64,000 nt of DNA, taken from positions 124,001-188,000 of the forward strand of contig NZ_RQPJ01000008.1 in the NCBI RefSeq assembly GCF_003957295.1, in the 5' to 3' direction. The notes under the pieces were generated by a model. That model was given only the letters and a program-made list of their open reading frames with translations, made no database searches and was not told where the DNA came from. Below are positions 1-64,000 of this stretch, piece by piece (position 1 is the stretch's first letter; the number at the start of each line of letters is the position of its first letter). Made by a program: the position numbers and the translations under genes. The stretch comes from Arenibacter aquaticus. Its GTDB lineage: Bacteria; Bacteroidota; Bacteroidia; Flavobacteriales; Flavobacteriaceae.

Positions 1-13
1 GGCAATTCTTTAA

Positions 14-688
14 TTATCTACTTAGGGTTACAGTCTTGTCTCCCTTACCTACAATAATCTTATGGGCCATATCCAAAAAGAGTCCGGTTTCTACAATGCC
101 TGGGATTTGTTTTAATTCACCCTCCAAAACCGAGAGATTGGAAACATTTAGAATATTGAGGTCTAGAATGTAGTTGCCCTCATCGGTGATGTAGTTTTTT
201 CCATCTTTTAGTCTTACTATAGGGTGCAGGTTCATTTTATTTAGCAATCGCCCTATGTTTGCAGTGGCAAAAGGAATGGTTTCAATGGGAAGTTTAAATT
301 CTCCCAGACGTCTTACTTCTTTTGTTGAGTCGGCAATGATGATAACCAAATTGGAATTATGGGCCAATACTTTTTCCCTTAATAAGGCTCCACCACCACC
401 TTTAATAAGTTGCATATAGGGGTCAAATTCGTCAGTACCGTCAATATAGATATCCATACGATCTATCTTATCCAGCGTAGTTAGAGGAATTCCCATTTCG
501 ATAGCCAGTTTTTTTGTATTTTCGGAGGAGGGTACTCCAATGATCTCAAGGCCGTTTAGTACAAGTTGCTCCAATTCTTTAAGCATATAATATGCTGTGG
601 ATCCCGTTCCCAATCCAATAGTCATACCATTTTTAACGTATTTTATAGCCTCCTTGGCAGCTAATTGTTTTTCTAATTTTTGGCTCAT
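14..688 (-). CDS. rpiA: ribose-5-phosphate isomerase A
   Basis: Interconverts ribose 5-phosphate and ribulose 5-phosphate in the non-oxidative pentose phosphate branch, in the cytosol. The 224-residue length is normal for the family. Visible motifs are the phosphate-binding GLGTGS at residues 25-30, DGTDEFD at 83-89 and KGGGGALLREK at 96-106, whose Glu105 matches the catalytic glutamate. The start Met is followed directly by a normal N-terminus. It is the last complete gene at the left edge; the oxidative branch genes gnd, zwf and pgl lie about 17 kb away. Function is assigned from motifs and is secure. Confidence 0.97.
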   Translation of the reverse strand: MSQKLEKQLAAKEAIKYVKNGMTIGLGTGSTAYYMLKELEQLVLNGLEIIGVPSSENTKKLAIEMGIPLTTLDKIDRMDIYIDGTDEFDPYMQLIKGGGGALLREKVLAHNSNLVIIIADSTKEVRRLGEFKLPIETIPFATANIGRLLNKMNLHPIVRLKDGKNYITDEGNYILDLNILNVSNLSVLEGELKQIPGIVETGLFLDMAHKIIVGKGDKTVTLSR

Positions 689-726
689 TGGGTCTTTTTA
701 TTTATAGGATAATGATCTTGATGAAC

Positions 727-1338
727 TTATTTTTTTAAGTGCTTCATGCAATGGGCAACATCTTTGGAACCATGGTTGTTGGTTTTTTCCAATTGATCTA
801 TAATTTGGGAGTGGTCTTCAGGTCTGGTTTGTGAAAGCTTATAGGTAGCCTGTATTTCAGTTATATCTATTTGAAAGCCTACAACACCAACTATTTGTTT
901 CATAGTAGCTTCGGATAGCTTTTCTATGGACACGGGCTGTTCGGAAGATTTTTCATATTTATCCACCAATTTGCGAAGCGACTCCATGACAGCAGCCTTA
1001 TCCAATATTTTTATTTTCCCATAGACATGAACGGCAATATAGTTCCAAGTAGGTACCTCCTCATCCTTGTACCAAGAGGATGATATATAGCTATGGGGGC
1101 CGTTAAATATAGCCAGGACTTCTTCATCCTCCTTAAAGTATTGCCACTGTGGATTGGCTTTTGCGATATGGCCAACCAAAATGTCCTTGCCTTGGGGGTC
1201 TACATCCAGTTCCAAAGGGATATGCGTAGCCCATGGCCTGCCATTGGTTTGGTTCACCAATATACCGAAGGCATTTTTAGCGATAAATTTCTTTACTTCC
1301 TCAAGGTTCTCATTTTTGTAATGGTCCGGGGTGTACAT
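727..1338 (-). CDS. PaiB-family FMN-binding protein
   Basis: A 203-residue protein of the PaiB / FMN-binding negative transcriptional regulator family, a split-barrel flavin-binding fold. The family signature is seen in PWATHIPLELD (about 35-45), HIAKANPQW (about 57-65), the segment FNGPHSYISSSWY (about 78-90) and VPTWNY just after. In Bacillus the family is linked to repression of protease and sporulation genes, but no DNA-binding domain is obvious here, so an enzymatic flavin role is equally possible. It stands 38 bp from rpiA on the same strand and may be co-transcribed with it. The true target is unknown. Confidence 0.88.
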   Translation of the reverse strand: MYTPDHYKNENLEEVKKFIAKNAFGILVNQTNGRPWATHIPLELDVDPQGKDILVGHIAKANPQWQYFKEDEEVLAIFNGPHSYISSSWYKDEEVPTWNYIAVHVYGKIKILDKAAVMESLRKLVDKYEKSSEQPVSIEKLSEATMKQIVGVVGFQIDITEIQATYKLSQTRPEDHSQIIDQLEKTNNHGSKDVAHCMKHLKK

Positions 1339-1347
1339 AGAATTAAA

Positions 1348-2205
1348 TTAATAAGAAATGGTCATCAGCACTGGTAAGTGATCAGAAATATGTTTATTGT
1401 TCGGCATTCTATCATCAACATGGCTGTAGGACAAGACCTCAATATCTTTTACAAAGAAGTAGTCTATTCTATTTTTCATTATTCGTTCCTGATTAAATCC
1501 ATTGAAGGTACCAACAGGGCCATAAAACGGTTTTATGGTTATTTCCTTGGCATCCGTTAAATTCTTTTTTAGATATTGAATAGGTGCGGTTTCCGGAGCT
1601 AAGTTTAAATCGCCCATCAATATTACCGGTAAATTGGAGGTGTTTATTTCACGGATCCTTTTATATATGAGTTGTGCAGAATTGACTCTCGCCTGCTTTC
1701 CCTTATGGTCAAAATGGGTGTTAAAGACCCAAATTTTCTTTTTGGACGCTCTATTTTCAAAAAGGGCATAGGTACAGATCCGTTCCAAGGAGGCATCCCA
1801 ACCTACCGATACTTTTTCCGGTGTTTCAGATAACCAAAAGGTATTGGTTTTTAGTACCTTAAATTTTTTGGTATTGTAGAAAATTGCCGAATACTCTCCT
1901 TTTTCCTTGCCATCGTCCCGGCCAACTCCCACATAAGCATGGTCTGTAAGGGCTTTGTTTAAATAGTCTACCTGACGGTGCAAACCTTCTTGGATACCAA
2001 CAATGTCCGAATCATAATGCTGGATTAATTTGGCTACATGGGGTTTACGGTCGTTCCAATTATTAATGGTATCAGCAGTATTGTCATATTTTATGTTAAA
2101 ACTAACAACATTGGCTGTTTGGGACCAGCTGGTTTCCGTTGTGGCAAGAAGGCCTAATCCTATTAGAATGGCGGTGTAAAAACTTTTCATTGGATGGTTA
2201 TTCAT
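1348..2205 (-). CDS. secreted endonuclease/exonuclease/phosphatase-family hydrolase
   Basis: A 285-residue protein with a cleavable signal peptide (about residues 1-29, ending near TSWSQ) and one EEP domain, the DNase I-like metal-dependent phosphodiesterase fold. Motifs seen are SFNIKYDN, DIVGIQEG with the metal-binding Glu, NTHFDH, LMGDLNLAPE and the closing SDHLPV. Export suggests it hydrolyses phosphodiesters or phosphate esters outside the cytosol, for instance nucleic acid or a phospholipid headgroup; the substrate cannot be read from sequence. It starts 9 bp upstream of the PaiB-like gene stop-to-start gap, so the two may share a transcript. Confidence 0.9.
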   Translation of the reverse strand: MNNHPMKSFYTAILIGLGLLATTETSWSQTANVVSFNIKYDNTADTINNWNDRKPHVAKLIQHYDSDIVGIQEGLHRQVDYLNKALTDHAYVGVGRDDGKEKGEYSAIFYNTKKFKVLKTNTFWLSETPEKVSVGWDASLERICTYALFENRASKKKIWVFNTHFDHKGKQARVNSAQLIYKRIREINTSNLPVILMGDLNLAPETAPIQYLKKNLTDAKEITIKPFYGPVGTFNGFNQERIMKNRIDYFFVKDIEVLSYSHVDDRMPNNKHISDHLPVLMTISY

Positions 2206-2300
2206 TATTAAAGAATAAATATCCTGATTTTTTTTAGAACCTATACATTTTTGGCAGATAATATCATTATCAGACCTTTGTAAAGCGGGAAAATATCCTG

Positions 2301-3581
2301 CTATTCTTTTTGCGATCTATTATTCCTGCTCCTATTCCTGTTTCGGTAGCTGTTTCTGCCTCCCCTATATTTAGATTGTCCTGTTCTTTGTTTCTGCCTG
2401 TTCTGCGGTTGTCTCTTTTCTTCCAATGGCACGGCTTCCGATGCATCATCTTCAAAAGGGTGGTCCTTAATAACTGGGACCTGTTGGTTTATCAGTTTTT
2501 GAATATCTTTTAAATAGGGCCTTTCTTCCACATCGCAAAAGGATAGGGCAACACCACTGGCACTGGCCCTACCTGTTCTACCTATACGGTGTACATAGGT
2601 TTCTGGTACATTGGGAAGGTCATAATTTATCACCAATGAAAGTTCTTCAACATCTATGCCCCTAGCGGCGATATCAGTAGCAATAAGCACTTTTAAGTCA
2701 CCATCCTTAAACTCTCCCAAGGCTTTTTGTCTGGCATTTTGGGATTTGTTTCCGTGAATGGCATCGGCCTTGATATCGGCCTTGGCCAATTGCTTCACAA
2801 TTTTATTGGCCCCGTGCTTGGTTCGGGAAAAAACAAGGACGGAATCGGTTGGATCTTTTTCCAGTAAGTGGATCAGTAATTGGGACTTGTTTTTTTTGCT
2901 AACAAAATAAATGCCCTGTTCTACCTTTTCTGCAGTAGCTTGTTGGGGCTTAATGGTAACCCGCTCAAAATCGCCCAGGATTTTTTTGGAGAGTTCCGCA
3001 ATGGCAGGAGGCATGGTAGCCGAAAAAAATAGGGATTGCCTGTTACTAGGCAATTTGGCAATTATTTTCTTGATATCATGAATAAAGCCCATGTCCAACA
3101 TCTGGTCGGCCTCATCCAATACGGCATATTTAACATCATTAAGAGAGATAAACCCTTGGTTCATGAGGTCTAATAAACGACCTGGGGTGGCAATAAGCAC
3201 ATCGACCCCTTTTTTAAGGGCGTCGGTTTGTCTTCCTTGTTTAATGCCTCCAAAAATAACGGTGTTTTTAATTCCTGTGAATCGGGAATAGGAGGTGAAA
3301 TTTTCTCCTATCTGTATAGCCAACTCCCTCGTAGGCGTAACTACCAAAGTTCTAATTTTTCGTTGTCCCTTATCAGCTTCCCGGTCCAATACCAATTGCT
3401 GGATGATGGGGATGGAAAAAGCTGCAGTTTTACCGGTTCCGGTTTGGGCACAGCCCAATAAGTCCGTTCCGCGAAGCAAAATGGGAATGGATTGTTCTTG
3501 AATTGGTGTTGGATTTGTATAGCCTTCTGCCTTTAGGGCTTTTAGGATAGGTTCTATAATACCTAAGTCTTTGAATGTCAT
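2301..3581 (-). CDS. rhlE: DEAD-box RNA helicase, RhlE type
   Basis: ATP-dependent RNA helicase of about 426 residues. The ordered motifs are all present: Q-motif region [18 protein letters not shown] (I), PTRELAIQ (Ia), TPGR (Ib), DEAD (II), SAT (III), ARGID (V) and HRIGRTGR (VI). The tail after about residue 385 is rich in Arg, Asn and Gln, as in cold-adapted RhlE proteins, and likely contacts RNA. An in-frame ATG lies 7 codons upstream (3602), but MTFKDLGI at 3581 is the usual family start and sits just below a good -7 box at 3602-3609. A second DEAD-box gene is found at 49-51 kb. Confidence 0.95.
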
Positions 3582-3601
3582 GTATTGTATAAAATAAGGC
3601 A

Positions 3602-3609
3602 CAAAGGTA
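3602..3609 (-). promoter_or_regulatory. -7 promoter box (TACCTTTG) of the RhlE helicase gene
   Basis: On the minus strand the bases read TACCTTTG, an exact match to the Bacteroidota -7 consensus TAnnTTTG. It would place the transcript start about 15 bases before the ATG at 3581. A clear -33 TTG element at the right distance was not found. Confidence 0.5.
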
Positions 3610-3651
3610 GGGCATTAGTTTGGATAAACGCTATAAATCCAAGAATACCCC

Positions 3652-5208
3652 CTATAATCCTGAGGTCGCGGCCTCTGCACAGCGCTCCCCGTCCATGGCG
3701 GCCGATATAATACCACCGGCATAGCCTCCTCCCTCCCCGCAGGGGAAAAGACCTTGAATTTCAGGATGTTCCAAGTTTTTATTTCTAGGGATGTTCACTG
3801 GCGCCGAGGTTCGTGATTCTACCCCTACCACATTGGCCTCGGAGGTATAGTATCCTCTCATCTTTTCACCGAAAGCAGTAAAGCCAGAACGCAGCCTACT
3901 CCCTATCAGCTTGGGCAATAGTGAATGCAAAGGAGCCGACTTAAGTCCCGGTTGATAAGAGCTGGGGTTAAGGTCATTGGAGAGTTTGCCTTCTACAAAA
4001 TCTGTAAGGCGCTGTGCAGGAGCTACCTGAGAGCGGCCACCTGAGGTAAAAGCCAATCGCTCCAAGTCCTTTTGATATTCCAATCCCCTAAGTGGGCCAA
4101 AATGCTCATACTTTTTTATGTCCACATCCACAATTATCTCTACCACGATGCCCGAATTGGCAAATTGATTATTTCGCTTGGAAGGCGACATGCCATTGAC
4201 AACCACCTCTCCAGGAGATGTGGCAGCAGGGACTATGAAGCCGCCTGGGCACATGCAAAATGAGTATACCCCACGGTTCTTCACCTGCTCTACCAGACTA
4301 TAGGAGGCCGCAGGGAGAAGAGGGTTGCGTTCATTACGGCAATGGTATTGAATGTTATCAATAATATGTTGCGGATGTTCTACCCGTACCCCCATGGCAA
4401 ATGACTTGGCTTTAAGACCAATTTTCTTTTTGTTTAGCAAGTAATAAATGTCCCTTGCAGAATGTCCAGTGGCCAGAATAACCCTGTTAACGGGCATCTC
4501 CATACCATTTTGCAGCACAATGGCCCTTAGGGTGTTCTTGGTAATCAAAAAATTGGTTACCCTGGATTTAAAATGAATCTCCCCTCCATATTTTAAAATA
4601 GTTTCCCTAATATTTTGGACCAATTTGGGCAATTTATTGGTGCCAATATGTGGGTGGGCATCTATAAGAATTTGTTCGGTAGCCCCGTGATAGACCAAAT
4701 TTTCAAATATTCTTCTTACATCCCCGCGTTTTAGACTTCTGGTGTACAATTTACCGTCTGAGTAAGTGCCTGCCCCTCCTTCTCCAAAACAGTAATTGGA
4801 ATCTTCGTCAACTATATGGTCCCTGTTAATAGCCTTTAAATCGCGCCTGCGTTCCTGTACATTTTTCCCCCTTTCCAAAACAATGGGCTTATACCCTAAT
4901 TCAATACATCGAAGGGCAGCATACATGCCTGCAGGACCAAAACCTATTATGTGTATCTCTTGGGCATTGGATACGTCTTTATATCCAAAGTCATAGGCAT
5001 TGTTCTTTGGCGGCGCTTCCTTGATATAGACAGAAACTTTATAATTAAAATATATGGTAGATTTTCTGGCGTCGATAGATTTTCGAAGTATCAAGACCTC
5101 CGTAACATCCTCAATGGGGATGCCTAAATATTTGGCCGCTTTCTTATGGAGGATATTATCTACGGACTCCTCCAATAAAGTAGTCCTGAGCTGAATGTTT
5201 CTTACCAT
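3652..5208 (-). CDS. COG2509-type FAD-dependent oxidoreductase
   Basis: A 518-residue predicted cytosolic flavoprotein. Residues 1-80 form an N-terminal extension typical of this family; the dinucleotide-binding motif IIGFGPAGMYAA follows near residue 88, with ERG at the end of the second beta strand. Later blocks are GEGGAGTYSDGKLYTR (about 142-157), a GHSARDIY segment (about 248-255) and the C-terminal FAD motif with PCGEGGGYAGGI (about 489-500). The family is widespread and conserved, but its substrate is not established. The ATG lies only four bases after a -7 box (5213-5220), so the message may be leaderless. Confidence 0.88.
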   Translation of the reverse strand: MVRNIQLRTTLLEESVDNILHKKAAKYLGIPIEDVTEVLILRKSIDARKSTIYFNYKVSVYIKEAPPKNNAYDFGYKDVSNAQEIHIIGFGPAGMYAALRCIELGYKPIVLERGKNVQERRRDLKAINRDHIVDEDSNYCFGEGGAGTYSDGKLYTRSLKRGDVRRIFENLVYHGATEQILIDAHPHIGTNKLPKLVQNIRETILKYGGEIHFKSRVTNFLITKNTLRAIVLQNGMEMPVNRVILATGHSARDIYYLLNKKKIGLKAKSFAMGVRVEHPQHIIDNIQYHCRNERNPLLPAASYSLVEQVKNRGVYSFCMCPGGFIVPAATSPGEVVVNGMSPSKRNNQFANSGIVVEIIVDVDIKKYEHFGPLRGLEYQKDLERLAFTSGGRSQVAPAQRLTDFVEGKLSNDLNPSSYQPGLKSAPLHSLLPKLIGSRLRSGFTAFGEKMRGYYTSEANVVGVESRTSAPVNIPRNKNLEHPEIQGLFPCGEGGGYAGGIISAAMDGERCAEAATSGL

Positions 5209-5212
5209 GGGG

Positions 5213-5220
5213 CAAAATTA
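5213..5220 (-). promoter_or_regulatory. -7 box TAATTTTG directly upstream of the flavoprotein ATG
   Basis: The minus strand reads TAATTTTG, then CCCC, then ATG. With the usual spacing of the Bacteroidota -7 box, transcription would start at or next to the A of the ATG. The same layout is seen before rlmH (61680-61687). No perfect -33 TTG is present here. Confidence 0.45.
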
Positions 5221-5281
5221 CGCTAATAAATGTAAATGGCCCTCCCTAGAAATAATCCTGTTATCTATGACGGGAAAGTGG

Positions 5282-6148
5282 TTATATACCATACTTTTTT
5301 TTATAGGACATAGGGGTCCTTTTGGTAATAGTCTTGAATTGCTTGTTAAAATTGGAAAGGGTTTGAAAACCACTGGCATAACAAGCCTGACCTATATTCA
5401 TTTTTTCTTCAATAAGTAGTTTGCAGGCATACCCGATCCTGATCTCAGTTAAAAACTCCGAAAAAGTTTTGTTGGCGTGCATTTTAAAATAACGACTAAA
5501 GGAGGTTGGGGTCATATTGGCCAAAGAGGCTACTGTTGATAGCTGTATTTTTTCCTTGAAATTCTTCATAACATAGGCATGTACATCGTTCATTCTCTCG
5601 GTGTCCCCTTGTTTCAAGGAGTTGGTGTATCCCGGACTGGCCAACAATTCGGATTCGGAAGTGTTTGCCAAGCAGTTGAGTATGTTGAATAGCTCCACAA
5701 CACTGTCCATTCCTTCAAGATATAAGAGCTTTTTCATCATATTGCCCACCTTATTGGCTGTGTCCCCCAGCACATCAATTCCTCTCAAACTTCTCTGGAA
5801 CAGCTGTCGCAATTTGATCATTTCAGTCTTGTGCAGTAAACCCTGGCCAATAAAATCTTCATGGAAGTATACCACAATCCCCTCGGACCATGAGTTATCT
5901 TCTACGTCCAACCCCTCATTGTCACTACGCCACATATGCGGTAAATTAGGCCCGGTAAAGGTAATATTCCCCTCCTTAAAATGTTTAACATGGTCTCCTA
6001 TAAATCGGGTGCCGCTCCCCTTTAAAACCATAAACAACTGGAATTCCGGATGAAAATGCCAACTGGGATCAAAATTGGGTTGTCTGAGCAATTTGGCTAC
6101 AAAGGCCTGCGACTTAGGGATAGGTGATTTTTGTAATGCCGATTTCAC
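5282..6148 (-). CDS. AraC-family transcriptional regulator with cupin domain
   Basis: A 288-residue regulator. Residues about 25-110 look like a cupin sugar-binding domain (FDPSWHFHPEFQLFMVLKGSG, with its His pair in HFHPE), and residues about 185-285 hold two helix-turn-helix units, including TPTSFSRYFKMHA and the AraC signature GYACKLLIEE...GFQTLSNFNKQFK. It is transcribed away from the sugar-oxidation locus that starts at 6345, sharing a 196-bp intergenic region, so it is the natural candidate regulator of that locus. The inducer is presumably a sugar, but this is inference. Confidence 0.92.
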   Translation of the reverse strand: MKSALQKSPIPKSQAFVAKLLRQPNFDPSWHFHPEFQLFMVLKGSGTRFIGDHVKHFKEGNITFTGPNLPHMWRSDNEGLDVEDNSWSEGIVVYFHEDFIGQGLLHKTEMIKLRQLFQRSLRGIDVLGDTANKVGNMMKKLLYLEGMDSVVELFNILNCLANTSESELLASPGYTNSLKQGDTERMNDVHAYVMKNFKEKIQLSTVASLANMTPTSFSRYFKMHANKTFSEFLTEIRIGYACKLLIEEKMNIGQACYASGFQTLSNFNKQFKTITKRTPMSYKKKYGI

Positions 6149-6344
6149 GTCAAAAAGGATCTGGAATTAATGATAAATAATGGACAAATAAGAGAGAGTT
6201 AAAGCTGTTATTTGTAGTAAAATGTCTTTAAATATAGTAAAAATACGAATTGAATGATATAAAACAGTCAAAAGTGGACAACAAAGAGTTCGCTTTGTGC
6301 TTTTATATTCAATAACATTGTTCAACCAAAAACTTCAGTCGGTT

Positions 6345-9300
6345 ATGAAAACTACAAATGCTCTCTTTTTTTGTCTCTTTATCCTTATGGTAACGCTATT
6401 GGGTTGTAAGTTATCCGAGTCGAAAAAAAAAGACAATCAACCTAGAAGAATTGAGATGTTATTTCTTGGTCATGCCAATGAACACCATAATTCTAGGGCC
6501 TATATGCCTATTCTAGCTTCATCACTAACCAAAAGTGGCATAAATATCACGTATACAGAGGAGGTAGAAGATCTTAATAAAGAGACTTTAGAGAGCTATG
6601 ATGGGGTTATTTTATATGCAAATTATGAAAATAGATTTCCAGAGCAGGAAAAAGCGCTAATGGAATTTGTTGCGGAGGGTCATGCGTTTATCCCTATACA
6701 TTGTGCCAGTTTTTGTTTCAATGAGTCAGAAGAGTATGTAGATATGGTTGGGGGGCAGTTTATGGCCCATGGTACGGATACCTTCACGGCAGAAATAATG
6801 AACAACACCCATCCCATTATGAAAAAGGTGAAGGAGTTCACCACTTGGGACGAGACGTATGTACATGATAAAATGGCCGATGATATTACCGTTCTAATGG
6901 AAAGGGTGGTAGACGATCATCGGGAACCATGGACATGGGTTAAAAAATATGGTAAGGGCAAGGTGTTTTACACTGCCTACGGACATGATGAAAGGACCTG
7001 GAGCAAACCTGGATTTCAAAATCTTATTAAAGAGGGGATCCTTTGGGCAATAGACGAGCAGACAAAGAGGAACTGGGAAGAATTTATTAAAGATATACCA
7101 ACGTTAAAATATAAGGAAATGTCCAATATCCCTAATTATGAGAAAAGGGATCCGGCACCAAAATATCAACTTCCCTTGTCACCGGAAGAATCGGAAAAAT
7201 TGATCCAAGTCCCAGCGGGATTTAAGTTGGAGCTTTTTGCTTCTGAACCGGATATTATTAACCCAATAGCCATGAATTGGGATGAGAAGGGCAGGCTATG
7301 GGTTATAGAGACTGTAGATTACCCCAATACAGTAAGGGATGACAAAGGCATGGGTGATGATCGCATAAAAATTTGCGAGGACACTGATGGGGATGGTAAG
7401 GCGGATAAGTTTACCATTTTTGCGGATAAATTAAATATACCTACAAGCTTTGCCTTTGTCAATGGGGGGATCTTAGTCTCTCAGGCTCCTTATTTTTTGT
7501 TCCTAAAGGATACCAATGGGGATGATAAAGCAGATGTTAAGGAAATCGCCATGGAAGGTTGGGGTGTTTTTGATACCCATGCGGGACCTTCCAACCTTCA
7601 AATAGGAATTGACAATAATATTTATGGTGTTGTGGGCTATTCTGGTTTTGAAGGAAACATCGCTGGAGAAGATTTAAAATTTGGTCAAGGTATATATCGC
7701 TTTAACAAGAAAATGGAGCAATTTGAATTTTTGACCAATACGAGCAACAATACCTGGGGCTTGGGCATTACCGAGGATAATGCTGTTTTTGCTTCCACGG
7801 CCAATAATACCCATAGCGTATTTATGGGGATTCCCAATAGGAACTTAGCTGAGGTGGCTGGGATATCCTTTAAGGGAAGTGAAAAAATAGACGGACATTA
7901 TGGTATGTTGCCCATAACCCAAAATGTAAGGCAGGTAGATGTTTTTGGAGGATTTACCGCTGCTGCAGGACACCATTTTTATACAGCCAGAACCTTTCCC
8001 AAGGAGTACTGGAATAAATATGCCTTTGTGTGCGAGCCTACCGGAGGAGTAGTACATATTGCCAATATAGAAAAGAACGGAGCTGGTTATTTGGAAAAGG
8101 ATGGGGGCAATTTAATGGCCAGCTCTGATGAGTGGTTTTCCCCAGTTGAGGCTAAGGTAGGACCGGATGGCGCTGTGTGGGTACTGGATTGGTACAATTT
8201 TATTATACAACACAATCCAACCCCAAATGTGGACAGAGGGGGCTACGATGCTGTTAACGGACCTGGTAATGCCTACAAAAATCCGCTGCGAGATAGGTCT
8301 CACGGTCGGATATGGCGAATATCGCCCAAATATAGGGAGGAGGCTAAATTAATTAGTTTGGACCGGAACAAACCCCAAGAGCTGTTAGAGGCTTTAACCC
8401 ACAATAATATGTTCTGGAGAATGACAGCGCAACGCTTATTGGTTGAAAATGGTAGCCAAGAGGTTGTTCCCCAACTTATTGAATTGATTGAAAATAGGAA
8501 GGTAGATGAGTTGGGACTTAATCCCGGAGCATTGCACGGGCTGTGGACCTTGGAAGGGCTTGGGGCAATTTCTTCCGACACCCAGGTCATGGAGATTGTA
8601 AAATCGGCATTGAGCCATCCCTCGGCAGCTGTACGGAAGGCAGCGATAGGGGTATTGCCAAAAAATAATACCATTGATTCCTTATTGCTCAAAACCGATA
8701 TATTGGAGGATGAGGCAGCAGAGGTGCAATTGGCGGCCTTACTGTATTTTGCGGAAAGGGAACCCAGTATGGAAATAGGGAAGCGGTTATATGAGCTGAG
8801 CAATAAGAAACAATTGCTTGCAGACGAATGGTTGGCAAAGGCCCTATACGCTGCAGGAAGCAAACATCATAAAGGATTTGTAGCTGCCTACTTGGCATCC
8901 AATCCCAATTTTGGAAAAGGATCGGTTAAAGATAGCCCCAGACAGGCAATGGATTTTGATGATACCCAATGGCAGACCATGTTGCTTCCGCAGTTGATAG
9001 AAGATGCAGGTTTGCAGATGGATGGCATTATTTGGTTCCGAAAAGAGCTAACTATTCCTGCCAATCGAGTAGGAAGAAAGGGCACCCTTTCCTTGGGTCC
9101 CATAGATGATTCGGATAAGGTCTATTTAAACGGCAGGTTAATAGGGGAAACAGAGAATGATTATAAGGCCAATAGGGTGTACAGCATCCCTGCGGGAATT
9201 CTAAAGGCCGGTAAAAATTCTATTGCAGTACGGGTAGAAGATACCGGAGGCGGAGGCGGAATCTGGGGTAAAGAAGAGCAAATGGTCTTCAATTCAGGTC

Positions 9301-9851
9301 AGTTTAACACAACGCTGGCAGGAGAATGGAAATATGATGTGGAGCTGGACTTTTCCAGGGAGGCTAAAGATCTCTTTGCTCATAAACCATTAGGGGAGAT
9401 ACTGGTTGAAACCTATATCAATGAGGTGAAAGCAGGGAAAAATAATGAAGAGGATAACAACTCAGGGGCTGTGGTCGTCAACATTAAAACCATTAAAAAC
9501 GAAATGAAGTTTGATTTGACCGAATTTGTTGTAGAAGCCGGACAGGCGGTTGAGCTGGTTTTTGAAAATACAGATTTTATGCAGCACAATCTGGTAGTCA
9601 CTAAATTGGGCGCAAAGGAGAAAGTAGGTTTGGCTGCCGATAAATTGGCGATGGATCCCAATGGTGCAGAAAAAAACTATGTTCCGGAAATGCCCGAAGT
9701 TTTATTTGCAACGGCTATAATAAACCCTGAAGAAAAAGTTGTTCTAAAATTTAAGGCCCCAACTAAACCAGGTGATTATCCTTTTATATGTACGTTTCCT
9801 GGGCACTGGCGAATTATGCAGGGCGTAATGAAGGTAGTTAAGGTAAAATAA
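6345..9851 (+). CDS. ThuA / propeller dehydrogenase / HEAT / azurin multidomain lipoprotein
   Basis: A 1168-residue lipoprotein; the lipobox is at VTLLGC (about 16-21). Order of domains: ThuA-like (about 35-245); a beta-propeller of the membrane-bound dehydrogenase family of Planctomycetes and Bacteroidota (about 280-670, with calcium-like DTDGDGKAD and DTNGDDKAD loops); HEAT-like helices (about 680-860); a jelly-roll resembling the accessory domain of glycosidases (about 890-1030); and a C-terminal cupredoxin (about 1060-1168). The cupredoxin keeps candidate copper ligands His in MQHN, Cys and His in CTFPGHW and Met in IMQG. No CxxCH haem site is present. The ATG at 6345 is chosen over one 16 codons upstream because it begins the signal peptide. 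It probably oxidises a sugar in the periplasm and passes electrons to copper. Confidence 0.88.
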   Translation: MKTTNALFFCLFILMVTLLGCKLSESKKKDNQPRRIEMLFLGHANEHHNSRAYMPILASSLTKSGINITYTEEVEDLNKETLESYDGVILYANYENRFPEQEKALMEFVAEGHAFIPIHCASFCFNESEEYVDMVGGQFMAHGTDTFTAEIMNNTHPIMKKVKEFTTWDETYVHDKMADDITVLMERVVDDHREPWTWVKKYGKGKVFYTAYGHDERTWSKPGFQNLIKEGILWAIDEQTKRNWEEFIKDIPTLKYKEMSNIPNYEKRDPAPKYQLPLSPEESEKLIQVPAGFKLELFASEPDIINPIAMNWDEKGRLWVIETVDYPNTVRDDKGMGDDRIKICEDTDGDGKADKFTIFADKLNIPTSFAFVNGGILVSQAPYFLFLKDTNGDDKADVKEIAMEGWGVFDTHAGPSNLQIGIDNNIYGVVGYSGFEGNIAGEDLKFGQGIYRFNKKMEQFEFLTNTSNNTWGLGITEDNAVFASTANNTHSVFMGIPNRNLAEVAGISFKGSEKIDGHYGMLPITQNVRQVDVFGGFTAAAGHHFYTARTFPKEYWNKYAFVCEPTGGVVHIANIEKNGAGYLEKDGGNLMASSDEWFSPVEAKVGPDGAVWVLDWYNFIIQHNPTPNVDRGGYDAVNGPGNAYKNPLRDRSHGRIWRISPKYREEAKLISLDRNKPQELLEALTHNNMFWRMTAQRLLVENGSQEVVPQLIELIENRKVDELGLNPGALHGLWTLEGLGAISSDTQVMEIVKSALSHPSAAVRKAAIGVLPKNNTIDSLLLKTDILEDEAAEVQLAALLYFAEREPSMEIGKRLYELSNKKQLLADEWLAKALYAAGSKHHKGFVAAYLASNPNFGKGSVKDSPRQAMDFDDTQWQTMLLPQLIEDAGLQMDGIIWFRKELTIPANRVGRKGTLSLGPIDDSDKVYLNGRLIGETENDYKANRVYSIPAGILKAGKNSIAVRVEDTGGGGGIWGKEEQMVFNSGQFNTTLAGEWKYDVELDFSREAKDLFAHKPLGEILVETYINEVKAGKNNEEDNNSGAVVVNIKTIKNEMKFDLTEFVVEAGQAVELVFENTDFMQHNLVVTKLGAKEKVGLAADKLAMDPNGAEKNYVPEMPEVLFATAIINPEEKVVLKFKAPTKPGDYPFICTFPGHWRIMQGVMKVVKVK

Positions 9852-9899
9852 ATAGAAGACACAGTTTAGTAATGTATACACTATAAAGACCGGCAAAAA

Positions 9900-10757
9900 A
9901 TGAAAAACAACATACTATTCGGGGTAAGTACTTGGCTCTGGGAATCACCCTTTAATACAAAATCCTACCACTTGCTCCCCAAAATAAAACAAATGGGTTT
10001 TGATGTAGTTGAAATTCCTGTGGAGGACCCGGACCTAATTAATAGTGACCAGGTAAAAAAAGCTTTGGAAGATAATGAATTGCAGGCCGTGGTATGTGGG
10101 GCCTTTGGACCATCAAAAGACCTAACGCACCAAGATATTTCCGTACACCAAGACTGCTTTGACTACATAAAAAAATGTTTTGATTTGTGTAATAAGTGGG
10201 GGTGCACGTTTTTGGCAGGTCCCATGTATTCGGCTGTCGGCAAAGCACGAATGTTGTCTGTTGATCAGCGACAAAGAGAATGGGACCTGGCAGTAGCCAA
10301 TATACACCAGGTATGTGTCATGGCTCAAGAGCATGGACTGTCCATCGCACTAGAGCCCCTAAACCGATTTGAGTCCGATATGATCAACACCGCAGAGGAC
10401 GTTATGCGCTTTATAGAAGATGTAAATCATAGTAGGGCGAAGGTGCTGTTGGATGGGTTTCACATGGCCATTGAGGAAAAGAACATTAGGGAGGCCATAC
10501 AAAGGGTAGGCGATAAATTAATTCATGTACAGGTCTCGGAAAACCATCGGGGAATTCCTGGAACCGGACTAACACCTTGGAACCAATTTGTAGAGGGGTT
10601 AAATGATATTGAATATCAGGGTTCCATAGTGATAGAGAGTTTTACACCAGAAATCAAGGAATTGGCGGGAGCCGTTTGTATATGGAAAAATTTTGCAGAG
10701 AGTCAGGATGAATTTGCTTCCAAGGGAATCCATTTTTTAAAGGAAACATTTAATTAA
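9900..10757 (+). CDS. sugar phosphate isomerase/epimerase family protein (TIM barrel)
   Basis: A 285-residue cytosolic protein of the xylose-isomerase-like TIM-barrel superfamily, closest in feel to ketose 3-epimerases of the D-tagatose/D-psicose type. Supporting segments are GFDVVEIPVEDP near the N-terminus, metal-ligand regions ALEPLNRFESDM (about 151-162), VLLDGFHMAIEE (about 183-194), HVQVSENHRGIPGTG (about 209-223) and VIESF (about 244-248). It begins 48 bp after the giant lipoprotein gene and ends 12 bp before the Gfo/Idh/MocA gene, so the three form an operon. The sugar is unknown. Confidence 0.88.
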   Translation: MKNNILFGVSTWLWESPFNTKSYHLLPKIKQMGFDVVEIPVEDPDLINSDQVKKALEDNELQAVVCGAFGPSKDLTHQDISVHQDCFDYIKKCFDLCNKWGCTFLAGPMYSAVGKARMLSVDQRQREWDLAVANIHQVCVMAQEHGLSIALEPLNRFESDMINTAEDVMRFIEDVNHSRAKVLLDGFHMAIEEKNIREAIQRVGDKLIHVQVSENHRGIPGTGLTPWNQFVEGLNDIEYQGSIVIESFTPEIKELAGAVCIWKNFAESQDEFASKGIHFLKETFN

Positions 10758-10769
10758 ATTCAAGATAAA

Positions 10770-11903
10770 ATGAGTGGAATGAAAGTAAATATTGCCATTG
10801 TAGGATTGGGGTTTGGTGCAGAGTTTATACCTATTTACCAAAAGCATCCCCATGCCAACTTAGTGGCTATCTCACAACGGAACAAACAGAAGCTGAATGA
10901 GCTGGCAGACACCTTTAATATTGATAAGAGGTACACCTCTTATGATGAATTGCTGGAGGATCCAGAAATTGATGCTGTACATATTAATACCCCCATACCC
11001 GATCATGGAATACAGTCTATTAAAGCCTTAAAAGCGGGAAAGCACGTGGCCTGTACCGTACCCATGGCCACCACTGTGGAGGAATGCGAAGAAATAGTAC
11101 GTCTAACCCAAGAAACAGGACTAACCTATATGATGATGGAAACCGTGGTATATGCCAGGGAATTCCTGTATATGAAAGAATTGTATGAAAATGGGGAACT
11201 GGGCAAGGTACAGTTTTTAAAAGCCAGCCACCAGCAGGATATGGACGGTTGGCCAAATTATTGGCCGGGTCTACCTCCCATGCATTACGCTACCCATTGT
11301 GTGGGGCCAGTGTTGGCCCTTACGCGGGGGGAGGCCGAATATGTTTCCTGTTTTGGGTCGGGAACCATTAGGGAGGAGCTTATATCTCATTACAACTCCC
11401 CATTTGCCGTGGAAACCACCCATATAAAATTCCGTAATTCAGATTTAAGTGCACAAGTTTATCGTTCCCTTTTTGATGTGGCCAGACAGTATAGGGAAAG
11501 CTTTGAGGTCTATGGCTCAAAGAAATCGGTAGAATGGCCGCTAATAGAAGGTAAGCCGTTGGTAGTACACACGGCCAAAAAACCGGAGCCGGAAATTCCG
11601 GAAGAAATAGAAAGTCCGGATTTTGCCAAGTTATTGCCAAAGGAAATACAGGATTTTACCACCAAGGGGGTGTATGATGCCGAAGGTCACCAACACCTTT
11701 CCTTTACACAAGGAGCGGGCCATGGCGGATCGCACCCACATCTTGTACACGAATTTGTAAATGCATTGGTGAACCATAAATCGCCTTACCCAAATGCCAA
11801 ACAATCGGCCAATATTACCTGTGTAGGAATTCTTGCACATGAATCGGCCATAAAAGGAGGAGAAATAATTAGGCTTCCAGAATTTACGTTTGAAGATAAG
11901 TAG
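10770..11903 (+). CDS. Gfo/Idh/MocA-family oxidoreductase
   Basis: A 377-residue NAD(P)-dependent sugar oxidoreductase. The N-terminal Rossmann fold shows VGLGFGAEF (about 12-20), the family motif CTVPMATTVEE stands where EKP is usual (about 93-103), and the C-terminal alpha/beta domain follows with a histidine-rich segment near GHGGSHPHLVHEF. The EKP lysine is replaced (HVACTVPMA), so catalysis may differ from classical members. Start codon ATG at 10770; a second ATG three codons on is also possible. Third gene of the sugar locus, where it could oxidise or reduce a keto-sugar made in the periplasm. Confidence 0.9.
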   Translation: MSGMKVNIAIVGLGFGAEFIPIYQKHPHANLVAISQRNKQKLNELADTFNIDKRYTSYDELLEDPEIDAVHINTPIPDHGIQSIKALKAGKHVACTVPMATTVEECEEIVRLTQETGLTYMMMETVVYAREFLYMKELYENGELGKVQFLKASHQQDMDGWPNYWPGLPPMHYATHCVGPVLALTRGEAEYVSCFGSGTIREELISHYNSPFAVETTHIKFRNSDLSAQVYRSLFDVARQYRESFEVYGSKKSVEWPLIEGKPLVVHTAKKPEPEIPEEIESPDFAKLLPKEIQDFTTKGVYDAEGHQHLSFTQGAGHGGSHPHLVHEFVNALVNHKSPYPNAKQSANITCVGILAHESAIKGGEIIRLPEFTFEDK

Positions 11904-12023
11904 TTGAAAATTAATTGTATATACTCAAAGGTAGCCATGATTTTAAGAAGGATTTACCGTAAGAGTTAATATTTTTTACAAAAAAGCATACAACTTATCG
12001 ATAATTATGTTAATTTTATAATT

Positions 12024-12113
12024 CATAAGTAAGACTTGAAAAATAAGTTTTTAACGCATAGACTTATTTTTTAACTTTTTAAAAGAGGACGTAGGGGTGC
12101 GGCCTCTTTTTTT
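12024..12113 (+). ncRNA. structured RNA-like element, copy A
   Basis: Begins with CATAAGTAAGAC (12024-12035). A first stem can form from AAAATAAGT and ACTTATTTT around a 13-base loop (about 12039-12071). A TTAACTTTTT linker leads to a strong hairpin AAAAGAGGaC / GGCCTCTTTT with loop GTAGGGGTGC and a T run (12081-12113), which looks like an intrinsic terminator. Copy B keeps both stems while the first stem has different sequence. It could be a small RNA or a terminator of the upstream sugar operon. Confidence 0.45.
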
Positions 12114-12226
12114 ATGCCCTAAAGTTTGCTACAATAGTCACTGTACCTAAACAATATTTTTATCACTGTCATTATTTATTGCGATACAGCACATAAACAC
12201 AATATTTAAAATTGATATTTACCACT

Positions 12227-12310
12227 CATAAGTAAGACAAGAAGATATATTTCAATTTGAAATCTGTTCTTAACTTTTAAAAGAGGTCGTAGGGGTGCGG
12301 CCTCTTTTTT
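12227..12310 (+). ncRNA. structured RNA-like element, copy B
   Basis: Same layout as copy A: CATAAGTAAGAC (12227-12238), then a stem built from ATTTCA-att-TGAAAT with outer AAGAA/TTCTT arms (about 12238-12271), then TTAACTTTT and the hairpin AAAAGAGGTC / GGCCTCTTTT with the identical loop GTAGGGGTGC and T run (12279-12310). The lower hairpin differs from copy A by one base that still pairs (T-G instead of A-G mismatch). Nothing shows a protein in it. Confidence 0.45.
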
Positions 12311-12510
12311 ATTTCCATATTCCCATCGCTTTATGTTCTAACCCTTTTGTGGTGTTTTTGAACTATGCCAAAAGGAACGATTAAACAGTTTAATGATCAT
12401 TTTATACATTACAATTCAAGCCCTAGTTTCTACAATTGGGATTTTCTTTTTTTGAAAGTAGTTGTCCTTACTACAATTTTGTTATAACAATACCAAAAAC
12501 TAACATCGCT

Positions 12511-12753
12511 ATGCAGAAAATTGTATTGATCATTATTGCTATGGTTGTAAATGAGGTAACTGCCAATCATGACCATGTAGTAAACCAGAAAGCAGAACAG
12601 GTAAATGAAACTGTTGCTTTAATGTCATCTTCCTGTCATGATCCATTTGGGAAGTGGTCAGAAGACCGTAGGCAAGCTCCAGCCCTAAGCTATTGCTTGC
12701 CTATAGGGCCTAGATGGCCGGTGGATCTTTTTATTAACTTTAGGGCAAATTAA
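12511..12753 (+). CDS. small secreted hypothetical protein
   Basis: An 80-residue reading frame. The ATG at 12511 gives a hydrophobic N-terminal segment (KIVLIIIAMVV) followed by a charged, Asn/His-rich part, two cysteines (SSSCHD and SYCLP) and the tail PIGPRWPVDLFINF. The reading frame is open further upstream (12436), but that part looks non-coding. It precedes the LytS-type kinase by 28 bp and could be its co-transcribed exported partner. I do not recognise the family, and it could be a chance frame. Confidence 0.35.
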   Translation: MQKIVLIIIAMVVNEVTANHDHVVNQKAEQVNETVALMSSSCHDPFGKWSEDRRQAPALSYCLPIGPRWPVDLFINFRAN

Positions 12754-12781
12754 GGTGAGTATTGTGGGTAAATGGATTTGA

Positions 12782-14119
12782 ATGACACGTTTTTTTAAAC
12801 ATCTAGGGAAGGCCCTGATTATAGGGGGCATGATTTATTTTGTGTTTATGGCGATTTTCTTTTTTATGGGAAAATTTGACCAGGGATTTAGCTATGCACG
12901 GGCATGGGAAGAGTTTTATGTAAATATGATCTTCACTGTAATACTGTATATGGTGAATGCATATTGGATAGAATTCCTATTGGTGAAATACAAGCACCAA
13001 TTTTATCAAATAAAACGATTGCTATTGGGGATAATAGGGAATATTGTTTTATCTGTAGCAGGCATATTCGTCTCCCGATCTATTGTAAGCGTTGGGATTA
13101 AAGAAATATCCATTTCCGAGTTTTTGCTTGGGGAAAGATTGGAATATTATAAGGTTTCCTTGTTGTTGGCTATTTTTATTTCGCTTATTTTTTATGTGGC
13201 TTGGTATTTTAAATTCCGTCAAGAGAGCAAGGTAAAGGAGCAGAAGATCATTGCGGGAACCGCCTCCGCTAAATTTGATGCCTTAAAAAATCAGTTGGAT
13301 CCACACTTTTTGTTCAACAGTTTAAACGTGCTAACCAGTTTAATAGAAGAAGCTCCAGAGAAAGCACAAAAATTTACTACCTCCCTTTCCAAAGTCTACC
13401 GTTATGTACTGGAACAAAAAAACAAGGACTTGGTGTCTGTAGATGAAGAATTGGCATTCGCCAAGACTTATGTAAGATTGCTTATTATGCGATTTGAGGG
13501 TAGTATTGTTTTTGATATTCCAGAAAAAACTGGCAACCCAGAGGCCAGGATTATTCCATTGTCCTTGCAACTCCTTTTGGAAAATGCAGTAAAGCACAAT
13601 ATAGTAACCCAGAACAGGCCATTGAAAATTAGGGTTTACGAAGAAAATGGGATGCTATGCGTAACAAATAACCTACAGGAAAAACAAGTCGTAAGAAAAA
13701 GTAGTGGGGTAGGGCTTAGGAACATACAACAACGCTACTCTATTCTTTCAACAAGGGAGGTGCAGATAGAGAAATCTTCTTCCCAGTTTACGGTCAGGCT
13801 CCCTGTACTAACCCAAAAGCAGCATGGCATAGAAACCCATGAATCATTTATGCAGGATAAAAGATACCGGAAAGCGAAAGAAAAGGTAGAGGCTATTAAG
13901 GGTTTTTATGGAAACCTGCTGGCCTATTGTTTGGTAATCCCGGTTTTGGGATGGTTAAATTACAGCACTTCAAATTTTCCTTGGGCGATTTTTCCGGCCG
14001 TAGGCTGGGGATTTGGTGTTGCAGTCCATGGAATGGAGGTTTTTGGCTATAATCCTATACTGGGAAGAAGCTGGGAGGAAAGAAAAATCCAAGAATATAT
14101 GGACGATGAAAATTTTTAG
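12782..14119 (+). CDS. LytS/YehU-type sensor histidine kinase with C-terminal 2TM domain
   Basis: A 445-residue membrane kinase. Four membrane segments lie in residues about 10-145. The cytoplasmic kinase follows: phosphoacceptor motif NQLDPHFLFNSLN with His175, the N box LLLENAVKHN (about 267-276) and the G box GVGLRNIQQR (about 313-322). Residues about 355-445 are a 2TM domain (KAKEKVEAIKGFY, then two membrane spans, then SWEERKIQEYM), the same module as in the next three small genes. The cognate regulator is the LytTR protein at 15219. The stimulus is unknown; this family often senses envelope or redox states. Confidence 0.92.
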   Translation: MTRFFKHLGKALIIGGMIYFVFMAIFFFMGKFDQGFSYARAWEEFYVNMIFTVILYMVNAYWIEFLLVKYKHQFYQIKRLLLGIIGNIVLSVAGIFVSRSIVSVGIKEISISEFLLGERLEYYKVSLLLAIFISLIFYVAWYFKFRQESKVKEQKIIAGTASAKFDALKNQLDPHFLFNSLNVLTSLIEEAPEKAQKFTTSLSKVYRYVLEQKNKDLVSVDEELAFAKTYVRLLIMRFEGSIVFDIPEKTGNPEARIIPLSLQLLLENAVKHNIVTQNRPLKIRVYEENGMLCVTNNLQEKQVVRKSSGVGLRNIQQRYSILSTREVQIEKSSSQFTVRLPVLTQKQHGIETHESFMQDKRYRKAKEKVEAIKGFYGNLLAYCLVIPVLGWLNYSTSNFPWAIFPAVGWGFGVAVHGMEVFGYNPILGRSWEERKIQEYMDDENF

Positions 14120-14211
14120 AGATACGGTCCATCCCTTAAATTCAACAATTCATATTAATCTTTTTGAAGAGGAATGGAGATCTATCGAAATTTGAAATAA
14201 AAAGTAGAATT

Positions 14212-14514
14212 ATGGAAAATTTAGACAAGGAAAATAAGTATTACAGGGCCAAGGCGAGGGTGGAGGCTATTAAAAAATTCTATTTGAGCCTGGCATCCTA
14301 TGTTGTTTTTATAGGTTTTCTGGCAGCCCTTAATTATTGGGTGAACCAATGGCAATATGCATGGTTTCTTTGGGCGGCATTTGGTTGGGGAATAGGTTTG
14401 GTCTTTCATGCTGTAAAGGTCTTTGGGGTAAATGCTTTCTTTGGCAGGAACTGGGAAGAGAGAAAGATAAAGGAGTTTATGCAGGATGATGAAATACACA
14501 ACAAATGGAGCTAG
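14212..14514 (+). CDS. 2TM-domain protein 1
   Basis: A 100-residue protein consisting almost only of the 2TM module: a basic amphipathic start (YYRAKARVEAIKKFY), two membrane segments with the GWGIGLVFHAVKVFG turn between them and the tail, and the C-terminal signature NWEERKIKEFM. It closely resembles the C-terminal domain of the kinase encoded just upstream. ATG at 14212 is preferred to an earlier in-frame one at 14164, which would add a non-matching extension. It overlaps the next gene by 10 bases, a sign of translational coupling. Confidence 0.88.
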   Translation: MENLDKENKYYRAKARVEAIKKFYLSLASYVVFIGFLAALNYWVNQWQYAWFLWAAFGWGIGLVFHAVKVFGVNAFFGRNWEERKIKEFMQDDEIHNKWS

Positions 14515-14843
14515 AACCAAATAAACGGGACGAAAAATTGAAGCAGGCAAAAAAGAGGGTGCAGGAATTAAAAGGGTTCTATGTGCATCTGAGCATTTAT
14601 ATAGCCGTGAATACTTTGATAACCCTATTAAAAATTGTAAGAAATACCAATAATGGTGAAAGTCTAGGTGAGGCCATATGGGATTTCGGCACTTTTGCAG
14701 TTTGGATTTTTTGGGGAATCGGAGTGGTATTTCACGCATTAAAGGTGTTTTCTATAAATCCAATATTTAACAAGGATTGGGAGCAAAGGCAAATTAGAAA
14801 ATATATGGAAAGTGAAAAGAAGGAAATTGAAAAATACAAATAA
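14505..14843 (+). CDS. 2TM-domain protein 2
   Basis: A 112-residue protein with the same plan as its neighbours: basic helix (KQAKKRVQELKGFYVHL), two membrane spans, the FWGIGVVFHALKVF stretch and the tail DWEQRQIRKYME. It overlaps the previous gene by 10 bases and shares one base with the next (stop TAA and start ATG overlap), so the genes are tightly coupled. Likely role is in the membrane alongside the kinase, by heteromer formation or signal tuning; this is inference. Confidence 0.88.
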   Translation: MELEPNKRDEKLKQAKKRVQELKGFYVHLSIYIAVNTLITLLKIVRNTNNGESLGEAIWDFGTFAVWIFWGIGVVFHALKVFSINPIFNKDWEQRQIRKYMESEKKEIEKYK

Positions 14844-15166
14844 TGGATACCGAGCCAAAGGATTATGAGAATTATGTCCGCGCCAAAAAGCGTGTAGACA
14901 ACATTAAGAATTTTTATGCCCATCTTGTAATATATTTATTGATGAATATTTTACTTTTTGCTTTTAAGGGTGCTATCTTGAATTTTTTAAAATCAAAGGG
15001 AGTGGTAGATCAGGGCTTTTTAAATTGGGTGGAATGGAACCTGATATTTATTCCTATCCTTTGGGGAATAGTATTGGCAGTTACGGGCCTATACTTCCTG
15101 AAATTGAAACCGAGGTTCTTTAGGGAATGGGAAGAAAGGCAAATTAAAAAATACATGAAAGAATAA
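14843..15166 (+). CDS. 2TM-domain protein 3
   Basis: A 107-residue member of the 2TM family. It has the basic start RAKKRVDNIKNFYAHL, two hydrophobic spans (about 27-48 and 68-90) and the tail EWEERQIKKYMKE. It is more diverged in the middle than the other two, having lost the WGxGxxxHA motif in favour of WGIVLAVTGLYFL. It ends 52 bp before the response regulator gene, completing a block of kinase, three 2TM proteins and regulator. Confidence 0.87.
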   Translation: MDTEPKDYENYVRAKKRVDNIKNFYAHLVIYLLMNILLFAFKGAILNFLKSKGVVDQGFLNWVEWNLIFIPILWGIVLAVTGLYFLKLKPRFFREWEERQIKKYMKE

Positions 15167-15218
15167 TAGACAACCTACAAATTAATTAACCGATAATTGG
15201 GATTTAATAGCAGTATAC

Positions 15219-15974
15219 ATGAATGCAATTATAATTGAAGATGAAAAACCGGCCGCAAGAAGATTGGGGCGTTTATTGGCTCAGTTGGAAGTTGAGGTGT
15301 CCACTATGCTATACTCTGTAGAGGAGTCTATTGAATGGTTTTGCAATAACCCGCATCCCGATTTAATATTTTTGGATATACAGCTTTCGGACGGACTCTC
15401 TTTTGAAATTTTTGAGTCGGTAGATATTCAAAGTTCCATAATTTTTACAACGGCCTATGATGAATATGCATTGCAGGCATTTAAACTGAATAGTATTGAT
15501 TATTTGCTGAAGCCTATCGATGATGAGGAGTTGGAAATAGCCGTGAACAAATACCATTCTTTTCGTCCTAAAAAACAAAAAATAGCACTCGATTTTGAAG
15601 ATATAAAAAGACTGCTTGTAAATCCGTTGGAAAGGGAATATAAAAGTAGGTTTACAGTTAGAGTAGGGCAGCATCTAAAAATTATAAACGCAGATGAAAT
15701 AGAGTGTTTTTATAGTGAGAACAAGGGGACCTATGCAGCCACGGTTGATGGTAGAAATTACTTGATGGATCAGACCTTGGAGAATTTGGAATCAGAATTG
15801 CATCCCAAATCTTTTTTCCGCGTTAGCAGAAAGTTTTACATAAACATAAACCACATAAAGGATATTGTTTCCTACACCAATTCCCGATTAAAAATTAAGC
15901 TGAGTAAATTTAATGGGCAAGAAGTTATAGTAAGTAGGGAAAGAGTGAAAGACTTCAAGTTATGGTTGGAGTAG
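15219..15974 (+). CDS. LytTR-family response regulator
   Basis: A 251-residue DNA-binding regulator. The receiver domain (about 1-118) shows IIIEDE with acidic residues 7-9, the phosphoacceptor Asp53 in FLDIQ, Thr in TTAYDEYALQAF and Lys in LLKPID. The LytTR DNA-binding domain is at about 145-250, with SFFRVSRKFYININHI being characteristic. It is the expected partner of the LytS-type kinase upstream, and the two genes bracket the three 2TM proteins. Confidence 0.94.
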   Translation: MNAIIIEDEKPAARRLGRLLAQLEVEVSTMLYSVEESIEWFCNNPHPDLIFLDIQLSDGLSFEIFESVDIQSSIIFTTAYDEYALQAFKLNSIDYLLKPIDDEELEIAVNKYHSFRPKKQKIALDFEDIKRLLVNPLEREYKSRFTVRVGQHLKIINADEIECFYSENKGTYAATVDGRNYLMDQTLENLESELHPKSFFRVSRKFYININHIKDIVSYTNSRLKIKLSKFNGQEVIVSRERVKDFKLWLE

Positions 15975-16065
15975 TTATACTTAAAAGTCTGATTTAGTTA
16001 TATTTATGTTTAAAAAATATCTATTATAGGTTTTTCTTATAGTAGTGGTTTTGCCTAGGTTTTGG

Positions 16066-17253
16066 CTATTTGTCCACTCTGTTGTCATCAAATGATGAAG
16101 GTAGTAACTTTGGAATTAATTTAATGAAAATCGGGAGTAAAATGGCTCCTCCAGGAAGAATAAATATAGCCAGGGAAGGGATGCTTTTAAATATATCCAG
16201 TAGGTGATTTTGAACTTTTTTCTTCTCTTCTTGGCTTAAATCCTTAACGGTGGATTTAGATAATAAACTAACCAATTCCTTACTTTCGGATAGTTCTTTT
16301 TGTAATCGTTTACTGTTACGTAGAATTAATTTATTCACTATTTTAGACATGCTGTCGTAGAACTGCAATGCCATGTTTTGGTCCTTAAGATGAGGTATTT
16401 TTTCTGCGTTTTGTGCAAAAAAATCCGTTACCTGTTGAAGGGATTTGGTTATGGTGCCAGGTTTAAATCCTAGGTCCTTTCCAATGCCAAAAATAAACTC
16501 GGATTCGGTGTAATCCAAAGATTGGTCTTCCCAGACCGTAAGACATGCCACATCTAAAAAATACTTATTTTCATAGACTGTGTACCGATCTAATAATTCG
16601 TTTCTATAGGAGCCATCAAAGTTTTGGATCCCACTTTCAATATAGGTGAGTGATGAGGCAAAAAGTTGAGCGAGTTTTTCGTCCTTCTTGTTCTTCTCTT
16701 TTGAATTGAGGGTGTGGTAGGTGATGTTAATGGTAATGCGCTCTAAGTTTTCTGCCTTCTCTTTAATAGCCGGTTCCCCTTCAAGATAGGCCTTAAAACT
16801 AAGAACATCTACGAACAATAGGGAATTGGTAATAATGCTATTAAAGGTCTTGCTTATAACATTGTCCTCTAGGTAGATCCGGGAGTCTAAAAGACTTTCA
16901 AGTTTGGATGAGGTCTTTTTACTACTTAGGAATTTATCGAAAAAAGAAATTTTATTGAGACCTAGATCTTCATAAAAGGAAAGGATAAGATCTAGAAACT
17001 CCTCAAAACTGGATTCGCTGTGCTTTAGTTTATACGTGAAATACAAGGCAGTTATTAAGTTGATCTTTGCCTTTTCGTCCTCGGACAAAGGAACATCCTT
17101 AATAATGAACGGAGGTATTTTTAAGTTTATTCCATATACAAATCCCGTACCTTTCAACAGGGTGTACAGTTGGTCAAAGGATTCAAAAATGTTATTGTTG
17201 TCCTTTACCAGATGCCCAAACTTATCTATCCAGCCAGAGGCAGAAGGATTCAT
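16066..17253 (-). CDS. LETM1-related protein
   Basis: A 395-residue protein that resembles proteins called LETM1-related biofilm-associated in Flavobacteriaceae. Most of it is helical and charged. The recognisable part is the C-terminus (about 350-390): LDIFKSIPSLAIFILPGGAI then LPIFIKLIPKLLPSSF, which matches the membrane-inserting LETM1 core with its proline-rich turns. In mitochondria LETM1 is a cation/proton exchanger, but a single short hydrophobic segment here does not prove transport. It converges with the LytTR gene and is followed by no clear operon partner. Confidence 0.75.
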   Translation of the reverse strand: MNPSASGWIDKFGHLVKDNNNIFESFDQLYTLLKGTGFVYGINLKIPPFIIKDVPLSEDEKAKINLITALYFTYKLKHSESSFEEFLDLILSFYEDLGLNKISFFDKFLSSKKTSSKLESLLDSRIYLEDNVISKTFNSIITNSLLFVDVLSFKAYLEGEPAIKEKAENLERITINITYHTLNSKEKNKKDEKLAQLFASSLTYIESGIQNFDGSYRNELLDRYTVYENKYFLDVACLTVWEDQSLDYTESEFIFGIGKDLGFKPGTITKSLQQVTDFFAQNAEKIPHLKDQNMALQFYDSMSKIVNKLILRNSKRLQKELSESKELVSLLSKSTVKDLSQEEKKKVQNHLLDIFKSIPSLAIFILPGGAILLPIFIKLIPKLLPSSFDDNRVDK

Positions 17254-17356
17254 AGGTCTCCATTTTACGGGATAAATTTAAAGTAAAAAATGGATTATAT
17301 ATTTATCCGGATTGTTTTTTAGGTAAAATGCCCTTTTGGGGTTATAATACTTATGC

Positions 17357-17641
17357 CTAGGGCTTAAAAAGAAATAAGCCGGTTATGAGCAACACCAATA
17401 CAATGGCAATGAAATATATTGTATTTCTATTTTTATCTTTTAGGGCCTTTAATCTAATCTTCCTATTAATCTTGTTGAGCTCAATTTCAGATACTTTTTT
17501 AAAGCTGAGTTTTGTGGTAGGGGCCTGGGTGTCTGTATAAATGTTCTGGCGAAGATGATCCTTAAATCGGCTGCGATTGGAAGGTTGTAAGGAGCGATTT
17601 TGATTCACTCTATTGTTCATATCCTGAATAGATCCGCTCAT
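17357..17641 (-). CDS. small tail-anchored membrane protein of unknown function
   Basis: A 94-residue protein: a polar, Asn/Arg/Gln-rich first half, a helix rich in Lys and Arg (about 45-70) and a single C-terminal membrane span (about 72-90, YFIAIVLVLLITGLFLF) ending in KP. The basic segment before the span suggests the N-terminus stays in the cytosol. It lies 80 bp downstream of gnd on the same strand and might be co-transcribed. I do not recognise a named family. Confidence 0.65.
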   Translation of the reverse strand: MSGSIQDMNNRVNQNRSLQPSNRSRFKDHLRQNIYTDTQAPTTKLSFKKVSEIELNKINRKIRLKALKDKNRNTIYFIAIVLVLLITGLFLFKP

Positions 17642-17720
17642 CTTAAACTATTTGGGCTATTTTTAGGTTTCCCTAAATATAGCCCAAATAAGCTGATTTA
17701 AAAAATTATTGATCTGGAAA

Positions 17721-19127
17721 CTACTCCCATTCCGTATGGAATATACCTTCCATATCGGTCCTTTCATAGGTGTGCGACCCAAAATGGTCCCGTTGGGCTT
17801 GGATTAGGTTCAAAGGTAGTCTACCTGAGGTATAAGCATCAAAATAGGTCAGTGAATTGGAAAGCCCTGGTAGGGGAATGCCATTCTTGGCACTATATGA
17901 GACCAAGCTTCTTGCCGCCCCTACAGTGGCTTGTACTTTTGGTACAAATTCAGCAGACAATAGGAGGTTGGGAAGGTTCTTATCGTTGCTAAAAGCTTTA
18001 GAGATATCCTCCAATAAACCTGCACGGATTATACATCCAGCCCTCCAAATTTTTGCAATTACGGACAGATCCAATTCGTAGCCGTATTCTTTGGAGGCGT
18101 CTGCCAATTGAGCCAATCCTTGTGCGTAGGTGGCAATAAAGGAAAAATATAGTGCCTCCTCGGCCCATTTTGCCAATTCCTCTTTCTCTATATGAGCTGG
18201 TTCAGGACGATTGTATAGTTTGTCGGCCTTAACACGTTCTTCCTTTAATGCTGAAATTTCCCTCATGCTAACCGCAATATCGATACTTGGAATAGGAATG
18301 CCAAGATCCATAGCATTTTGAGAGGTCCATTTTCCCGTACCCTTCTGTTTGGCCTTGTCCAAAATTTTGTCTACCAATCTACCATCGCCCTTATCATCAT
18401 CCTGCTTAAAAATCTCAGCCGATATCTCTACAAGAAAGGATTGAAGTCGGCCTTTGTTCCAACTGTCAAATATGGCGTGTAATTCGTCATTGCTGTATTT
18501 TCCTGCCTTTTTGAGTAGGTCATATATTTCAGATGTAAGTTGCATAAGACCGTACTCAATGCCGTTATGGACCATTTTTACGTAGTTTCCTGCAGACTTA
18601 GGTCCCAAGTAGGCTACGCATGGCTCTCCCTTGAATTTAGCCGAAACGGCTTCAAATATGGGCTGTACTTCCTTGTATGCGTCCTTGTTTCCTCCTGGCA
18701 TGATGCTTGGGCCACGTCTTGCTCCCTTTGCGCCACCGGAAACACCAGATCCAAAAAAGTGTATTCCTTTTTCCTGTAGATAGGCTTCCCTGCGGTCCGT
18801 ATCGGTAAAGAACGAATTACCGCCGTCTATAATAAGATCATTTTTGTCCAAATGGGGCAATAGACTTTCTATTACCGAATCCACGATTTTTCCAGCAGGA
18901 ACCAAAAGCATGATTTTTCTAGGCTGTGATAAGGAATTTACAAATTGTTGGATATCGGAGGTGGCATTTACTCTTTTTGTATCCTTGCCTTCTTCTATCA
19001 GGGCGTTCACTTTTTCTTGGTCCAAATCGTACCCCATGGCCGAAAAATTGTTGTCGGCCACGTTTAAAATAAAATTACGTCCCATTACACCTAGGCCGAT
19101 CAATCCAAAATCGTATGTGTTTTCCAT
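17721..19127 (-). CDS. gnd: 6-phosphogluconate dehydrogenase, decarboxylating
   Basis: Oxidatively decarboxylates 6-phosphogluconate to ribulose 5-phosphate with NADP+. The 468-residue length is the normal long form. Visible are the dinucleotide fold GLIGLGVMGRNF (about 6-17), GGNSFFTDTDRR (about 101-112), substrate-binding SGVSGGAKGARRGPSIMPGG (about 128-147), KMVHNGIEYGLMQ (about 184-196) and the C-terminal RDHFGSHTYER tail. It is transcribed divergently from zwf, with a 10-bp perfect palindrome between them at 19146-19170, so the two may be co-regulated. Confidence 0.97.
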   Translation of the reverse strand: MENTYDFGLIGLGVMGRNFILNVADNNFSAMGYDLDQEKVNALIEEGKDTKRVNATSDIQQFVNSLSQPRKIMLLVPAGKIVDSVIESLLPHLDKNDLIIDGGNSFFTDTDRREAYLQEKGIHFFGSGVSGGAKGARRGPSIMPGGNKDAYKEVQPIFEAVSAKFKGEPCVAYLGPKSAGNYVKMVHNGIEYGLMQLTSEIYDLLKKAGKYSNDELHAIFDSWNKGRLQSFLVEISAEIFKQDDDKGDGRLVDKILDKAKQKGTGKWTSQNAMDLGIPIPSIDIAVSMREISALKEERVKADKLYNRPEPAHIEKEELAKWAEEALYFSFIATYAQGLAQLADASKEYGYELDLSVIAKIWRAGCIIRAGLLEDISKAFSNDKNLPNLLLSAEFVPKVQATVGAARSLVSYSAKNGIPLPGLSNSLTYFDAYTSGRLPLNLIQAQRDHFGSHTYERTDMEGIFHTEWE

Positions 19128-19145
19128 GTTTTTGCTTTAAATTCC

Positions 19146-19170
19146 TAACAAAAGCAATAAGCTTTTGTTA
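19146..19170. promoter_or_regulatory. perfect palindrome in the gnd-zwf intergenic region
   Basis: TAACAAAAGC (19146-19155) and GCTTTTGTTA (19161-19170) are exact inverted repeats separated by five bases. The site lies 19 bp upstream of the gnd ATG and about 150 bp upstream of zwf. It is not followed by a T run in a gene-ending position, so an operator is more likely than a terminator. Confidence 0.4.
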
Positions 19171-19208
19171 AGTGTCTGAGTTTATAAATGAATAAGGTAA
19201 ATTAGTTT

Positions 19209-19216
19209 TATCTTCG
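19209..19216 (+). promoter_or_regulatory. possible -7 box (TATCTTCG) for zwf
   Basis: TATCTTCG matches the Bacteroidota -7 element TAnnTTTG with one change (C for T). It would put the start of transcription near 19221, leaving a leader of about 95 bases before the zwf ATG. A well-spaced -33 element was not found. Confidence 0.3.
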
Positions 19217-19315
19217 CACGGGAAAATAAAAAACCAAAAATAATCAATTTAAGGGTTTTTGAAGCTATTGTTTTAAAATCCCAACAAATTGAACAAAACT
19301 TCCAATAAATTTAAT

Positions 19316-20848
19316 ATGAACAAAACAGCAAATCAAATGCTTGTTATTTTCGGGGCCTCAGGAGATTTAACTGCGAGGAAATTGGTCCCGGCCCTATATA
19401 ATTTGTACAAAGCAAATCAATTACCTGACAATTTTGTGGTTTTGGGGGTTAGTAGAAGTAACTTGACCGATGGTGAATTTAGAAGAAAAGTAGTTTTGGA
19501 AAGTTCCTACCTGGCCAATAAGGTTAAGGATGAGTCGGCTTCGTTTATAGAAGCCTTTTCTGATAAGTTTTTTTATGAAGACCTGGGCGAGGACTACACC
19601 TTGGAATACAGTAAGTTGGCCACTAGAATATCCGATTTAAACACTAAGTACCGAATAGGAGAGAACTATATTTTCTATCTCTCCACTCCACCTAGTCTAT
19701 ATGAGGTAATTGCCAAGAACTTATCGGAACAGGGACTTAACAATGAGTCCGAAGGCTGGAAAAGGATAATTGTAGAGAAGCCTTTTGGGTATAGCTTGGA
19801 AACGGCCAAAGAACTAAATATTGGTCTTCAGAAGCATTTCAAGGAATCACAGATATATAGAATTGACCATTATTTGGGCAAGGAGACGGTTCAGAATTTA
19901 TTGGTGACCCGTTTTTCCAACAGTATTTTTGAGCCTCTTTGGAATAGAAACTATATCCACCATATAGAAATCACCAATGCCGAAACGGTTGGGGTGGAAA
20001 AAAGAGGTGGATATTACGATAAATCCGGTGCCTTGCGTGATATGTTCCAAAACCATTTGTTACAAATAGTGTCACTAATTGTAATGGAACCACCCATAGA
20101 TGCCAGTGCCTTGGAAATTAGAAATGAAAAAGTGAAAGCTTTAAAGTCGCTCCGAATTATGCGCGATGAGGAGACTTTGTACAAGAATACCGTTAGGGGA
20201 CAGTATTTGTCTGCAGAGATCGATGGTAAAAAAGTGAAGGGGTATAGGGAAGAAGAAGGTGTAAACCCTAATTCTAAAACAGAAACCTATGCGGCCATTA
20301 AATTTTTTGTGGATAACTGGAGATGGAAAGATGTACCCTTCTATGTGCGTACCGCCAAAAGGATGCCTACTAAGGTAACCGAGGTTGTTATTCACTTTAA
20401 ATCCCCACACCACCAGGTGTTTAAAAATGCCGATATGGGCAACAAGGATAACCAGTTGATTATCCGTATACAGCCAGATGAAGGGATTCTTATTAAATTT
20501 GGGGTAAAGGTGCCTGGCCAAGGATTCAAAGTGGAACGTACAAATTTGGACTTTTACTATTCCAATTTGGCAGATAATAATGTTATGGATGCCTATGAGC
20601 GATTGCTATTGGATGCCATGCAAGGCGATCCAACCCTTTATGCCCGAGCCGATGAAGTGGAGGCAGCATGGGAATTTGTAGACCCTATTTTGGACTATTG
20701 GGAGAATGGAACAGATGTGAATATTTATGGTTATTCCTCAGGTGTGTGGGGCCCAACCAATTCTGATAACCTGCTGGAAGGGGACCTAACATGGAGGAAT
20801 CCAGGTGAGAACCTAGCTGATGACCCAGGATTCTGTGTTATTTCCTAA
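19316..20848 (+). CDS. zwf: glucose-6-phosphate 1-dehydrogenase
   Basis: First enzyme of the oxidative pentose phosphate pathway, forming 6-phosphoglucono-lactone and NADPH. The 510-residue protein has the nucleotide-binding GASGDLTARKLVPALYNL near the N-terminus (about 10-27) and the active-site signature RIDHYLGKE (about 182-190). EKPFG (about 155-159) also fits. The frame is open from a TTG at 19289, but the ATG at 19316 starts at MNKTANQM and matches family length better. pgl follows after 169 bp on the same strand. Confidence 0.97.
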   Translation: MNKTANQMLVIFGASGDLTARKLVPALYNLYKANQLPDNFVVLGVSRSNLTDGEFRRKVVLESSYLANKVKDESASFIEAFSDKFFYEDLGEDYTLEYSKLATRISDLNTKYRIGENYIFYLSTPPSLYEVIAKNLSEQGLNNESEGWKRIIVEKPFGYSLETAKELNIGLQKHFKESQIYRIDHYLGKETVQNLLVTRFSNSIFEPLWNRNYIHHIEITNAETVGVEKRGGYYDKSGALRDMFQNHLLQIVSLIVMEPPIDASALEIRNEKVKALKSLRIMRDEETLYKNTVRGQYLSAEIDGKKVKGYREEEGVNPNSKTETYAAIKFFVDNWRWKDVPFYVRTAKRMPTKVTEVVIHFKSPHHQVFKNADMGNKDNQLIIRIQPDEGILIKFGVKVPGQGFKVERTNLDFYYSNLADNNVMDAYERLLLDAMQGDPTLYARADEVEAAWEFVDPILDYWENGTDVNIYGYSSGVWGPTNSDNLLEGDLTWRNPGENLADDPGFCVIS

Positions 20849-21017
20849 GCCTTAGTGACCTTAAGGAGCTGTTCTTAGGCCTTATAAGCTATAGTGTTAT
20901 TAATACTAACCCAATCTATTTTTACAATTGAGGGGGTGTCATGTAGATTTGGAGTATAAAGGCTAAAAAGGGATAATATTTAAGTAGCATATTTGATATA
21001 AACAAAACGTATAATAA

Positions 21018-21731
21018 ATGGAATTGCAAAAATTTTCGACCAAAACAGAAGTGGCCCATGGCTTTTCGGCTTATTTGGAGGAATTGATCACAAAGAATAA
21101 AACAACCCATATTGCCTTGTCCGGTGGAAGTACGCCCAAGGTGGTTTTTGACTATATGGCGGTTCATTGTAAAGACTTGGATTGGTCTACCGTTCATTTG
21201 TATTGGGGCGATGAACGTTGTGTACCTCCTTCAGATGCAGAAAGCAATTATAAAATGACCTTGGAGCATTTGTTGTCAAAAATTGATATTCCAAAGGATA
21301 ATATCCATAGGGTGTTAGGAGAGGACATACCAGAATTGGAGGCAGAACGCTACGGCAAAGTATTGGAGCAGGAACTTCCCATAGTTGAAGGTTTACCACA
21401 ATTTGATTTGGTGATATTGGGCATGGGTGATGACGGGCATACGGCCTCTATTTTTCCACATGAAATAAACCTATGGCATTCCGAGAACAACTGTGAAGTG
21501 GCCATTCACCCCGATTCCGGGCAACGTAGAATTACGATTACCGGAAAGGTGATAAACCATGCGAAAACGGTAGCTTTCTTGGTAACAGGAGCCGCCAAAT
21601 CAGAAAAAGTAAGGCTAATACTTAACAAGGAAGAGGGATATGAAAAATACCCAGCCTCTTTGGTAGCGCCAACATCCAATGATCTAATCTGGTTCATGGA
21701 TGAGGAAGCAGCATCCGAGCTTAGCCAATAG
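21018..21731 (+). CDS. pgl: 6-phosphogluconolactonase
   Basis: Hydrolyses 6-phosphoglucono-delta-lactone, the zwf product, to 6-phosphogluconate, the gnd substrate. The 237-residue protein is of the DevB/SOL type: ALSGGSTPK (about 34-42), WGDERCVPP (about 63-71) and GMGDDGHTASIFP (about 135-147) are its standard motifs. With zwf and gnd it forms a complete oxidative branch in 4 kb. Its last 11 bases overlap the end of the convergent thioesterase gene. Confidence 0.96.
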   Translation: MELQKFSTKTEVAHGFSAYLEELITKNKTTHIALSGGSTPKVVFDYMAVHCKDLDWSTVHLYWGDERCVPPSDAESNYKMTLEHLLSKIDIPKDNIHRVLGEDIPELEAERYGKVLEQELPIVEGLPQFDLVILGMGDDGHTASIFPHEINLWHSENNCEVAIHPDSGQRRITITGKVINHAKTVAFLVTGAAKSEKVRLILNKEEGYEKYPASLVAPTSNDLIWFMDEEAASELSQ

Positions 21732-22275
21732 ACCCTATATTCACTTTAACATTTTCCTTATTCAGTTCCTGTAAGTGGTCCTTCATTTGAAACTGGGACG
21801 ATTCAAATCTAGAGGTTCTGGATAAGGCTTGTTTTTTTCTTTGTATACTTCTGGCAAACCTGCGTACACCCTGTTCGTCTTCAATAATAAGTCCAGGAAC
21901 CGGGGTACTGCGTCCGTCAGCATCCTTGGCCACCATGGTGAAGTAAGAGGAGTTACAATGTTTCTTTTTTCCGGTGGTAACGTTTTCAGATTCTACCCGT
22001 ACCCCAATGACCATTGAGGTACGCCCAGTGTAATTTACCGATGCCTTTAAGGTGATGAGTTCACCCACTTCTATGGGGTTCAAGAAATCCACTTTGTTAA
22101 CAGAAGCCGTAACACAATAGCTTCTGGAGTGTTTGGAGGCACAGGCAAACGCTATTTGGTCCATTAAATTTAATATATGGCCACCATGTACCTTGCCCCC
22201 AAAATTGGAATGGGATGGTAACATTAATTCGGTGATGGATATTTTAGATTGATTGGCTGATTTAAATTTTTCCAT
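21721..22275 (-). CDS. acyl-CoA thioesterase, hotdog fold
   Basis: A 184-residue cytosolic enzyme predicted to hydrolyse acyl-CoA thioesters. The hotdog core shows LPSHSNFGGKVHGGHILNLM (about 19-38) with the catalytic-type Asp in MDQIAFACASKH, then VDFLNPIEVGELI and the central strand TSMVIGVRVESEN. It has one hotdog domain plus a basic C-terminal tail, as in the YciA/BACH-like group. The end overlaps pgl by 11 bases in convergent orientation. The preferred acyl chain is unknown. Confidence 0.92.
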   Translation of the reverse strand: MEKFKSANQSKISITELMLPSHSNFGGKVHGGHILNLMDQIAFACASKHSRSYCVTASVNKVDFLNPIEVGELITLKASVNYTGRTSMVIGVRVESENVTTGKKKHCNSSYFTMVAKDADGRSTPVPGLIIEDEQGVRRFARSIQRKKQALSRTSRFESSQFQMKDHLQELNKENVKVNIGSIG

Positions 22276-22285
22276 GGTTTGATTG

Positions 22286-22642
22286 TTAGTTTAGGTGTGG
22301 GGAAGATTCTTTTTCTACCCCAGTGATGAAATACTTGGTGTCCCCTAACCAAAAGAAGGTGCGGTAGCGTTCTATATAGGTTACTTTTACATATGCCCCT
22401 TGGTATTCTTTTAATTTGGCAATTACATCGTCTTTAAGTACCGAAAAAGAGAATATTTGTGCCCCTGATATACCTTGGCTTATTTCTCCCTCCCATGTTT
22501 TAATAAGCATTCCTTTACGGCTTATCTTAATAAGTTCTCCAGAGCGGATGCCTTCACTATAGGGTACGTAATATACAAAGGCAAAATAGGCAGCCAAGAA
22601 GATAGTGAGTCCCAATAGGGTATAACTAAGAATTTTTTTCAT
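22286..22642 (-). CDS. small membrane-anchored protein of unknown function
   Basis: A 118-residue protein with one N-terminal membrane segment (about 4-26) and a periplasmic beta-rich part that includes GMLIKTWEGEI, VLKDDVIAKLKEYQG and VKVTYIERYRTFFWLGDTKY. Similar flavobacterial proteins are sometimes labelled 6-phosphogluconate dehydrogenase, which this plainly is not; it has no nucleotide-binding motif. It sits 10 bp from the thioesterase gene and 17 bp from rmuC, in one minus-strand group. Confidence 0.8.
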   Translation of the reverse strand: MKKILSYTLLGLTIFLAAYFAFVYYVPYSEGIRSGELIKISRKGMLIKTWEGEISQGISGAQIFSFSVLKDDVIAKLKEYQGAYVKVTYIERYRTFFWLGDTKYFITGVEKESSPHLN

Positions 22643-22659
22643 GATTGGATAATAAAGTA

Positions 22660-24012
22660 TTAGTTTATGGATACGGGTTCCCCATAGTTGTCTTCGTCAT
22701 TGTCCTGTCCTCTTTTTAATAGGGGCTCAGGAATGGATTTTTTGGCTTTTGCGCCCATTTTTTTCAATTTTTCTATTGAGACAATAATATTACCTCTGCC
22801 AGTTACCAATTTGTTCATGGCTCCTTTGTATTCGGTTTGTGCCTCGTTCATTTTTTTGCCAACCCTGGTCAAATCCGTAACAAGACCTTCAAATTTATCA
22901 TATAGAGCGCCAGCCTGTCTTGCTATTTCAATGGCATTTCGCTGTTGCTTTTCATTGTTCCACATAGTGTCTATGGTACGTAAGGTAGCTAAAAGGGTAG
23001 AAGGGGTAACTATGATTATGTTTTGATCAAAAGCTTTGTTGTATAGGGAATTGTCGCTGTTGATGGCAATGGCAAATGCTGGTTCAATTGGGACAAACAT
23101 TAGAACAAAATCCGGACTCTCCATTTCGTAAAGATCCTCGTATTTCTTAGAAGAGAGTTGGTCTACATGTCGTTTTAATGAGTTTAAATGGTCTTTTAAA
23201 AACGTATCTTTATATTCCTCTTCGGCATTTACATAACGCTCATAACTTGTTAGGGAAACCTTAGAATCTACGATCATTTTTTTACCATCGGGCAAATGTA
23301 TAATAACATCTGGAAGCACACGACTACCGTCTTCACGGGTAAAGCTTTGTTGTACGGTATATTCCCGGTCCTTTTCCAAACCGGACTTCTCTAAAACGCG
23401 TTCCAATACCAATTCGCCCCAGTTTCCTTGCATTTTGCTATCTCCTTTGAGTGCTTTGGTTAGATTTTCGGCCTCTTGTGTTATTTTAAGATTCTGGGTC
23501 TGAAGATGGGCCAATTGTTCTTTTAATGCCGAATGCATGCCCACACTTTCTTTCTGACTGTCTTCCACCTTTTTTTCAAAAAGTAGAATTTTTTCCTGTA
23601 ATGGGGTTAAGATATTTTTTATATTTTCCTTGTTTTGTTCTGTGAATTTACTGCTCTTTTCTTCCAATATTTTATTGGCCAGATTTTCAAATTCCTTGGA
23701 GAATTTTTCTTGGAGTTTTTCTACTTCATTTTTCTGTTCTTGATTCTTTAGCTGCAAATTCTCCAGTTGGGCCTGGTAGCGAACAATTTTATAGCCCAGC
23801 TGTTCCTTGTCAGATTGCAATTGGGTACAATGCTCTTCAGAATCATGGAGTTTTAATTTCAAGGAATCCATGTTCGTTTTTAATTGTTGCTCCCGCTCCA
23901 ATAGAGCGCCCTGAGAAGATGTAGTTTGTAGGTTTTGGATATACTTTCCCAAAAAATAACCAATTGCCAAGCCAATTAATGAAAGGGTTACATGTATAAG
24001 CAATTCATTCAT
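22660..24012 (-). CDS. rmuC: DNA recombination protein RmuC
   Basis: A 450-residue RmuC family protein, thought to limit recombination at inverted repeats and to carry a restriction-nuclease-like fold. One N-terminal membrane anchor (about 5-24) is followed by a long coiled coil (about 30-185) and the conserved domain (about 190-400) with GNWGELVLERVLEKSGL, LPDVIIHLPDGKKMIVDSKV and the PSTLLATLRTI segment. Asp in PDVI and the Asp-x-Lys in VDSKV resemble nuclease-site residues. First gene of the rmuC-small membrane protein-thioesterase group. Confidence 0.95.
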   Translation of the reverse strand: MNELLIHVTLSLIGLAIGYFLGKYIQNLQTTSSQGALLEREQQLKTNMDSLKLKLHDSEEHCTQLQSDKEQLGYKIVRYQAQLENLQLKNQEQKNEVEKLQEKFSKEFENLANKILEEKSSKFTEQNKENIKNILTPLQEKILLFEKKVEDSQKESVGMHSALKEQLAHLQTQNLKITQEAENLTKALKGDSKMQGNWGELVLERVLEKSGLEKDREYTVQQSFTREDGSRVLPDVIIHLPDGKKMIVDSKVSLTSYERYVNAEEEYKDTFLKDHLNSLKRHVDQLSSKKYEDLYEMESPDFVLMFVPIEPAFAIAINSDNSLYNKAFDQNIIIVTPSTLLATLRTIDTMWNNEKQQRNAIEIARQAGALYDKFEGLVTDLTRVGKKMNEAQTEYKGAMNKLVTGRGNIIVSIEKLKKMGAKAKKSIPEPLLKRGQDNDEDNYGEPVSIN

Positions 24013-24074
24013 CTAATATAGGTTCTTTAGGGTAAAGATAATGGATTGTGTTAAAAGAATCTGTTGTGGCTTTT

Positions 24075-24872
24075 TTATTTCTTATTAACCCTGAAGGTAG
24101 CTGTCTGGGAATCAAAAGTTATGGTGTCTGCTGGAAAAAGATTTTCAAAACTTTTCTTTTGGATCAGTTCATGCGGAGACCCAAAGGTATTCTGGTTTTT
24201 TTCCAGTAACAATATTTTGTCGCACAGCTGTATTGCAATTTCTATTTCATGGGTGGTAAACAATATAGTCTTGTTGGTCTGTTGGGTAATGGTTTTTAAT
24301 AATTTTAATATCTGTACCTTATGGTATAGGTCTAGATGGGAGGTAGGCTCGTCCAACATAATAAGTTGGGTATCCTGTGCCAAGGCTCTGGCAATCATAA
24401 CGCGTTGTAGTTGACCGTCACTAAGTTCGTAGCACTTTTTGTAGGTAAGGTTGGTTATCTGGACCATATCTATGGCGTCTTTAATTTTCTCCTTGTCCTT
24501 CTGGGTAAGTGTTCCAATCCAATTGGTATAGGGCTGTCTGCCGAGTCCTATCAATTCCCATACCGTCAGGTTTTTGGAGGCGATGGGTTCGGTAAGAACC
24601 ACACTAATTTCGGAGGCCAACTCCATAATAGAATGCTGTTCCAGTGCTCTGTTATGTAGCTGTATTGTACCGGATAGGCCGGGCTGTATATTGCCCAAAG
24701 TTCTCAATAAGGTAGACTTTCCAATGCCGTTTACCCCAACAATGGAAGCCAGTTCCCCTTTAAAAAGGGTGAAATTAATATCCTTGGCAATACAGTTTTG
24801 TTGCTTCTTAACGGTATACCCTACACAGAGGTTTTTCGTATCCAGGGCGATATGTGACTGGGTGTTCTTTAT
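24075..24872 (-). CDS. btuD: ABC transporter ATPase, vitamin B12/iron-siderophore type, with non-standard start
   Basis: ATPase subunit of the transporter whose other parts are encoded next to it. Translating the open frame gives about 265 residues with Walker A GVNGIGKST, Q-loop region, signature LSDGQLQRV and Walker B LIMLDEPTSH. No ATG, GTG or TTG occurs in frame between the upstream stop (24894-24896) and the Walker A motif. The first standard one, a TTG at 24707, would remove the P-loop. The codon that best fits a natural start is ATA at 24870-24872 (followed by KNTQSHIALDTKNL). The coordinates use this; a start-codon mutation or an unusual initiation codon are both possible. Confidence 0.75.
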   Translation of the reverse strand: MKNTQSHIALDTKNLCVGYTVKKQQNCIAKDINFTLFKGELASIVGVNGIGKSTLLRTLGNIQPGLSGTIQLHNRALEQHSIMELASEISVVLTEPIASKNLTVWELIGLGRQPYTNWIGTLTQKDKEKIKDAIDMVQITNLTYKKCYELSDGQLQRVMIARALAQDTQLIMLDEPTSHLDLYHKVQILKLLKTITQQTNKTILFTTHEIEIAIQLCDKILLLEKNQNTFGSPHELIQKKSFENLFPADTITFDSQTATFRVNKK

Positions 24873-24988
24873 TTTATTTCGTTTTAATAGTTGCTAAGGT
24901 ATTGGTTTTTGTTTGCTTTTACTGGGTGCTCATAGTATAAAGGTCAAATCCAGCATTATCAGGGGTATGACCAAAATAAAGGAATAGC

Positions 24989-26020
24989 TTAAAAGATCAT
25001 CTTTCTTTTTCTTATCAGTAGCCATATAACTACAGGGGCTCCAATAATGGAGGTGATGGCATTGATGGGAAGAACATTGGCCGAATGTGGCATTTGGGCT
25101 ATGGTATCGCATACCAACATTAATATTGCTCCGTAGATCAATACCGCCGGAACCAATATTCTGTGGTCTGTAGTATTAAAAATTTGTCTCGTCAAATGGG
25201 GCACGGCCAAACCAATAAAGGCGATAGGACCTGCAAAAGCGGTAATACCACCGGCCAATATTCCCGTAGCTAGAATAATAAAAAACCTGGAACGACTTAT
25301 GTTTACTCCAAGGCTTTTTGCATAGTTTTCGCCCAATAGCAATGCATTAAGCGACTTAATGGAGAAGATGCAGATCAAGGTTCCTAGGGTTACAATGCTA
25401 AACAGTAATAAAAGCTGTAGCCAGGACAGGTTTCCTATGCTGCCAAATGACCAATAAATATACTGCTGTAATTTTTCGGCCGGGGAAAAATAGGAAAGCA
25501 CACTTACCAAAGCGGTGGTTATGCTACCAAACATGAGGCCTATTATCAGCAGTGCCATGGTATCCTTCACCCTTGCTGCTACCAACATAACTGCAAGGAG
25601 TACCAAAAAGCTTCCTGTACTGGATGCCACGGCCAAAGAAAAGTCATTTACCATGGCGAAGGCAAAAATACCGGAAAGTAGGGAGGAACCCAATATCAAT
25701 ACGGCCGCTCCTAAACTGGCTCCGGCACTAATGCCCAATACGAATGGTCCTGCCAAGGGGTTTCTGAACAAGGTCTGCATGAGCAAACCGCTCAAAGCCA
25801 ATCCACTGCCCACCAAAATGGCGGTACAGGCTTTGGGTATCCGATAGTTCCAAATAATATAGGCCCAAGTTTCTATTTCGGTCGACTTGCCAAGGATAGC
25901 ATTCATGGTCCCTTTTAGTGGTATGGCAACCGAACCTAGGCTAATATTTACCATAAAGAAGGCTACCAATACAAAAAGTAGGAGCAAAAAATATACGCTA
26001 TATGTATTGGAACTTCGCAC
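24989..26020 (-). CDS. btuC: FecCD-family ABC transporter permease (BtuC-like)
   Basis: Inner-membrane permease of 343 residues with about ten hydrophobic segments. Typical FecCD blocks are RIPKACTAILVGSGLALSG (about 50-68), MQTLFRNPLAGPFVLGISAG (about 71-90) and GPIAFIGLAVPHL near the cytoplasmic loop that contacts the ATPase. It starts with GTG directly after the substrate-binding protein stop. Position in a locus with a cobalamin riboswitch makes vitamin B12 the likely cargo, although sequence alone cannot exclude a siderophore. Confidence 0.93.
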   Translation of the reverse strand: MRSSNTYSVYFLLLLFVLVAFFMVNISLGSVAIPLKGTMNAILGKSTEIETWAYIIWNYRIPKACTAILVGSGLALSGLLMQTLFRNPLAGPFVLGISAGASLGAAVLILGSSLLSGIFAFAMVNDFSLAVASSTGSFLVLLAVMLVAARVKDTMALLIIGLMFGSITTALVSVLSYFSPAEKLQQYIYWSFGSIGNLSWLQLLLLFSIVTLGTLICIFSIKSLNALLLGENYAKSLGVNISRSRFFIILATGILAGGITAFAGPIAFIGLAVPHLTRQIFNTTDHRILVPAVLIYGAILMLVCDTIAQMPHSANVLPINAITSIIGAPVVIWLLIRKRKMIF

Positions 26021-27163
26021 TTAGTTTAAGGGTTTAAAAAAGGTGGGACTATGGTTGGGTAGTAGTTCTGGATGAAAAATGTGGATAAGGTCTTTAAGAA
26101 CCAAATCGGGCCTGCTGGGGGCTAGTTCAAAATATAGGAGTCCGCCTGTTGGCCCTTTACTATTGGCATAGGTATAGATATTTTTGTTTTTAAATGGTGC
26201 AAATTGGGCATAATGTCTATTGGCTTCTTTTAGCTCGCTATAACTGCCATATTGGGAAGGGGAAACCCAGAAGTCGGCGTTATAGCCTTTTTCCAGTACG
26301 CTCTCCAAGCTTAATGAAAGACTGCCGCTGGCCGTGGAATCTTTCCACAAATAATCAGCGTTGGCATCCGTTATAAATTGGGCAGCCCAACTTTTTCCAC
26401 CGGGAAGGTACCAGATATCCTTATACAGGGCACCACTTATAACGCTAGGTGTTTTTTGAGCTTTTGCAGCCAGAGCCTTGGCGTCTTGATAGTTGTTGGC
26501 AATAGAGCGAAAAATACTATCGGCTTTTGCTTCTTTTTTAAAGAAAGGTGCAAAAAACTTAATCCATTCCGCCTTACCTAATGGGGTCTCTTCTGTCCAA
26601 TCCCCGTTATAGGCTACTGGGATGTTGGATCGCTGAATGGTTTCGTAGGTTTTATTTTCATTATTTATGCTAAAACCAATGACAACTTCAGGATTTATAG
26701 CGATTACCATTTCTGAATTGAGAGACTCATTTTTTCCAAGGTCACTAATTAGACCTGCATCGATCCGTTTTCTGGTTGCTGGGGAAGATACGTATTGTGT
26801 ATCAGGAAACCCCACTAACTTTTCGGTTACGCCCAAGGCTTCCAATGCGGGTATATGGGTGGTAGAGGTAACTACCATTCTATCCACGGGTACCCCTATA
26901 ATGGCATCGTATTCATCTTTATTTAAGGAAATAGTTGCCAAATTTTCCTTGGGCACCAGTGCATAGGTGAAATTGGTTTCAGAATTTGGCCAAGGAGAAC
27001 TTATCTCCATAACAGTGAAATGGGAGAACTGTTTAATATGGAAACCACTGGCATGGTCAAGTTTTACGGTTTGGGGTTCAGAAACACTGCCAACCCCTTC
27101 CTTTTTAGGTTGTTTACAGGACCAAACGGATATCAATAATAGAAAGACAACTGCTTTGTTCAA
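26021..27163 (-). CDS. btuF: periplasmic substrate-binding lipoprotein (BtuF-like)
   Basis: A 380-residue lipoprotein with lipobox ISVWSC (about 11-16). The fold is the cluster A-II helical-backbone binding protein of the BtuF/FepB type: RMVVTSTTHIPALEALGV (about 95-112), NPEVVIGF (about 156-163) and YLPGGKSWAAQFITDANADY (about 255-274) are consistent. Translation appears to start at TTG (27161-27163), since no in-frame ATG is near and this gives a clean signal peptide. A TACTTTTG -7 box sits 27 bp upstream. It likely delivers corrinoid to the BtuCD pair. Confidence 0.9.
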   Translation of the reverse strand: MNKAVVFLLLISVWSCKQPKKEGVGSVSEPQTVKLDHASGFHIKQFSHFTVMEISSPWPNSETNFTYALVPKENLATISLNKDEYDAIIGVPVDRMVVTSTTHIPALEALGVTEKLVGFPDTQYVSSPATRKRIDAGLISDLGKNESLNSEMVIAINPEVVIGFSINNENKTYETIQRSNIPVAYNGDWTEETPLGKAEWIKFFAPFFKKEAKADSIFRSIANNYQDAKALAAKAQKTPSVISGALYKDIWYLPGGKSWAAQFITDANADYLWKDSTASGSLSLSLESVLEKGYNADFWVSPSQYGSYSELKEANRHYAQFAPFKNKNIYTYANSKGPTGGLLYFELAPSRPDLVLKDLIHIFHPELLPNHSPTFFKPLN

Positions 27164-27189
27164 GAGATCTAGGTATTGTTTTGTATAGC

Positions 27190-27218
27190 CAAAAGTAGTA
27201 TTAATTTATGGAATCAAA
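27190..27218 (-). promoter_or_regulatory. promoter of the btuF-btuC-btuD operon
   Basis: On the minus strand TTTG (27215-27218) is followed after 17 bases by TACTTTTG (27190-27197), which fits the flavobacterial TTG-N17-23-TAnnTTTG promoter. It predicts a short leader of about 20 bases before the TTG start at 27163, with no room for a riboswitch on this side. Confidence 0.55.
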
Positions 27219-27420
27219 ATTTTTGTAAATATAACAAGGGTCCCATTTTTTTAGTCCAACATTATCAATTTTTGATTAGATTATAAGGTATGCCAAACAA
27301 AGCTAACCCCTAGTTAATATGGTTGTAACTCTCCAGGTCTTAGATGTCTTGGTGGGTTTTATATGATTGATGTTAAAGTCAAACAAAAAAAGGGAAGCTG
27401 ATACTTCCAAAAAAAAGTAG

Positions 27421-27428
27421 TAGTTTCG
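27421..27428 (+). promoter_or_regulatory. -7 box (TAGTTTCG) of the btuB transcript
   Basis: TAGTTTCG matches TAnnTTTG with one change. It ends five bases before the 5' arm of the riboswitch P1 helix at 27433, so transcription from it would begin exactly where the riboswitch starts. Confidence 0.45.
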
Positions 27429-27432
27429 CTGC

Positions 27433-27628
27433 GAATTTTGGTTGCTATTCTCCAAAAGTGGGGGGATAGGATTAAAAGGGAATTCGGTGAAAATCCGAAA
27501 CTGTTCCCGCAACTGTAAACTTGGTCCATTTTTTAATGGATGGTTGCCATTTCTTCAAAAACCACTGCCCTTTTAGATTGGGTGGGAAGGTAAATGGTAA
27601 TACGTAAGTCAGGAGACCTGCCAAATTC
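27433..27628 (+). promoter_or_regulatory. cobalamin (vitamin B12) riboswitch
   Basis: The conserved blocks occur in order: GGTTGCT (27440-27446), GGATTAAAAGGGAAT with GGTGAAAATCC (27468-27497), CTGTTCCCGCAACTGTAA (27501-27518), CCACTGCCC and GGGAAGG (about 27563-27590), then the B12 box AAGTCAGGAGACCTGCC (27606-27622). The ends GAATTTTGG and CCAAATTC pair as P1. The P13-type region lies 45 bases from the btuB ATG. No T-rich terminator hairpin follows, so control is probably at translation. Adenosylcobalamin or a related cobamide would repress btuB and the BtuG-like gene. Confidence 0.96.
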
Positions 27629-27672
27629 ATCACTAAATAGTACAGACTTTCGGGCAAAGGGTCTTCTGGAAT

Positions 27673-29517
27673 ATGGAAAAAAAAGAGATCATTTTACTTT
27701 TATTGACGCTTTGTGGCATGATGACAGTCTATGCCCAAAAGGATAGTGTTATTGTCCTGGATGAGGTTGTGTTAAGCGACACAAAATTTCTACATTTTTC
27801 TAAAGGGGTAAAAGTGAGGGTCATCAGTGATTCCGTCCAACAGAAAACAGTCAGTTCCCTTACCGATTTATTGCGGGCCAACTCCACTATCTATTTTAAG
27901 GAAAACGGATATGGTATGGTGTCCTCGGCCTCTTTTAGGGGAACCAATGCACAGCAGACCGCCGTGGTTTGGAACGGCATTACTATAAATTCACAACTTA
28001 CCGGTCAGACCGATTTTAATACCATCATACCCGAAAATTATGACAATGTAGTGGTTAGAAGTGGAGGAGGAAGTGTACAATATGGTAGTGGTGCAGTAGG
28101 GGGCAGCATTTTGTTGAATGATAGTTTTGGGTTTAATGAGGATTGGAAGAATAAGTTCTCCGTGGGTTATGGAAGTTTTAATTCTAGCCAACTTACCTAT
28201 AATACCACTTATGGCAGTGATAAATTATCTTTCAATTTTGGGGTTAATCGTAGAGCGTCCGATAACGATTATAAATATTTGGGTACGGATAAGAGGAATG
28301 AAAATGGAGCATATGAGGTGATAAACATAAATGGCAATGCGGGTTATTTTATCAACCGGAATAAGATGCTGAAAATATTCCATAACACCTTTATTGGCGA
28401 CAGGGATTTCTCGGGTACCTTGACCGCTCCTGCCGATGAGAATTATAAGGATGTAAATAGTAGATCGCTATTGGAACTCAGCAGCTTTAATGAGCAAAAA
28501 GTGGTTAGGATAAAGGCTGGCCATTTATATGAACGTTACCGTTATTTTCCCAATAAGGAAAGAAATGAATTTAGCTTTGGGGAGGCCAATACTTTTTTGG
28601 CCAAGTACGATTACAAATATCAATTAAACAAACTTAGCCTTAATGGCATTGTTGATGTGGCTTCAATAAGGGCCAAGGGGTCTTCAATAGAAAAGGCCAG
28701 TAGGAACAGTGTTTCGGGTACTATTTTAATTTCACATGATCTAACGGAAACATTAAGCTATGGTGTAAATCTAAGACAGGAGGTGGTGAGCGATTTTAAG
28801 AGCCCCTTTCTTGTGGCATTAAATAGTAATTATAAGTTGAATAGTAACTATACCTTGCAATTGAACGCTTCCAAAAACCATAGGGTCCCAACCTTTAACG
28901 ACCTCTATTGGATAGGGGCGGGGGCAAGCGGAAATTTGGAGGTGTTGCCAGAAACCTCATGGCAAGTAGAACTAGGGCAGACCTATGAAGGGGAAAATTA
29001 TTCTTTTTCTGCAAATATGTATGCTATAAAATCTAATAATTCCATTCAATGGCGACCCAATGACCAAGGTATTTGGATGGCTATGAATGTACAGGAGGTA
29101 TCCCAGTATGGCTTGGAGTTAGGGTTGGATTATAGTACCAATTGGGACCAGCATAAGTTACTATGGGAAAATGAGTACGCCTTTACCAAGTCCTTGGATA
29201 ATGCTACCAACAATCAATTGTTATACGTACCACTACATAAATTTAGATCCAATATAGCCTACCAGTACAGGAGAATAGCATTTTTTGGCCAAATTCTGTA
29301 TAATGGATTGGTGTATACCACCACGGATGAGAGCGAAGATTTACCTGGATATCTGGTGTCGCATATAGGGCTAGACTACCATTGGCCCAGTACCTCCAAA
29401 CTTAAAGTTACTACAGGGCTAAAGGTCAATAATATATTTAATAAAAACTATCAAAATGTGGCATATAGGCCCATGCCCAATAGAAATTTTCAACTACATA
29501 TAATAACTAAATTTTAA
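27673..29517 (+). CDS. btuB: TonB-dependent vitamin B12 receptor (BtuB-like)
   Basis: Outer-membrane receptor of 614 residues. A signal peptide (about 1-21, ending in VYAQ) is followed by a possible TonB box (VIVLDEVVLSD), the plug domain (about 40-155, with RGTNAQQTAVVWNGI and VVRSGGGSVQYGSGAVGG) and a beta barrel ending in a C-terminal Phe (QLHIITKF), as needed for BamA recognition. The length and lack of a carboxypeptidase-like extension match BtuB rather than SusC. The riboswitch directly upstream identifies the ligand class. Confidence 0.94.
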   Translation: MEKKEIILLLLTLCGMMTVYAQKDSVIVLDEVVLSDTKFLHFSKGVKVRVISDSVQQKTVSSLTDLLRANSTIYFKENGYGMVSSASFRGTNAQQTAVVWNGITINSQLTGQTDFNTIIPENYDNVVVRSGGGSVQYGSGAVGGSILLNDSFGFNEDWKNKFSVGYGSFNSSQLTYNTTYGSDKLSFNFGVNRRASDNDYKYLGTDKRNENGAYEVININGNAGYFINRNKMLKIFHNTFIGDRDFSGTLTAPADENYKDVNSRSLLELSSFNEQKVVRIKAGHLYERYRYFPNKERNEFSFGEANTFLAKYDYKYQLNKLSLNGIVDVASIRAKGSSIEKASRNSVSGTILISHDLTETLSYGVNLRQEVVSDFKSPFLVALNSNYKLNSNYTLQLNASKNHRVPTFNDLYWIGAGASGNLEVLPETSWQVELGQTYEGENYSFSANMYAIKSNNSIQWRPNDQGIWMAMNVQEVSQYGLELGLDYSTNWDQHKLLWENEYAFTKSLDNATNNQLLYVPLHKFRSNIAYQYRRIAFFGQILYNGLVYTTTDESEDLPGYLVSHIGLDYHWPSTSKLKVTTGLKVNNIFNKNYQNVAYRPMPNRNFQLHIITKF

Positions 29518-29530
29518 AATCGATTAACAA

Positions 29531-30586
29531 ATGAAAATTAAAAATGCATTTTTATCCTTGATGATTCTTGGTCTTTCCCTGTCCTGTACCAATGATGATG
29601 ATGGTGGAGAGGCCCCTTTGGGTGCCTACGAAAATGGAATATTGGTATCCAATGAAGGTCCTTTTAGCAACGGATCGGGAACGGTTACCTTTATATCTGC
29701 TGATTTGTCTGTGGTAGACCCTGCCATATATAAAAATACAAATGGGGAGGATTTAGGAAATGTTGTGCAATCTATCGGATTTGCGGAAGATGAGGCTTTT
29801 GTCATTGCCAATGTCTCCAATAAGATAAATGTGGTAAACAGATATACATTTGAAAAAATTGCCAGTATAGAAGAAGGGTTGAACAATCCTAGGTATTTTG
29901 TTGCAGTAAACGGTAAGGGATATGTTACCAATTGGGGTGATACGGCAGATGAAACCGATGATTTTGTTGCTATTATCAATTTACAAAATTATACGGTTGA
30001 AGGTTCTATTTCAGTTGCTTTGGGTCCTGAGGCTATTCTGGCCCATAACAATACCGTATATGTTGCACATCAGGGAGCTTGGGGACAAAATAACAAGGTT
30101 TCCGTCATCAATACCGATTCTAATGAAGTAGTCAAATCTATTACGGTAGGGGATGTGCCCAATTCCATGCAGTTGGATGCTTCTGGAAACTTGTGGGTTT
30201 TGGCTTCCGGTAAACCGTCCTATACCAATGACGAGACAGCAGGAGTCCTTTCTAAAATAAACACCACAACAAACGAGGTGGACAGTAATTATGAGTTTAA
30301 TACCACAGAGCATCCAGGGCTGTTACAAATGGAGGGTAGTACTCTGTATTACTATATGGGAGGTTCTGTTTATCATCAAAATGTATCTGCCACTTCCCTA
30401 AGTAAAGAGGTAGTATTAAGTGAGGTTGGCTTTTATACCATGGCGGTAAGTGAAGGACGTTTATATGGTACTGATGCGGGCGACTATGCAAGTAATGGGA
30501 CCCTTACGGTCTATGATTTAAGCACAAAACTGGCCGTTGAGACCTTGGATGTTGGAATTATTCCAGGAGGTGTCTATTTTAATTAA
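29531..30586 (+). CDS. btuG: BtuG-like surface beta-propeller lipoprotein (DUF5074/YncE type)
   Basis: A 351-residue lipoprotein with lipobox LSLSC (about 15-19) followed by TNDDDGG, an acidic stretch like the lipoprotein export signal of Bacteroidota, so it is likely on the cell surface. The remainder is a seven-bladed propeller: repeats such as VVNRYTFEKIASIEEG, VAIINLQNYTVEGSI, VSVINTDSNEVVKSI and LTVYDLSTKLAVETL. Proteins of this type in Bacteroides (BtuG) capture cobamides very tightly and hand them to BtuB. It lies 13 bp after btuB under the same riboswitch. Confidence 0.88.
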   Translation: MKIKNAFLSLMILGLSLSCTNDDDGGEAPLGAYENGILVSNEGPFSNGSGTVTFISADLSVVDPAIYKNTNGEDLGNVVQSIGFAEDEAFVIANVSNKINVVNRYTFEKIASIEEGLNNPRYFVAVNGKGYVTNWGDTADETDDFVAIINLQNYTVEGSISVALGPEAILAHNNTVYVAHQGAWGQNNKVSVINTDSNEVVKSITVGDVPNSMQLDASGNLWVLASGKPSYTNDETAGVLSKINTTTNEVDSNYEFNTTEHPGLLQMEGSTLYYYMGGSVYHQNVSATSLSKEVVLSEVGFYTMAVSEGRLYGTDAGDYASNGTLTVYDLSTKLAVETLDVGIIPGGVYFN

Positions 30587-30643
30587 TAGAAAAACAGTAA
30601 GCTTATAAGGGCTAAATATTGGCCTGAGACCAATATAATGAAG

Positions 30644-30681
30644 AGTCCCCATTCTCCTTTTAGAACAGGAGAATGGGGACT
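30644..30681. terminator. bidirectional terminator hairpin between btuG and the S41 protease gene
   Basis: AGTCCCCATTCTCCT and AGGAGAATGGGGACT form a perfect 15-bp stem around an eight-base loop. It lies between convergent genes and is flanked by AT-rich sequence, so it can end transcription from both sides. Confidence 0.85.
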
Positions 30682-30720
30682 TAATATTTTTAAGCTTAAC
30701 TACATTACAAAAGTAAAGCC

Positions 30721-32196
30721 TTATTGAAAAGAAATACTAAGGGGTTTGTCCAAATACATATTATCTTTTATTACTGTGAACATTTTGGAGTTGGACACTT
30801 CCTGTACGGGCGCTTTTACGCTAAAATCCCTTTTAGCACTTTCCCCGGTTATCTCTTGGATTGCCCTGGCTAACAAGGGTTCGTTAGGATCTCCCAAGGA
30901 GCCTAGGTTGGAGACATCTTCTTGTAGGGTTATATCCGGGTCTAGGCCAGATGTGTAATCAGAAAACCCTGCCGAATTTTCATTTCTACCCATTAGGGGT
31001 TGCATGGCCCAAGAATTATTGGGGTCTATTTTGTTTTCTCTATCCGATCTGTAAATATAGTCGTTATCAATATCATCTACCATGGTGACCGAAAATTCAT
31101 TTTTGCCCCTTGTGGTTTCACCAATGTGAATAACATCTATATAGGGCGCCAATCCGTTCATCACCAATTCACTTGCCGAAGCAGAATTAGCTGTTGCCAA
31201 AACATAAACCTTGCTGAGGTTTAAACTGTTGATACTGCTGCCTTGATCGGTCTTATCTCCAAAATAGTCTTCCAGTTGGTCTTTCTTTAGCAGTGATTGT
31301 ATTTTATCATTCCATCTTTGTCTTATAAATAGTTCATCGGTATTAGTGCCATATACCATGCTGGCCAATAACCTGGAACTGTTCACGGAGCCTCCGGGAT
31401 TATAGCGTAGGTCTAGTACTAATTCTGTTACCCCGGCAGATTTAAATTGACCAAAAACATCGTTCAGTTGTTCGTTGTAGCCACTGGTAAAACCATTATA
31501 CATGAGGTAGCCAATTTTTATTCCACTCCTTTCTATGGTCTTGGCCACAAGAATAGGGTTTTCCTGTAAACCCTCTTCCTTGGTCAAGGTTACCTCCTTG
31601 TCATTGTCTGTTACAACGGTTCCCGATATATCGGCCATACCCAAGGTGTAGGTGTCAGAATCGGCCCCAAATAATAGGTTTACATAGGTATCGTTCGTAA
31701 GTTTTATTCCGTTGACTCTAGTAAATATATCACCTCTGGCAATATCCTTGGTGGCGGCATTGGAATTAGGGATAATATATCTGACATATCCAAATATGTC
31801 AGAACTTCCCTCAAAACGTACTAACCCAAATTCCATTCCATTACTTTTGGAGACCCCTTCCAGGGCGTTGACCAAGGTTTTGTAATCCTCTTCAACAAAG
31901 CTAAACCTATCTACGGCGCTGCCAGACCCAACTATATTGCTATGATTGTAACAGGTTTGGTAAAAGAATTCCTCAGGATCAGGATATGTTTCCAAATATT
32001 CCACATACTCATCATTGGTTGTAAATCTATCATCGCCCAGATTGGGAGCGTCTGCCTGCCAAAAGTACCATTGGTTTAGACCCTGCCACATAAAATTCTG
32101 AACCGTGGTCTCTTTTGGGTAGAGAAAAGCATTATCGTCCTTATCCGAACAGGAGAGTATTAGAGTGCATAAAAGAATACCAAAAATTTTTTTCAT
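30721..32196 (-). CDS. S41-family peptidase lipoprotein, paralogue 1
   Basis: A 491-residue lipoprotein (lipobox TLILSC, about 11-16) of the C-terminal-processing peptidase family. Order: N-terminal helical part with QNFMWQGLNQWYFWQ, a PDZ-like domain (about 130-200, VRYIIPNSNAATKDIARGD), then the protease domain with LVLDLRYNPGGSVNSSRLLA and the nucleophile segment NSASASELVMNGL. A Lys in ETTRGKNEF follows at the right distance for the Ser-Lys dyad. It is a close tandem copy of the gene at 32323, and probably cleaves exported proteins in the periplasm or at the surface. Confidence 0.92.
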   Translation of the reverse strand: MKKIFGILLCTLILSCSDKDDNAFLYPKETTVQNFMWQGLNQWYFWQADAPNLGDDRFTTNDEYVEYLETYPDPEEFFYQTCYNHSNIVGSGSAVDRFSFVEEDYKTLVNALEGVSKSNGMEFGLVRFEGSSDIFGYVRYIIPNSNAATKDIARGDIFTRVNGIKLTNDTYVNLLFGADSDTYTLGMADISGTVVTDNDKEVTLTKEEGLQENPILVAKTIERSGIKIGYLMYNGFTSGYNEQLNDVFGQFKSAGVTELVLDLRYNPGGSVNSSRLLASMVYGTNTDELFIRQRWNDKIQSLLKKDQLEDYFGDKTDQGSSINSLNLSKVYVLATANSASASELVMNGLAPYIDVIHIGETTRGKNEFSVTMVDDIDNDYIYRSDRENKIDPNNSWAMQPLMGRNENSAGFSDYTSGLDPDITLQEDVSNLGSLGDPNEPLLARAIQEITGESAKRDFSVKAPVQEVSNSKMFTVIKDNMYLDKPLSISFQ

Positions 32197-32322
32197 CTAT
32201 TTTTTATTCAATGGTTATTATGGTAGTACCGCCATACAAAGTGAATGGCAATTTAAATTTCAATAGTTAAAGCATGCAACCCTTATTAGTAGTCTTAGCT
32301 ACGCTAAGAAATTAAGGCCCTT

Positions 32323-33828
32323 TTAGGGTTGCAGCACAGTTTTTGTCTTTATGGGCAATGGATTTTTGATATCCATAAACATATTGTCCTTGGTTTTGGT
32401 AAACATTTTAGAGCTACTTATTAATTTTACAGGTAGGTCTACATTAAAATCCATTTTCGCTGTTGTCCCAGTTATTTCTGCAATGGCCTTGGCCAATAGG
32501 GGTTCGTTGCTATTTCCCAAAACTCCTAAATTGGATAAATCCTCTTCCAAAAAGATATCCGGTACCAATCCGGAAGTGTAGTCTGAAAATCCATTGGCAT
32601 TTTCATTTCTCCCAATTAAAGGCTGTATGGCCCATTGGTTATCTGGATTAATTTTATCCTCTCTATTGGGGCTATATACGTTACCGTTATCAAAATCGTC
32701 TACGAAGGTAACGGAAAATTCGTTTTTACCGGTTGTAGTTTCTCCTATATGAACCACATCCAAATAGGGGTCAAGACCATTTATGACCAATTCACTTGCC
32801 GAGGCACTACTTGAAGTGGCAAGTATATAGACTTTATTAAGGCCTAAAGTATTCAATGGAGTATTATTGTCCGTTTTATCGGCAAAATAGCTAATAAGTT
32901 CCGCATCGTTAAATTCTGACTGCAATTTCTCATTGTAACGGGCTTTGAGGAATACCTGATCCGTGTGGGTCCCATAAATCATACTGGATAGTAAAAGGGC
33001 CGAATTTACGGAGCCACCAGGGTTATAACGTAGGTCCAACACCAAATCTGTAACTCCGGCCGACTTGAATTCGCCAAAGGCCTCATTGAGTTCCTCGTCA
33101 AATTCGTTGGTAAAGCCATTGTACATTATGTAGCCAATTTTTTTACCACTAACTTCCAATACTGTGGTTAGATGTATCGGATTTTCAATTAGATTGGCCT
33201 CTTTGGTCAATGTTACCTCCCTATCAGTATCACTAACAGTATTATTGGCAATTTCGGCCATGTTTAAGGTATAGGTGTCGCTGTCGCCAAATAATAGGTC
33301 TATATAATTATCAATGTTGAGGGTAGTGCCATTGACACCGGTAAATATGTCGCCTCTCTTAATATCTTTTGTAGAAGCGTCGGAATTGGGAACAATATAG
33401 CGCACATAACCATAAACATCATTGCTGCCTGAAAACAACCCCAATCCAAATTCAACTCCATTGCTTTTGGATATGCCAGCAAAACTTTGGGTAAGTTCTT
33501 TATAGTCTTCTGAATAAAAACTGAAACGATCCTCTGAAAAAAGCAATTTTTCATCAAAGAACTTGCTTGGGTCTTCTTCAGATTCCAAAAAGGTCCTGTA
33601 TTCTGTTTCTGTACTGAAACGTGAATCCAGTAAGTCAGGAACATCACTTTGCCAAAAATAATAGGTGTTCATGGTCTGCCACATAAAATTTTGGACTGTA
33701 ACATCTATTTCTGGCTCGGGGGAGCCAACTACTTCTTCAATTTCTTGGGTGGCAAGACTATCATCGGTCTTGCTACAACTAATAAAAAATAAACTTAATC
33801 CCAGTAAACTTAGCAAATACTTCTTCAT
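32323..33828 (-). CDS. S41-family peptidase lipoprotein, paralogue 2
   Basis: About 501 residues with the same plan as its neighbour: lipobox SLFFISC, QNFMWQTMNTYYFWQ, PDZ-like VRYIVPNSDASTKDIKRGD, protease core LVLDLRYNPGGSVNSALLL, nucleophile SSSASELVINGL and the dyad Lys in ETTTGKNEF. The ATG at 33828 is chosen because it starts the signal peptide; two more in-frame ATGs lie 6 and 14 codons upstream. The two genes are 126 bp apart and have clearly arisen by duplication, with strongest divergence just after the lipid anchor. Confidence 0.92.
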   Translation of the reverse strand: MKKYLLSLLGLSLFFISCSKTDDSLATQEIEEVVGSPEPEIDVTVQNFMWQTMNTYYFWQSDVPDLLDSRFSTETEYRTFLESEEDPSKFFDEKLLFSEDRFSFYSEDYKELTQSFAGISKSNGVEFGLGLFSGSNDVYGYVRYIVPNSDASTKDIKRGDIFTGVNGTTLNIDNYIDLLFGDSDTYTLNMAEIANNTVSDTDREVTLTKEANLIENPIHLTTVLEVSGKKIGYIMYNGFTNEFDEELNEAFGEFKSAGVTDLVLDLRYNPGGSVNSALLLSSMIYGTHTDQVFLKARYNEKLQSEFNDAELISYFADKTDNNTPLNTLGLNKVYILATSSSASASELVINGLDPYLDVVHIGETTTGKNEFSVTFVDDFDNGNVYSPNREDKINPDNQWAIQPLIGRNENANGFSDYTSGLVPDIFLEEDLSNLGVLGNSNEPLLAKAIAEITGTTAKMDFNVDLPVKLISSSKMFTKTKDNMFMDIKNPLPIKTKTVLQP

Positions 33829-34063
33829 TGTTTTTTTATAACGCATTTTATCACCAAATGTGATACACAAATATCATTCCACTAAAAAAATGAATAGTAT
33901 TAGGAACAATTTTACTTATATACGGAATTAGTTTAGATTTGGTTTCCGCAGTACTAAATTACTTACATTGTAAAGAAATTAAAACATATTGTAACAATTT
34001 TCGATGTATATCGTCTTCCCATTGTAAGCCTTTCAACGAGGGTTGCAAAACAACTAGACCAAA

Positions 34064-34573
34064 ATGCAACAAACAGAGTTTTTAAATGTGGTTTTGCCAT
34101 TTAAGGATAAACTTTTTAGGATGGCCATGCGTCTATTGGTTTCTAGGGAAGAGGCGGAGGATGCCACCCAGGAAATTATTTTGAAGTTGTGGGAAAAGAA
34201 GAAGGCGATGGTTGGCTATAACAATGTTGAGGCTTATGCCATGATGATGACGAAGAATTTTTGCTTGGACCGACTAAAGTCCAAACAGGCGGGAAATCTA
34301 AAATTGGTGCATAGCAATTACAGTGATGACAGTGTTTCCTTGCAGCGGCAAGTAGAAGTTAGGGATAGTTTAGGATGGATAGAAAAGATTATGCAAGAGT
34401 TGCCGGAACAACAAAAAATAATTTTGCAATTGCGGGATGTGGAGCAATATGAATATGACGAAATATCCAAATTGTTGGAAATGAGTCCAACTGCGGTGAG
34501 GGTGGCCTTATCCAGGGCAAGAAAAACAGTTAGGGAAAAATTAATGGAAAAGGAGAATTATGGAATTGGATAG
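34064..34573 (+). CDS. ECF RNA polymerase sigma factor
   Basis: A 169-residue group 4 sigma factor. Region 2 spans about 8-75 (FKDKLFRMAMRLLVSREEAEDATQEI), and region 4 about 105-160 (LPEQQKIILQLRDVEQYEYD with the helix-turn-helix LLEMSPTAVRVALSRARKTV). There is no region 3. Its last 14 bases overlap the next gene, a membrane protein that is probably its anti-sigma factor. Two DUF4252 proteins follow and are the likely regulon. Confidence 0.95.
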   Translation: MQQTEFLNVVLPFKDKLFRMAMRLLVSREEAEDATQEIILKLWEKKKAMVGYNNVEAYAMMMTKNFCLDRLKSKQAGNLKLVHSNYSDDSVSLQRQVEVRDSLGWIEKIMQELPEQQKIILQLRDVEQYEYDEISKLLEMSPTAVRVALSRARKTVREKLMEKENYGIG

Positions 34574-34982
34574 GATAGAAAAATTACTGGAAAAGTATTT
34601 TGATGCAAGCGCAACGGTGGCAGAGGAGAAAATTATAAGGGATTATTTTTTAAATGAGGATATCCCTGCGCATCTGCAGCGGTACGCTCCTATGTTTAAA
34701 TACTTTTCCAATGCCAAAGAGGAACGTTTTACCAAGCGTCTTCCACTAAGGCCTGGAAACAGAAGTTATTGGAAGGGGATTTCTGTTGCAGCGGTGGTGG
34801 TCTTGGTATTTGGCATATATTTTGGAAGAAGCTACCAAGAACGTAAGAAAGCGGAATATGCCTATCAGGAAACCAAAAAAGCGTTGAGTCTCTTGGCATT
34901 AAACCTTGAACGCGGAACAGAGAAGGTGGCTTATTTAAGGGAGTTTGAAGAAACAAAACAAAAAATTTACAACAACAATTAA
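34560..34982 (+). CDS. putative anti-sigma factor, single-pass membrane protein
   Basis: A 140-residue protein with a cytosolic N-terminal part (about 1-70; RIEKLLEKYFDASATVAEEK is like the zinc-less anti-sigma start seen in Bacteroidota), one membrane span (about 73-90, ISVAAVVVLVFGIYFG) and a coiled, charged C-terminal tail. No His-x3-Cys-x2-Cys zinc motif is present. Overlap with the sigma gene by 14 bases strongly suggests the pair works together; the anti-sigma role itself is inference. Confidence 0.75.
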   Translation: MELDRIEKLLEKYFDASATVAEEKIIRDYFLNEDIPAHLQRYAPMFKYFSNAKEERFTKRLPLRPGNRSYWKGISVAAVVVLVFGIYFGRSYQERKKAEYAYQETKKALSLLALNLERGTEKVAYLREFEETKQKIYNNN

Positions 34983-34989
34983 ATTTAAA

Positions 34990-35541
34990 ATGATGAAGAA
35001 AGGAATTATCATAGTATTAGTGTCCATTTTGCCCTTAGCCGGGTTTTCCCAATCCATGTTTGATAAATATGAGGATTTGGACAATGTAAGTGCCGTAGTG
35101 GTGAACGAAAGTATGTTTAAACTATTGAGCAAGATAAATGTAGAGGTAGATGACAAGGAGGCACAGGACTTCATGGATATAGCCCAAAATCTAAAAAATC
35201 TAAAGGTTTTTATTACAGAAGATAAAGCGGTTTCAGCCGATATGATGAAGACAATGGAGAAGTATCTAAAATCATCTTCCCTGGAGGAGTTAATGCGTGT
35301 AAAGGACAAGGATGCCAATGTGAAATTTTACGTCAAGAGCGGAAAGGATGAGGACCATGTAAGCGAACTGCTAATGTTTGTTACGGGTATTAAGAATGCC
35401 GATGTGTCCATTAATGACAGAAAGATAGAAACGGTCCTATTATCATTGACCGGGGATATAGATTTAAATAAGATTGGGTCCCTTACCCAAAAGATGAACT
35501 TGCCTCAAGAGCTAAATAAAGCGGGCAAAAACCAAAAATAA
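34990..35541 (+). CDS. DUF4252 protein, exported
   Basis: A 183-residue exported protein. The signal peptide (about 1-20, ending in AGFSQ) is followed by a DUF4252 domain with FDKYEDLDNVSAVVVNESMF, LKNLKVFITEDKAV and KFYVKSGKDEDHVSELLMFV. Two adjoining ATGs (34990, 34993) are possible starts; both fit. A 15-codon extension to 34945 is unlikely because it overlaps the previous gene and has no signal. Function is unknown. It follows the sigma and anti-sigma genes by 7 bp. Confidence 0.85.
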   Translation: MMKKGIIIVLVSILPLAGFSQSMFDKYEDLDNVSAVVVNESMFKLLSKINVEVDDKEAQDFMDIAQNLKNLKVFITEDKAVSADMMKTMEKYLKSSSLEELMRVKDKDANVKFYVKSGKDEDHVSELLMFVTGIKNADVSINDRKIETVLLSLTGDIDLNKIGSLTQKMNLPQELNKAGKNQK

Positions 35542-35612
35542 GACCATTTATGATAATGGGGTTATTTAATGCTCCATTGCCAATGTACGCTAACAACATT
35601 AAAACTTGGGAA

Positions 35613-36155
35613 ATGAAAATAAAAGTCCATAAATCAATATATCTTATACTGGCCTTGGCCGTTTTGGGCTGTAATAATAAACCAAGCCTACAACAGTATT
35701 ACGTGGATAATGCCGAGAATCCAAATTTTTTGTCTGTAGACCTTCCTGTGAGTCTGTTGAATATGGACAAGGTGGAGTTGAGCAGCGACCAACGGGAAGC
35801 TCTCAAATCACTTAGGAAACTCAATATATTGGCCTTTAGGATTACTGGCAATAATAAGGTCGACTTTCAAAAAGAGAAATCAACCGTAAGGGAAATATTG
35901 AAGCATAGTGGACTTACCGAACTAATGAAAATGAGGACCAGCTATGGTAATGCTACGGTAAACTATATGGGAGAAGATGATGCCATTGATGAGGTTGTTA
36001 TTTATGGGGACAGTGATGATAAAGGTTTTATGCTGGTTCGGGTGCTGGGGAAAGATATGAATCCCGCCAAGTTGGTCCAATTTATACAGGCCCTTCAAAA
36101 ATCGGATTATCAGGGGGAAGGACTGGGGCAAATTCAGGAATTTATAAAAGGGTAG
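35613..36155 (+). CDS. DUF4252 lipoprotein
   Basis: A 180-residue lipoprotein, lipobox LAVLGC (about 15-20), with a second DUF4252 domain (LRKLNILAFRITGNNKVDF, then VVIYGDSDDKGFMLVRVLG). ATG at 35613 starts the signal peptide; the frame opens earlier at 35550 without support. The acidic-free sequence after the Cys (NNKPSL) suggests periplasmic rather than surface location. It is the last gene of the sigma operon and is followed by a strong terminator at 36176-36214. Function unknown. Confidence 0.83.
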   Translation: MKIKVHKSIYLILALAVLGCNNKPSLQQYYVDNAENPNFLSVDLPVSLLNMDKVELSSDQREALKSLRKLNILAFRITGNNKVDFQKEKSTVREILKHSGLTELMKMRTSYGNATVNYMGEDDAIDEVVIYGDSDDKGFMLVRVLGKDMNPAKLVQFIQALQKSDYQGEGLGQIQEFIKG

Positions 36156-36175
36156 CGCCCAGATTTAGAAGCATT

Positions 36176-36214
36176 AAAGACCTGTGTAAAATACTTTTAC
36201 ACAGGTCTTTTTTT
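36176..36214 (+). terminator. intrinsic terminator of the sigma-DUF4252 operon
   Basis: AAAGACCTGTGTAAAA and TTTTACACAGGTCTTT form a long perfect stem around a short loop, followed by a T run. It lies 20 bp after the last DUF4252 gene. Confidence 0.88.
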
Positions 36215-36252
36215 AAAGAGTCCTTTCCAATACATCCACAAAACACGGGATT

Positions 36253-37152
36253 TTAGCCTTTATCCGAATTATTGTTTACCACAACCTCCAGATTATTTTT
36301 ATTAAAATCCAAGGTGCGGATTGGGAATGGAATATTGATATTCTGATTGTCGAAGTTTTCTTTAATAATTTTTACGGCTTTATGTGTTGCGGTCAATTTA
36401 TGTTTGTTGCTGGCCATTTCTATCCAGAACCGCACAATAAAATTAATGGAACTGTCACCAAATTCAGTGAAAAAGAACTCAACCCCTTCACCTTCCTGCT
36501 GCGGGAAATTCTCGGAGATCAGCTTAACAACAAGATCTTCCACCTCTTGTAGGTTACTTTCATACCCTACACCACAGGAAACTGCTATTCTACTTCTTTC
36601 GGAAATGGAATAATTGGTGAATGAGCCATCTATGAAATTGGAATTGGGTATAATAACGTAATTATTATCGGGCTGACGTAGTACGATGTTCCTGAGATTG
36701 ATTTCGGATACAAAACCGGTATAACCATCTGATTCTATAAAATCATCGATTCTTAATTTGGGCATAAAGGAAAGGATGAGACCGCCAAAGGTATTGTTCA
36801 ATGTACCTTGAAGGGCAAGTCCAATGGCCAAACCTAAAACACCCGCACCGGCAAGAATACTAGTGAGCACTTTGTTAAGTTCCAATACTCCTAGAGCCAC
36901 AAAAAAACCTAGAAGCATTATAATTACAAATGCCATCTTACTTATAATCTCCTGTACTGATTTTTGATTGATGCTTTTGGCCAGTAGATTCTTTAATACT
37001 TTTCTAATTATCCTAGCTAGGATATAGAACAATATCATTACAATCACGGCCATAATAAAGTTAGGGAGTTTTAGAATGATGGCATCCAGCCATCCATCTA
37101 GTTTGTTCCAAAGTTTGCCAATTGCGTCTTCTATTGAGAATTCATTTTCCAT
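36253..37152 (-). CDS. MscS-family mechanosensitive ion channel
   Basis: A 299-residue inner-membrane channel that opens on membrane tension to release solutes. Three N-terminal membrane segments lie at about 25-130; the pore-lining third helix is AGVLGLAIGLALQGTLNNTF (about 95-114) with FGGLIL after it. The beta domain follows (DFIESDGYTGFVSEINLRN, VIIPNSNFIDG) and then the alpha/beta cytoplasmic part. Length fits MscS itself. A second member is encoded at 39996. Monocistronic; the sigma operon converges on it across a terminator. Confidence 0.94.
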   Translation of the reverse strand: MENEFSIEDAIGKLWNKLDGWLDAIILKLPNFIMAVIVMILFYILARIIRKVLKNLLAKSINQKSVQEIISKMAFVIIMLLGFFVALGVLELNKVLTSILAGAGVLGLAIGLALQGTLNNTFGGLILSFMPKLRIDDFIESDGYTGFVSEINLRNIVLRQPDNNYVIIPNSNFIDGSFTNYSISERSRIAVSCGVGYESNLQEVEDLVVKLISENFPQQEGEGVEFFFTEFGDSSINFIVRFWIEMASNKHKLTATHKAVKIIKENFDNQNINIPFPIRTLDFNKNNLEVVVNNNSDKG

Positions 37153-37598
37153 TATATACTTATTTAGGTTATTCTGTTATTATTCCAGTCAATCTGTCCT
37201 ATCCCAAAAAATCAGATTGCATTTAAGACAAAGGCCGTCTATTGATGAGCGCAGTGCGAAAATCAATGGTTTACTTATATCTTCCTTGACGGAATATAAG
37301 GGATTGGACAAGGTTGTAAGATTGTGGTCAAAATATATAAAAAAGGGTGGTCAGAGGTGTTTTCTATTAAGAGAATTTTTAACCCAAAAAATCTTGTTGT
37401 ACGACTTGGATTGTTGAGTGTTGGTTTATTAACGATGATGGGCGTTGGGATGTGTCAATAATATTTTGATTTGTAGTAAGCTTGCCAAATGGATTGGCAG
37501 ATATTAGTAGGGTAATGTCCATCATTTTGTATATTATGGGGAAGCCCCTAAACATGATTGGACAATTGTAACTTAACACAAAAGTAAATACCAGTATT
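37153..37598. other. 446-bp stretch without a convincing gene
   Basis: Lies between the divergent mscS-like and GH3 genes. A frame of about 60 codons on the plus strand (up to 37417) has no start of its own, no known motif and low-complexity basic content. A minus-strand TACTTTTG (37579-37586) resembles a -7 box but has no gene in a fitting place. Nothing else was seen. Confidence 0.5.
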
Positions 37599-39140
37599 AT
37601 GGCAATCCTCGGAAATATAATCAAAGGAGCTATTCACCTAAAAGAAACCTTCGCTACAGAAAGGGATCATTGGCAGGAACAACAGGATGTACTTGTACAT
37701 CTTTTGGAGACTGCCAAGGACACCAAATTTGGTGAATATTATGAATTGGAATCTATTTTGAATTCTAAGGATATACCTAAGACCTTTTCCCAAAGCATCC
37801 CATATTTTGATTATGATAAAATGCATAGTGATTGGTGGCGAAAATTGCATGAAGGCCAAGACAATGTTACCTGGCCGGGACATCCTAGCTATTTTGCTCT
37901 TAGTTCTGGTACCACAGGTAAAAGTAGTAAACGTATCCCCGTTACAGATGACATGTTAGAGGCAATCAGGGCAGCTGGGATCAAACAAGTTTTTGCATTG
38001 CACAATTTTGATCTGCCACCAGAGTTTTTTGAAAAAGAAATTATGATGTTGGGGAGCTCAACCAATTTGGAGGAGCGCAATGAGCATTTGGAAGGAGAAA
38101 TAAGCGGTATAAGTGCGGGTAATATTCCCATTTGGTTTAGAAGTTACTACAAGCCAGGGGAGGAGATTTCCAAAATTGAGGACTGGGACAAAAGGGTTGC
38201 CCGTATAGCGGAACGAGCGGCAGATTGGGATATTGGAGCCTTGAGCGGCATCCCTTCTTGGATAGAACTAATGCTTCAAAAAGTTATAGATCACCATCAG
38301 TTGAACCATATTCATGAAATTTGGCCCAATTTAAGAGTATATACCTCCGGAGGGGTGGCTTTTGGACCTTATGAAAAAAGTTTTAATTCCTTAATGGGAC
38401 ATCCTATCACAGTGATAGATACATACCTGGCTTCAGAAGGGTTTATTGCCTGCCAGACAAGGCCGGAAACCAAGGCTATGCAATTGATAACGGATAATGG
38501 GATTTACTTTGAGTTTGTACCCTTTAATCCGGAATACATACAGCAAGATGGTTCATTGGTTCCAAATGCCCCATCCATTCCTTTGAAGGATGTGGAATTG
38601 GATACCGATTATGTACTTATTATTAGTACGGTAAGCGGAGCTTGGCGCTATTTAATTGGTGATACTATTAAGTTTACCAATTTAGAGAAAGCCGAAATAC
38701 AGATTACGGGCCGTACAAAATTTTTCTTAAATACGGTGGGCTCCCAACTCTCTGTAAACAAAATGGATGACGCCATGAGGTACCTGGAAGATGCTTATGC
38801 TACAAAAATTCCCGAATATACCATTTGTGCCAAACGGTGTGAAGATGGCGAATTTTATCATTGCTGGTATCTTGGTTCGGATTTAAAAAACTCCAATCAT
38901 GAACAACTGTCAAAGGACTTGGATAATTTTTTGATGGAGGCCAATAAAAACTATAAGGTAGCAAGGAGTAAATCCTTAAAGGGAGTAAAGGTAAAGGTGG
39001 TTCCTACAGACTCCTTTTACGATTGGAACGCAAAGAACAAAAAGAAAGGTGGGCAAGTAAAAATGGAAAGGGTTATGAACGAGGAGAAATTTGCCGAATG
39101 GGAAAGTTTTGTGGCATCAAAAGTCACCTCTTCCCATTAG
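37599..39140 (+). CDS. GH3-family acyl-adenylating ligase
   Basis: A 513-residue member of the GH3 family, whose plant relatives couple amino acids to jasmonate or auxin through an acyl-adenylate. The ATP-binding motif is FALSSGTTGKSSKRIPVTDD (about 96-115), followed by YTSGGVAFGPYEKSF (about 247-261), YLASEGFIACQ (about 272-282) and WRYLIGDTIKF (about 348-358). Bacterial members have unknown substrates. Nothing in the flanks suggests a pathway. Its stop codon overlaps that of the convergent metalloprotease-like gene by four bases. Confidence 0.9.
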   Translation: MAILGNIIKGAIHLKETFATERDHWQEQQDVLVHLLETAKDTKFGEYYELESILNSKDIPKTFSQSIPYFDYDKMHSDWWRKLHEGQDNVTWPGHPSYFALSSGTTGKSSKRIPVTDDMLEAIRAAGIKQVFALHNFDLPPEFFEKEIMMLGSSTNLEERNEHLEGEISGISAGNIPIWFRSYYKPGEEISKIEDWDKRVARIAERAADWDIGALSGIPSWIELMLQKVIDHHQLNHIHEIWPNLRVYTSGGVAFGPYEKSFNSLMGHPITVIDTYLASEGFIACQTRPETKAMQLITDNGIYFEFVPFNPEYIQQDGSLVPNAPSIPLKDVELDTDYVLIISTVSGAWRYLIGDTIKFTNLEKAEIQITGRTKFFLNTVGSQLSVNKMDDAMRYLEDAYATKIPEYTICAKRCEDGEFYHCWYLGSDLKNSNHEQLSKDLDNFLMEANKNYKVARSKSLKGVKVKVVPTDSFYDWNAKNKKKGGQVKMERVMNEEKFAEWESFVASKVTSSH

Positions 39141-39745
39141 CGATCACGTTCTTCAACCATTACCATAATTTCTTCGGGGGAGAGATAGTATTTTTTAATT
39201 CTGTCTTTATATGAAACGGCAATGTCTGCATGGTTCAATATAAACTCTTTGGTAGCAAGAATATATTTTTCCATTCCATGGGCAACAGCATAAGTGTCTG
39301 CAGCACGTTCCGCTTCCACAATGAAACGCTCGGATATAAGGTATTTTAATCCAAACCAAATTAAATTGGTTTTACTCCTATTCTGGTAGTCCATAACATG
39401 GCCCAACTCATGACCAATCCACCCTATCAATATATTGGATGGAATATCCTTAGTAGTAAATTCTTTATCTGAAATTTTAAAAGTCTCACTTATCAATATT
39501 ACATAACTTCTATTGCGCCTATTTTTAAAGAAACTACCAAAAGAAGGGCGCGCTTGCATGGTAGATTTCTTAATGTTTTTCTTAAACCTAAATTCTATTT
39601 GACTTTCAGATAGTTCCGGATAAAAAGAAAGGGCTTTTTGTGCTTCGTAGCTTATGGTTTTGGGTATGTTTTGTTGTGCGTTCATAAATAATGCTGTAGC
39701 AAAAGCTAAGGTGTAAATTAGGGTTTTAGTGTTAAAGTAGTTCAT
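39137..39745 (-). CDS. secreted zinc metallopeptidase-like protein
   Basis: A 202-residue protein with a signal peptide (about 1-23, FMNAQ). The zinc motif HELGH is at residues 112-116, followed by an ERxxxEAERAAD segment (about 139-150) that supplies the third ligand Glu, as in gluzincins. The rest is not close to any named peptidase family I can place, and the protein is short for an M48 enzyme. It is probably periplasmic or outer-membrane associated. Substrate unknown. Confidence 0.75.
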   Translation of the reverse strand: MNYFNTKTLIYTLAFATALFMNAQQNIPKTISYEAQKALSFYPELSESQIEFRFKKNIKKSTMQARPSFGSFFKNRRNRSYVILISETFKISDKEFTTKDIPSNILIGWIGHELGHVMDYQNRSKTNLIWFGLKYLISERFIVEAERAADTYAVAHGMEKYILATKEFILNHADIAVSYKDRIKKYYLSPEEIMVMVEERDR

Positions 39746-39995
39746 GTCTAATAGTAAAAATAAAAAGCAACAATCCGTAGTTCATTTAAAAAAATAATGC
39801 GCTTTAATGATATGATTCTCAGTGATAATAGGTAATTGATTATCGAGTCCTAAAAAGTTCTTTTAACCTGCCAAATAGAGAATGGTTCCATTGTGGCAGA
39901 TAGCAATATGGTTAATAAGAGGGTTAATTGGGACATGAAATTTATTGTAAAACAAATCTTATATTAGCTGTACTAAACACCAACTATATAACATT

Positions 39996-40811
39996 ATGGA
40001 AAAAGCAGAAGAATGGTTTAAATACGGTATTGAAATTGCTAAGGAATTTGGTCCCAAAGTATTGGCGGCCTTAGTTATTTTTATTTTCGGTTCTTGGGTA
40101 ATTAGGCGTATAATAGGTGGAGCCGGTAAAGTGATGGCAAGCAGTAAATATGACGCTTCGCTACAACGGTTTTTACTAAGTCTGGTATCTTGGGTATTAA
40201 AAATATTCCTAATATTGGTAGTTATAGATCAATTAGGGATAGATGTCACCACCTTTGCCGCCGTGATTGCGGCCGCTGGTTTGGCTGTTGGTTTGGCTCT
40301 TCAGGGTTCCTTGTCAAATTTTGCTGGTGGGGTCTTGATCATGATTTTTAAACCGTATAGAATTGGCGATTTAATAGAGGCACAAGGCGTTCTGGGAGCG
40401 GTGAAGGAAATAGAAATTTTTACCACAAAATTGATTACGCCACAAAACAAACTGGCTATTGTACCAAATGGGGCTATGGCCAATGGAAATATAATTAATT
40501 ATACCACAGAAGGCAAAATGAGGGTTGATGTAACAGTAGGAATAGGGTATAATGAAGACATAAAAAAGGCAAAAGAAGTTCTTTTGGGGGTTTTAACATC
40601 TAATCCCAAAGTTCTAAGTGAGCCTACGCCATCCGTCAATGTATCTGAATTGGCCGATAGTTCGGTAAATTTTGCGGTACGCCCCTACTGTTTGCCGGAA
40701 GATTATTGGTCCGTGTATTTTGGTACTTTGGAGGGTTGTAAATTGGCACTTGATAAGGCGGGCATCGAAATTCCATATCCGCATCAAGTAGAAATACACA
40801 AAGAAGGATAG
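39996..40811 (+). CDS. small MscS-family mechanosensitive channel
   Basis: A 271-residue channel with the classic MscS architecture: TM1-TM3 within about 17-115, pore helix AAAGLAVGLALQGSLSNF (about 91-108), then GGVLIMIFKPYRIGDLIEAQ, the beta domain (LAIVPNGAMANGNIINYTTEGK) and the C-terminal alpha/beta domain ending in IPYPHQVEIH. It is closer to E. coli MscS than the paralogue at 36253. A strong terminator follows at 40844-40889. Confidence 0.95.
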   Translation: MEKAEEWFKYGIEIAKEFGPKVLAALVIFIFGSWVIRRIIGGAGKVMASSKYDASLQRFLLSLVSWVLKIFLILVVIDQLGIDVTTFAAVIAAAGLAVGLALQGSLSNFAGGVLIMIFKPYRIGDLIEAQGVLGAVKEIEIFTTKLITPQNKLAIVPNGAMANGNIINYTTEGKMRVDVTVGIGYNEDIKKAKEVLLGVLTSNPKVLSEPTPSVNVSELADSSVNFAVRPYCLPEDYWSVYFGTLEGCKLALDKAGIEIPYPHQVEIHKEG

Positions 40812-40843
40812 TAGGACTTACTATAGGGAAAGATCCTTGTATA

Positions 40844-40889
40844 AAAAAAGCAATCTAGCGTATGTTTTTACATTCTAGATTGCTTTTTT
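40844..40889. terminator. terminator between the MscS gene and purB
   Basis: AAAAAAGCAATCTAG pairs with CTAGATTGCTTTTTT around a 16-base loop. A-run and T-run on either side allow it to end both convergent transcripts. Confidence 0.85.
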
Positions 40890-40944
40890 ATGTATAAAGG
40901 GGTAAAACTCTACCTCACCAACAAATTGTGGTGGTTCTGTTCTT

Positions 40945-42288
40945 TTAGATCCCTGTGTAATTACTTGGTGTAATGTGTTTTAATTCTGCTTTAATGGCAT
41001 CGCTGGTCTCCAAGGTATCAATAAAATTGGCAATAGATTGTTGAGTGATTTTTTCATTGGTACGGGTCAGCCCTTTTAAAGCTTCATAAGGATTGGGATA
41101 AGCTTCACGCCTTAAAATGGTCTGAATGGCTTCGGCTACTACTGCCCAGTTATTATCCAAATCCTGATCAAATTTCTCTTTGTTCAGCAGTAATTTGTTC
41201 AATCCTTTTAAGGTAGATTGAAAAGCAATGAGAGTATGGCCAAATGGAACGCCTATGTTTCGCAGTACGGTACTGTCCGTTAAATCGCGTTGTAGTCTAG
41301 AAACTGGGAGTTTGGCAGATAAATGTTCAAATATGGCATTGGCAATTCCCAAGTTGCCCTCAGAGTTTTCAAAATCGATAGGGTTTACTTTGTGCGGCAT
41401 AGCGGACGATCCTACTTCCCCTGCCTTTATTTTTTGTTTAAAATAGTCCATGGAAACATAGGTCCAGAAATCGCGATCCAAATCAATTATGATGGTGTTG
41501 ATACGTTTCAGGCAATCAAATAATGCGGCCATATGGTCATAGTGCTCAATTTGCGTAGTGGGAAAAGAATGGTGAAGTCCCAATTTTCCCTGAACAAATT
41601 TATTACCAAAAGACTTCCAATCTATATTGGGGTATGCCACCTTGTGTGCATTGTAATTACCTGTAGCTCCACCAAATTTGGCTGCACTTGGTATATCGTT
41701 CAGGAGATTAAACTGCTCTTCCAAACGAACGGTAAATACCTCTACTTCCTTACCCAATCGGGTAGGGGAGGCCGGTTGTCCATGGGTTCTGGCCAACATA
41801 GGTACTGCTTCCCACTCTTTTACCAAAGCATTGAGTTTGTTTATAACCTCTAAATACAGAGGTACATAAACCTCGTTCATGGCTTCTTTGATAGATAACG
41901 GGATAGCGGTATTGTTGATATCTTGGGAAGTTAGACCAAAATGGATAAATTCTTTATAGGCTTCCAGGCCTAATTTATCAAAGGCTTTTTTTATAAAATA
42001 CTCAACAGCCTTTACATCGTGGTTGGTCACCTTTTCTATATCCTTAATGGCCAGAGCATCCTCCTCATTAAAATCGGTGTAGATTTTTCTTAGGTCACCG
42101 AATTTTGAAGTGTCAAAACCCGACAGCTGAGGTAAGGGGATTTCGCAAAGAGCTATGAAATATTCAACTTCTACCCGTACCCTATATTTTATTAGTGCCT
42201 CCTCAGAAAAATATGGCGCCAAGGAATCAACTTTATTGCGGTATCTACCATCTATGGGGGAGATGGCGTTTAAGGTGTTTAATGACAT
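40945..42288 (-). CDS. purB: adenylosuccinate lyase
   Basis: Acts twice in purine synthesis: forms AICAR from SAICAR, and AMP from adenylosuccinate, releasing fumarate each time. The 447-residue protein has the fumarase/aspartase superfamily signature GSSAMPHKVNPIDFENSEGN (about 280-299, catalytic Ser in the SSAMPHK loop), and the family regions TSQDINNTA (about 119-127) and ARTHGQPASPT (about 156-166). A TATCTTTG -7 box lies 32 bp upstream. A 187-residue unknown protein is encoded just upstream on the same strand. Confidence 0.97.
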   Translation of the reverse strand: MSLNTLNAISPIDGRYRNKVDSLAPYFSEEALIKYRVRVEVEYFIALCEIPLPQLSGFDTSKFGDLRKIYTDFNEEDALAIKDIEKVTNHDVKAVEYFIKKAFDKLGLEAYKEFIHFGLTSQDINNTAIPLSIKEAMNEVYVPLYLEVINKLNALVKEWEAVPMLARTHGQPASPTRLGKEVEVFTVRLEEQFNLLNDIPSAAKFGGATGNYNAHKVAYPNIDWKSFGNKFVQGKLGLHHSFPTTQIEHYDHMAALFDCLKRINTIIIDLDRDFWTYVSMDYFKQKIKAGEVGSSAMPHKVNPIDFENSEGNLGIANAIFEHLSAKLPVSRLQRDLTDSTVLRNIGVPFGHTLIAFQSTLKGLNKLLLNKEKFDQDLDNNWAVVAEAIQTILRREAYPNPYEALKGLTRTNEKITQQSIANFIDTLETSDAIKAELKHITPSNYTGI

Positions 42289-42319
42289 TTTATAAAATTT
42301 GATTGATTTTGGAAAAGGG

Positions 42320-42327
42320 CAAAGATA
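42320..42327 (-). promoter_or_regulatory. -7 box (TATCTTTG) of purB
   Basis: An exact match on the minus strand to TAnnTTTG, giving a leader of about 25 bases before the purB ATG. It shows that purB can be transcribed separately from the gene upstream. A -33 TTG is not evident. Confidence 0.45.
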
Positions 42328-42392
42328 GCTATAAGTTCATGAGTTTAAAAGCTAACTGAAAGATTGTTGATTTAAATATGCAGCGGTGATAC

Positions 42393-42956
42393 TTAGCCCT
42401 TTAATTTGGCCAAGGTCATCCTTGCCCTAGCCTTATAGGCAGCACTGCCATGTTGGTATCCCTGTTCTAGAACCAAACGTAATTCCGGGTGTATCCATTC
42501 AAATTTTCTTCCCAAGAGTAATAGGCTGGTCATAGAGTACGCTTTGGCCGCTACCTTATGCTCGCCTATGAGCCAATCAAAGCAAGAGGTTGCAATGCGT
42601 TCCAAATGGTTATCATTCAACGCTTCGCAGGTTTCACTATCATGGGAGGAGAAATAGGATTTTATCAAATACTCACATATTTTGGCAATAGGCCTTACGG
42701 CTGGATCCAAGCGTACCAAACCAATATGTTCTGTAAAGGTATCCATGTGTGGAAATAGAATGTATAGGCGTTCTTTGGCCGTGAACTCCATAATCCAACA
42801 GGCCTTGCAGGAAATAGGATCGTCTACCAGAAATGCGATTTGCATTAGGGAGCCCATATATTGAGGGTTGTTCATTACCAAGGAGGACATTTGCTTTCTC
42901 TTTAACCTGGAATGATCAACGTAATTCAGGGATTTGTAAAGTTCTTTTGTTGTCAC
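42393..42956 (-). CDS. HEAT-like helical protein of unknown function
   Basis: A 187-residue, all-helical cytosolic protein. Segments such as PISCKACWIMEFTAKERLY, ATSCFDWLIGEHKVAAKAYSM and AAYKARARMTLAKLKG look like HEAT/armadillo-type helix pairs. Similar proteins next to purB in flavobacteria are sometimes named adenylosuccinate lyase by carry-over, but no lyase motif exists here. Three Cys residues are not arranged as a metal site. Probably a protein-binding scaffold; function unknown. Confidence 0.8.
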   Translation of the reverse strand: MTTKELYKSLNYVDHSRLKRKQMSSLVMNNPQYMGSLMQIAFLVDDPISCKACWIMEFTAKERLYILFPHMDTFTEHIGLVRLDPAVRPIAKICEYLIKSYFSSHDSETCEALNDNHLERIATSCFDWLIGEHKVAAKAYSMTSLLLLGRKFEWIHPELRLVLEQGYQHGSAAYKARARMTLAKLKG

Positions 42957-43054
42957 GGGATACCAAGATTAATTATGGGACGGAAGACCTACCAATCTAA
43001 ATTTTCGACTTTTAAGTCATTATTGATAATGATATAAAAGTATTAAAAATAAGC

Positions 43055-43078
43055 AAGTCCCCTATGCCGTTGGGACTT
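43055..43078 (-). terminator. probable terminator of the sirtuin gene
   Basis: On the minus strand AAGTCCC and GGGACTT form a stem with a ten-base loop, 37 bp downstream of the sirtuin stop, followed by TGCTTATTTTT. The stem is short, so efficiency is uncertain. Confidence 0.5.
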
Positions 43079-43114
43079 AATATAAGTTTAATTTTGGCCT
43101 AGGCCAAAGTAAGA

Positions 43115-43807
43115 TTAGGTCTCACTTTTAATAAGCTGGGTTACCAAGTCTGGGACGCCTTTAGCTGCACTGGTTTCCATAATTGTGAGCCTGTCAAGAG
43201 CATTGGGATTTATGTTGGGTTTGGGGTCCACAAAATAAATGGGTGTGTTCTGTGATACATAATGTATTAAACTAGCGGCGGGATATACCTGCATGGAGGT
43301 GCCTATAATGATTAAAATATTGGCTGCTTGGGTTATGGTTGCCGCTTTTTCCAATAAGGGCACTTCCTCGCCAAACCAAACTATATGGGGGCGTAGTTGA
43401 TGACCTTCCCTGTCCGTGTCACCTATCCGCAAATCGGTTTTCCAATCCAATACGGAATGTGGGTCTTTTATGCTTCTGGCCTTTAAAAGCTCACCGTGTA
43501 AATGGATAACGTTGGAACTTCCTGCGCGTTCGTGCAGGTCATCTACATTTTGGGTTATGATGCTTACGTCAAAATAATCTTCCAGTCCAACCAGGGCTTT
43601 GTGGGCCTCATTGGGGGAAACGGACTGCAGTTGCCTTCTCCGCTCATTGTAGAAGTTGAGTACCAACTCTGGATTTTTGGCAAATCCCTCCGGTGTGGCC
43701 ACTTCCAATACATCATGACCTTCCCACAGCCCATCGGCATCCCTAAAGGTCTTAATCCCACTTTCGGCACTTACTCCAGCGCCGGTCAAAACCACAATTT
43801 TTTTCAT
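43115..43807 (-). CDS. cobB: class III sirtuin, NAD-dependent protein deacylase
   Basis: Removes acyl groups from lysines using NAD+. The 230-residue protein has GAGVSAESGIKTFR (9-22), QNVD (86-89) and catalytic His104 in HLHGEL. Tyr53 and Arg56 (FYNERR) match the Y-x-x-R pair that binds succinyl or malonyl lysine in SIRT5 and CobB, so desuccinylase or demalonylase activity is likely. The zinc-binding cysteines found in most sirtuins are absent: the stretch after HLHGELLKARS has none. It is divergent from the TrmH-type gene 61 bp away. Confidence 0.93.
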   Translation of the reverse strand: MKKIVVLTGAGVSAESGIKTFRDADGLWEGHDVLEVATPEGFAKNPELVLNFYNERRRQLQSVSPNEAHKALVGLEDYFDVSIITQNVDDLHERAGSSNVIHLHGELLKARSIKDPHSVLDWKTDLRIGDTDREGHQLRPHIVWFGEEVPLLEKAATITQAANILIIIGTSMQVYPAASLIHYVSQNTPIYFVDPKPNINPNALDRLTIMETSAAKGVPDLVTQLIKSET

Positions 43808-43868
43808 TTTGTGCGAATATGGTAATCTTTGTAAAAATATAATTTTTCTTTTTTACTATCTTGGAACT

Positions 43869-44525
43869 ATGATCGATTATGAATTGCTGGAATACTTGGA
43901 AGGTTTTATCACCCCTCAAAGAAAGGCACGCTTTCTTAAAATTTTGGAGGATAGAACAAATTATATTACCGTAGCCATAGAGGACGTTTACCAAATGCAC
44001 AACACCAGTGCCGTTATTAGGAGTTGTGATGTTTTTGGTATTCAGCAGGCTCATTTAATTGAAGGTAAGTTTGGAAAGCGATTGGATAAACACATAGCTA
44101 TGGGGGCACAGCAATGGGTGGACCTTAATAGGTATAATAGTACAACAGACTGTATTGAAACATTAAGGAATAAGGGGTATAATATAGTGGCCACAACCCC
44201 ACATGGAGAAAATGCCTCTCTTTCCAATTTTAAATTTGAAGGCAAGACCGCCCTGTTTTTCGGCACGGAAAAAGAAGGTTTGAGCAAAGAGGTGTTGGAC
44301 CAGGCAGATGCACTTTTAAAAATACCTATGGTGGGTTTTACTGAGAGTTTGAACATATCCGTATCTGCAGCCATTATCTTGCATACGCTTAGTGGTCAAA
44401 TGAGAAAAGAGAATGTGGATTGGAAGCTCTCTGAAAAAGAAAAATTGGAAATAAGGATGGATTGGACCAAGAAATCGGTCCGGAGTCTGGAGGACGTTTT
44501 GGGCAGATACTATGGAACAAAATGA
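43869..44525 (+). CDS. trmH: TrmH-family tRNA/rRNA 2'-O-methyltransferase
   Basis: A 218-residue SPOUT methyltransferase. The three family motifs are NTSAVIRSCDVFGI (about 44-57), ALFFGTEKEGLS (about 134-145) and IPMVGFTESLNISVSAAI (about 157-174), which form the trefoil knot and SAM site. It carries the N-terminal helix typical of TrmH, which methylates G18 of tRNA. The ATG at 43869 is used, since the upstream 20 codons (from 43809) run across the promoter of the divergent sirtuin gene and look non-coding. Confidence 0.93.
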   Translation: MIDYELLEYLEGFITPQRKARFLKILEDRTNYITVAIEDVYQMHNTSAVIRSCDVFGIQQAHLIEGKFGKRLDKHIAMGAQQWVDLNRYNSTTDCIETLRNKGYNIVATTPHGENASLSNFKFEGKTALFFGTEKEGLSKEVLDQADALLKIPMVGFTESLNISVSAAIILHTLSGQMRKENVDWKLSEKEKLEIRMDWTKKSVRSLEDVLGRYYGTK

Positions 44526-44567
44526 TTTTTTTAGTATATTGTAGGTAAACCAACAAACAAACCAATC

Positions 44568-45095
44568 ATGACAATATTACTTTATATAATTCTGGGATTA
44601 ATTGTTTTAATTGCAATTCTGGCCCTTGTAGCTCCTAAAGATTATAATGTTTCCCGATCCATTGAGATCGCAAGACCCAAAGCGGAGGTTTTTGAGCACT
44701 TAAAATACTTAAAGAAGCAACAAGAATGGTCCCCTTGGGCCAAGAGGGATCCAGATATGATTAGCAAGTTCACAGGTGTCGACGGCGAGGTAGGCGCCAT
44801 AAATTATTGGAAAGGCAATAAAGAGGTAGGAGAAGGGGAGCAGGAGATTACCCAAATAATAGAAGGAAAAAGAATAGAAGGGGAATTACGCTTTTTAAAA
44901 CCCTTTAAGTCAACTTCCGATTCTTATTTGGAGGTTTATGAAGCAGGCCCAAACAAGACCAAGGTAATTTGGGGATTTAAAGGCAAGAATAAATTCCCTA
45001 TGTCTATTATGATGCTTTTTATGAATATGGACAAGGCTGTTGGAAAGGATTTTGAAGAGGGCTTACAAAGTTTAAAGACCATAATGGAAAATTAG
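44568..45095 (+). CDS. SRPBCC-family (START-like) membrane-anchored protein
   Basis: A 175-residue protein with an N-terminal membrane helix (about 2-22) and a polyketide-cyclase/START-like domain beginning at YNVSRSIEIARPKAEVFEHL (about 27-46), with the hydrophobic-cavity strands GEGEQEITQIIEGKRIEGEL and SYLEVYEAGPNKTKVIWGF. The domain binds small lipophilic molecules in relatives; the ligand is unknown. It ends 6 bp before the VOC gene, so they are co-transcribed, with TrmH upstream by 42 bp. Confidence 0.88.
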   Translation: MTILLYIILGLIVLIAILALVAPKDYNVSRSIEIARPKAEVFEHLKYLKKQQEWSPWAKRDPDMISKFTGVDGEVGAINYWKGNKEVGEGEQEITQIIEGKRIEGELRFLKPFKSTSDSYLEVYEAGPNKTKVIWGFKGKNKFPMSIMMLFMNMDKAVGKDFEEGLQSLKTIMEN

Positions 45096-45101
45096 TCAAG
45101 A

Positions 45102-45485
45102 ATGGATAGGCAGAGCAATATGGTTGGTTGGTTCGAGATTCCCGTGAACGATATGGATAGGGCAAAAACGTTCTATGAGTCTGTATTTGAGATCAAGATT
45201 TCCATTAATGATTTGGACGGTCTCCTCATGGGGTGGTTTCCCAGTGCACCTGGTAAGTCGGGCGCCATGGGCTCTTTGGTGAAACACCCAACGTATATTC
45301 CAAGTGATACCAAAGGGGCTGTATTATATTTTTCCTGTAAAGATCTTAGCGATGAATTATCTAGGGTAGAGGAAGCGGGAGGAGCTATTCTACAGCCTAA
45401 AAAGGAAATTGGCGGGGGACATGGTTTTATGGCCTTATTAAAAGATACAGAAGGCAATAGGATAGCCCTACATTCCCAAAATTAG
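45102..45485 (+). CDS. VOC-family (glyoxalase-like) protein
   Basis: A 127-residue protein of the vicinal oxygen chelate superfamily: MVGWFEIPVNDMDRAKTFYE (about 7-26) begins the first beta-alpha-beta-beta-beta unit, LSRVEEAGGAILQPKKEIGG the second, and HGFMALLKDTEGNRIALHS closes it. Family members bind metals and act as lyases, dioxygenases or resistance proteins; here the first metal ligand position is Trp/Phe-rich and activity cannot be predicted. It follows the SRPBCC gene by 6 bp. Confidence 0.9.
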   Translation: MDRQSNMVGWFEIPVNDMDRAKTFYESVFEIKISINDLDGLLMGWFPSAPGKSGAMGSLVKHPTYIPSDTKGAVLYFSCKDLSDELSRVEEAGGAILQPKKEIGGGHGFMALLKDTEGNRIALHSQN

Positions 45486-45488
45486 AAC

Positions 45489-46304
45489 TTAAATATAAAA
45501 AATACTGGCCTCTGCCCTGGCGCCAAAGCGTATTGGAAAAACAGTGGTCCCTACTCCTTTGGATACATACATATTAGAGGTCTTGTTTCTATACCATCCT
45601 TTTACATAATTTCCACTGCCAAATGGCGTAAAAAAAGGCTTTCCAAAAAAAGTAATTTGTCCGCCATGGGTATGTCCGGATAAAATTAAGTAGGGTCTTA
45701 AATTTAGGGGTTGGCTCAAACGGTCTATTTCTTCTCTGTAGGCTGGACAATGATTAAGGATAACAGTGGCCAAAGAGGGGTCTAAGTTGTTGGCAGCTTT
45801 TTTAAAATCAGGGTAACCACAAACATAATCATCAATTCCCAGAATATTGATTTTTCTATTCTTTGATTCAAAAATATGCGATTCGTTTACCAGTAGAGTG
45901 CCATTGTAACTTTTATAAACGTCCTTTAGACGATCCTTATCTATACGCCCAGAATATTCCTTATTCCCCAGAATAGCTATTTTGGGTAGTTTATGATCAA
46001 TTAGATTTAAGAAATCTTGTAGTATCGGAAAGTATTTGTTTCGTTCCAATGAATCCCCGGTAAAAAAAATAACATCCGGACGTTCCTTATTAATCCGATC
46101 TGCAATGGATTTATGGACAGATTTTATACTTCGTAAATGAAGATCTGTTAAGTGAATCGCCTTTATTTTGTTTGATGGCGAATCCGAAATATCATGCTCT
46201 GTCCATTCTACAAAATAGGTTTCCAACCAGAAGGCATCAAGAACTAGAAAACTAATGGAGCCTAAAAATAGTTTTAGGATAAATTGTCTTCTTTTCAATT
46301 TCAT
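45489..46304 (-). CDS. YkuE-type metallophosphoesterase
   Basis: A 271-residue calcineurin-like phosphoesterase with an N-terminal membrane anchor or export signal (KRRQFILKLFLGSISFLVL, about 4-22). Dimetal motifs are present in order: LTDLHLRS (about 52-59), FTGDSLE (about 80-86), LGNKEYSG (about 110-117), LNHCPA (about 187-192) and SGHTHGGQ (about 209-216). The protein acts outside the cytosol. Relatives cleave UDP-sugars or phosphodiesters in the envelope; substrate not known here. Confidence 0.92.
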   Translation of the reverse strand: MKLKRRQFILKLFLGSISFLVLDAFWLETYFVEWTEHDISDSPSNKIKAIHLTDLHLRSIKSVHKSIADRINKERPDVIFFTGDSLERNKYFPILQDFLNLIDHKLPKIAILGNKEYSGRIDKDRLKDVYKSYNGTLLVNESHIFESKNRKINILGIDDYVCGYPDFKKAANNLDPSLATVILNHCPAYREEIDRLSQPLNLRPYLILSGHTHGGQITFFGKPFFTPFGSGNYVKGWYRNKTSNMYVSKGVGTTVFPIRFGARAEASIFYI

Positions 46305-46442
46305 ATAATGTCTATTGCTATAGTTATTTAGCGCTTAAGCGGAAGGGTACGAAATTAGGGAACATTTTTAAAATCTATACAAGTAAAAAGTTAAATAGAT
46401 GAAAAGGAAGGCTAAATACGTTTCTGTTAGCCTGTTAATCCA

Positions 46443-48134
46443 TTATTTTTTGGCCAATTCCAGCAGTGCTATAGGGTTATCGTTTTCTAGGACTATGCTG
46501 CCGTTTTCTACGGTAGTATAGGTTTCGGAAAAGGTGTCATAAAGTTGTGTGCCGTCTCCAAAGAACCCTTTTACAGAAAGAATTTTTTTGCCTTCGGGAA
46601 GATCAAGGCCTACCACTACTTTGTCCTTATACGCCCCATTTTTATAGTTTCGGCCAAAAACATAAGGGTTCTGGGACAGTTTATGGTGTTTCCCCGCCCC
46701 TATGGCCGGATGGGTGTTCCTAAATCTTCCAAGTTTTTGCCAGTAGGCCAATACGGTTTTAATTTGTGCAATGCTATCTTGTTCTTTCCAGTTCATAAAA
46801 GAGCGTAGCTTGGCATCCCCTATGGCCTCATTAATATTTAAACCTCTATTGCTCTCGTCCCCATAATAAATTTGGGATATTCCCGGGCTTAGCAGAAGTA
46901 CGTTTGCTCTGCGATACGGCTGCTTCCTGTCTTGGTCATAAGGGTTGCTATCGTCATGTGAACTAAGGTAGTTTACTACACTTTTACCGGCTAAAGAGGT
47001 GTGCAGTATGTTGCTGTATTTACTAAAGATAGAGTCATAATTTCGCTTGGCATCATTCTTTAACTCAAAATTGATAAGACTTTGGAAGCCATAATTAAAA
47101 TAATCCACTTTTTTGTCGCCAAAATCATATGTTCTTCCGCCCGATATCCCATAGCCGTAAACTTCGCCGAACATAAAAAAGGAAGTGCTGTCCAGGACCT
47201 TCTTGGGGTGCTTTTTTTTCCAGGTATTAAAGGCAATGGAAGCTTGTTCTTGTAGTGCGGACCATACCTGTTCATCTACGTGTTTAGCGGTATCCACCCT
47301 AAACCCGTCTATTCCAAAATCGTTTACATAATCGGTCAGCCATTTAATGATATAAGACTGTGGTGTCCTGGGGTATTTAGTACGATCAAAAAATAGCTGT
47401 AACTCGTCCAGTTCATTGCTGAGTCGGTTTTCAGACTTCCATTTGGCCAATAGGGCATCGGGGAGTTCTACTGGGACCTCGGTTCTAGTAAGGATATCGG
47501 GCAAGTTTTCTACTAAGGTACAGGCCGTTGTGGTTTCATAATTGGTGTATTTGCAAACTGGCCCTGTCCGCACCCAATCCCTTGGCCATACCGGGTCTAA
47601 ATTTGTGACTGGACCTGTATGGTTGAGCACTACGTCCATTATTATTCTAATACCTCTGTCATGAGCTGTATCCACTAAAACCTCCAAATCCTTGTTAGAG
47701 CCAAAATTGGGGTCTAGATTGGTCCAATCCTTGGTCCAATACCCGTGATAGCCATAGGTACTTCCTGTTCCTTCATCTACATTCCCGTGTATCTGCTCCA
47801 CAACAGGGGTTAACCAAATAGCATTTACCCCCAAATCCGTAAAATAGCCTTCTTCTATTTTTTTGGTGATTCCCTTAAGGTCTCCTCCCATAAACCCCCT
47901 TAGAGGTGCAGTTTTATTATTTCGGTTTAGCGTATTGTCGTTTAGGGTATCCCCATTGTAAAAACGATCGGTAAGTAGGAAATAAATATTGGCGGCATCC
48001 CAGACAAAGGGAGGGGATTCCTTGGGATGTGTAGTAACTATAGGCAAGTTGGTCACTTCTTTTACAGTTTCTTTATTCCTTTTGCAGGACAAAAAGAATA
48101 TAATGAATACCATTATAGGAAGGTACCTTGACAT
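46443..48134 (-). CDS. GH13 alpha-amylase family lipoprotein
   Basis: A 563-residue lipoprotein, lipobox IFFLSC (about 12-17), carrying a GH13 (beta/alpha)8 barrel. The conserved regions are DVVLNH (about 166-171, region I), GFRVDTAKHV (about 273-282, region II with nucleophile Asp), MFGEVYG (about 321-327, region III with acid/base Glu) and YLSSHDDS (about 381-388, region IV). The C-terminal beta domain is short. It probably cleaves alpha-glucans at the outer surface or in the periplasm. No SusC/D pair is adjacent, so it is not part of a classic starch locus. Confidence 0.94.
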   Translation of the reverse strand: MSRYLPIMVFIIFFLSCKRNKETVKEVTNLPIVTTHPKESPPFVWDAANIYFLLTDRFYNGDTLNDNTLNRNNKTAPLRGFMGGDLKGITKKIEEGYFTDLGVNAIWLTPVVEQIHGNVDEGTGSTYGYHGYWTKDWTNLDPNFGSNKDLEVLVDTAHDRGIRIIMDVVLNHTGPVTNLDPVWPRDWVRTGPVCKYTNYETTTACTLVENLPDILTRTEVPVELPDALLAKWKSENRLSNELDELQLFFDRTKYPRTPQSYIIKWLTDYVNDFGIDGFRVDTAKHVDEQVWSALQEQASIAFNTWKKKHPKKVLDSTSFFMFGEVYGYGISGGRTYDFGDKKVDYFNYGFQSLINFELKNDAKRNYDSIFSKYSNILHTSLAGKSVVNYLSSHDDSNPYDQDRKQPYRRANVLLLSPGISQIYYGDESNRGLNINEAIGDAKLRSFMNWKEQDSIAQIKTVLAYWQKLGRFRNTHPAIGAGKHHKLSQNPYVFGRNYKNGAYKDKVVVGLDLPEGKKILSVKGFFGDGTQLYDTFSETYTTVENGSIVLENDNPIALLELAKK

Positions 48135-48271
48135 TTTAAGCTGTTTTTCTTAAAGCTATTAAATGCAAAGGGAAATTGAAAATTTATTTCAATTAATTGG
48201 TAAAAGTTTTAAAACTACATTGGACAAGCAGTCTAAAATGTCAATGATATTATGGAAGGCCAGGGCTTGCC

Positions 48272-49051
48272 CTATTTTTTTCGGTTCAAAACTTTAAATT
48301 CTTCATAGCAGCTGCTGATGGCATCCAGAATTTGAAGGTCGTTGGCAGTGGTAATAAAGGATTTTGAGTAATTGCAATTATTTAGGATGTCCTCTATATC
48401 TACCTTTTCCATTTGCAGGAGTTCTGTAAGGGTTTCCCTGTCAAATTTAGAGGCTAACAGGTCTCTAATTTGATCATCTTCTTTCATTTGTCTGAGTTTG
48501 CGCATTTGGTTTGGTTTTTTTCCAAATAAATTACGCAATAAATCAGCAGGATTAAGGATTGCTCCCAGGACCTTGGTAACGGCACTGGGGTTTTTGCTAC
48601 CAGCCTCGTAACCAACCGATAGGCCAGAGATGCTATACTGAAAGGCGTTGTTTAGGGGTAGGTTTTTAACATCTATCTCTAAATATCCGGTAAGAGCATA
48701 AGGTCTTACTATGACCTCTTCCAACGCATATGCCAATTCGGTTAGGGAGATTTTTGTATCCTTAAATTTAAACATATCATTGGTGACCCTCACTTTTTGT
48801 GATTTAAATCCTAAAAAGGAAAAGAAAAGGGTGTCGTTTACCTTGGCAGAAATTTGAAACTCACCTTGTTCATTGGTAATGGTTCCTACAACTTGATTCA
48901 GGTTTACCACATGAACGCTTTCCAATGGTTGGTCGGTTTGTGCATTGGCGACCACGGCTTTTAGCTGTTGTAATCCCGTTTCATTTTTTTCATTTTGGGA
49001 ATATCCCAAGGAAATAAATAATATGAATAAGGGCAATAAATAGTTTTTCAT
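48272..49051 (-). CDS. carboxypeptidase-like regulatory domain protein, exported
   Basis: A 259-residue exported protein: signal peptide (about 1-18, ISLGYSQ), then a carboxypeptidase D regulatory-like domain (about 29-110) with LKAVVANAQTDQPLESVHVV and NEQGEFQISAKVNDTLFFSF, the same domain that precedes TonB-dependent receptors in Bacteroidota. The C-terminal half is helical (VEDILNNCNYSKSFITT) and has no receptor barrel. It may be an adaptor or sensor at the envelope. Function not known. Confidence 0.85.
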   Translation of the reverse strand: MKNYLLPLFILFISLGYSQNEKNETGLQQLKAVVANAQTDQPLESVHVVNLNQVVGTITNEQGEFQISAKVNDTLFFSFLGFKSQKVRVTNDMFKFKDTKISLTELAYALEEVIVRPYALTGYLEIDVKNLPLNNAFQYSISGLSVGYEAGSKNPSAVTKVLGAILNPADLLRNLFGKKPNQMRKLRQMKEDDQIRDLLASKFDRETLTELLQMEKVDIEDILNNCNYSKSFITTANDLQILDAISSCYEEFKVLNRKK

Positions 49052-49086
49052 TAAATTAATTCCAGTATTATTTTGGTAAACTAACT

Positions 49087-49114
49087 AAAAAAATACGCCG
49101 AAGCGTATTTTTTT
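49087..49114 (-). terminator. terminator of the large DEAD-box helicase gene
   Basis: On the minus strand, AAAAAAATACGC-TTCG-GCGTATTTTTTT is a perfect hairpin with a stable UUCG loop, 14 bp downstream of the helicase stop codon. Confidence 0.88.
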
Positions 49115-49127
49115 AATATACAATTAA

Positions 49128-50909
49128 CTAAAAGGAATCACTTTTTCTTTTAGATCTTCTTTTTCCAGAGTAACTGGAGGAGCCTCCTTTGGAAGCGCTT
49201 CTTTCTCTTCTTTTGCCACGGCCTCTATCTCTGTCCCTATCTCTACCGCCTCCACTTCTGCTTCTGTCGCGTCTACCTCTACCGCCTCCGCCACCGGGGT
49301 TTTTAGAGACTTCAACGTTAACAAATCTTCCGTCTACTTTAAACTCGGTAAAGGTGCTTAAGATGGCTTCTGTAGCCGATGCATCGGTGTTAAAGAACGA
49401 GAAGCTATCTTTTACATCTACTTTAAAGATATCATCTTTTCCTAAATTAACGGTATCCCTAAGGAAATCCTTCAAAGACATCCAGTCGTATCCGTCTTTT
49501 TCGCCAACATTGATGAAATATCTAACGTTACCATCATTACCAAAGCTTCCATTGCCATCACCGCGTTTACCCCTATCGGAAGAATCCACGGTATTTAAGT
49601 CTTTGGTTTTGTTGTAGTAATTATAGAAACGGGTAAATTCTACCGAGACTATTTTTTTTATCAACTCGTCCCTATCAATACCTTGTAGTACGTCGTTTAT
49701 GGCGGGGAGATAATTGTCTACCTCCTTGTTTATTTCTGTATTTTTAATCTTATTGGCCAAATGGTAAAGCTGTATTTCACAGATTTCCATTCCGGTAGGG
49801 ATTTTTTTGGAAATAAAATCTTGTTGGATCTTATTTTCTATGGCTTTAATTTTCCGAAGTTCACTTCTGGTAACAATGACCATTGAGATTCCAGATTTTC
49901 CTGCCCTTCCCGTACGTCCACTTCGGTGGGTATAGGTCTCTATTTCATCGGGCAGCTGATAGTTGATAACATGGGTAATATCGTCAACATCAATGCCCCT
50001 TGCGGCCACGTCTGTGGCGACCAACATCTGTATTTGTTTTTTACGGAAGGAATTCATGACCAAATCTCTCTGGTTTTGGCTTAAATCCCCATGTAATGCA
50101 CCAGCATTGTACCCATCCTCAATCAATTTTTCGGCTACTTTTTGCGTGTCCCTTTTGGTTCTACAGAAAATAACGGAAAAGATGTCCGGGTTGGTATCGG
50201 CTAGTCTTTTCAAGGCAGGATAGCGGTCCCTGCCACCCACAACGTAATACTCATGTTGTACGGTACTTGCACCGGAGTTCTTGGAGCCTACGGTTATTTC
50301 CTGAGGGCTGTGCATGAATTTTTTAGCGATGACCGATACCTCTCGGGGCATGGTGGCCGAAAAAAGCCATGTAGATTTGTCTTGAGGAGTATTGGAAAGG
50401 ATGTCTTTTATGTCTTCAAAAAAGCCCATGTTCAACATCTCATCCGCTTCATCCAACACACAGTAGTCAATTTTGGAAATATCTACTAGGCCCCTGCCAA
50501 TCATATCTTTCATTCTTCCAGGAGTGGCTACTACTATTTGAGCGCCCCTTTTTACCTGTCTAGCTTGGTCTGTGATACTAGCTCCACCGTATATGGCTAC
50601 CACGTTTACCCCTTTGTCATATTTGGAGTAAAGATTAAGCTCATTGGTAATCTGTAAGCATAGTTCCCGAGTAGGGGAAAGGATCAATCCTTGTGTTGTT
50701 CTACTGTTTCCATCAATTTTTTGAATAAGGGGAAAGCCAAATGCGGCAGTCTTACCTGTTCCGGTCTGTGCCAAGGCAACTAGATCCGTTTCACTTTCCA
50801 ATAAGATAGGGATGGCTTTTTCTTGCACTTCTGAAGGGGATTCAAATCCCAAATCAGAAATAGCATTTAATAGGGACTGTTTTAGCCCTAATGCTTCAAA
50901 TTTCGTCAT
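49128..50909 (-). CDS. deaD: DEAD-box RNA helicase with DbpA-type RNA-binding domain (CsdA/DeaD-like)
   Basis: A 593-residue helicase. Helicase core motifs are [12 protein letters not shown] (I), SPTRELCLQ (Ia), TPGRMKD (Ib), DEAD (II), SAT (III), GRTGRAGK (VI) up to about residue 360. A central helical region (about 370-440) leads to a DbpA/CsdA-like RNA-binding domain (about 455-530) and a Gly/Arg-rich tail with RDRDRGRGK repeats (about 540-593). This layout is that of ribosome-assembly helicases active in cold. A second, shorter helicase is at 2301. Confidence 0.96.
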   Translation of the reverse strand: MTKFEALGLKQSLLNAISDLGFESPSEVQEKAIPILLESETDLVALAQTGTGKTAAFGFPLIQKIDGNSRTTQGLILSPTRELCLQITNELNLYSKYDKGVNVVAIYGGASITDQARQVKRGAQIVVATPGRMKDMIGRGLVDISKIDYCVLDEADEMLNMGFFEDIKDILSNTPQDKSTWLFSATMPREVSVIAKKFMHSPQEITVGSKNSGASTVQHEYYVVGGRDRYPALKRLADTNPDIFSVIFCRTKRDTQKVAEKLIEDGYNAGALHGDLSQNQRDLVMNSFRKKQIQMLVATDVAARGIDVDDITHVINYQLPDEIETYTHRSGRTGRAGKSGISMVIVTRSELRKIKAIENKIQQDFISKKIPTGMEICEIQLYHLANKIKNTEINKEVDNYLPAINDVLQGIDRDELIKKIVSVEFTRFYNYYNKTKDLNTVDSSDRGKRGDGNGSFGNDGNVRYFINVGEKDGYDWMSLKDFLRDTVNLGKDDIFKVDVKDSFSFFNTDASATEAILSTFTEFKVDGRFVNVEVSKNPGGGGGRGRRDRSRSGGGRDRDRDRGRGKRRERSASKGGSSSYSGKRRSKRKSDSF

Positions 50910-51066
50910 AATATGTTTTAAATAATCGCAAATATGTATGTTGCATAGAGCGATTATTCCTATAACCTATTTAGACTCAGCGCAACACATGCTATACCAG
51001 CGGCGTTAATTGAAGCTGCAAAGGTACTGTTAATTTTTTAATTAAAATAGTTTATTTCCAAGTGAT

Positions 51067-51711
51067 TTACGGAGCAATGGTAAAGCCATATGCGGATATC
51101 AGGATACCAATGGCGCCAAATATCAGCACTAAAGAGATAAAGTTCTTCTGTAATTTTTTGTTCTCATGTATAACAATACATACCGCTCCCAAAACTATAC
51201 AGATTTGAAATAGTAATTTTCCCAAGTCAAATTTTTGGGTAGCAGAATCGTAGTCTTGGGTAAGCTGTTGCCATTCATTGATTCCTATTATTTTGCCCAT
51301 TTCCCCGTCCAGGTCCTGTGTCCAGTGTTCACGAGGTAGATTGGCCGAGCCTACTAGAATTTCAGTTTTTTCGGCTTCGTATTTGAGAACTAAAGATTTG
51401 GTCTCCGCAAGTTTTGTCCTAAAGTTGCTCAGTTTGTCATTGGGGATAATTCCGGTTTCGGTCAGAGCGCTTAGGTAGTGCATTTCACTTTCTTTAAGCC
51501 CTTGTTTAATGCTCTTGGACTGATACCAATTGTAGTAGTTTACCAATTTGTTGTGTGAAATCATCATTTCCTCTTCCAAATTGTTGTTTATCAGTTCCGC
51601 AATGGCCATAAGTGCCGCAAACACGGCAATTAGTATAGCTCCAATGGCTTCTGTGCGGTCTAGTAATTTATATTTTTTTTTAGGAGTCTCTTTGGAATTA
51701 TCGTTCTGCAT
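51067..51711 (-). CDS. DUF4337-like membrane protein
   Basis: A 214-residue membrane protein; one membrane span near the N-terminus (about 22-42, GAILIAVFAALMAIAEL), a long helical periplasmic or cytosolic part with the family-like segment KLVNYYNWYQSKSIKQGLKE (about 55-74), and two C-terminal spans (about 160-214). I place it in DUF4337 by that segment, with moderate certainty. The ATG at 51711 is chosen; the longer frame up to 51759 has a poor start. It overlaps the rdgB end by 14 bases, so the two genes are coupled. Confidence 0.75.
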   Translation of the reverse strand: MQNDNSKETPKKKYKLLDRTEAIGAILIAVFAALMAIAELINNNLEEEMMISHNKLVNYYNWYQSKSIKQGLKESEMHYLSALTETGIIPNDKLSNFRTKLAETKSLVLKYEAEKTEILVGSANLPREHWTQDLDGEMGKIIGINEWQQLTQDYDSATQKFDLGKLLFQICIVLGAVCIVIHENKKLQKNFISLVLIFGAIGILISAYGFTIAP

Positions 51712-52288
51712 TGGATAGATTTTTGAAAAAGGCAAGCAATTGTTTGATGGCAAGGCCACGGTGGCTTATTTCATTTTTAACGGACAAGGGTAGCTCAGCA
51801 AAAGTTTTATCGTAGCCCAGTGGTGAAAATATGGGGTCATAGCCAAAACCTTTTTCGCCTTTTTTTTCTGTGGTTATTTCTCCTTCTACAACTCCCTTAA
51901 AAAAATATTGCTGGTTGTTGATATTTAATGCGATGACTGTTTTAAAATGGGCAGATCGGTCAGTATGATGCTGTAAATGGTCCAGCAATTTGTTCATATT
52001 GTCTTCGGAACTTTTTTGTTTACCGGCATATCTGGCGGAATATACACCAGGCGCTCCGTTTAATGCGTCTACCAGAAGTCCGGTGTCATCCGCAAAACAC
52101 GCGTAGCCATATTTTTCTGTAACATAGTTTGCCTTTTGTGCCGCATTCCCCTCCAGATCCGGCGACGTTTCTGGAATATCCTCCGTGCAGCCTATGTCTT
52201 CCAAAGACAAAAGCTCTATGTCATTGGGCAATAATATTTGTACTTCCCTTATTTTGTTGGGATTATGGGTGGCAAAAACCAATTGCAT
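51698..52288 (-). CDS. rdgB: dITP/XTP pyrophosphatase (RdgB/HAM1)
   Basis: Hydrolyses ITP, dITP and XTP so that deaminated purines are not incorporated into DNA. The 196-residue protein shows the N-terminal ATHNPNKIREV (about 5-15), FADDTGLLVDALNGAPGVYS (about 65-84), GFGYDPIF (about 146-153) and a C-terminal SHRGLAIK (about 177-184). ATG at 52288 gives the usual family start MQLVFATHN; an in-frame ATG 18 codons upstream is unlikely. It overlaps the DUF4337-like gene downstream. Confidence 0.94.
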   Translation of the reverse strand: MQLVFATHNPNKIREVQILLPNDIELLSLEDIGCTEDIPETSPDLEGNAAQKANYVTEKYGYACFADDTGLLVDALNGAPGVYSARYAGKQKSSEDNMNKLLDHLQHHTDRSAHFKTVIALNINNQQYFFKGVVEGEITTEKKGEKGFGYDPIFSPLGYDKTFAELPLSVKNEISHRGLAIKQLLAFFKNLSNAER

Positions 52289-52397
52289 TACATTTGTTTT
52301 AAGGGTTTTATATGCGCTGGGATTAATTATCTTCTGGGACATATTATTTTTAAAAGTCTAAAAGTAGTAATTTTATTTTCTCATCAATGTATCTCAT

Positions 52398-52850
52398 ATG
52401 AAGTTAAAATTACCCCCTCTGCTTGTTTTCTTATTATTTGGATTGTTCATGTACCTGTTGAAGACCTATTTGCCTGTAGGATATTTTGATTTTTTTGGAA
52501 GGGACTATTTACTTTATGCTATCTGCTTACTTGCATTTCTTATTGGAGCTATTTCTTTGTTGCAGTTTTTTAGGGCAAAAACATCCCTTGACCCTTTGCA
52601 TCCGTCCAAGACCAGGGTTTTGGTTACCGGTGGAATTTATAAGTACACGAGAAATCCTATGTATTTATGCTTGTTGCTGCTTTTGTTGGCTTTGGGTCTG
52701 TATTTGGGCAATGCTTTTAATACGCTTCTCGCAGCCGGGTTTGTATATTATATGAATACTTTTCAAATAATACCGGAGGAGGAAGTGTTGGTAAAGAAGT
52801 ATGGGAAGGCATATCAGAAGTATTGTGTGATGGTAAGACGGTGGTTTTAA
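52398..52850 (+). CDS. isoprenylcysteine carboxyl methyltransferase-like membrane protein
   Basis: A 150-residue integral membrane protein with about four spans. The C-terminal half has the SAM-binding signature of ICMT/PEMT-like methyltransferases: TGGIYKYTRNPMYLCLL (about 75-91) and PEEEVLVKKYGKAYQKYCVM (about 125-144). Bacteria lack prenylated proteins of the eukaryotic kind, so the acceptor is probably a lipid or small thiol; not known. Followed by the satD-like gene after 86 bp. Confidence 0.88.
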   Translation: MKLKLPPLLVFLLFGLFMYLLKTYLPVGYFDFFGRDYLLYAICLLAFLIGAISLLQFFRAKTSLDPLHPSKTRVLVTGGIYKYTRNPMYLCLLLLLLALGLYLGNAFNTLLAAGFVYYMNTFQIIPEEEVLVKKYGKAYQKYCVMVRRWF

Positions 52851-52870
52851 TGAAATTAATATTAACAATA

Positions 52871-52936
52871 TAGCTTATAATTAAAAATATTAGTATATTA
52901 GCTTATAATTAAGAATATTAGCATTTTAACTTATAT
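52871..52936 (+). repeat. 29-bp-period direct repeat upstream of the SatD gene
   Basis: TAGCTTATAATTAA and AATATTAG occur twice (52871-52895 and 52900-52924) 29 bp apart, with only two differing bases in 25. A weaker third half-copy (AACTTATAT) overlaps the region just before the ATG at 52937. The SatD protein ends in a helix-turn-helix, so these may be operator sites. Confidence 0.6.
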
Positions 52937-53548
52937 ATGGTTGCTGTCATAACAGGAGATATTATTAATTCCGATCGCGATAAGACTTCGGACTGGATCC
53001 ATGTTTTAAAGGATTATTTAGGTCAACATGGGGAAACTCCTGTAGATTGGGAAATTTATAGGGGCGATGAGTTTCAGGTGAAAACTACGCCAGAAAAGGC
53101 CTTGCGTATGGCTATCCATATAAAGGCCACTATTAAATCTGTACAGCAATTGGATGTGCGCATGGGGATAGGAATTGGGTCCGAAACCTATTTGGGGAGT
53201 AGTGTAAGTGAATCCAACGGCACGGCCTATCAGCGATCTGGACGTATTTTTGAAACCTTAAAGGAGCAAAAGCTCAATATGGCCATTATAAGCGGGGACA
53301 AATATTGGGACCGCACCTTAAACCTGATGTTAAAGCTAGCTTTAAATTTTATGGACCACTGGTCACAGGTTTCAGCAGAAATGGTGGGGCTAACATTAGA
53401 AAGGCCCAATGAGCCTCAACAAGGGATAGCAGAACAACTAAGTATAAAACAATCGGCTGTGAGTCAACGCTTAAAACGCGCAAGAATGGATTTGGTATTG
53501 GAGGTGTTGGATTATTATAGCGAAAAAATAAAACAGCTAGTAGAATGA
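52937..53548 (+). CDS. satD: SatD-family protein with C-terminal helix-turn-helix
   Basis: A 203-residue protein whose first 150 residues match SatD (MVAVITGDIINSDRDKTSDW, YRGDEFQVKTTPEKALRMA, GIGIGSETYLGSSVSESNG), named after the acid-inducible sat operon of Streptococcus mutans. The last 50 residues are a helix-turn-helix (IAEQLSIKQSAVSQRLKRAR). It may bind the repeats upstream of it. The stop codon overlaps the ATG of the DUF3307 gene by four bases, so the two are translationally coupled. Confidence 0.88.
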   Translation: MVAVITGDIINSDRDKTSDWIHVLKDYLGQHGETPVDWEIYRGDEFQVKTTPEKALRMAIHIKATIKSVQQLDVRMGIGIGSETYLGSSVSESNGTAYQRSGRIFETLKEQKLNMAIISGDKYWDRTLNLMLKLALNFMDHWSQVSAEMVGLTLERPNEPQQGIAEQLSIKQSAVSQRLKRARMDLVLEVLDYYSEKIKQLVE

Positions 53549-54246
53549 TACTGTTTACCAAACTTTTTTTGGCCCATCTAATTGGGGATTTTCTCTTACA
53601 ACCCAATAAGTGGGTGGTCCACAAGGAGGCCAATAAGATAAGATCCCGGTATTTGTACTTACATGTCCTTGTTCATTTTATAGTTGCCATGTTGCTGCTC
53701 TGGGATTTGGATATGTGGAAGTGGGTGCTGATCATTACCGTGTTCCATTATATTATAGATGCATTAAAGTTATATGCCAATCCCTATTTTAAGAATAAGG
53801 CTATTCCTTTTTTTGTAGATCAGGTCCTACATATGATAGTCCTTTATTGTTGCGCATTCCATACCAACCTGTTGGAGCAGACCCAAATGCTGATAAAGCA
53901 AATAGATTGGTCTTTAATTACTGCCATTGTGTTTGTAGGGTATCCAGCTTCTATTATAATGGCCAAATTATTGGAAGGAATGTCCCAACAGATAGCGCTG
54001 GATCATAAATCACTTCCCAATGCGGGAAAGTATATTGGGATCATTGAACGATTGTTTGTTTTGGTCTTTATCATTCTTGGCAGGTGGGAGGCAATTGGCC
54101 TATTGATAACCGCAAAATCGGTTTTTAGGTTCAATGACCTTAAAGAAAGCAATTCCCGTAAACTAACCGAATATATCCTTATAGGGACTTTACTGAGTTT
54201 TGGCTTGGCTATGATAACGGGTATAATTTATATGTGGGGCCAATAA
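53545..54246 (+). CDS. DUF3307 membrane protein
   Basis: A 233-residue membrane protein. The family motif at the N-terminus is LAHLIGDFLLQPNKWVVHKE (about 9-28), then HVLVHFIVAMLLL and FHYIIDALKLY (about 77-87). Several spans continue through the C-terminal half. DUF3307 and SatD genes are neighbours in many bacteria, including here with a four-base overlap. Function is unknown; a lipid or phosphate role has been suggested only by fold-free analogy, so I leave it open. Confidence 0.9.
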   Translation: MILFTKLFLAHLIGDFLLQPNKWVVHKEANKIRSRYLYLHVLVHFIVAMLLLWDLDMWKWVLIITVFHYIIDALKLYANPYFKNKAIPFFVDQVLHMIVLYCCAFHTNLLEQTQMLIKQIDWSLITAIVFVGYPASIIMAKLLEGMSQQIALDHKSLPNAGKYIGIIERLFVLVFIILGRWEAIGLLITAKSVFRFNDLKESNSRKLTEYILIGTLLSFGLAMITGIIYMWGQ

Positions 54247-54506
54247 AGAATGGCAATAGAGGGATAGGATAGGGCCATTAGTCCCTGTTTTACTAATTTC
54301 CAAATACATATTCATGTCGTTAAATAGGCTAAAATAGATTAATGAATCTTGCTCAGAGAAGAATAATTGTTGCCTACAGTAAACGAAAAAAATGAGAATT
54401 TGTTAATTATAAGGCCTATAATAAAGAATTTGTTAATTTAAAAGGGAATAATCTATAACCAGTTACTTTTATTGACAATATTAAAGGGGCGGATTAAATT
54501 AATTCA

Positions 54507-54514
54507 TACTTTTG
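54507..54514 (+). promoter_or_regulatory. -7 box (TACTTTTG) for the SerB-SerA gene
   Basis: An exact match to TAnnTTTG, predicting a start of transcription near 54519 and a 16-base leader before ATG 54535. A well-spaced -33 TTG was not found; TTGACA lies about 32 bp upstream, too far. Confidence 0.5.
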
Positions 54515-54534
54515 CTCCTTAAATTTCAGATTCA

Positions 54535-56427
54535 ATGGTTGCGGAAGGCAGAAAGTATGTGTTTGATTTTGATAGTACCCTTACTAGGGTAGAGGCGTTG
54601 GACGTTTTAGCGGAAATAACGCTGGACGGAAGAGCGGATAAGGATGATATTATTCGCGAAATCCAAAAAATTACCAACTTGGGAATAGACGGGGATATTT
54701 CCTTTACCGAGTCCCTGGAAAAACGGATTAAATTGTTGGACGCCCATAAAGATGACTTGGAGGAATTGGTCCAACTTCTACGCCAGAAAATTTCAAAGTC
54801 TATAGAGTCCAATAAGGAGTTTTTTCATAATTATTCAGATGATATTTATGTGATTTCCTGTGGGTTCAAAGAGTTTATAGATCCAATAGTGGCTGAATAT
54901 GACATTCCGGCCGATAGAGTATATGCCAACACCTTCAGGTTTGACGATGATGGTAAGATTATTGGGTTTGACGAGGAAAATGATTTGGCCTCCCATAACG
55001 GAAAGATAGCCTGTTTAAAAAACTTGGATTTACCAGGTGAGGTGCAGGTCATAGGAGATGGTTATAGTGATTATGTAATGCGCGAAGCAGGTATAGCAGA
55101 TAAGTTCTTTGCTTATACGGAGAATGTGCATAGAGAAAAGGCTGCGAAAAACGCAGACTATATTACACCTAATTTAGATGAATTTTTATTTGTGAACAAG
55201 TTGCCGAGAAAAATATCCTACCCGAAGAATAGAATTAAGATTTTACTTTTGGAAAATGTGCATCAAAATGCATTTGATACGCTTACGGAAGAAGGATTCT
55301 CCGTAGAGCTTTTGAAGCACAGTTTAACCGAAGAGGAGCTCATTGAGAAGATTAAAGGAGTTCACGTTTTGGGAATACGTTCCAAGACCCAGGTGACAAA
55401 AAATGTTTTGGCCGCTGCAGATAAACTTATGGTCGTAGGGGCCTTTTGTATAGGAACTACCCAAATAGACCTAGGGGCCTGCAAGGAAAAAGGAGTGGTT
55501 GTGTTCAATGCTCCCTACAGCAATACCAGATCTGTGGTAGAACTTGCCATTGGGGAGATAATTATGTTGATGAGGAGTATATTTCCACGTAGTACCGAAA
55601 TCCACAATGGACAATGGAACAAAACCGCTGCCAACTCAAAAGAGGTGAGAGGTAAGAACTTGGGCATAGTTGGTTATGGTAATATAGGTAAACAATTATC
55701 CGTATTGGCCGAAGCCTTGGGGATGCGTGTTTACTATTATGATGTTGGGGATCAATTGGCCCTGGGTAATGCCACAAAATGCAGTACCTTGGAGGAATTG
55801 TTGAATGTTGCGGATGTAGTAACCCTACACATAGATGATAATAAGGCCAATAAAAATTTTATCGGGGAAAGGGAAATTAACCAAATGAGGGATGGAGCAT
55901 TATTTGTAAATCTGTCACGAGGTTTTGTTGTAGATATTGAGGCTTTGGCAAATGCCCTTAAAAACGGTAAGATTGCAGGTGCTGCAATAGATGTTTATCC
56001 AGAGGAACCTAGGAGTAATGGTGAATTCTTTACCGAGCTCAAAGGATTGGAAAATGTTATCCTAACTCCTCATATTGGAGGTAGTACAGAGGAGGCACAA
56101 AAGGATATAGCCGAATTTGTGCCCAATAAAATAATGGATTATATAAATTCAGGTAATACAGTTGATGCGGTGAACTTTCCAAATATAAGGTTACCAAAGC
56201 AAAACAATGCCCATCGTTTTTTGCATATTCATAAAAATGTTCCTGGGATCATGGCTAAAATCAACGAAGTTTTGGCTAGATACGATATGAATATTTCTGG
56301 TCAATATCTTTCAACCGATAATGAAGTGGGATATGTAATATCTGATTTGGACAAGGAATACAATAAGGATGTTATTAAAGCACTGAAGAAGATAGATAAT
56401 ACCATTAAATTTAGGGTGTTGTATTAG
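54535..56427 (+). CDS. serA: fused phosphoserine phosphatase / D-3-phosphoglycerate dehydrogenase
   Basis: A 630-residue fusion. Residues 1 to about 225 form a HAD phosphatase like SerB: FDFDSTLTR (about 10-18, nucleophile Asp11, acid Asp13) and GDGYSDY (about 173-179). Residues about 235-545 are the 3-phosphoglycerate dehydrogenase: VGAFCIGTTQIDL, NAD motif VGYGNIGKQLSVLAEALGM (about 378-396), VNLSRGFVVDIEAL and catalytic His in TPHIGGST. The C-terminal 80 residues are an ACT-type regulatory domain (NVPGIMAKINEVLARYDMNI). Steps one and three of serine synthesis are thus on one chain; the aminotransferase SerC is not in this window. A terminator follows. Confidence 0.93.
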   Translation: MVAEGRKYVFDFDSTLTRVEALDVLAEITLDGRADKDDIIREIQKITNLGIDGDISFTESLEKRIKLLDAHKDDLEELVQLLRQKISKSIESNKEFFHNYSDDIYVISCGFKEFIDPIVAEYDIPADRVYANTFRFDDDGKIIGFDEENDLASHNGKIACLKNLDLPGEVQVIGDGYSDYVMREAGIADKFFAYTENVHREKAAKNADYITPNLDEFLFVNKLPRKISYPKNRIKILLLENVHQNAFDTLTEEGFSVELLKHSLTEEELIEKIKGVHVLGIRSKTQVTKNVLAAADKLMVVGAFCIGTTQIDLGACKEKGVVVFNAPYSNTRSVVELAIGEIIMLMRSIFPRSTEIHNGQWNKTAANSKEVRGKNLGIVGYGNIGKQLSVLAEALGMRVYYYDVGDQLALGNATKCSTLEELLNVADVVTLHIDDNKANKNFIGEREINQMRDGALFVNLSRGFVVDIEALANALKNGKIAGAAIDVYPEEPRSNGEFFTELKGLENVILTPHIGGSTEEAQKDIAEFVPNKIMDYINSGNTVDAVNFPNIRLPKQNNAHRFLHIHKNVPGIMAKINEVLARYDMNISGQYLSTDNEVGYVISDLDKEYNKDVIKALKKIDNTIKFRVLY

Positions 56428-56451
56428 TATACAGCTTTGATGCCAAGCTAT

Positions 56452-56492
56452 AAAAACTGCCTAAACAACACGTTTAGGCAGTTTTTTTTTTT
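56452..56492 (+). terminator. intrinsic terminator of the SerB-SerA gene
   Basis: AAAAACTGCCTAAAC and GTTTAGGCAGTTTTT form a perfect stem with a five-base loop, followed by a run of T, 24 bp after the stop codon. Confidence 0.93.
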
Positions 56493-57556
56493 GCCCTTGT
56501 TCAAAGCACTGGGTTTATGGAGTTTGCCATAGCTTAAATGGTTTCCTGGAATCATGATTAATTGATGTGTATTTGGAATGTTGGTTTTATTTTTTGAAAA
56601 AAAACGAGTTTGACTTATGTAGAAATTATCCTTTCAATTTACTCAGGTGGTGTTTATTGTTTTTCTTTGATTCGTAATGAAACTGACCAAGGAGGTTCAT
56701 CAATACCTTTTTCTTTCATTTTCTTTGCCTGTCCAAAGAAACCGTCACGGACGGTTCATGAATACCTTATTTTAAAATAGACAGGCAATGAATAAAACGA
56801 AACAAAAGAAAAGACCCTTCTTCACTATGTGTTCCATAAAATATTAGGATTTTATGGATCGATACCATGGCCTAAATTATTTCCAAGGCTTCAATAATTC
56901 TTAACGGCCATATCATCTCCACCACGGAAGAAGATAGACCATTCAACAGACTTTAAAGCATTCATATATGGTATTTAATAACGGACAATGATTTATTGGC
57001 ACTTTTAGTTTGACGGAACAAAAAAACGGCCAATTTTCAATTTCGTCCTAAATCAAGTGGTTTACACGTTTGGCTGTGGAAAATCCTTAGGTTTAAAAAA
57101 ATTAAAATCAGCCTAGCCTTGGCTACAGCTGGCTCCTCCTAATCAGTGTACACCGTAGCTTGGTTATTCGGCCCTGGTTGTTTTTTTGGGTGATGCAAAA
57201 AATAAACAGAACATGAAAACGGGGATATTTTATTCTATTTATGCAACCTACACACAACTTTTGAGATTGATCCGTTTCCTATCTAAAAATAATTAGTGGG
57301 TTAAATTCTTTTTTTTAATTGTCAATGAGTGGTTTAGAGTTAGTTAATACGTTTTAAGCTTACTTTGAGTAGTTAGGTGTCAAGGCCACTTTATACCATA
57401 GTGAATAAGGCCTTTTTGCTTTGTTAGCATTTGGAGTTAGCTTGTAAACTATGGTATTACTGAAACATAGAAGGATTTGTAATAATAATTGGCGCCTAGA
57501 TAAATACTGTATAATAATTAATTATAAGCGTATATTAGTCAATGCAAATCAACACA
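56493..57556. other. 1.06-kb gene-free stretch with degraded repeats
   Basis: All frames here are short and broken. Notable are a direct repeat GGTTCATSAATACCTT at 56694-56709 and 56753-56768 (59 bp apart), a perfect hairpin AACCGTC-ACG-GACGGTT at 56740-56756 and GCCTGTC/GACAGGC arms around it. These may be remains of a mobile or REP-like element. No protein was recognised and no transposase motif was seen. Confidence 0.5.
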
Positions 57557-57686
57557 ATGGGATTAAAGCTTAAAACAAATTCTCGACCTGAATAATATTC
57601 CCAACATATCATTTAAAAGTGAAAAAAACGAAAAGGAATTTGAGTTCTTAAATCTATCCAAACTATTTGCTAAAATAAGATCAGGA

Positions 57687-58451
57687 TTGGATCACGATCC
57701 CAATAAACCCCATAGGCTTGGCTTTTTTGCCTTGTTAATTGTAACAAAGGGCTCCGGAAGCCATAGTGTTGATTTAAAAGAATATCCATTAACGGAAGGT
57801 TCGGTATTAAAAATAGCAAAAGGACAGGTACATGCTTTTGAGAGAAATCCAAGTTATGATGGTTTCCTCATTGTGTTTACGGAAGAATTTGTACTCCATT
57901 ATTTTTCTAAATCATCGATCGAGTTTATATCCCACCTTTATAATTATCATATTTCCAAAACTGTCGTTGATGGCAGCAGTTATAATGAATCGCTTATTGG
58001 GCAATTAAGAGATGAACTTGGCAATGAAAATGCCTATGCACAAAAAAATATTGTGGCTACAATCCTCCAATTGTATCTACTTAAGTTGGAACGTCTTGCT
58101 CAGACCCATGATTCGCCAAAACAATATCAAAAGCATTATCCGTTATTTCTTGAGTTTAAAAATTTAGTGGAAGAAAAATTTACAGCCACCCGAAATGTGA
58201 AGGACTATGCGGACATGCTCTCAGTTTCCACAAAGCATTTGAATGATATAGTTAAAGAATTCACCCTAAATACTGCCAAACATTTTATAGATAATTTTGT
58301 GATTCTTGAAATAAAAAGAGCTATTGCTAGTTCCAATTATAGCTTAAAGGAAATAGCATATGCGGTGGGTTTTGGGGAGGTGACAAATTTTACGAAATTC
58401 TTCAAAAAGCATACTGGCTCTACGCCAAAACAGTTCAAAACCGACTTATAG
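57687..58451 (+). CDS. AraC-family regulator, 5' end frameshifted
   Basis: The intact part has an N-terminal cupin-like region (FFALLIVTKGSGSHSVDLKE) and a C-terminal AraC helix-turn-helix pair (about 160-254: VKDYADMLSVSTKHLNDIV and EIAYAVGFGEVTNFTKFFKK). From the TTG at 57687 it is 254 residues. The same frame is open back to 57567 and reads SLKQILDLNNIPNI, clearly coding, with no start. An ATG at 57557 begins MGLKLK in the next frame and reaches this one if one A of the run at 57572-57575 is removed, giving a 297-residue protein of normal length. So either a single-base insertion inactivated the gene or translation begins downstream. Confidence 0.8.
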   Translation: MDHDPNKPHRLGFFALLIVTKGSGSHSVDLKEYPLTEGSVLKIAKGQVHAFERNPSYDGFLIVFTEEFVLHYFSKSSIEFISHLYNYHISKTVVDGSSYNESLIGQLRDELGNENAYAQKNIVATILQLYLLKLERLAQTHDSPKQYQKHYPLFLEFKNLVEEKFTATRNVKDYADMLSVSTKHLNDIVKEFTLNTAKHFIDNFVILEIKRAIASSNYSLKEIAYAVGFGEVTNFTKFFKKHTGSTPKQFKTDL

Positions 58452-58549
58452 GGGTTTTGTTTCCATATTTACCATTCTTTTTCAAAGATTAACCTACTGC
58501 ATTATTCAGTTTAGTATCAATTTTGTGCCAAACTTTAAAATCAGGGAAT

Positions 58550-58999
58550 ATGAAAACAAAATTGGTTACATTCATATGTCTTGCACTATTCAGTGTTGGA
58601 CTTGGCAATGCTCAAAACAAAACAAACGAAGAAAATAAGTTTCAGTTTGGACAGCCCGAACATTTTTTGGATGGTTACTCATTAAATTTCCAATATCAGG
58701 ATGGTACGGCCATACATATGGAGTTTTACAATGGCAAAGCTAAATATGAATGGGTGGCCGGACGGGCAACAGGAAATGGAAATAAGGATATTGTTTATCA
58801 TTCGCGTAAGATTGGCAGTAATCTATATTTAATCAACTGGCACGAAACAGATAAAAAGGATTATCTAACCCTTGTTTTTGATTTTGAAAAAATGCTTGTG
58901 CATGGTTCTATTATAGTCGGATACGAAAACAAGCCAGAAAGAACCTTGAAAACTGTGTTTAAAAGTGGGATTATCGACCATCTGAAAATGGTTGAATAA
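58550..58999 (+). CDS. exported MoaF-like protein
   Basis: A 149-residue protein with a signal peptide (about 1-22, GLGNAQ). The mature part resembles the MoaF/lipocalin-like domain: FQYQDGTAIHMEFYNGKAKYEW (about 47-68), IGSNLYLINWHETDKKDYLTLVFDFEK and a C-terminal strand repeat. In MoaF this domain is linked to monoamine metabolism; its biochemical role is not established. ATG at 58550 starts the signal peptide; the earlier frame start at 58523 is not supported. It sits 98 bp behind the AraC gene, which may have regulated it. Confidence 0.75.
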   Translation: MKTKLVTFICLALFSVGLGNAQNKTNEENKFQFGQPEHFLDGYSLNFQYQDGTAIHMEFYNGKAKYEWVAGRATGNGNKDIVYHSRKIGSNLYLINWHETDKKDYLTLVFDFEKMLVHGSIIVGYENKPERTLKTVFKSGIIDHLKMVE

Positions 59000-59165
59000 T
59001 TGGTATATTAAATTTACCATTTCGCTCTTTACAGTTAAGCATAAAAAGGGATATTATGACTTGTTGAATGCAATAATAGTAGGTTTGGGACAAATTATTG
59101 GAATACCTTTTATCAAACAAAAATTGATAACATTTAAGGCAAACATAAGAACTAGTATGGCTTAG
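59000..59165 (+). pseudogene. possible coding remnant, membrane protein fragment
   Basis: A frame without ATG reads KWLNNWYIKFTISLFTVKHK, then a hydrophobic stretch LLNAIIVGLGQIIGIPFIK, and stops just before the NmrA-type gene. Codon use and hydrophobicity look like real coding sequence, but it has no start and no recognised homologue. I treat it as a remnant of a deleted gene; it could be chance. Confidence 0.25.
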
Positions 59166-59192
59166 TAATAAGGTTCATTAAATTAAAATAAT

Positions 59193-60041
59193 ATGAAAAT
59201 TGCGGTAACATCGGCAAGTGGACAATTAGGGACAGCAATTGTAAAACAGCTAAAAAAGGAAATCGGGAAAGAGAATGTAATAGGTATAGCACGTACACCT
59301 CAAAAGGCAAAACATCTAGATGTTGAAATTAGAAAGGGGGACTACAATAATCGGCAGGATTTTGATAAAGCTTTGCAAGGTGTTGATGCTGTTCTTCTGG
59401 TTTCCGGTATGGACCATCCCCAAAAAAGAATACAGCAACATAGAAATGTCATTGGAGCGGCAAAACAGAATGGAGTACAAAAAATTGTCTACACTAGTAT
59501 TGTAGGTGACGAAAACAAAACCGCATTCAGCCCCGTGGTACAAAGTAATCGAGCGACCGAAAAAGATGTCCGGGCCTCTGGGTTGGAATGGGTGATCGGT
59601 AGAAATGGAATATATATAGAGCCAGACCTTGAGTATATTAACAACTATGTAAAAGAAGGCGAGATTAGAAATTGTGCTGCAGATGGGAGATGTGCCTATA
59701 CCAGTAGGGAAGAATTGGGTTGCGCCTATGCGCAAATGCTTCTCAATACAAAGCATAATGGCCAAGTTTATAACCTTGTGGGCGAGGCCATTACCCAGGC
59801 CGAATTAGCGGAAATTATTAATCAGGTATATCATACAAATCTGACCTATAATCCTATTTCTGTGGAGGCTTATGAGAATGAAAGAAAAGAAGCCTTAGGC
59901 GATTTTATCGGAACTATAATAGCCGGTATTTACGAAGGGATAAAAATTGGCCTTAATGATGTAAGTTCCGATTTTGAAAAAGCAACAGGAAGACAGCATA
60001 AAACAGCCTTTGAAATGATCAAAGCAATAAAAAATTTATAG
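59193..60041 (+). CDS. NmrA-type NAD(P)-dependent oxidoreductase (QOR2-like)
   Basis: A 282-residue protein of the atypical short-chain dehydrogenase group. The Rossmann motif is TSASGQLGTAIVKQL (about 5-19), with GIARTPQKAKHLD at the cofactor-discriminating position and DAVLLVSGMDHPQK (about 69-82). IVYTSIVGDENKTAF matches the substrate loop of the NADPH quinone oxidoreductase YtfG. It probably reduces quinones or acts as an NADPH sensor. It is intact, unlike its neighbours. It follows a possible coding remnant at 59030-59165. Confidence 0.9.
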   Translation: MKIAVTSASGQLGTAIVKQLKKEIGKENVIGIARTPQKAKHLDVEIRKGDYNNRQDFDKALQGVDAVLLVSGMDHPQKRIQQHRNVIGAAKQNGVQKIVYTSIVGDENKTAFSPVVQSNRATEKDVRASGLEWVIGRNGIYIEPDLEYINNYVKEGEIRNCAADGRCAYTSREELGCAYAQMLLNTKHNGQVYNLVGEAITQAELAEIINQVYHTNLTYNPISVEAYENERKEALGDFIGTIIAGIYEGIKIGLNDVSSDFEKATGRQHKTAFEMIKAIKNL

Positions 60042-60071
60042 AAAATAAAACTAGAAAAGAATCAAGCAATA

Positions 60072-60951
60072 GTGGCCCCATCTATTGTAGTTCGCAAATT
60101 TGTGATATTCAGCCTGCTCATTTTGGGAATTATATGTTTACAGTCTTGTCAAAATTCAACAGAACAAAACACATTTCAAGAGCAAGATCTTGGATAAGGA
60201 ACAGAACACCCTAACATCATCAAATTAAAAGGTCAAAATGCCGAATTTACACCGGAGATTATCAAATTGGAAAAAAAGGTGTATATAGCCGTGTGTTATG
60301 ATGGTTCCAATGCCTCAATGGCGCAAGGTGAGCAGGGAGTGGTGATCATTGATGCTCTTCGCTCTTTAAGAGCTGCGGAAAAGGTTGTCGAATAGTTCCG
60401 TAAAGTAAGCAATAAACCTGTAGCGGCCTATTTTTACCCACACGTCCACTTTCCGGAAAATTAGTTGTTAATCAAAATTTAAAAAATTCTGCGTCTGCCA
60501 TTCTAAGTGTTTACTCCCAAACAATAAACGCCATGAACAAGGGGTATACTTTACAACAAACAGTAGACAGTGTTAAACTATCAGAGTCATTGGCCAATCA
60601 ACCAAATTTACAGGAGTTTTATGGCTCAGTACCTTGGGGAGTCCGTTCTATATATTTGTATTATGTAGGTTGGTATGATGATAATCCAACAAATCTTTAC
60701 CCGTTAACGTCCTCACAAGAAGCAAAAAACATTATAACATTGGCAGGGGTAAAAATAAGGTTTTTGAAGAGCTGAATAAAGCCTATGAGGAGCGTAATGA
60801 TCACTGAGAATTACAGTTGGCCGATTATTTGCTGCAGACCGATTATGAAAGGGCAAAAGGCATTGGTGCCAAGGTATGGTTGTTACGAGCTTTGGCGTCG
60901 CAACAATTAAATGCTCCCGTAAGAGACTACTATCTTATGACCATGAATTAG
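60072..60951 (+). pseudogene. alkylsulfatase / SDS hydrolase-like lipoprotein, decayed
   Basis: From a GTG at 60072 one frame reads a lipoprotein start (LLILGIICLQSC) and an N-terminal metallo-beta-lactamase piece similar to SdsA1: FTPEIIKLEKKVYIAVCYDG, GEQGVVIIDALRSLRAAEKV. It is interrupted by stops at 60195-60197, 60393-60395 and 60462-60464. In another frame at 60533 the C-terminal part resumes with MNKGYTLQQTVDSVKLSESL and YGSVPWGVRSIYLYYVGWYD, and again shifts near 60750, continuing to LVRDYYLMTMN-like residues and a stop at 60949-60951. The metal-site core in between is missing. SdsA1-type enzymes cleave alkyl sulfates. Confidence 0.85.
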
Positions 60952-61201
60952 AGAAGAAGAGAATTTAATTTATTTAATAATAGACAGAACTTTCCAAACA
61001 CATAAGCAGAGCTATTGGTTTTTAGCATATTATTGTTAGAATATATTAGTTTACATACAGTAGCAGTGTGATTGTTGATAATTCGTTTCTTATAGTCTAC
61101 TGGTACGATGTCAGAATCGGTACAAAAACTAAACTGAAGTGTTGTTATAGATCTCGGTCTTTGGTGAGGCTAAATCATCTTCACCGAAAAGGTTAATAGG
61201 A

Positions 61202-61675
61202 CTACCGATGGTGATAGGGTTCATTCCTTAAAATGGTAAAGGCCCGGTACAATTGCTCTACCATGAAGAGTCGCACCATTTGATGGGAAAAGGTCATTTT
61301 GGACAGGCTGATCTTACCGATACTTTTTTGGTATACGGCATCACTAAAACCGTAAGGCCCACCAATGGCAAAAACCAATTGTTTGATGCCAGAATTCATA
61401 TGTTTTTGAAGGTATTCGGAGAATTCTACAGAGGTTTTTTGTTTTCCCTTTTCGTCCAATAGAACTAAAATGTCGGTATTGTTGAGTTTGCTTAAGATGG
61501 CCTCGCCTTCCTTATCCTTTTGTTGTTTTTCAGAAAGGTTTTTGGTGTTTTTTATATCCGGGATTATTTCCAGCTCAAATTTAATGTAGTGCCTAAGTCT
61601 ATTCTGATATTCATTGATCAATTGGATCAATTGGGCACTATCGGTCTTTCCCAATACTAACAGTTTTATAGTCAT
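61202..61675 (-). CDS. rlmH: 23S rRNA pseudouridine-1915 N3-methyltransferase
   Basis: Methylates pseudouridine 1915 in helix 69 of 23S rRNA. The 157-residue SPOUT protein has the normal length, LLDEKGKQKTSVEFSEYLQK (about 73-92), FAIGGPYGFSD (about 101-111, the SAM loop) and the C-terminal SKMTFSHQMVRLFMVEQLYR (about 122-141). The frame is open 63 codons further, but that part is not conserved. ATG 61675 lies four bases after the -7 box TACATTTG, so the transcript is probably leaderless. Confidence 0.96.
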   Translation of the reverse strand: MTIKLLVLGKTDSAQLIQLINEYQNRLRHYIKFELEIIPDIKNTKNLSEKQQKDKEGEAILSKLNNTDILVLLDEKGKQKTSVEFSEYLQKHMNSGIKQLVFAIGGPYGFSDAVYQKSIGKISLSKMTFSHQMVRLFMVEQLYRAFTILRNEPYHHR

Positions 61676-61679
61676 GGGG

Positions 61680-61709
61680 CAAATGTAATGCGCAAATCCT
61701 AAATTCCAA
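61680..61709 (-). promoter_or_regulatory. promoter of rlmH
   Basis: The minus strand reads TTG, 19 bases, TACATTTG (61680-61687), CCCC, ATG. Both elements fit the flavobacterial TTG-N17-23-TAnnTTTG consensus. The start of transcription is predicted at or within one base of the ATG. Confidence 0.6.
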
Positions 61710-61862
61710 AAGGCGATTACTGCTGCTGTGGGTGATATGAGGGAGTAAAGGAGGTCATTACCAGGTGCTAGAGCATCTAATTTTGCCACAGTCCTAAGCA
61801 AAGCCACACTGTTGGAGGAATTAGGGAAACATTTTACTAAATTAGCAGGGAAAAAATATTGC

Positions 61863-62720
61863 ATGATCTCAGAAGAACAATTTAAAGCAGAACTGGATTT
61901 AATTATTAAGAATGCTATACGCGAAGATGTAGGTGATGGTGATCACAGTTCACTGGCCTGTATACCGGATACAGCTGTGGGTAGGGCCAAACTTTTGGTA
62001 AAGGACAAGGGTATCATTGCGGGGATAGGTTTTGCCAAGAAGGTTTTTGAGTATGTGGACGGTGAATTGGAAATAGAAACTTTTATAAAGGACGGGGAAC
62101 CCGTGGAATTTGGTGATGTGGCCTTTCATGTTAGCGGAAGTTCGCAAAGTATTTTAAAGGCAGAGAGATTGGTATTGAACGGAATGCAAAGAATGAGCGC
62201 CATTGCTACCAAGACCAACTATTTTGTAAAACTTTTGGAAGGCACACAAACAAAAATACTGGATACCCGAAAGACTACACCGGGAATACGTGCTTTGGAG
62301 AAATGGGCCGTTAAAATAGGAGGGGGAGAAAACCATAGGTTTGCCTTGTATGACATGGTTATGCTAAAAGATAACCATATAGATTTTGCCGGGGGTATTA
62401 CCAAAGCTATTGAAAAAACCCAAAATTACCTTGAAGAAAATAGTCTGGATTTAAAGATAATTGTTGAGGCCAGAAATCTAGAGGAGGTAAAGACTATTTT
62501 AAAGTCGGATGGTATTTATAGAATTCTATTGGACAACTTTAGTTTTGAGGATACCCGTAAAGCGGTTAAATTAATTGGGGATAGATGTTTAACCGAATCC
62601 TCTGGTGGAATTAATGAAGAAACCATTAGAAAGTATGCGGAATGTGGGGTCAATTTTATTTCTTCCGGGGCTTTGACCCATTCCATTTATAATATGGATC
62701 TTAGTCTAAAAGCGGTTTAG
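61863..62720 (+). CDS. nadC: nicotinate-nucleotide pyrophosphorylase, carboxylating
   Basis: Converts quinolinate and PRPP to nicotinate mononucleotide in de novo NAD synthesis. The 285-residue protein has the family blocks EDVGDGDHSS (about 20-29), LNGMQRMSAIAT (about 112-123), TRKTTPGIRALEKWAVKIGG (about 137-156) and HRFALYDMVMLKDNH (about 160-174). ATG 61863 gives the standard N-terminus; an earlier in-frame ATG at 61812 is not supported. The YihY-type gene begins one base after its stop, so they form an operon. Confidence 0.96.
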   Translation: MISEEQFKAELDLIIKNAIREDVGDGDHSSLACIPDTAVGRAKLLVKDKGIIAGIGFAKKVFEYVDGELEIETFIKDGEPVEFGDVAFHVSGSSQSILKAERLVLNGMQRMSAIATKTNYFVKLLEGTQTKILDTRKTTPGIRALEKWAVKIGGGENHRFALYDMVMLKDNHIDFAGGITKAIEKTQNYLEENSLDLKIIVEARNLEEVKTILKSDGIYRILLDNFSFEDTRKAVKLIGDRCLTESSGGINEETIRKYAECGVNFISSGALTHSIYNMDLSLKAV

Positions 62721-63707
62721 ATGTCTCGTGAAATAGAAGAGAAACTAAATAAGGTTCCCATTCTTAATTGGATAGTAGGTCTGTTGAAAAGGATTAAGCT
62801 GCCCGCTTTTGAAGGGCTATCTTTCTATGACCTTGTAGAGATGTACGTAATGGGAATTGTGAAAGGCGCACTTTCTACAAGGGCTAGTGCCATATCCTTT
62901 AGTTTGTTTTTGGCCCTTTTTCCCCTGCTTATTTTTTTAGTGACCTTAATTCCCTTTATTATTCCATATGTTTCTGTGGGGAACTCTAATTTTGATGCCG
63001 ATTTTTTAAACTTTTTGGAGGCCTTTTTGCCTAGGGCCACCGGCGAATATTTTGGTGAGATTTATCTGCAGATCAGTGAACAGGAAAGGGGAGATGTGTT
63101 ATCTTCGGCGATAGCCTTTATAACCTCCATTTTTTTAATGGCCAATGGGGTAAACGCTATTTTTGGAGGGTTCGAAAATTCATATCACGTGAGCCTAAAC
63201 CGAAGCATTGTTAGACAATATCTTTACGCTTTGGTTGTTGGGTTGATGCTATCTATTTTACTTCTATTGGGGGCGGTGGTATTTGTCTATTTTGAAGCAT
63301 ATGTACTTATGGGACTACATGAAATTACCCATAGGGGAAGAGAAATTCAGGTAGATGAAAGCGATTATATTCTGGTACAGTGGGGCAAATTTATGTTCTT
63401 GGGGATGTTGGCTTACTTCATTACGGCAATTTTATATTATTTTGGGACCAAAGAGGGGAAGCAGGCCAAGTTTTTTTCTGCAGGAGCCTTAATGACCACC
63501 TTACTTTTTATTCTTACGTCCTATTTATTTGGGGTGTATGTTGAAAAATTTGCCCGATATAACGAATTATATGGGGCTTTGGGTGGATTGTTGATTTTAT
63601 TGGTCTTTATTTGGTTAAATTCCAATATATTGCTGTTGGGGTTTGAACTGAATGCCTCATTAAATTCATTGAGAAAAAAATATAAAAAACATGATGAAAG
63701 TGAATAA
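62721..63707 (+). CDS. YihY/BrkB-family inner-membrane protein
   Basis: A 328-residue membrane protein with six predicted spans and the family's conserved segments STRASAISFSLFLALFPLLI (about 52-71), ANGVNAIFGGFENSYHV (about 141-157) and the C-terminal LFGVYVEKFARYNELYGALG (about 269-288) with LLGFELNAS near the end. Often misnamed tRNA-processing ribonuclease BN. Its function is unclear. It directly follows nadC and overlaps the next gene by 17 bases. Confidence 0.93.
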   Translation: MSREIEEKLNKVPILNWIVGLLKRIKLPAFEGLSFYDLVEMYVMGIVKGALSTRASAISFSLFLALFPLLIFLVTLIPFIIPYVSVGNSNFDADFLNFLEAFLPRATGEYFGEIYLQISEQERGDVLSSAIAFITSIFLMANGVNAIFGGFENSYHVSLNRSIVRQYLYALVVGLMLSILLLLGAVVFVYFEAYVLMGLHEITHRGREIQVDESDYILVQWGKFMFLGMLAYFITAILYYFGTKEGKQAKFFSAGALMTTLLFILTSYLFGVYVEKFARYNELYGALGGLLILLVFIWLNSNILLLGFELNASLNSLRKKYKKHDESE

Positions 63708-64000
63708 GTTGGTAGTATACGTAGTTTTTATGCTTTTTTCTATGTCCTTCCATGGGCAAAGCGTATTTGGGAAATGGAAAACAATAGACGATAGGACAGG
63801 GAACCCCAAGGCTATAATAAAAATTTACGAAGAAGATGGGTTAATGTATGGTCATGTAGTGGAGATTTTGGAGGAAGGCCGGGAAGACGCCGTATGTGCC
63901 AAGTGTAATGGGGAGCGAAAGAATAAGCCCATAGTAGGAATGAAAATAATAGAAGAGGTAAAGCCCGTAGGTAATGGCGAATGGAAAGGGAAGACACTTT
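63691..64000 (+). CDS. DUF2147 exported protein, truncated by window edge
   Basis: The first 103 codons of a gene running off the right end. It starts with a signal peptide (MMKVNKLVVYVVFMLFSMSF, cut near FHGQ), followed by the typical DUF2147 start VFGKWKTIDDRTGNPKAIIK and a CxxC pair in VCAKCNG. The exact start could be either of two ATGs (63691, 63694). It overlaps the YihY-type gene by 17 bases. Function of the family is unknown. Confidence 0.85.
   Translation, partial: MMKVNKLVVYVVFMLFSMSFHGQSVFGKWKTIDDRTGNPKAIIKIYEEDGLMYGHVVEILEEGREDAVCAKCNGERKNKPIVGMKIIEEVKPVGNGEWKGKTL

Follow-up and report, generated by a model that had tools for sequence, protein, structure and literature searches.

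We describe here two short elements in the genome of Arenibacter aquaticus, located within a 64,000-nucleotide stretch of contig NZ_RQPJ01000008.1 (the window, numbered from its first letter) between a sugar operon and a signalling operon. Each has a conserved 5' segment, a stem of variable sequence (SL1), a linker, and a terminator hairpin (SL2) followed by a T run, and each is preceded by a predicted promoter box and a further upstream block. The features, all on the forward strand, are as follows:

11963..11988, +, upstream block of copy A (-61 to -36), putative activator site with core GTTA
12011..12018, +, predicted -7 promoter box of copy A, TAATTTTA, consensus TAnnTTTG
12023..12113, +, predicted sRNA copy A, from the predicted start T12023 through its T run; covariance model R3 matches at 12023-12111 (E 4.5e-12)
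12023..12035, +, conserved 5' segment of copy A, UCAUAAGUAAGAC, mostly unpaired in folds and kept in alignments A6 and A7
12036..12074, +, variable stem SL1 of copy A, from the fold
12081..12113, +, terminator hairpin SL2 and T run of copy A, GGGG loop at 12094-12097
12166..12191, +, upstream block of copy B, putative activator site with core GTCA, otherwise divergent
12214..12221, +, predicted -7 promoter box of copy B, GATATTTA, degenerate
12226..12312, +, predicted sRNA copy B, with predicted start T12226; model R3 matches at 12226-12309 (E 1.3e-11)
12226..12238, +, conserved 5' segment of copy B, UCAUAAGUAAGAC, kept in alignments A6 and A7
12239..12271, +, variable stem SL1 of copy B in the minimum-energy fold; the centroid retains only the inner six pairs
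12279..12312, +, terminator hairpin SL2 and T run of copy B, GGGG loop at 12292-12295

A sequence-only reading of this DNA had proposed two elements with a common 5' end, linker and terminator hairpin, and this is borne out at exact positions. In copies A and B respectively, CATAAGTAAGAC lies at 12024-12035 and 12227-12238, TTAACTTTT at 12071-12079 and 12270-12278, and GTAGGGGTGC at 12091-12100 and 12289-12298, and a 45-nt repeat that includes the terminator is 89% identical between the two at a spacing of 198 nt. The nearly identical GC-rich terminator hairpin is indeed shared, but its stem is not perfectly paired, with an A-G mismatch in copy A and a U-G in copy B. The stems between the common parts differ and still fold, as had been described, and the folds of copy A (12024-12114) and copy B (12227-12313) each beat 200 of 200 dinucleotide shuffles, with z-scores of -4.42 and -3.59 respectively.

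By itself CATAAGTAAGAC is common, with 25 matches in the source genome at up to one mismatch (both copies included) against 23 in a reversed control, and the significance of the elements comes from related genomes. A site on contig C19 (L001) was considered as a third copy and rejected; it matches in the 5' part and the linker, but no GGGG-loop terminator lies behind it. At this site (L001 1501-1551), between an FecR-like gene and a sigma-factor-like gene, the sRNA 5' 12-mer and TTAACTTTT lie close together on the same strand.

The family is found throughout the genus. Models were widened stepwise (R1, R2, R3) so as to reach other genera, and the final covariance model, R3, gives 41 matches in all 18 Arenibacter genomes, with one to six per genome and a single weak one (G002, E 4.2e-4). 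At least two copies lie within about 1 kb on one contig in 10 of the 18. A 21-base piece of the terminator, with up to two mismatches allowed, was found in 16 of the same genomes and never in the reversed control, and the two that it missed have one divergent copy each. In Arenibacter arenosicollis the model recognizes five copies in a row (L118 2772-3821, - strand), three of them nearly identical, and genome G004 has copies identical to these together with a sixth on another contig; the three copies are a recent amplification. A tree of the Arenibacter copies, in which six of 32 inner branches are well supported and the window's copy B sits on a long branch, shows a tendency to group by array position across species, and for this reason the paralogues may predate the species.

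Members also occur in seven named genera of Flavobacteriaceae besides Arenibacter, such as Zobellia. A scan of named records returned 39 stretches: 15 from Arenibacter, ten from Zobellia, three from Pricia, two each from Euzebyella and Zeaxanthinibacter, and single ones from Ulvibacterium, Aurantibacter, Pareuzebyella, another Flavobacteriaceae, a Cytophaga sp. record, a Bacteroidia bin and a Deltaproteobacteria bin. We judge 38 of the 39 to be genuine, in eight named genera of the family and three records otherwise named. The Cytophaga and Bacteroidia records share identical copies with G363 and G238, both of which are placed in Flavobacteriaceae, and the Deltaproteobacteria match (L115) is GC-rich and a chance match, which was excluded from the upstream profile described below.

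With model R2, 28 of 397 genomes of the family matched at E <= 0.001; by eye, 21 of these combine a CATAAG-type 5' end (CATGAG in one) with the GGGG loop, spread over 13 of 237 genera, and the others (G063, G070, G284, G369, G399, G405 and G411) lack the combination and are regarded as chance terminators. Model R1 gave two further chance matches within the family (L070 and L071). Model R3 matched 13 of 395 genomes of the order, seven genuinely and all of these in Flavobacteriaceae. The search of the class matched 10 of 295 genomes, where the source genome is the sole genuine case. Among the six rejected matches of the order, L167 begins TCATAATTAGGTT and has neither SL1 nor GGGG, L168 begins ATATAATTAGG with the loop TTGGGA, both being partial look-alikes, and L184, from the class, has the GGGG loop but not CATAAG. 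No clear member was thus seen outside Flavobacteriaceae among the 395 order and 295 class genomes, a distribution to be read as a lower bound because the stricter filters of the large family, order and class searches lose weak members.

The members share a 5' segment, (U)CAUAAGUARG, which begins at the predicted transcription start and shows minor variants: mostly AAG in Arenibacter and Zeaxanthinibacter and AGG elsewhere, CATAAGTTAAG or CATAAGAAAG in some Arenibacter copies, and CATGAG in one member. The two helices behave differently from this segment and from each other. In SL1 the stem is kept while its sequence is replaced almost completely between members, and in SL2 the stem varies by paired substitutions around a constant GGGG in the loop. 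Over 46 distinct sequences, 93.6% of cells are paired (97.6% in SL2) and 213 carry double changes, compared with 69 after shuffling, figures that lean towards the structure to the extent that alignments A6 and A7 (46 rows each) were fitted to that of the model. None of 500 shuffles reaches the observed value on any of five measures, sliding the partners reduces pairing from 93.6% to between 42.5% and 66.5%, and double changes are present in all 12 SL1 pairs and nine of the 13 SL2 pairs. RNAalifold on a MAFFT alignment recovers SL2 only, whereas each of the 21 copies folded singly forms a stem, of varying shape, in the SL1 region; the consensus structure was for this reason taken from one copy and followed by realignment with the covariance model. 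Five opposite-strand matches were excluded from A6 by an E-value limit, and one doubtful sequence (L092) was retained in A7 and R3. The proposal that selection acts on RNA structure is therefore supported by covariation in both helices. The support that the sequence-only reading had sought, many instances with a covarying first stem, is present, and the two outcomes it had named as speaking against itself, a lack of instances in other genomes and conservation of the terminator alone, did not occur.

The elements match no described RNA family that we have compared them with. None of the 4227 families of Rfam 15 matches the window elements at its gathering score, permissive scans give sub-threshold rows only, and the same library has no match at gathering score in 12 loci of other genera, ten of which hold members. 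The flavo-1 motif, which had been raised as a possible identity, gives no row on the elements at its gathering score or at E values up to 10, and LhrC gives no row in the Rfam scans. GibS (RF04182), a Bacteroides sRNA with a model of 142 positions, scores 14.6 bits against a cut-off of 115, and FopS (RF04319), the nearest multicopy sRNA of Bacteroidota, reaches 15.5 bits at copy A (cut-off 56) and matches nowhere in the source genome at E <= 0.001. Elsewhere in the window, a Cobalamin riboswitch (RF00174, 110 bits) lies at 27422-27639 on the + strand.

The two elements thus look like copies of an independently transcribed sRNA family that is absent from Rfam 15, and judged from sequence we hold it very probable that they are sRNA genes. 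Sequence comparison finds paralogous non-coding genes each with a predicted promoter and a predicted intrinsic terminator, which is the arrangement of a multicopy trans-acting sRNA. The kind is known and the family appears to be new. FopS of Bacteroides thetaiotaomicron is described as having 14 copies of about 65-70 nt with a conserved 5' part, an intrinsic terminator and their own promoters (PMC11697453), and is therefore alike in being multicopy, short and from Bacteroidota, but its sequence is different, its Rfam model has one hairpin, its promoters are described as canonical sigma-ABfr, and it binds RbpB, an RRM_1 protein. In the source genome no protein matches RRM_1 (PF00076) at E <= 0.001, a search in which positive controls in Bacteroides ihuae and Synechococcus do match, and the FopS-RbpB arrangement is consequently not transferable. 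The LhrC1-5 RNAs of Listeria monocytogenes are likewise multicopy, with four of five genes clustered and control by one stress-responsive two-component system (PMC12101431, as described there), but their CU-rich motifs are aimed at ribosome-binding sites, and the corresponding elements here are CAUAAGUARG and GGGG. Rfp18 of Flavobacterium psychrophilum is, by its description, a conserved flavobacterial sRNA with strong predicted structure, but with target pairing predicted through a third stem-loop (PMC9723704), compared to two stem-loops here. Literature searches among open-licence PMC papers on sRNAs of Zobellia, Arenibacter and Bacteroidetes or Flavobacteriaceae returned nothing pointing to this family.

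The genomic surroundings bear on whether the elements could instead belong to their neighbours, as a regulated leader or a pair of terminators lying between the sugar and kinase operons. Neighbouring ORFs were called mechanically, and gene names are readings of their sequence rather than results of a family search. In all 15 Arenibacter stretches of the named scan the array adjoins a gene for a Gfo/Idh-type oxidoreductase, one for a LytS-like kinase, or both, mostly in the same direction. The flanks first described for the window hold for the main array of this genus but not for other genera. Zobellia, Pricia, Pareuzebyella and another Flavobacteriaceae have a copy flanked by genes for an M3 peptidase and a nucleotidase-like protein, and a second locus in Zobellia adjoins exopolysaccharide genes. 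In Zeaxanthinibacter (L116, L121) and Aurantibacter (L101) the next downstream ORF runs convergently, which fits a leader badly, and in L101, L106 and L131 the gene upstream is oriented divergently, which fits a terminator pair badly. Since neighbour orientation changes between genera, and with the copies having predicted promoters of their own at a fixed distance, we consider both of these options very improbable; of the roles that had been left open for the elements, it is the sRNA that gains support, from its presence in all 18 searched genomes of the genus, from covariation and from the Rfam result.

Several other features of this neighbourhood may be recorded. In the window a small predicted exported protein is encoded after the sRNA array and ahead of the kinase gene (12511-12753, +), and six similar small ORFs occupy the same place in other Arenibacter loci, forming a cluster (c14) to which the window's ORF does not belong. 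Between the LytS-like kinase and LytTR-type regulator genes (14164-15166, +) are three small adjacent proteins of a two-helix type, mutually similar and kept as tandem paralogues in Arenibacter.

The upstream sequences are conserved at fixed distances from the elements. Across 68 upstream regions, a profile that leaves out copies with fewer than 130 bases upstream, such as L097, a TAnnTTT(G/A) box of sigma-A type occupies positions -13 to -6 relative to CATAAG, and a second block, whose best-preserved form is GAGTTAATTTTTTTTCAAAAAAGCAC in Arenibacter, spans about -61 to -36. Mean information is 0.385 bits at -62..-38 and 0.591 at -13..-6, compared to 0.054 at -130..-71, and in the set without Arenibacter-type 5' ends alone the values are 0.331 and 0.491 against 0.092. 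The sigma-A box of F. psychrophilum is placed at -12 to -5 (PMC9723704, as described there), and from this spacing the start of transcription is inferred to be the T before CATAAG, which is also where conservation begins. A recognizable -33 box is absent from most members, including both window copies.

The upstream block suggests common control. Its GTYA core begins at -60..-58 in 21 of 33 representatives (46 of 68 rows), and other three-offset windows have GTYA in 0.94 representatives on average and three at most. The Arenibacter block consensus, with up to two mismatches, has 13 matches in the 18 genus genomes and none in the reversed control, and all 13 sit 37-60 bp before an sRNA copy, a search for which the window's own two blocks are too divergent. 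The core is missing at this position in 12 of the 33 representatives, some of which have the look-alikes GGCAATTTT or GATCAATTTT. The block is absent from six copies at the M3-peptidase locus of Zobellia, where TTTG, a box of -33 type, stands at -31 instead, from which it follows that promoters differ by locus; block-less copies of the Zobellia type are L066, L067, L074, L096, L099, L107, L112 and L128, some of these loci being identical in sequence. A regulator site shared by sibling genes, as might be looked for by comparison with LhrC, would thus be putatively present in most representatives and absent from these Zobellia copies. That the block places the copies under activator control is on balance probable, with our confidence lowered by the copies without it. 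With the main array adjoining a LytS/LytR-like pair in Arenibacter, a LytTR site was considered and rejected on the basis of the LytTR consensus, the GTC of other genera and their different neighbours.

Multiple copies, tandem amplification as in L118 and copies on other contigs in some genomes are also what a mobile or selfish repeat of REP or MITE type, lacking a regulatory function, could produce. We regard this as highly improbable, with no more than one to six copies per genome, neighbours that are constant across species in the loci examined, covariation, a promoter conserved at fixed distance, and a search of viral contigs with the family pattern that returned nothing.

The reading that we consider best, and likely, is that of an activator-controlled multicopy trans-acting sRNA. 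The two elements would be sibling genes of one such RNA of about 85-90 nt, each copy driven by a separate promoter, with a -7 box of sigma-A type, and transcribed from the T before CATAAG to the SL2 terminator. In most members, both window copies included, the block 36-61 bp upstream most likely binds one activator, so that a single signal would reach all copies and several copies would raise the dose. SL1, of which the stem is kept and the sequence is not, probably serves as a spacer or stabilizes the RNA. Likely points of contact are the two segments whose sequence is conserved: the 5' end (U)CAUAAGUARG, which could pair antisense with mRNA, possibly over an AUG given that it begins with CAU, and the GGGG loop of SL2, which could contact either a protein or a C-rich target.

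Pairing of the 5' end at translation starts is a tentative proposal, to which we give somewhat less than even weight. Three candidate sites in the source genome, with names that are readings of sequence, are suggestive: UCAUAAGUAAGA has a 12-nt complement at the start of a TonB-receptor-like gene (L009/L136), UCAUAAGUAA has one of 10 nt where a pectate-lyase-like gene begins (L012), and CAUAAGUAAGAC has one of 12 nt in the leader of the FecR-like gene (L001), where the exact complement arises from the 5' 12-mer and TTAACTTTT noted above. By analogy to FopS, whose 5' part is described as acting on SusC start regions (PMC11697453), the segment might block translation of mRNAs for outer-membrane and polysaccharide-degradation proteins, but this specific form is rather unlikely, as the TonB-receptor site is present in one of the 18 genus genomes, perfect complements of the 5' end are at chance level, and the source genome, having no RRM_1 match, offers no RbpB-type partner. 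Outside the sRNA genes the complement TCTTACTTATGA occurs 14 times in the 18 genomes and 14 times in the reversed control. Of 13 complement sites examined, two are at apparent start codons, each in a single genome. A 12-nt complement recurs in five genomes (L140, L141, L147, L158 and L162, at 1501-1512) in the signal-peptide-like start region of a small membrane protein, and another site recurs in three; coding constraint can explain both. Among 957 predicted starts there are two exact complements of at least 11 bases, against a control mean of 0.07 (reached in none of 60 controls), a count biased by prior knowledge of both sites when the stretches were selected; at seven, eight and nine bases, 28, 23 and 12 of the 60 controls reach the observed count.

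The main rival to a pairing RNA is a protein-binding role of the GGGG loop. CsrB-type RNAs titrate an RNA-binding protein, and the present RNA could similarly be a decoy or scaffold, with its GGGG loop, and perhaps also its 5' segment, binding such a protein and its copies titrating it. The loop is kept while the SL2 stem changes, although terminators need no particular loop sequence, and the multicopy state and the lack of excess complementary sites are consistent with this role. Two loci of other genera also carry GTGGGGA in the loop of SL1:

L075 1501-1575, -, member with a GTGGGGA SL1 loop and a GGGG terminator loop
L082 1501-1574, +, member with a GTGGGGA SL1 loop and a GGGG terminator loop

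Among the members displayed, however, only these two have a second GGGG loop, and with no RRM_1 protein in the source genome to serve as a candidate we view a decoy as unlikely.

A more ambitious version of the trans-acting sRNA reading is a dedicated riboregulatory system of marine flavobacteria, in which one activator, with strong sites essentially only before these genes, would drive sibling RNAs having a 5' end that matches start codons and a GGGG loop served by a putative non-RRM partner. As a whole we consider this quite unlikely.

Most of what is known of post-transcriptional control in Bacteroidota comes from Bacteroides, and to our knowledge few small RNA regulators of this type are known in the group. 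The family described here, with its structure, its promoter layout and its multicopy, often tandem state established by comparison of genomes, would add another multicopy sRNA family to Bacteroidota, in marine genera, some of them, like Zobellia, degraders of polysaccharides. A clear structure model and a predicted 5' end are available for it, the common upstream block could serve as bait for a regulator, and genomes hold from one copy, which would be easily deleted, to six.
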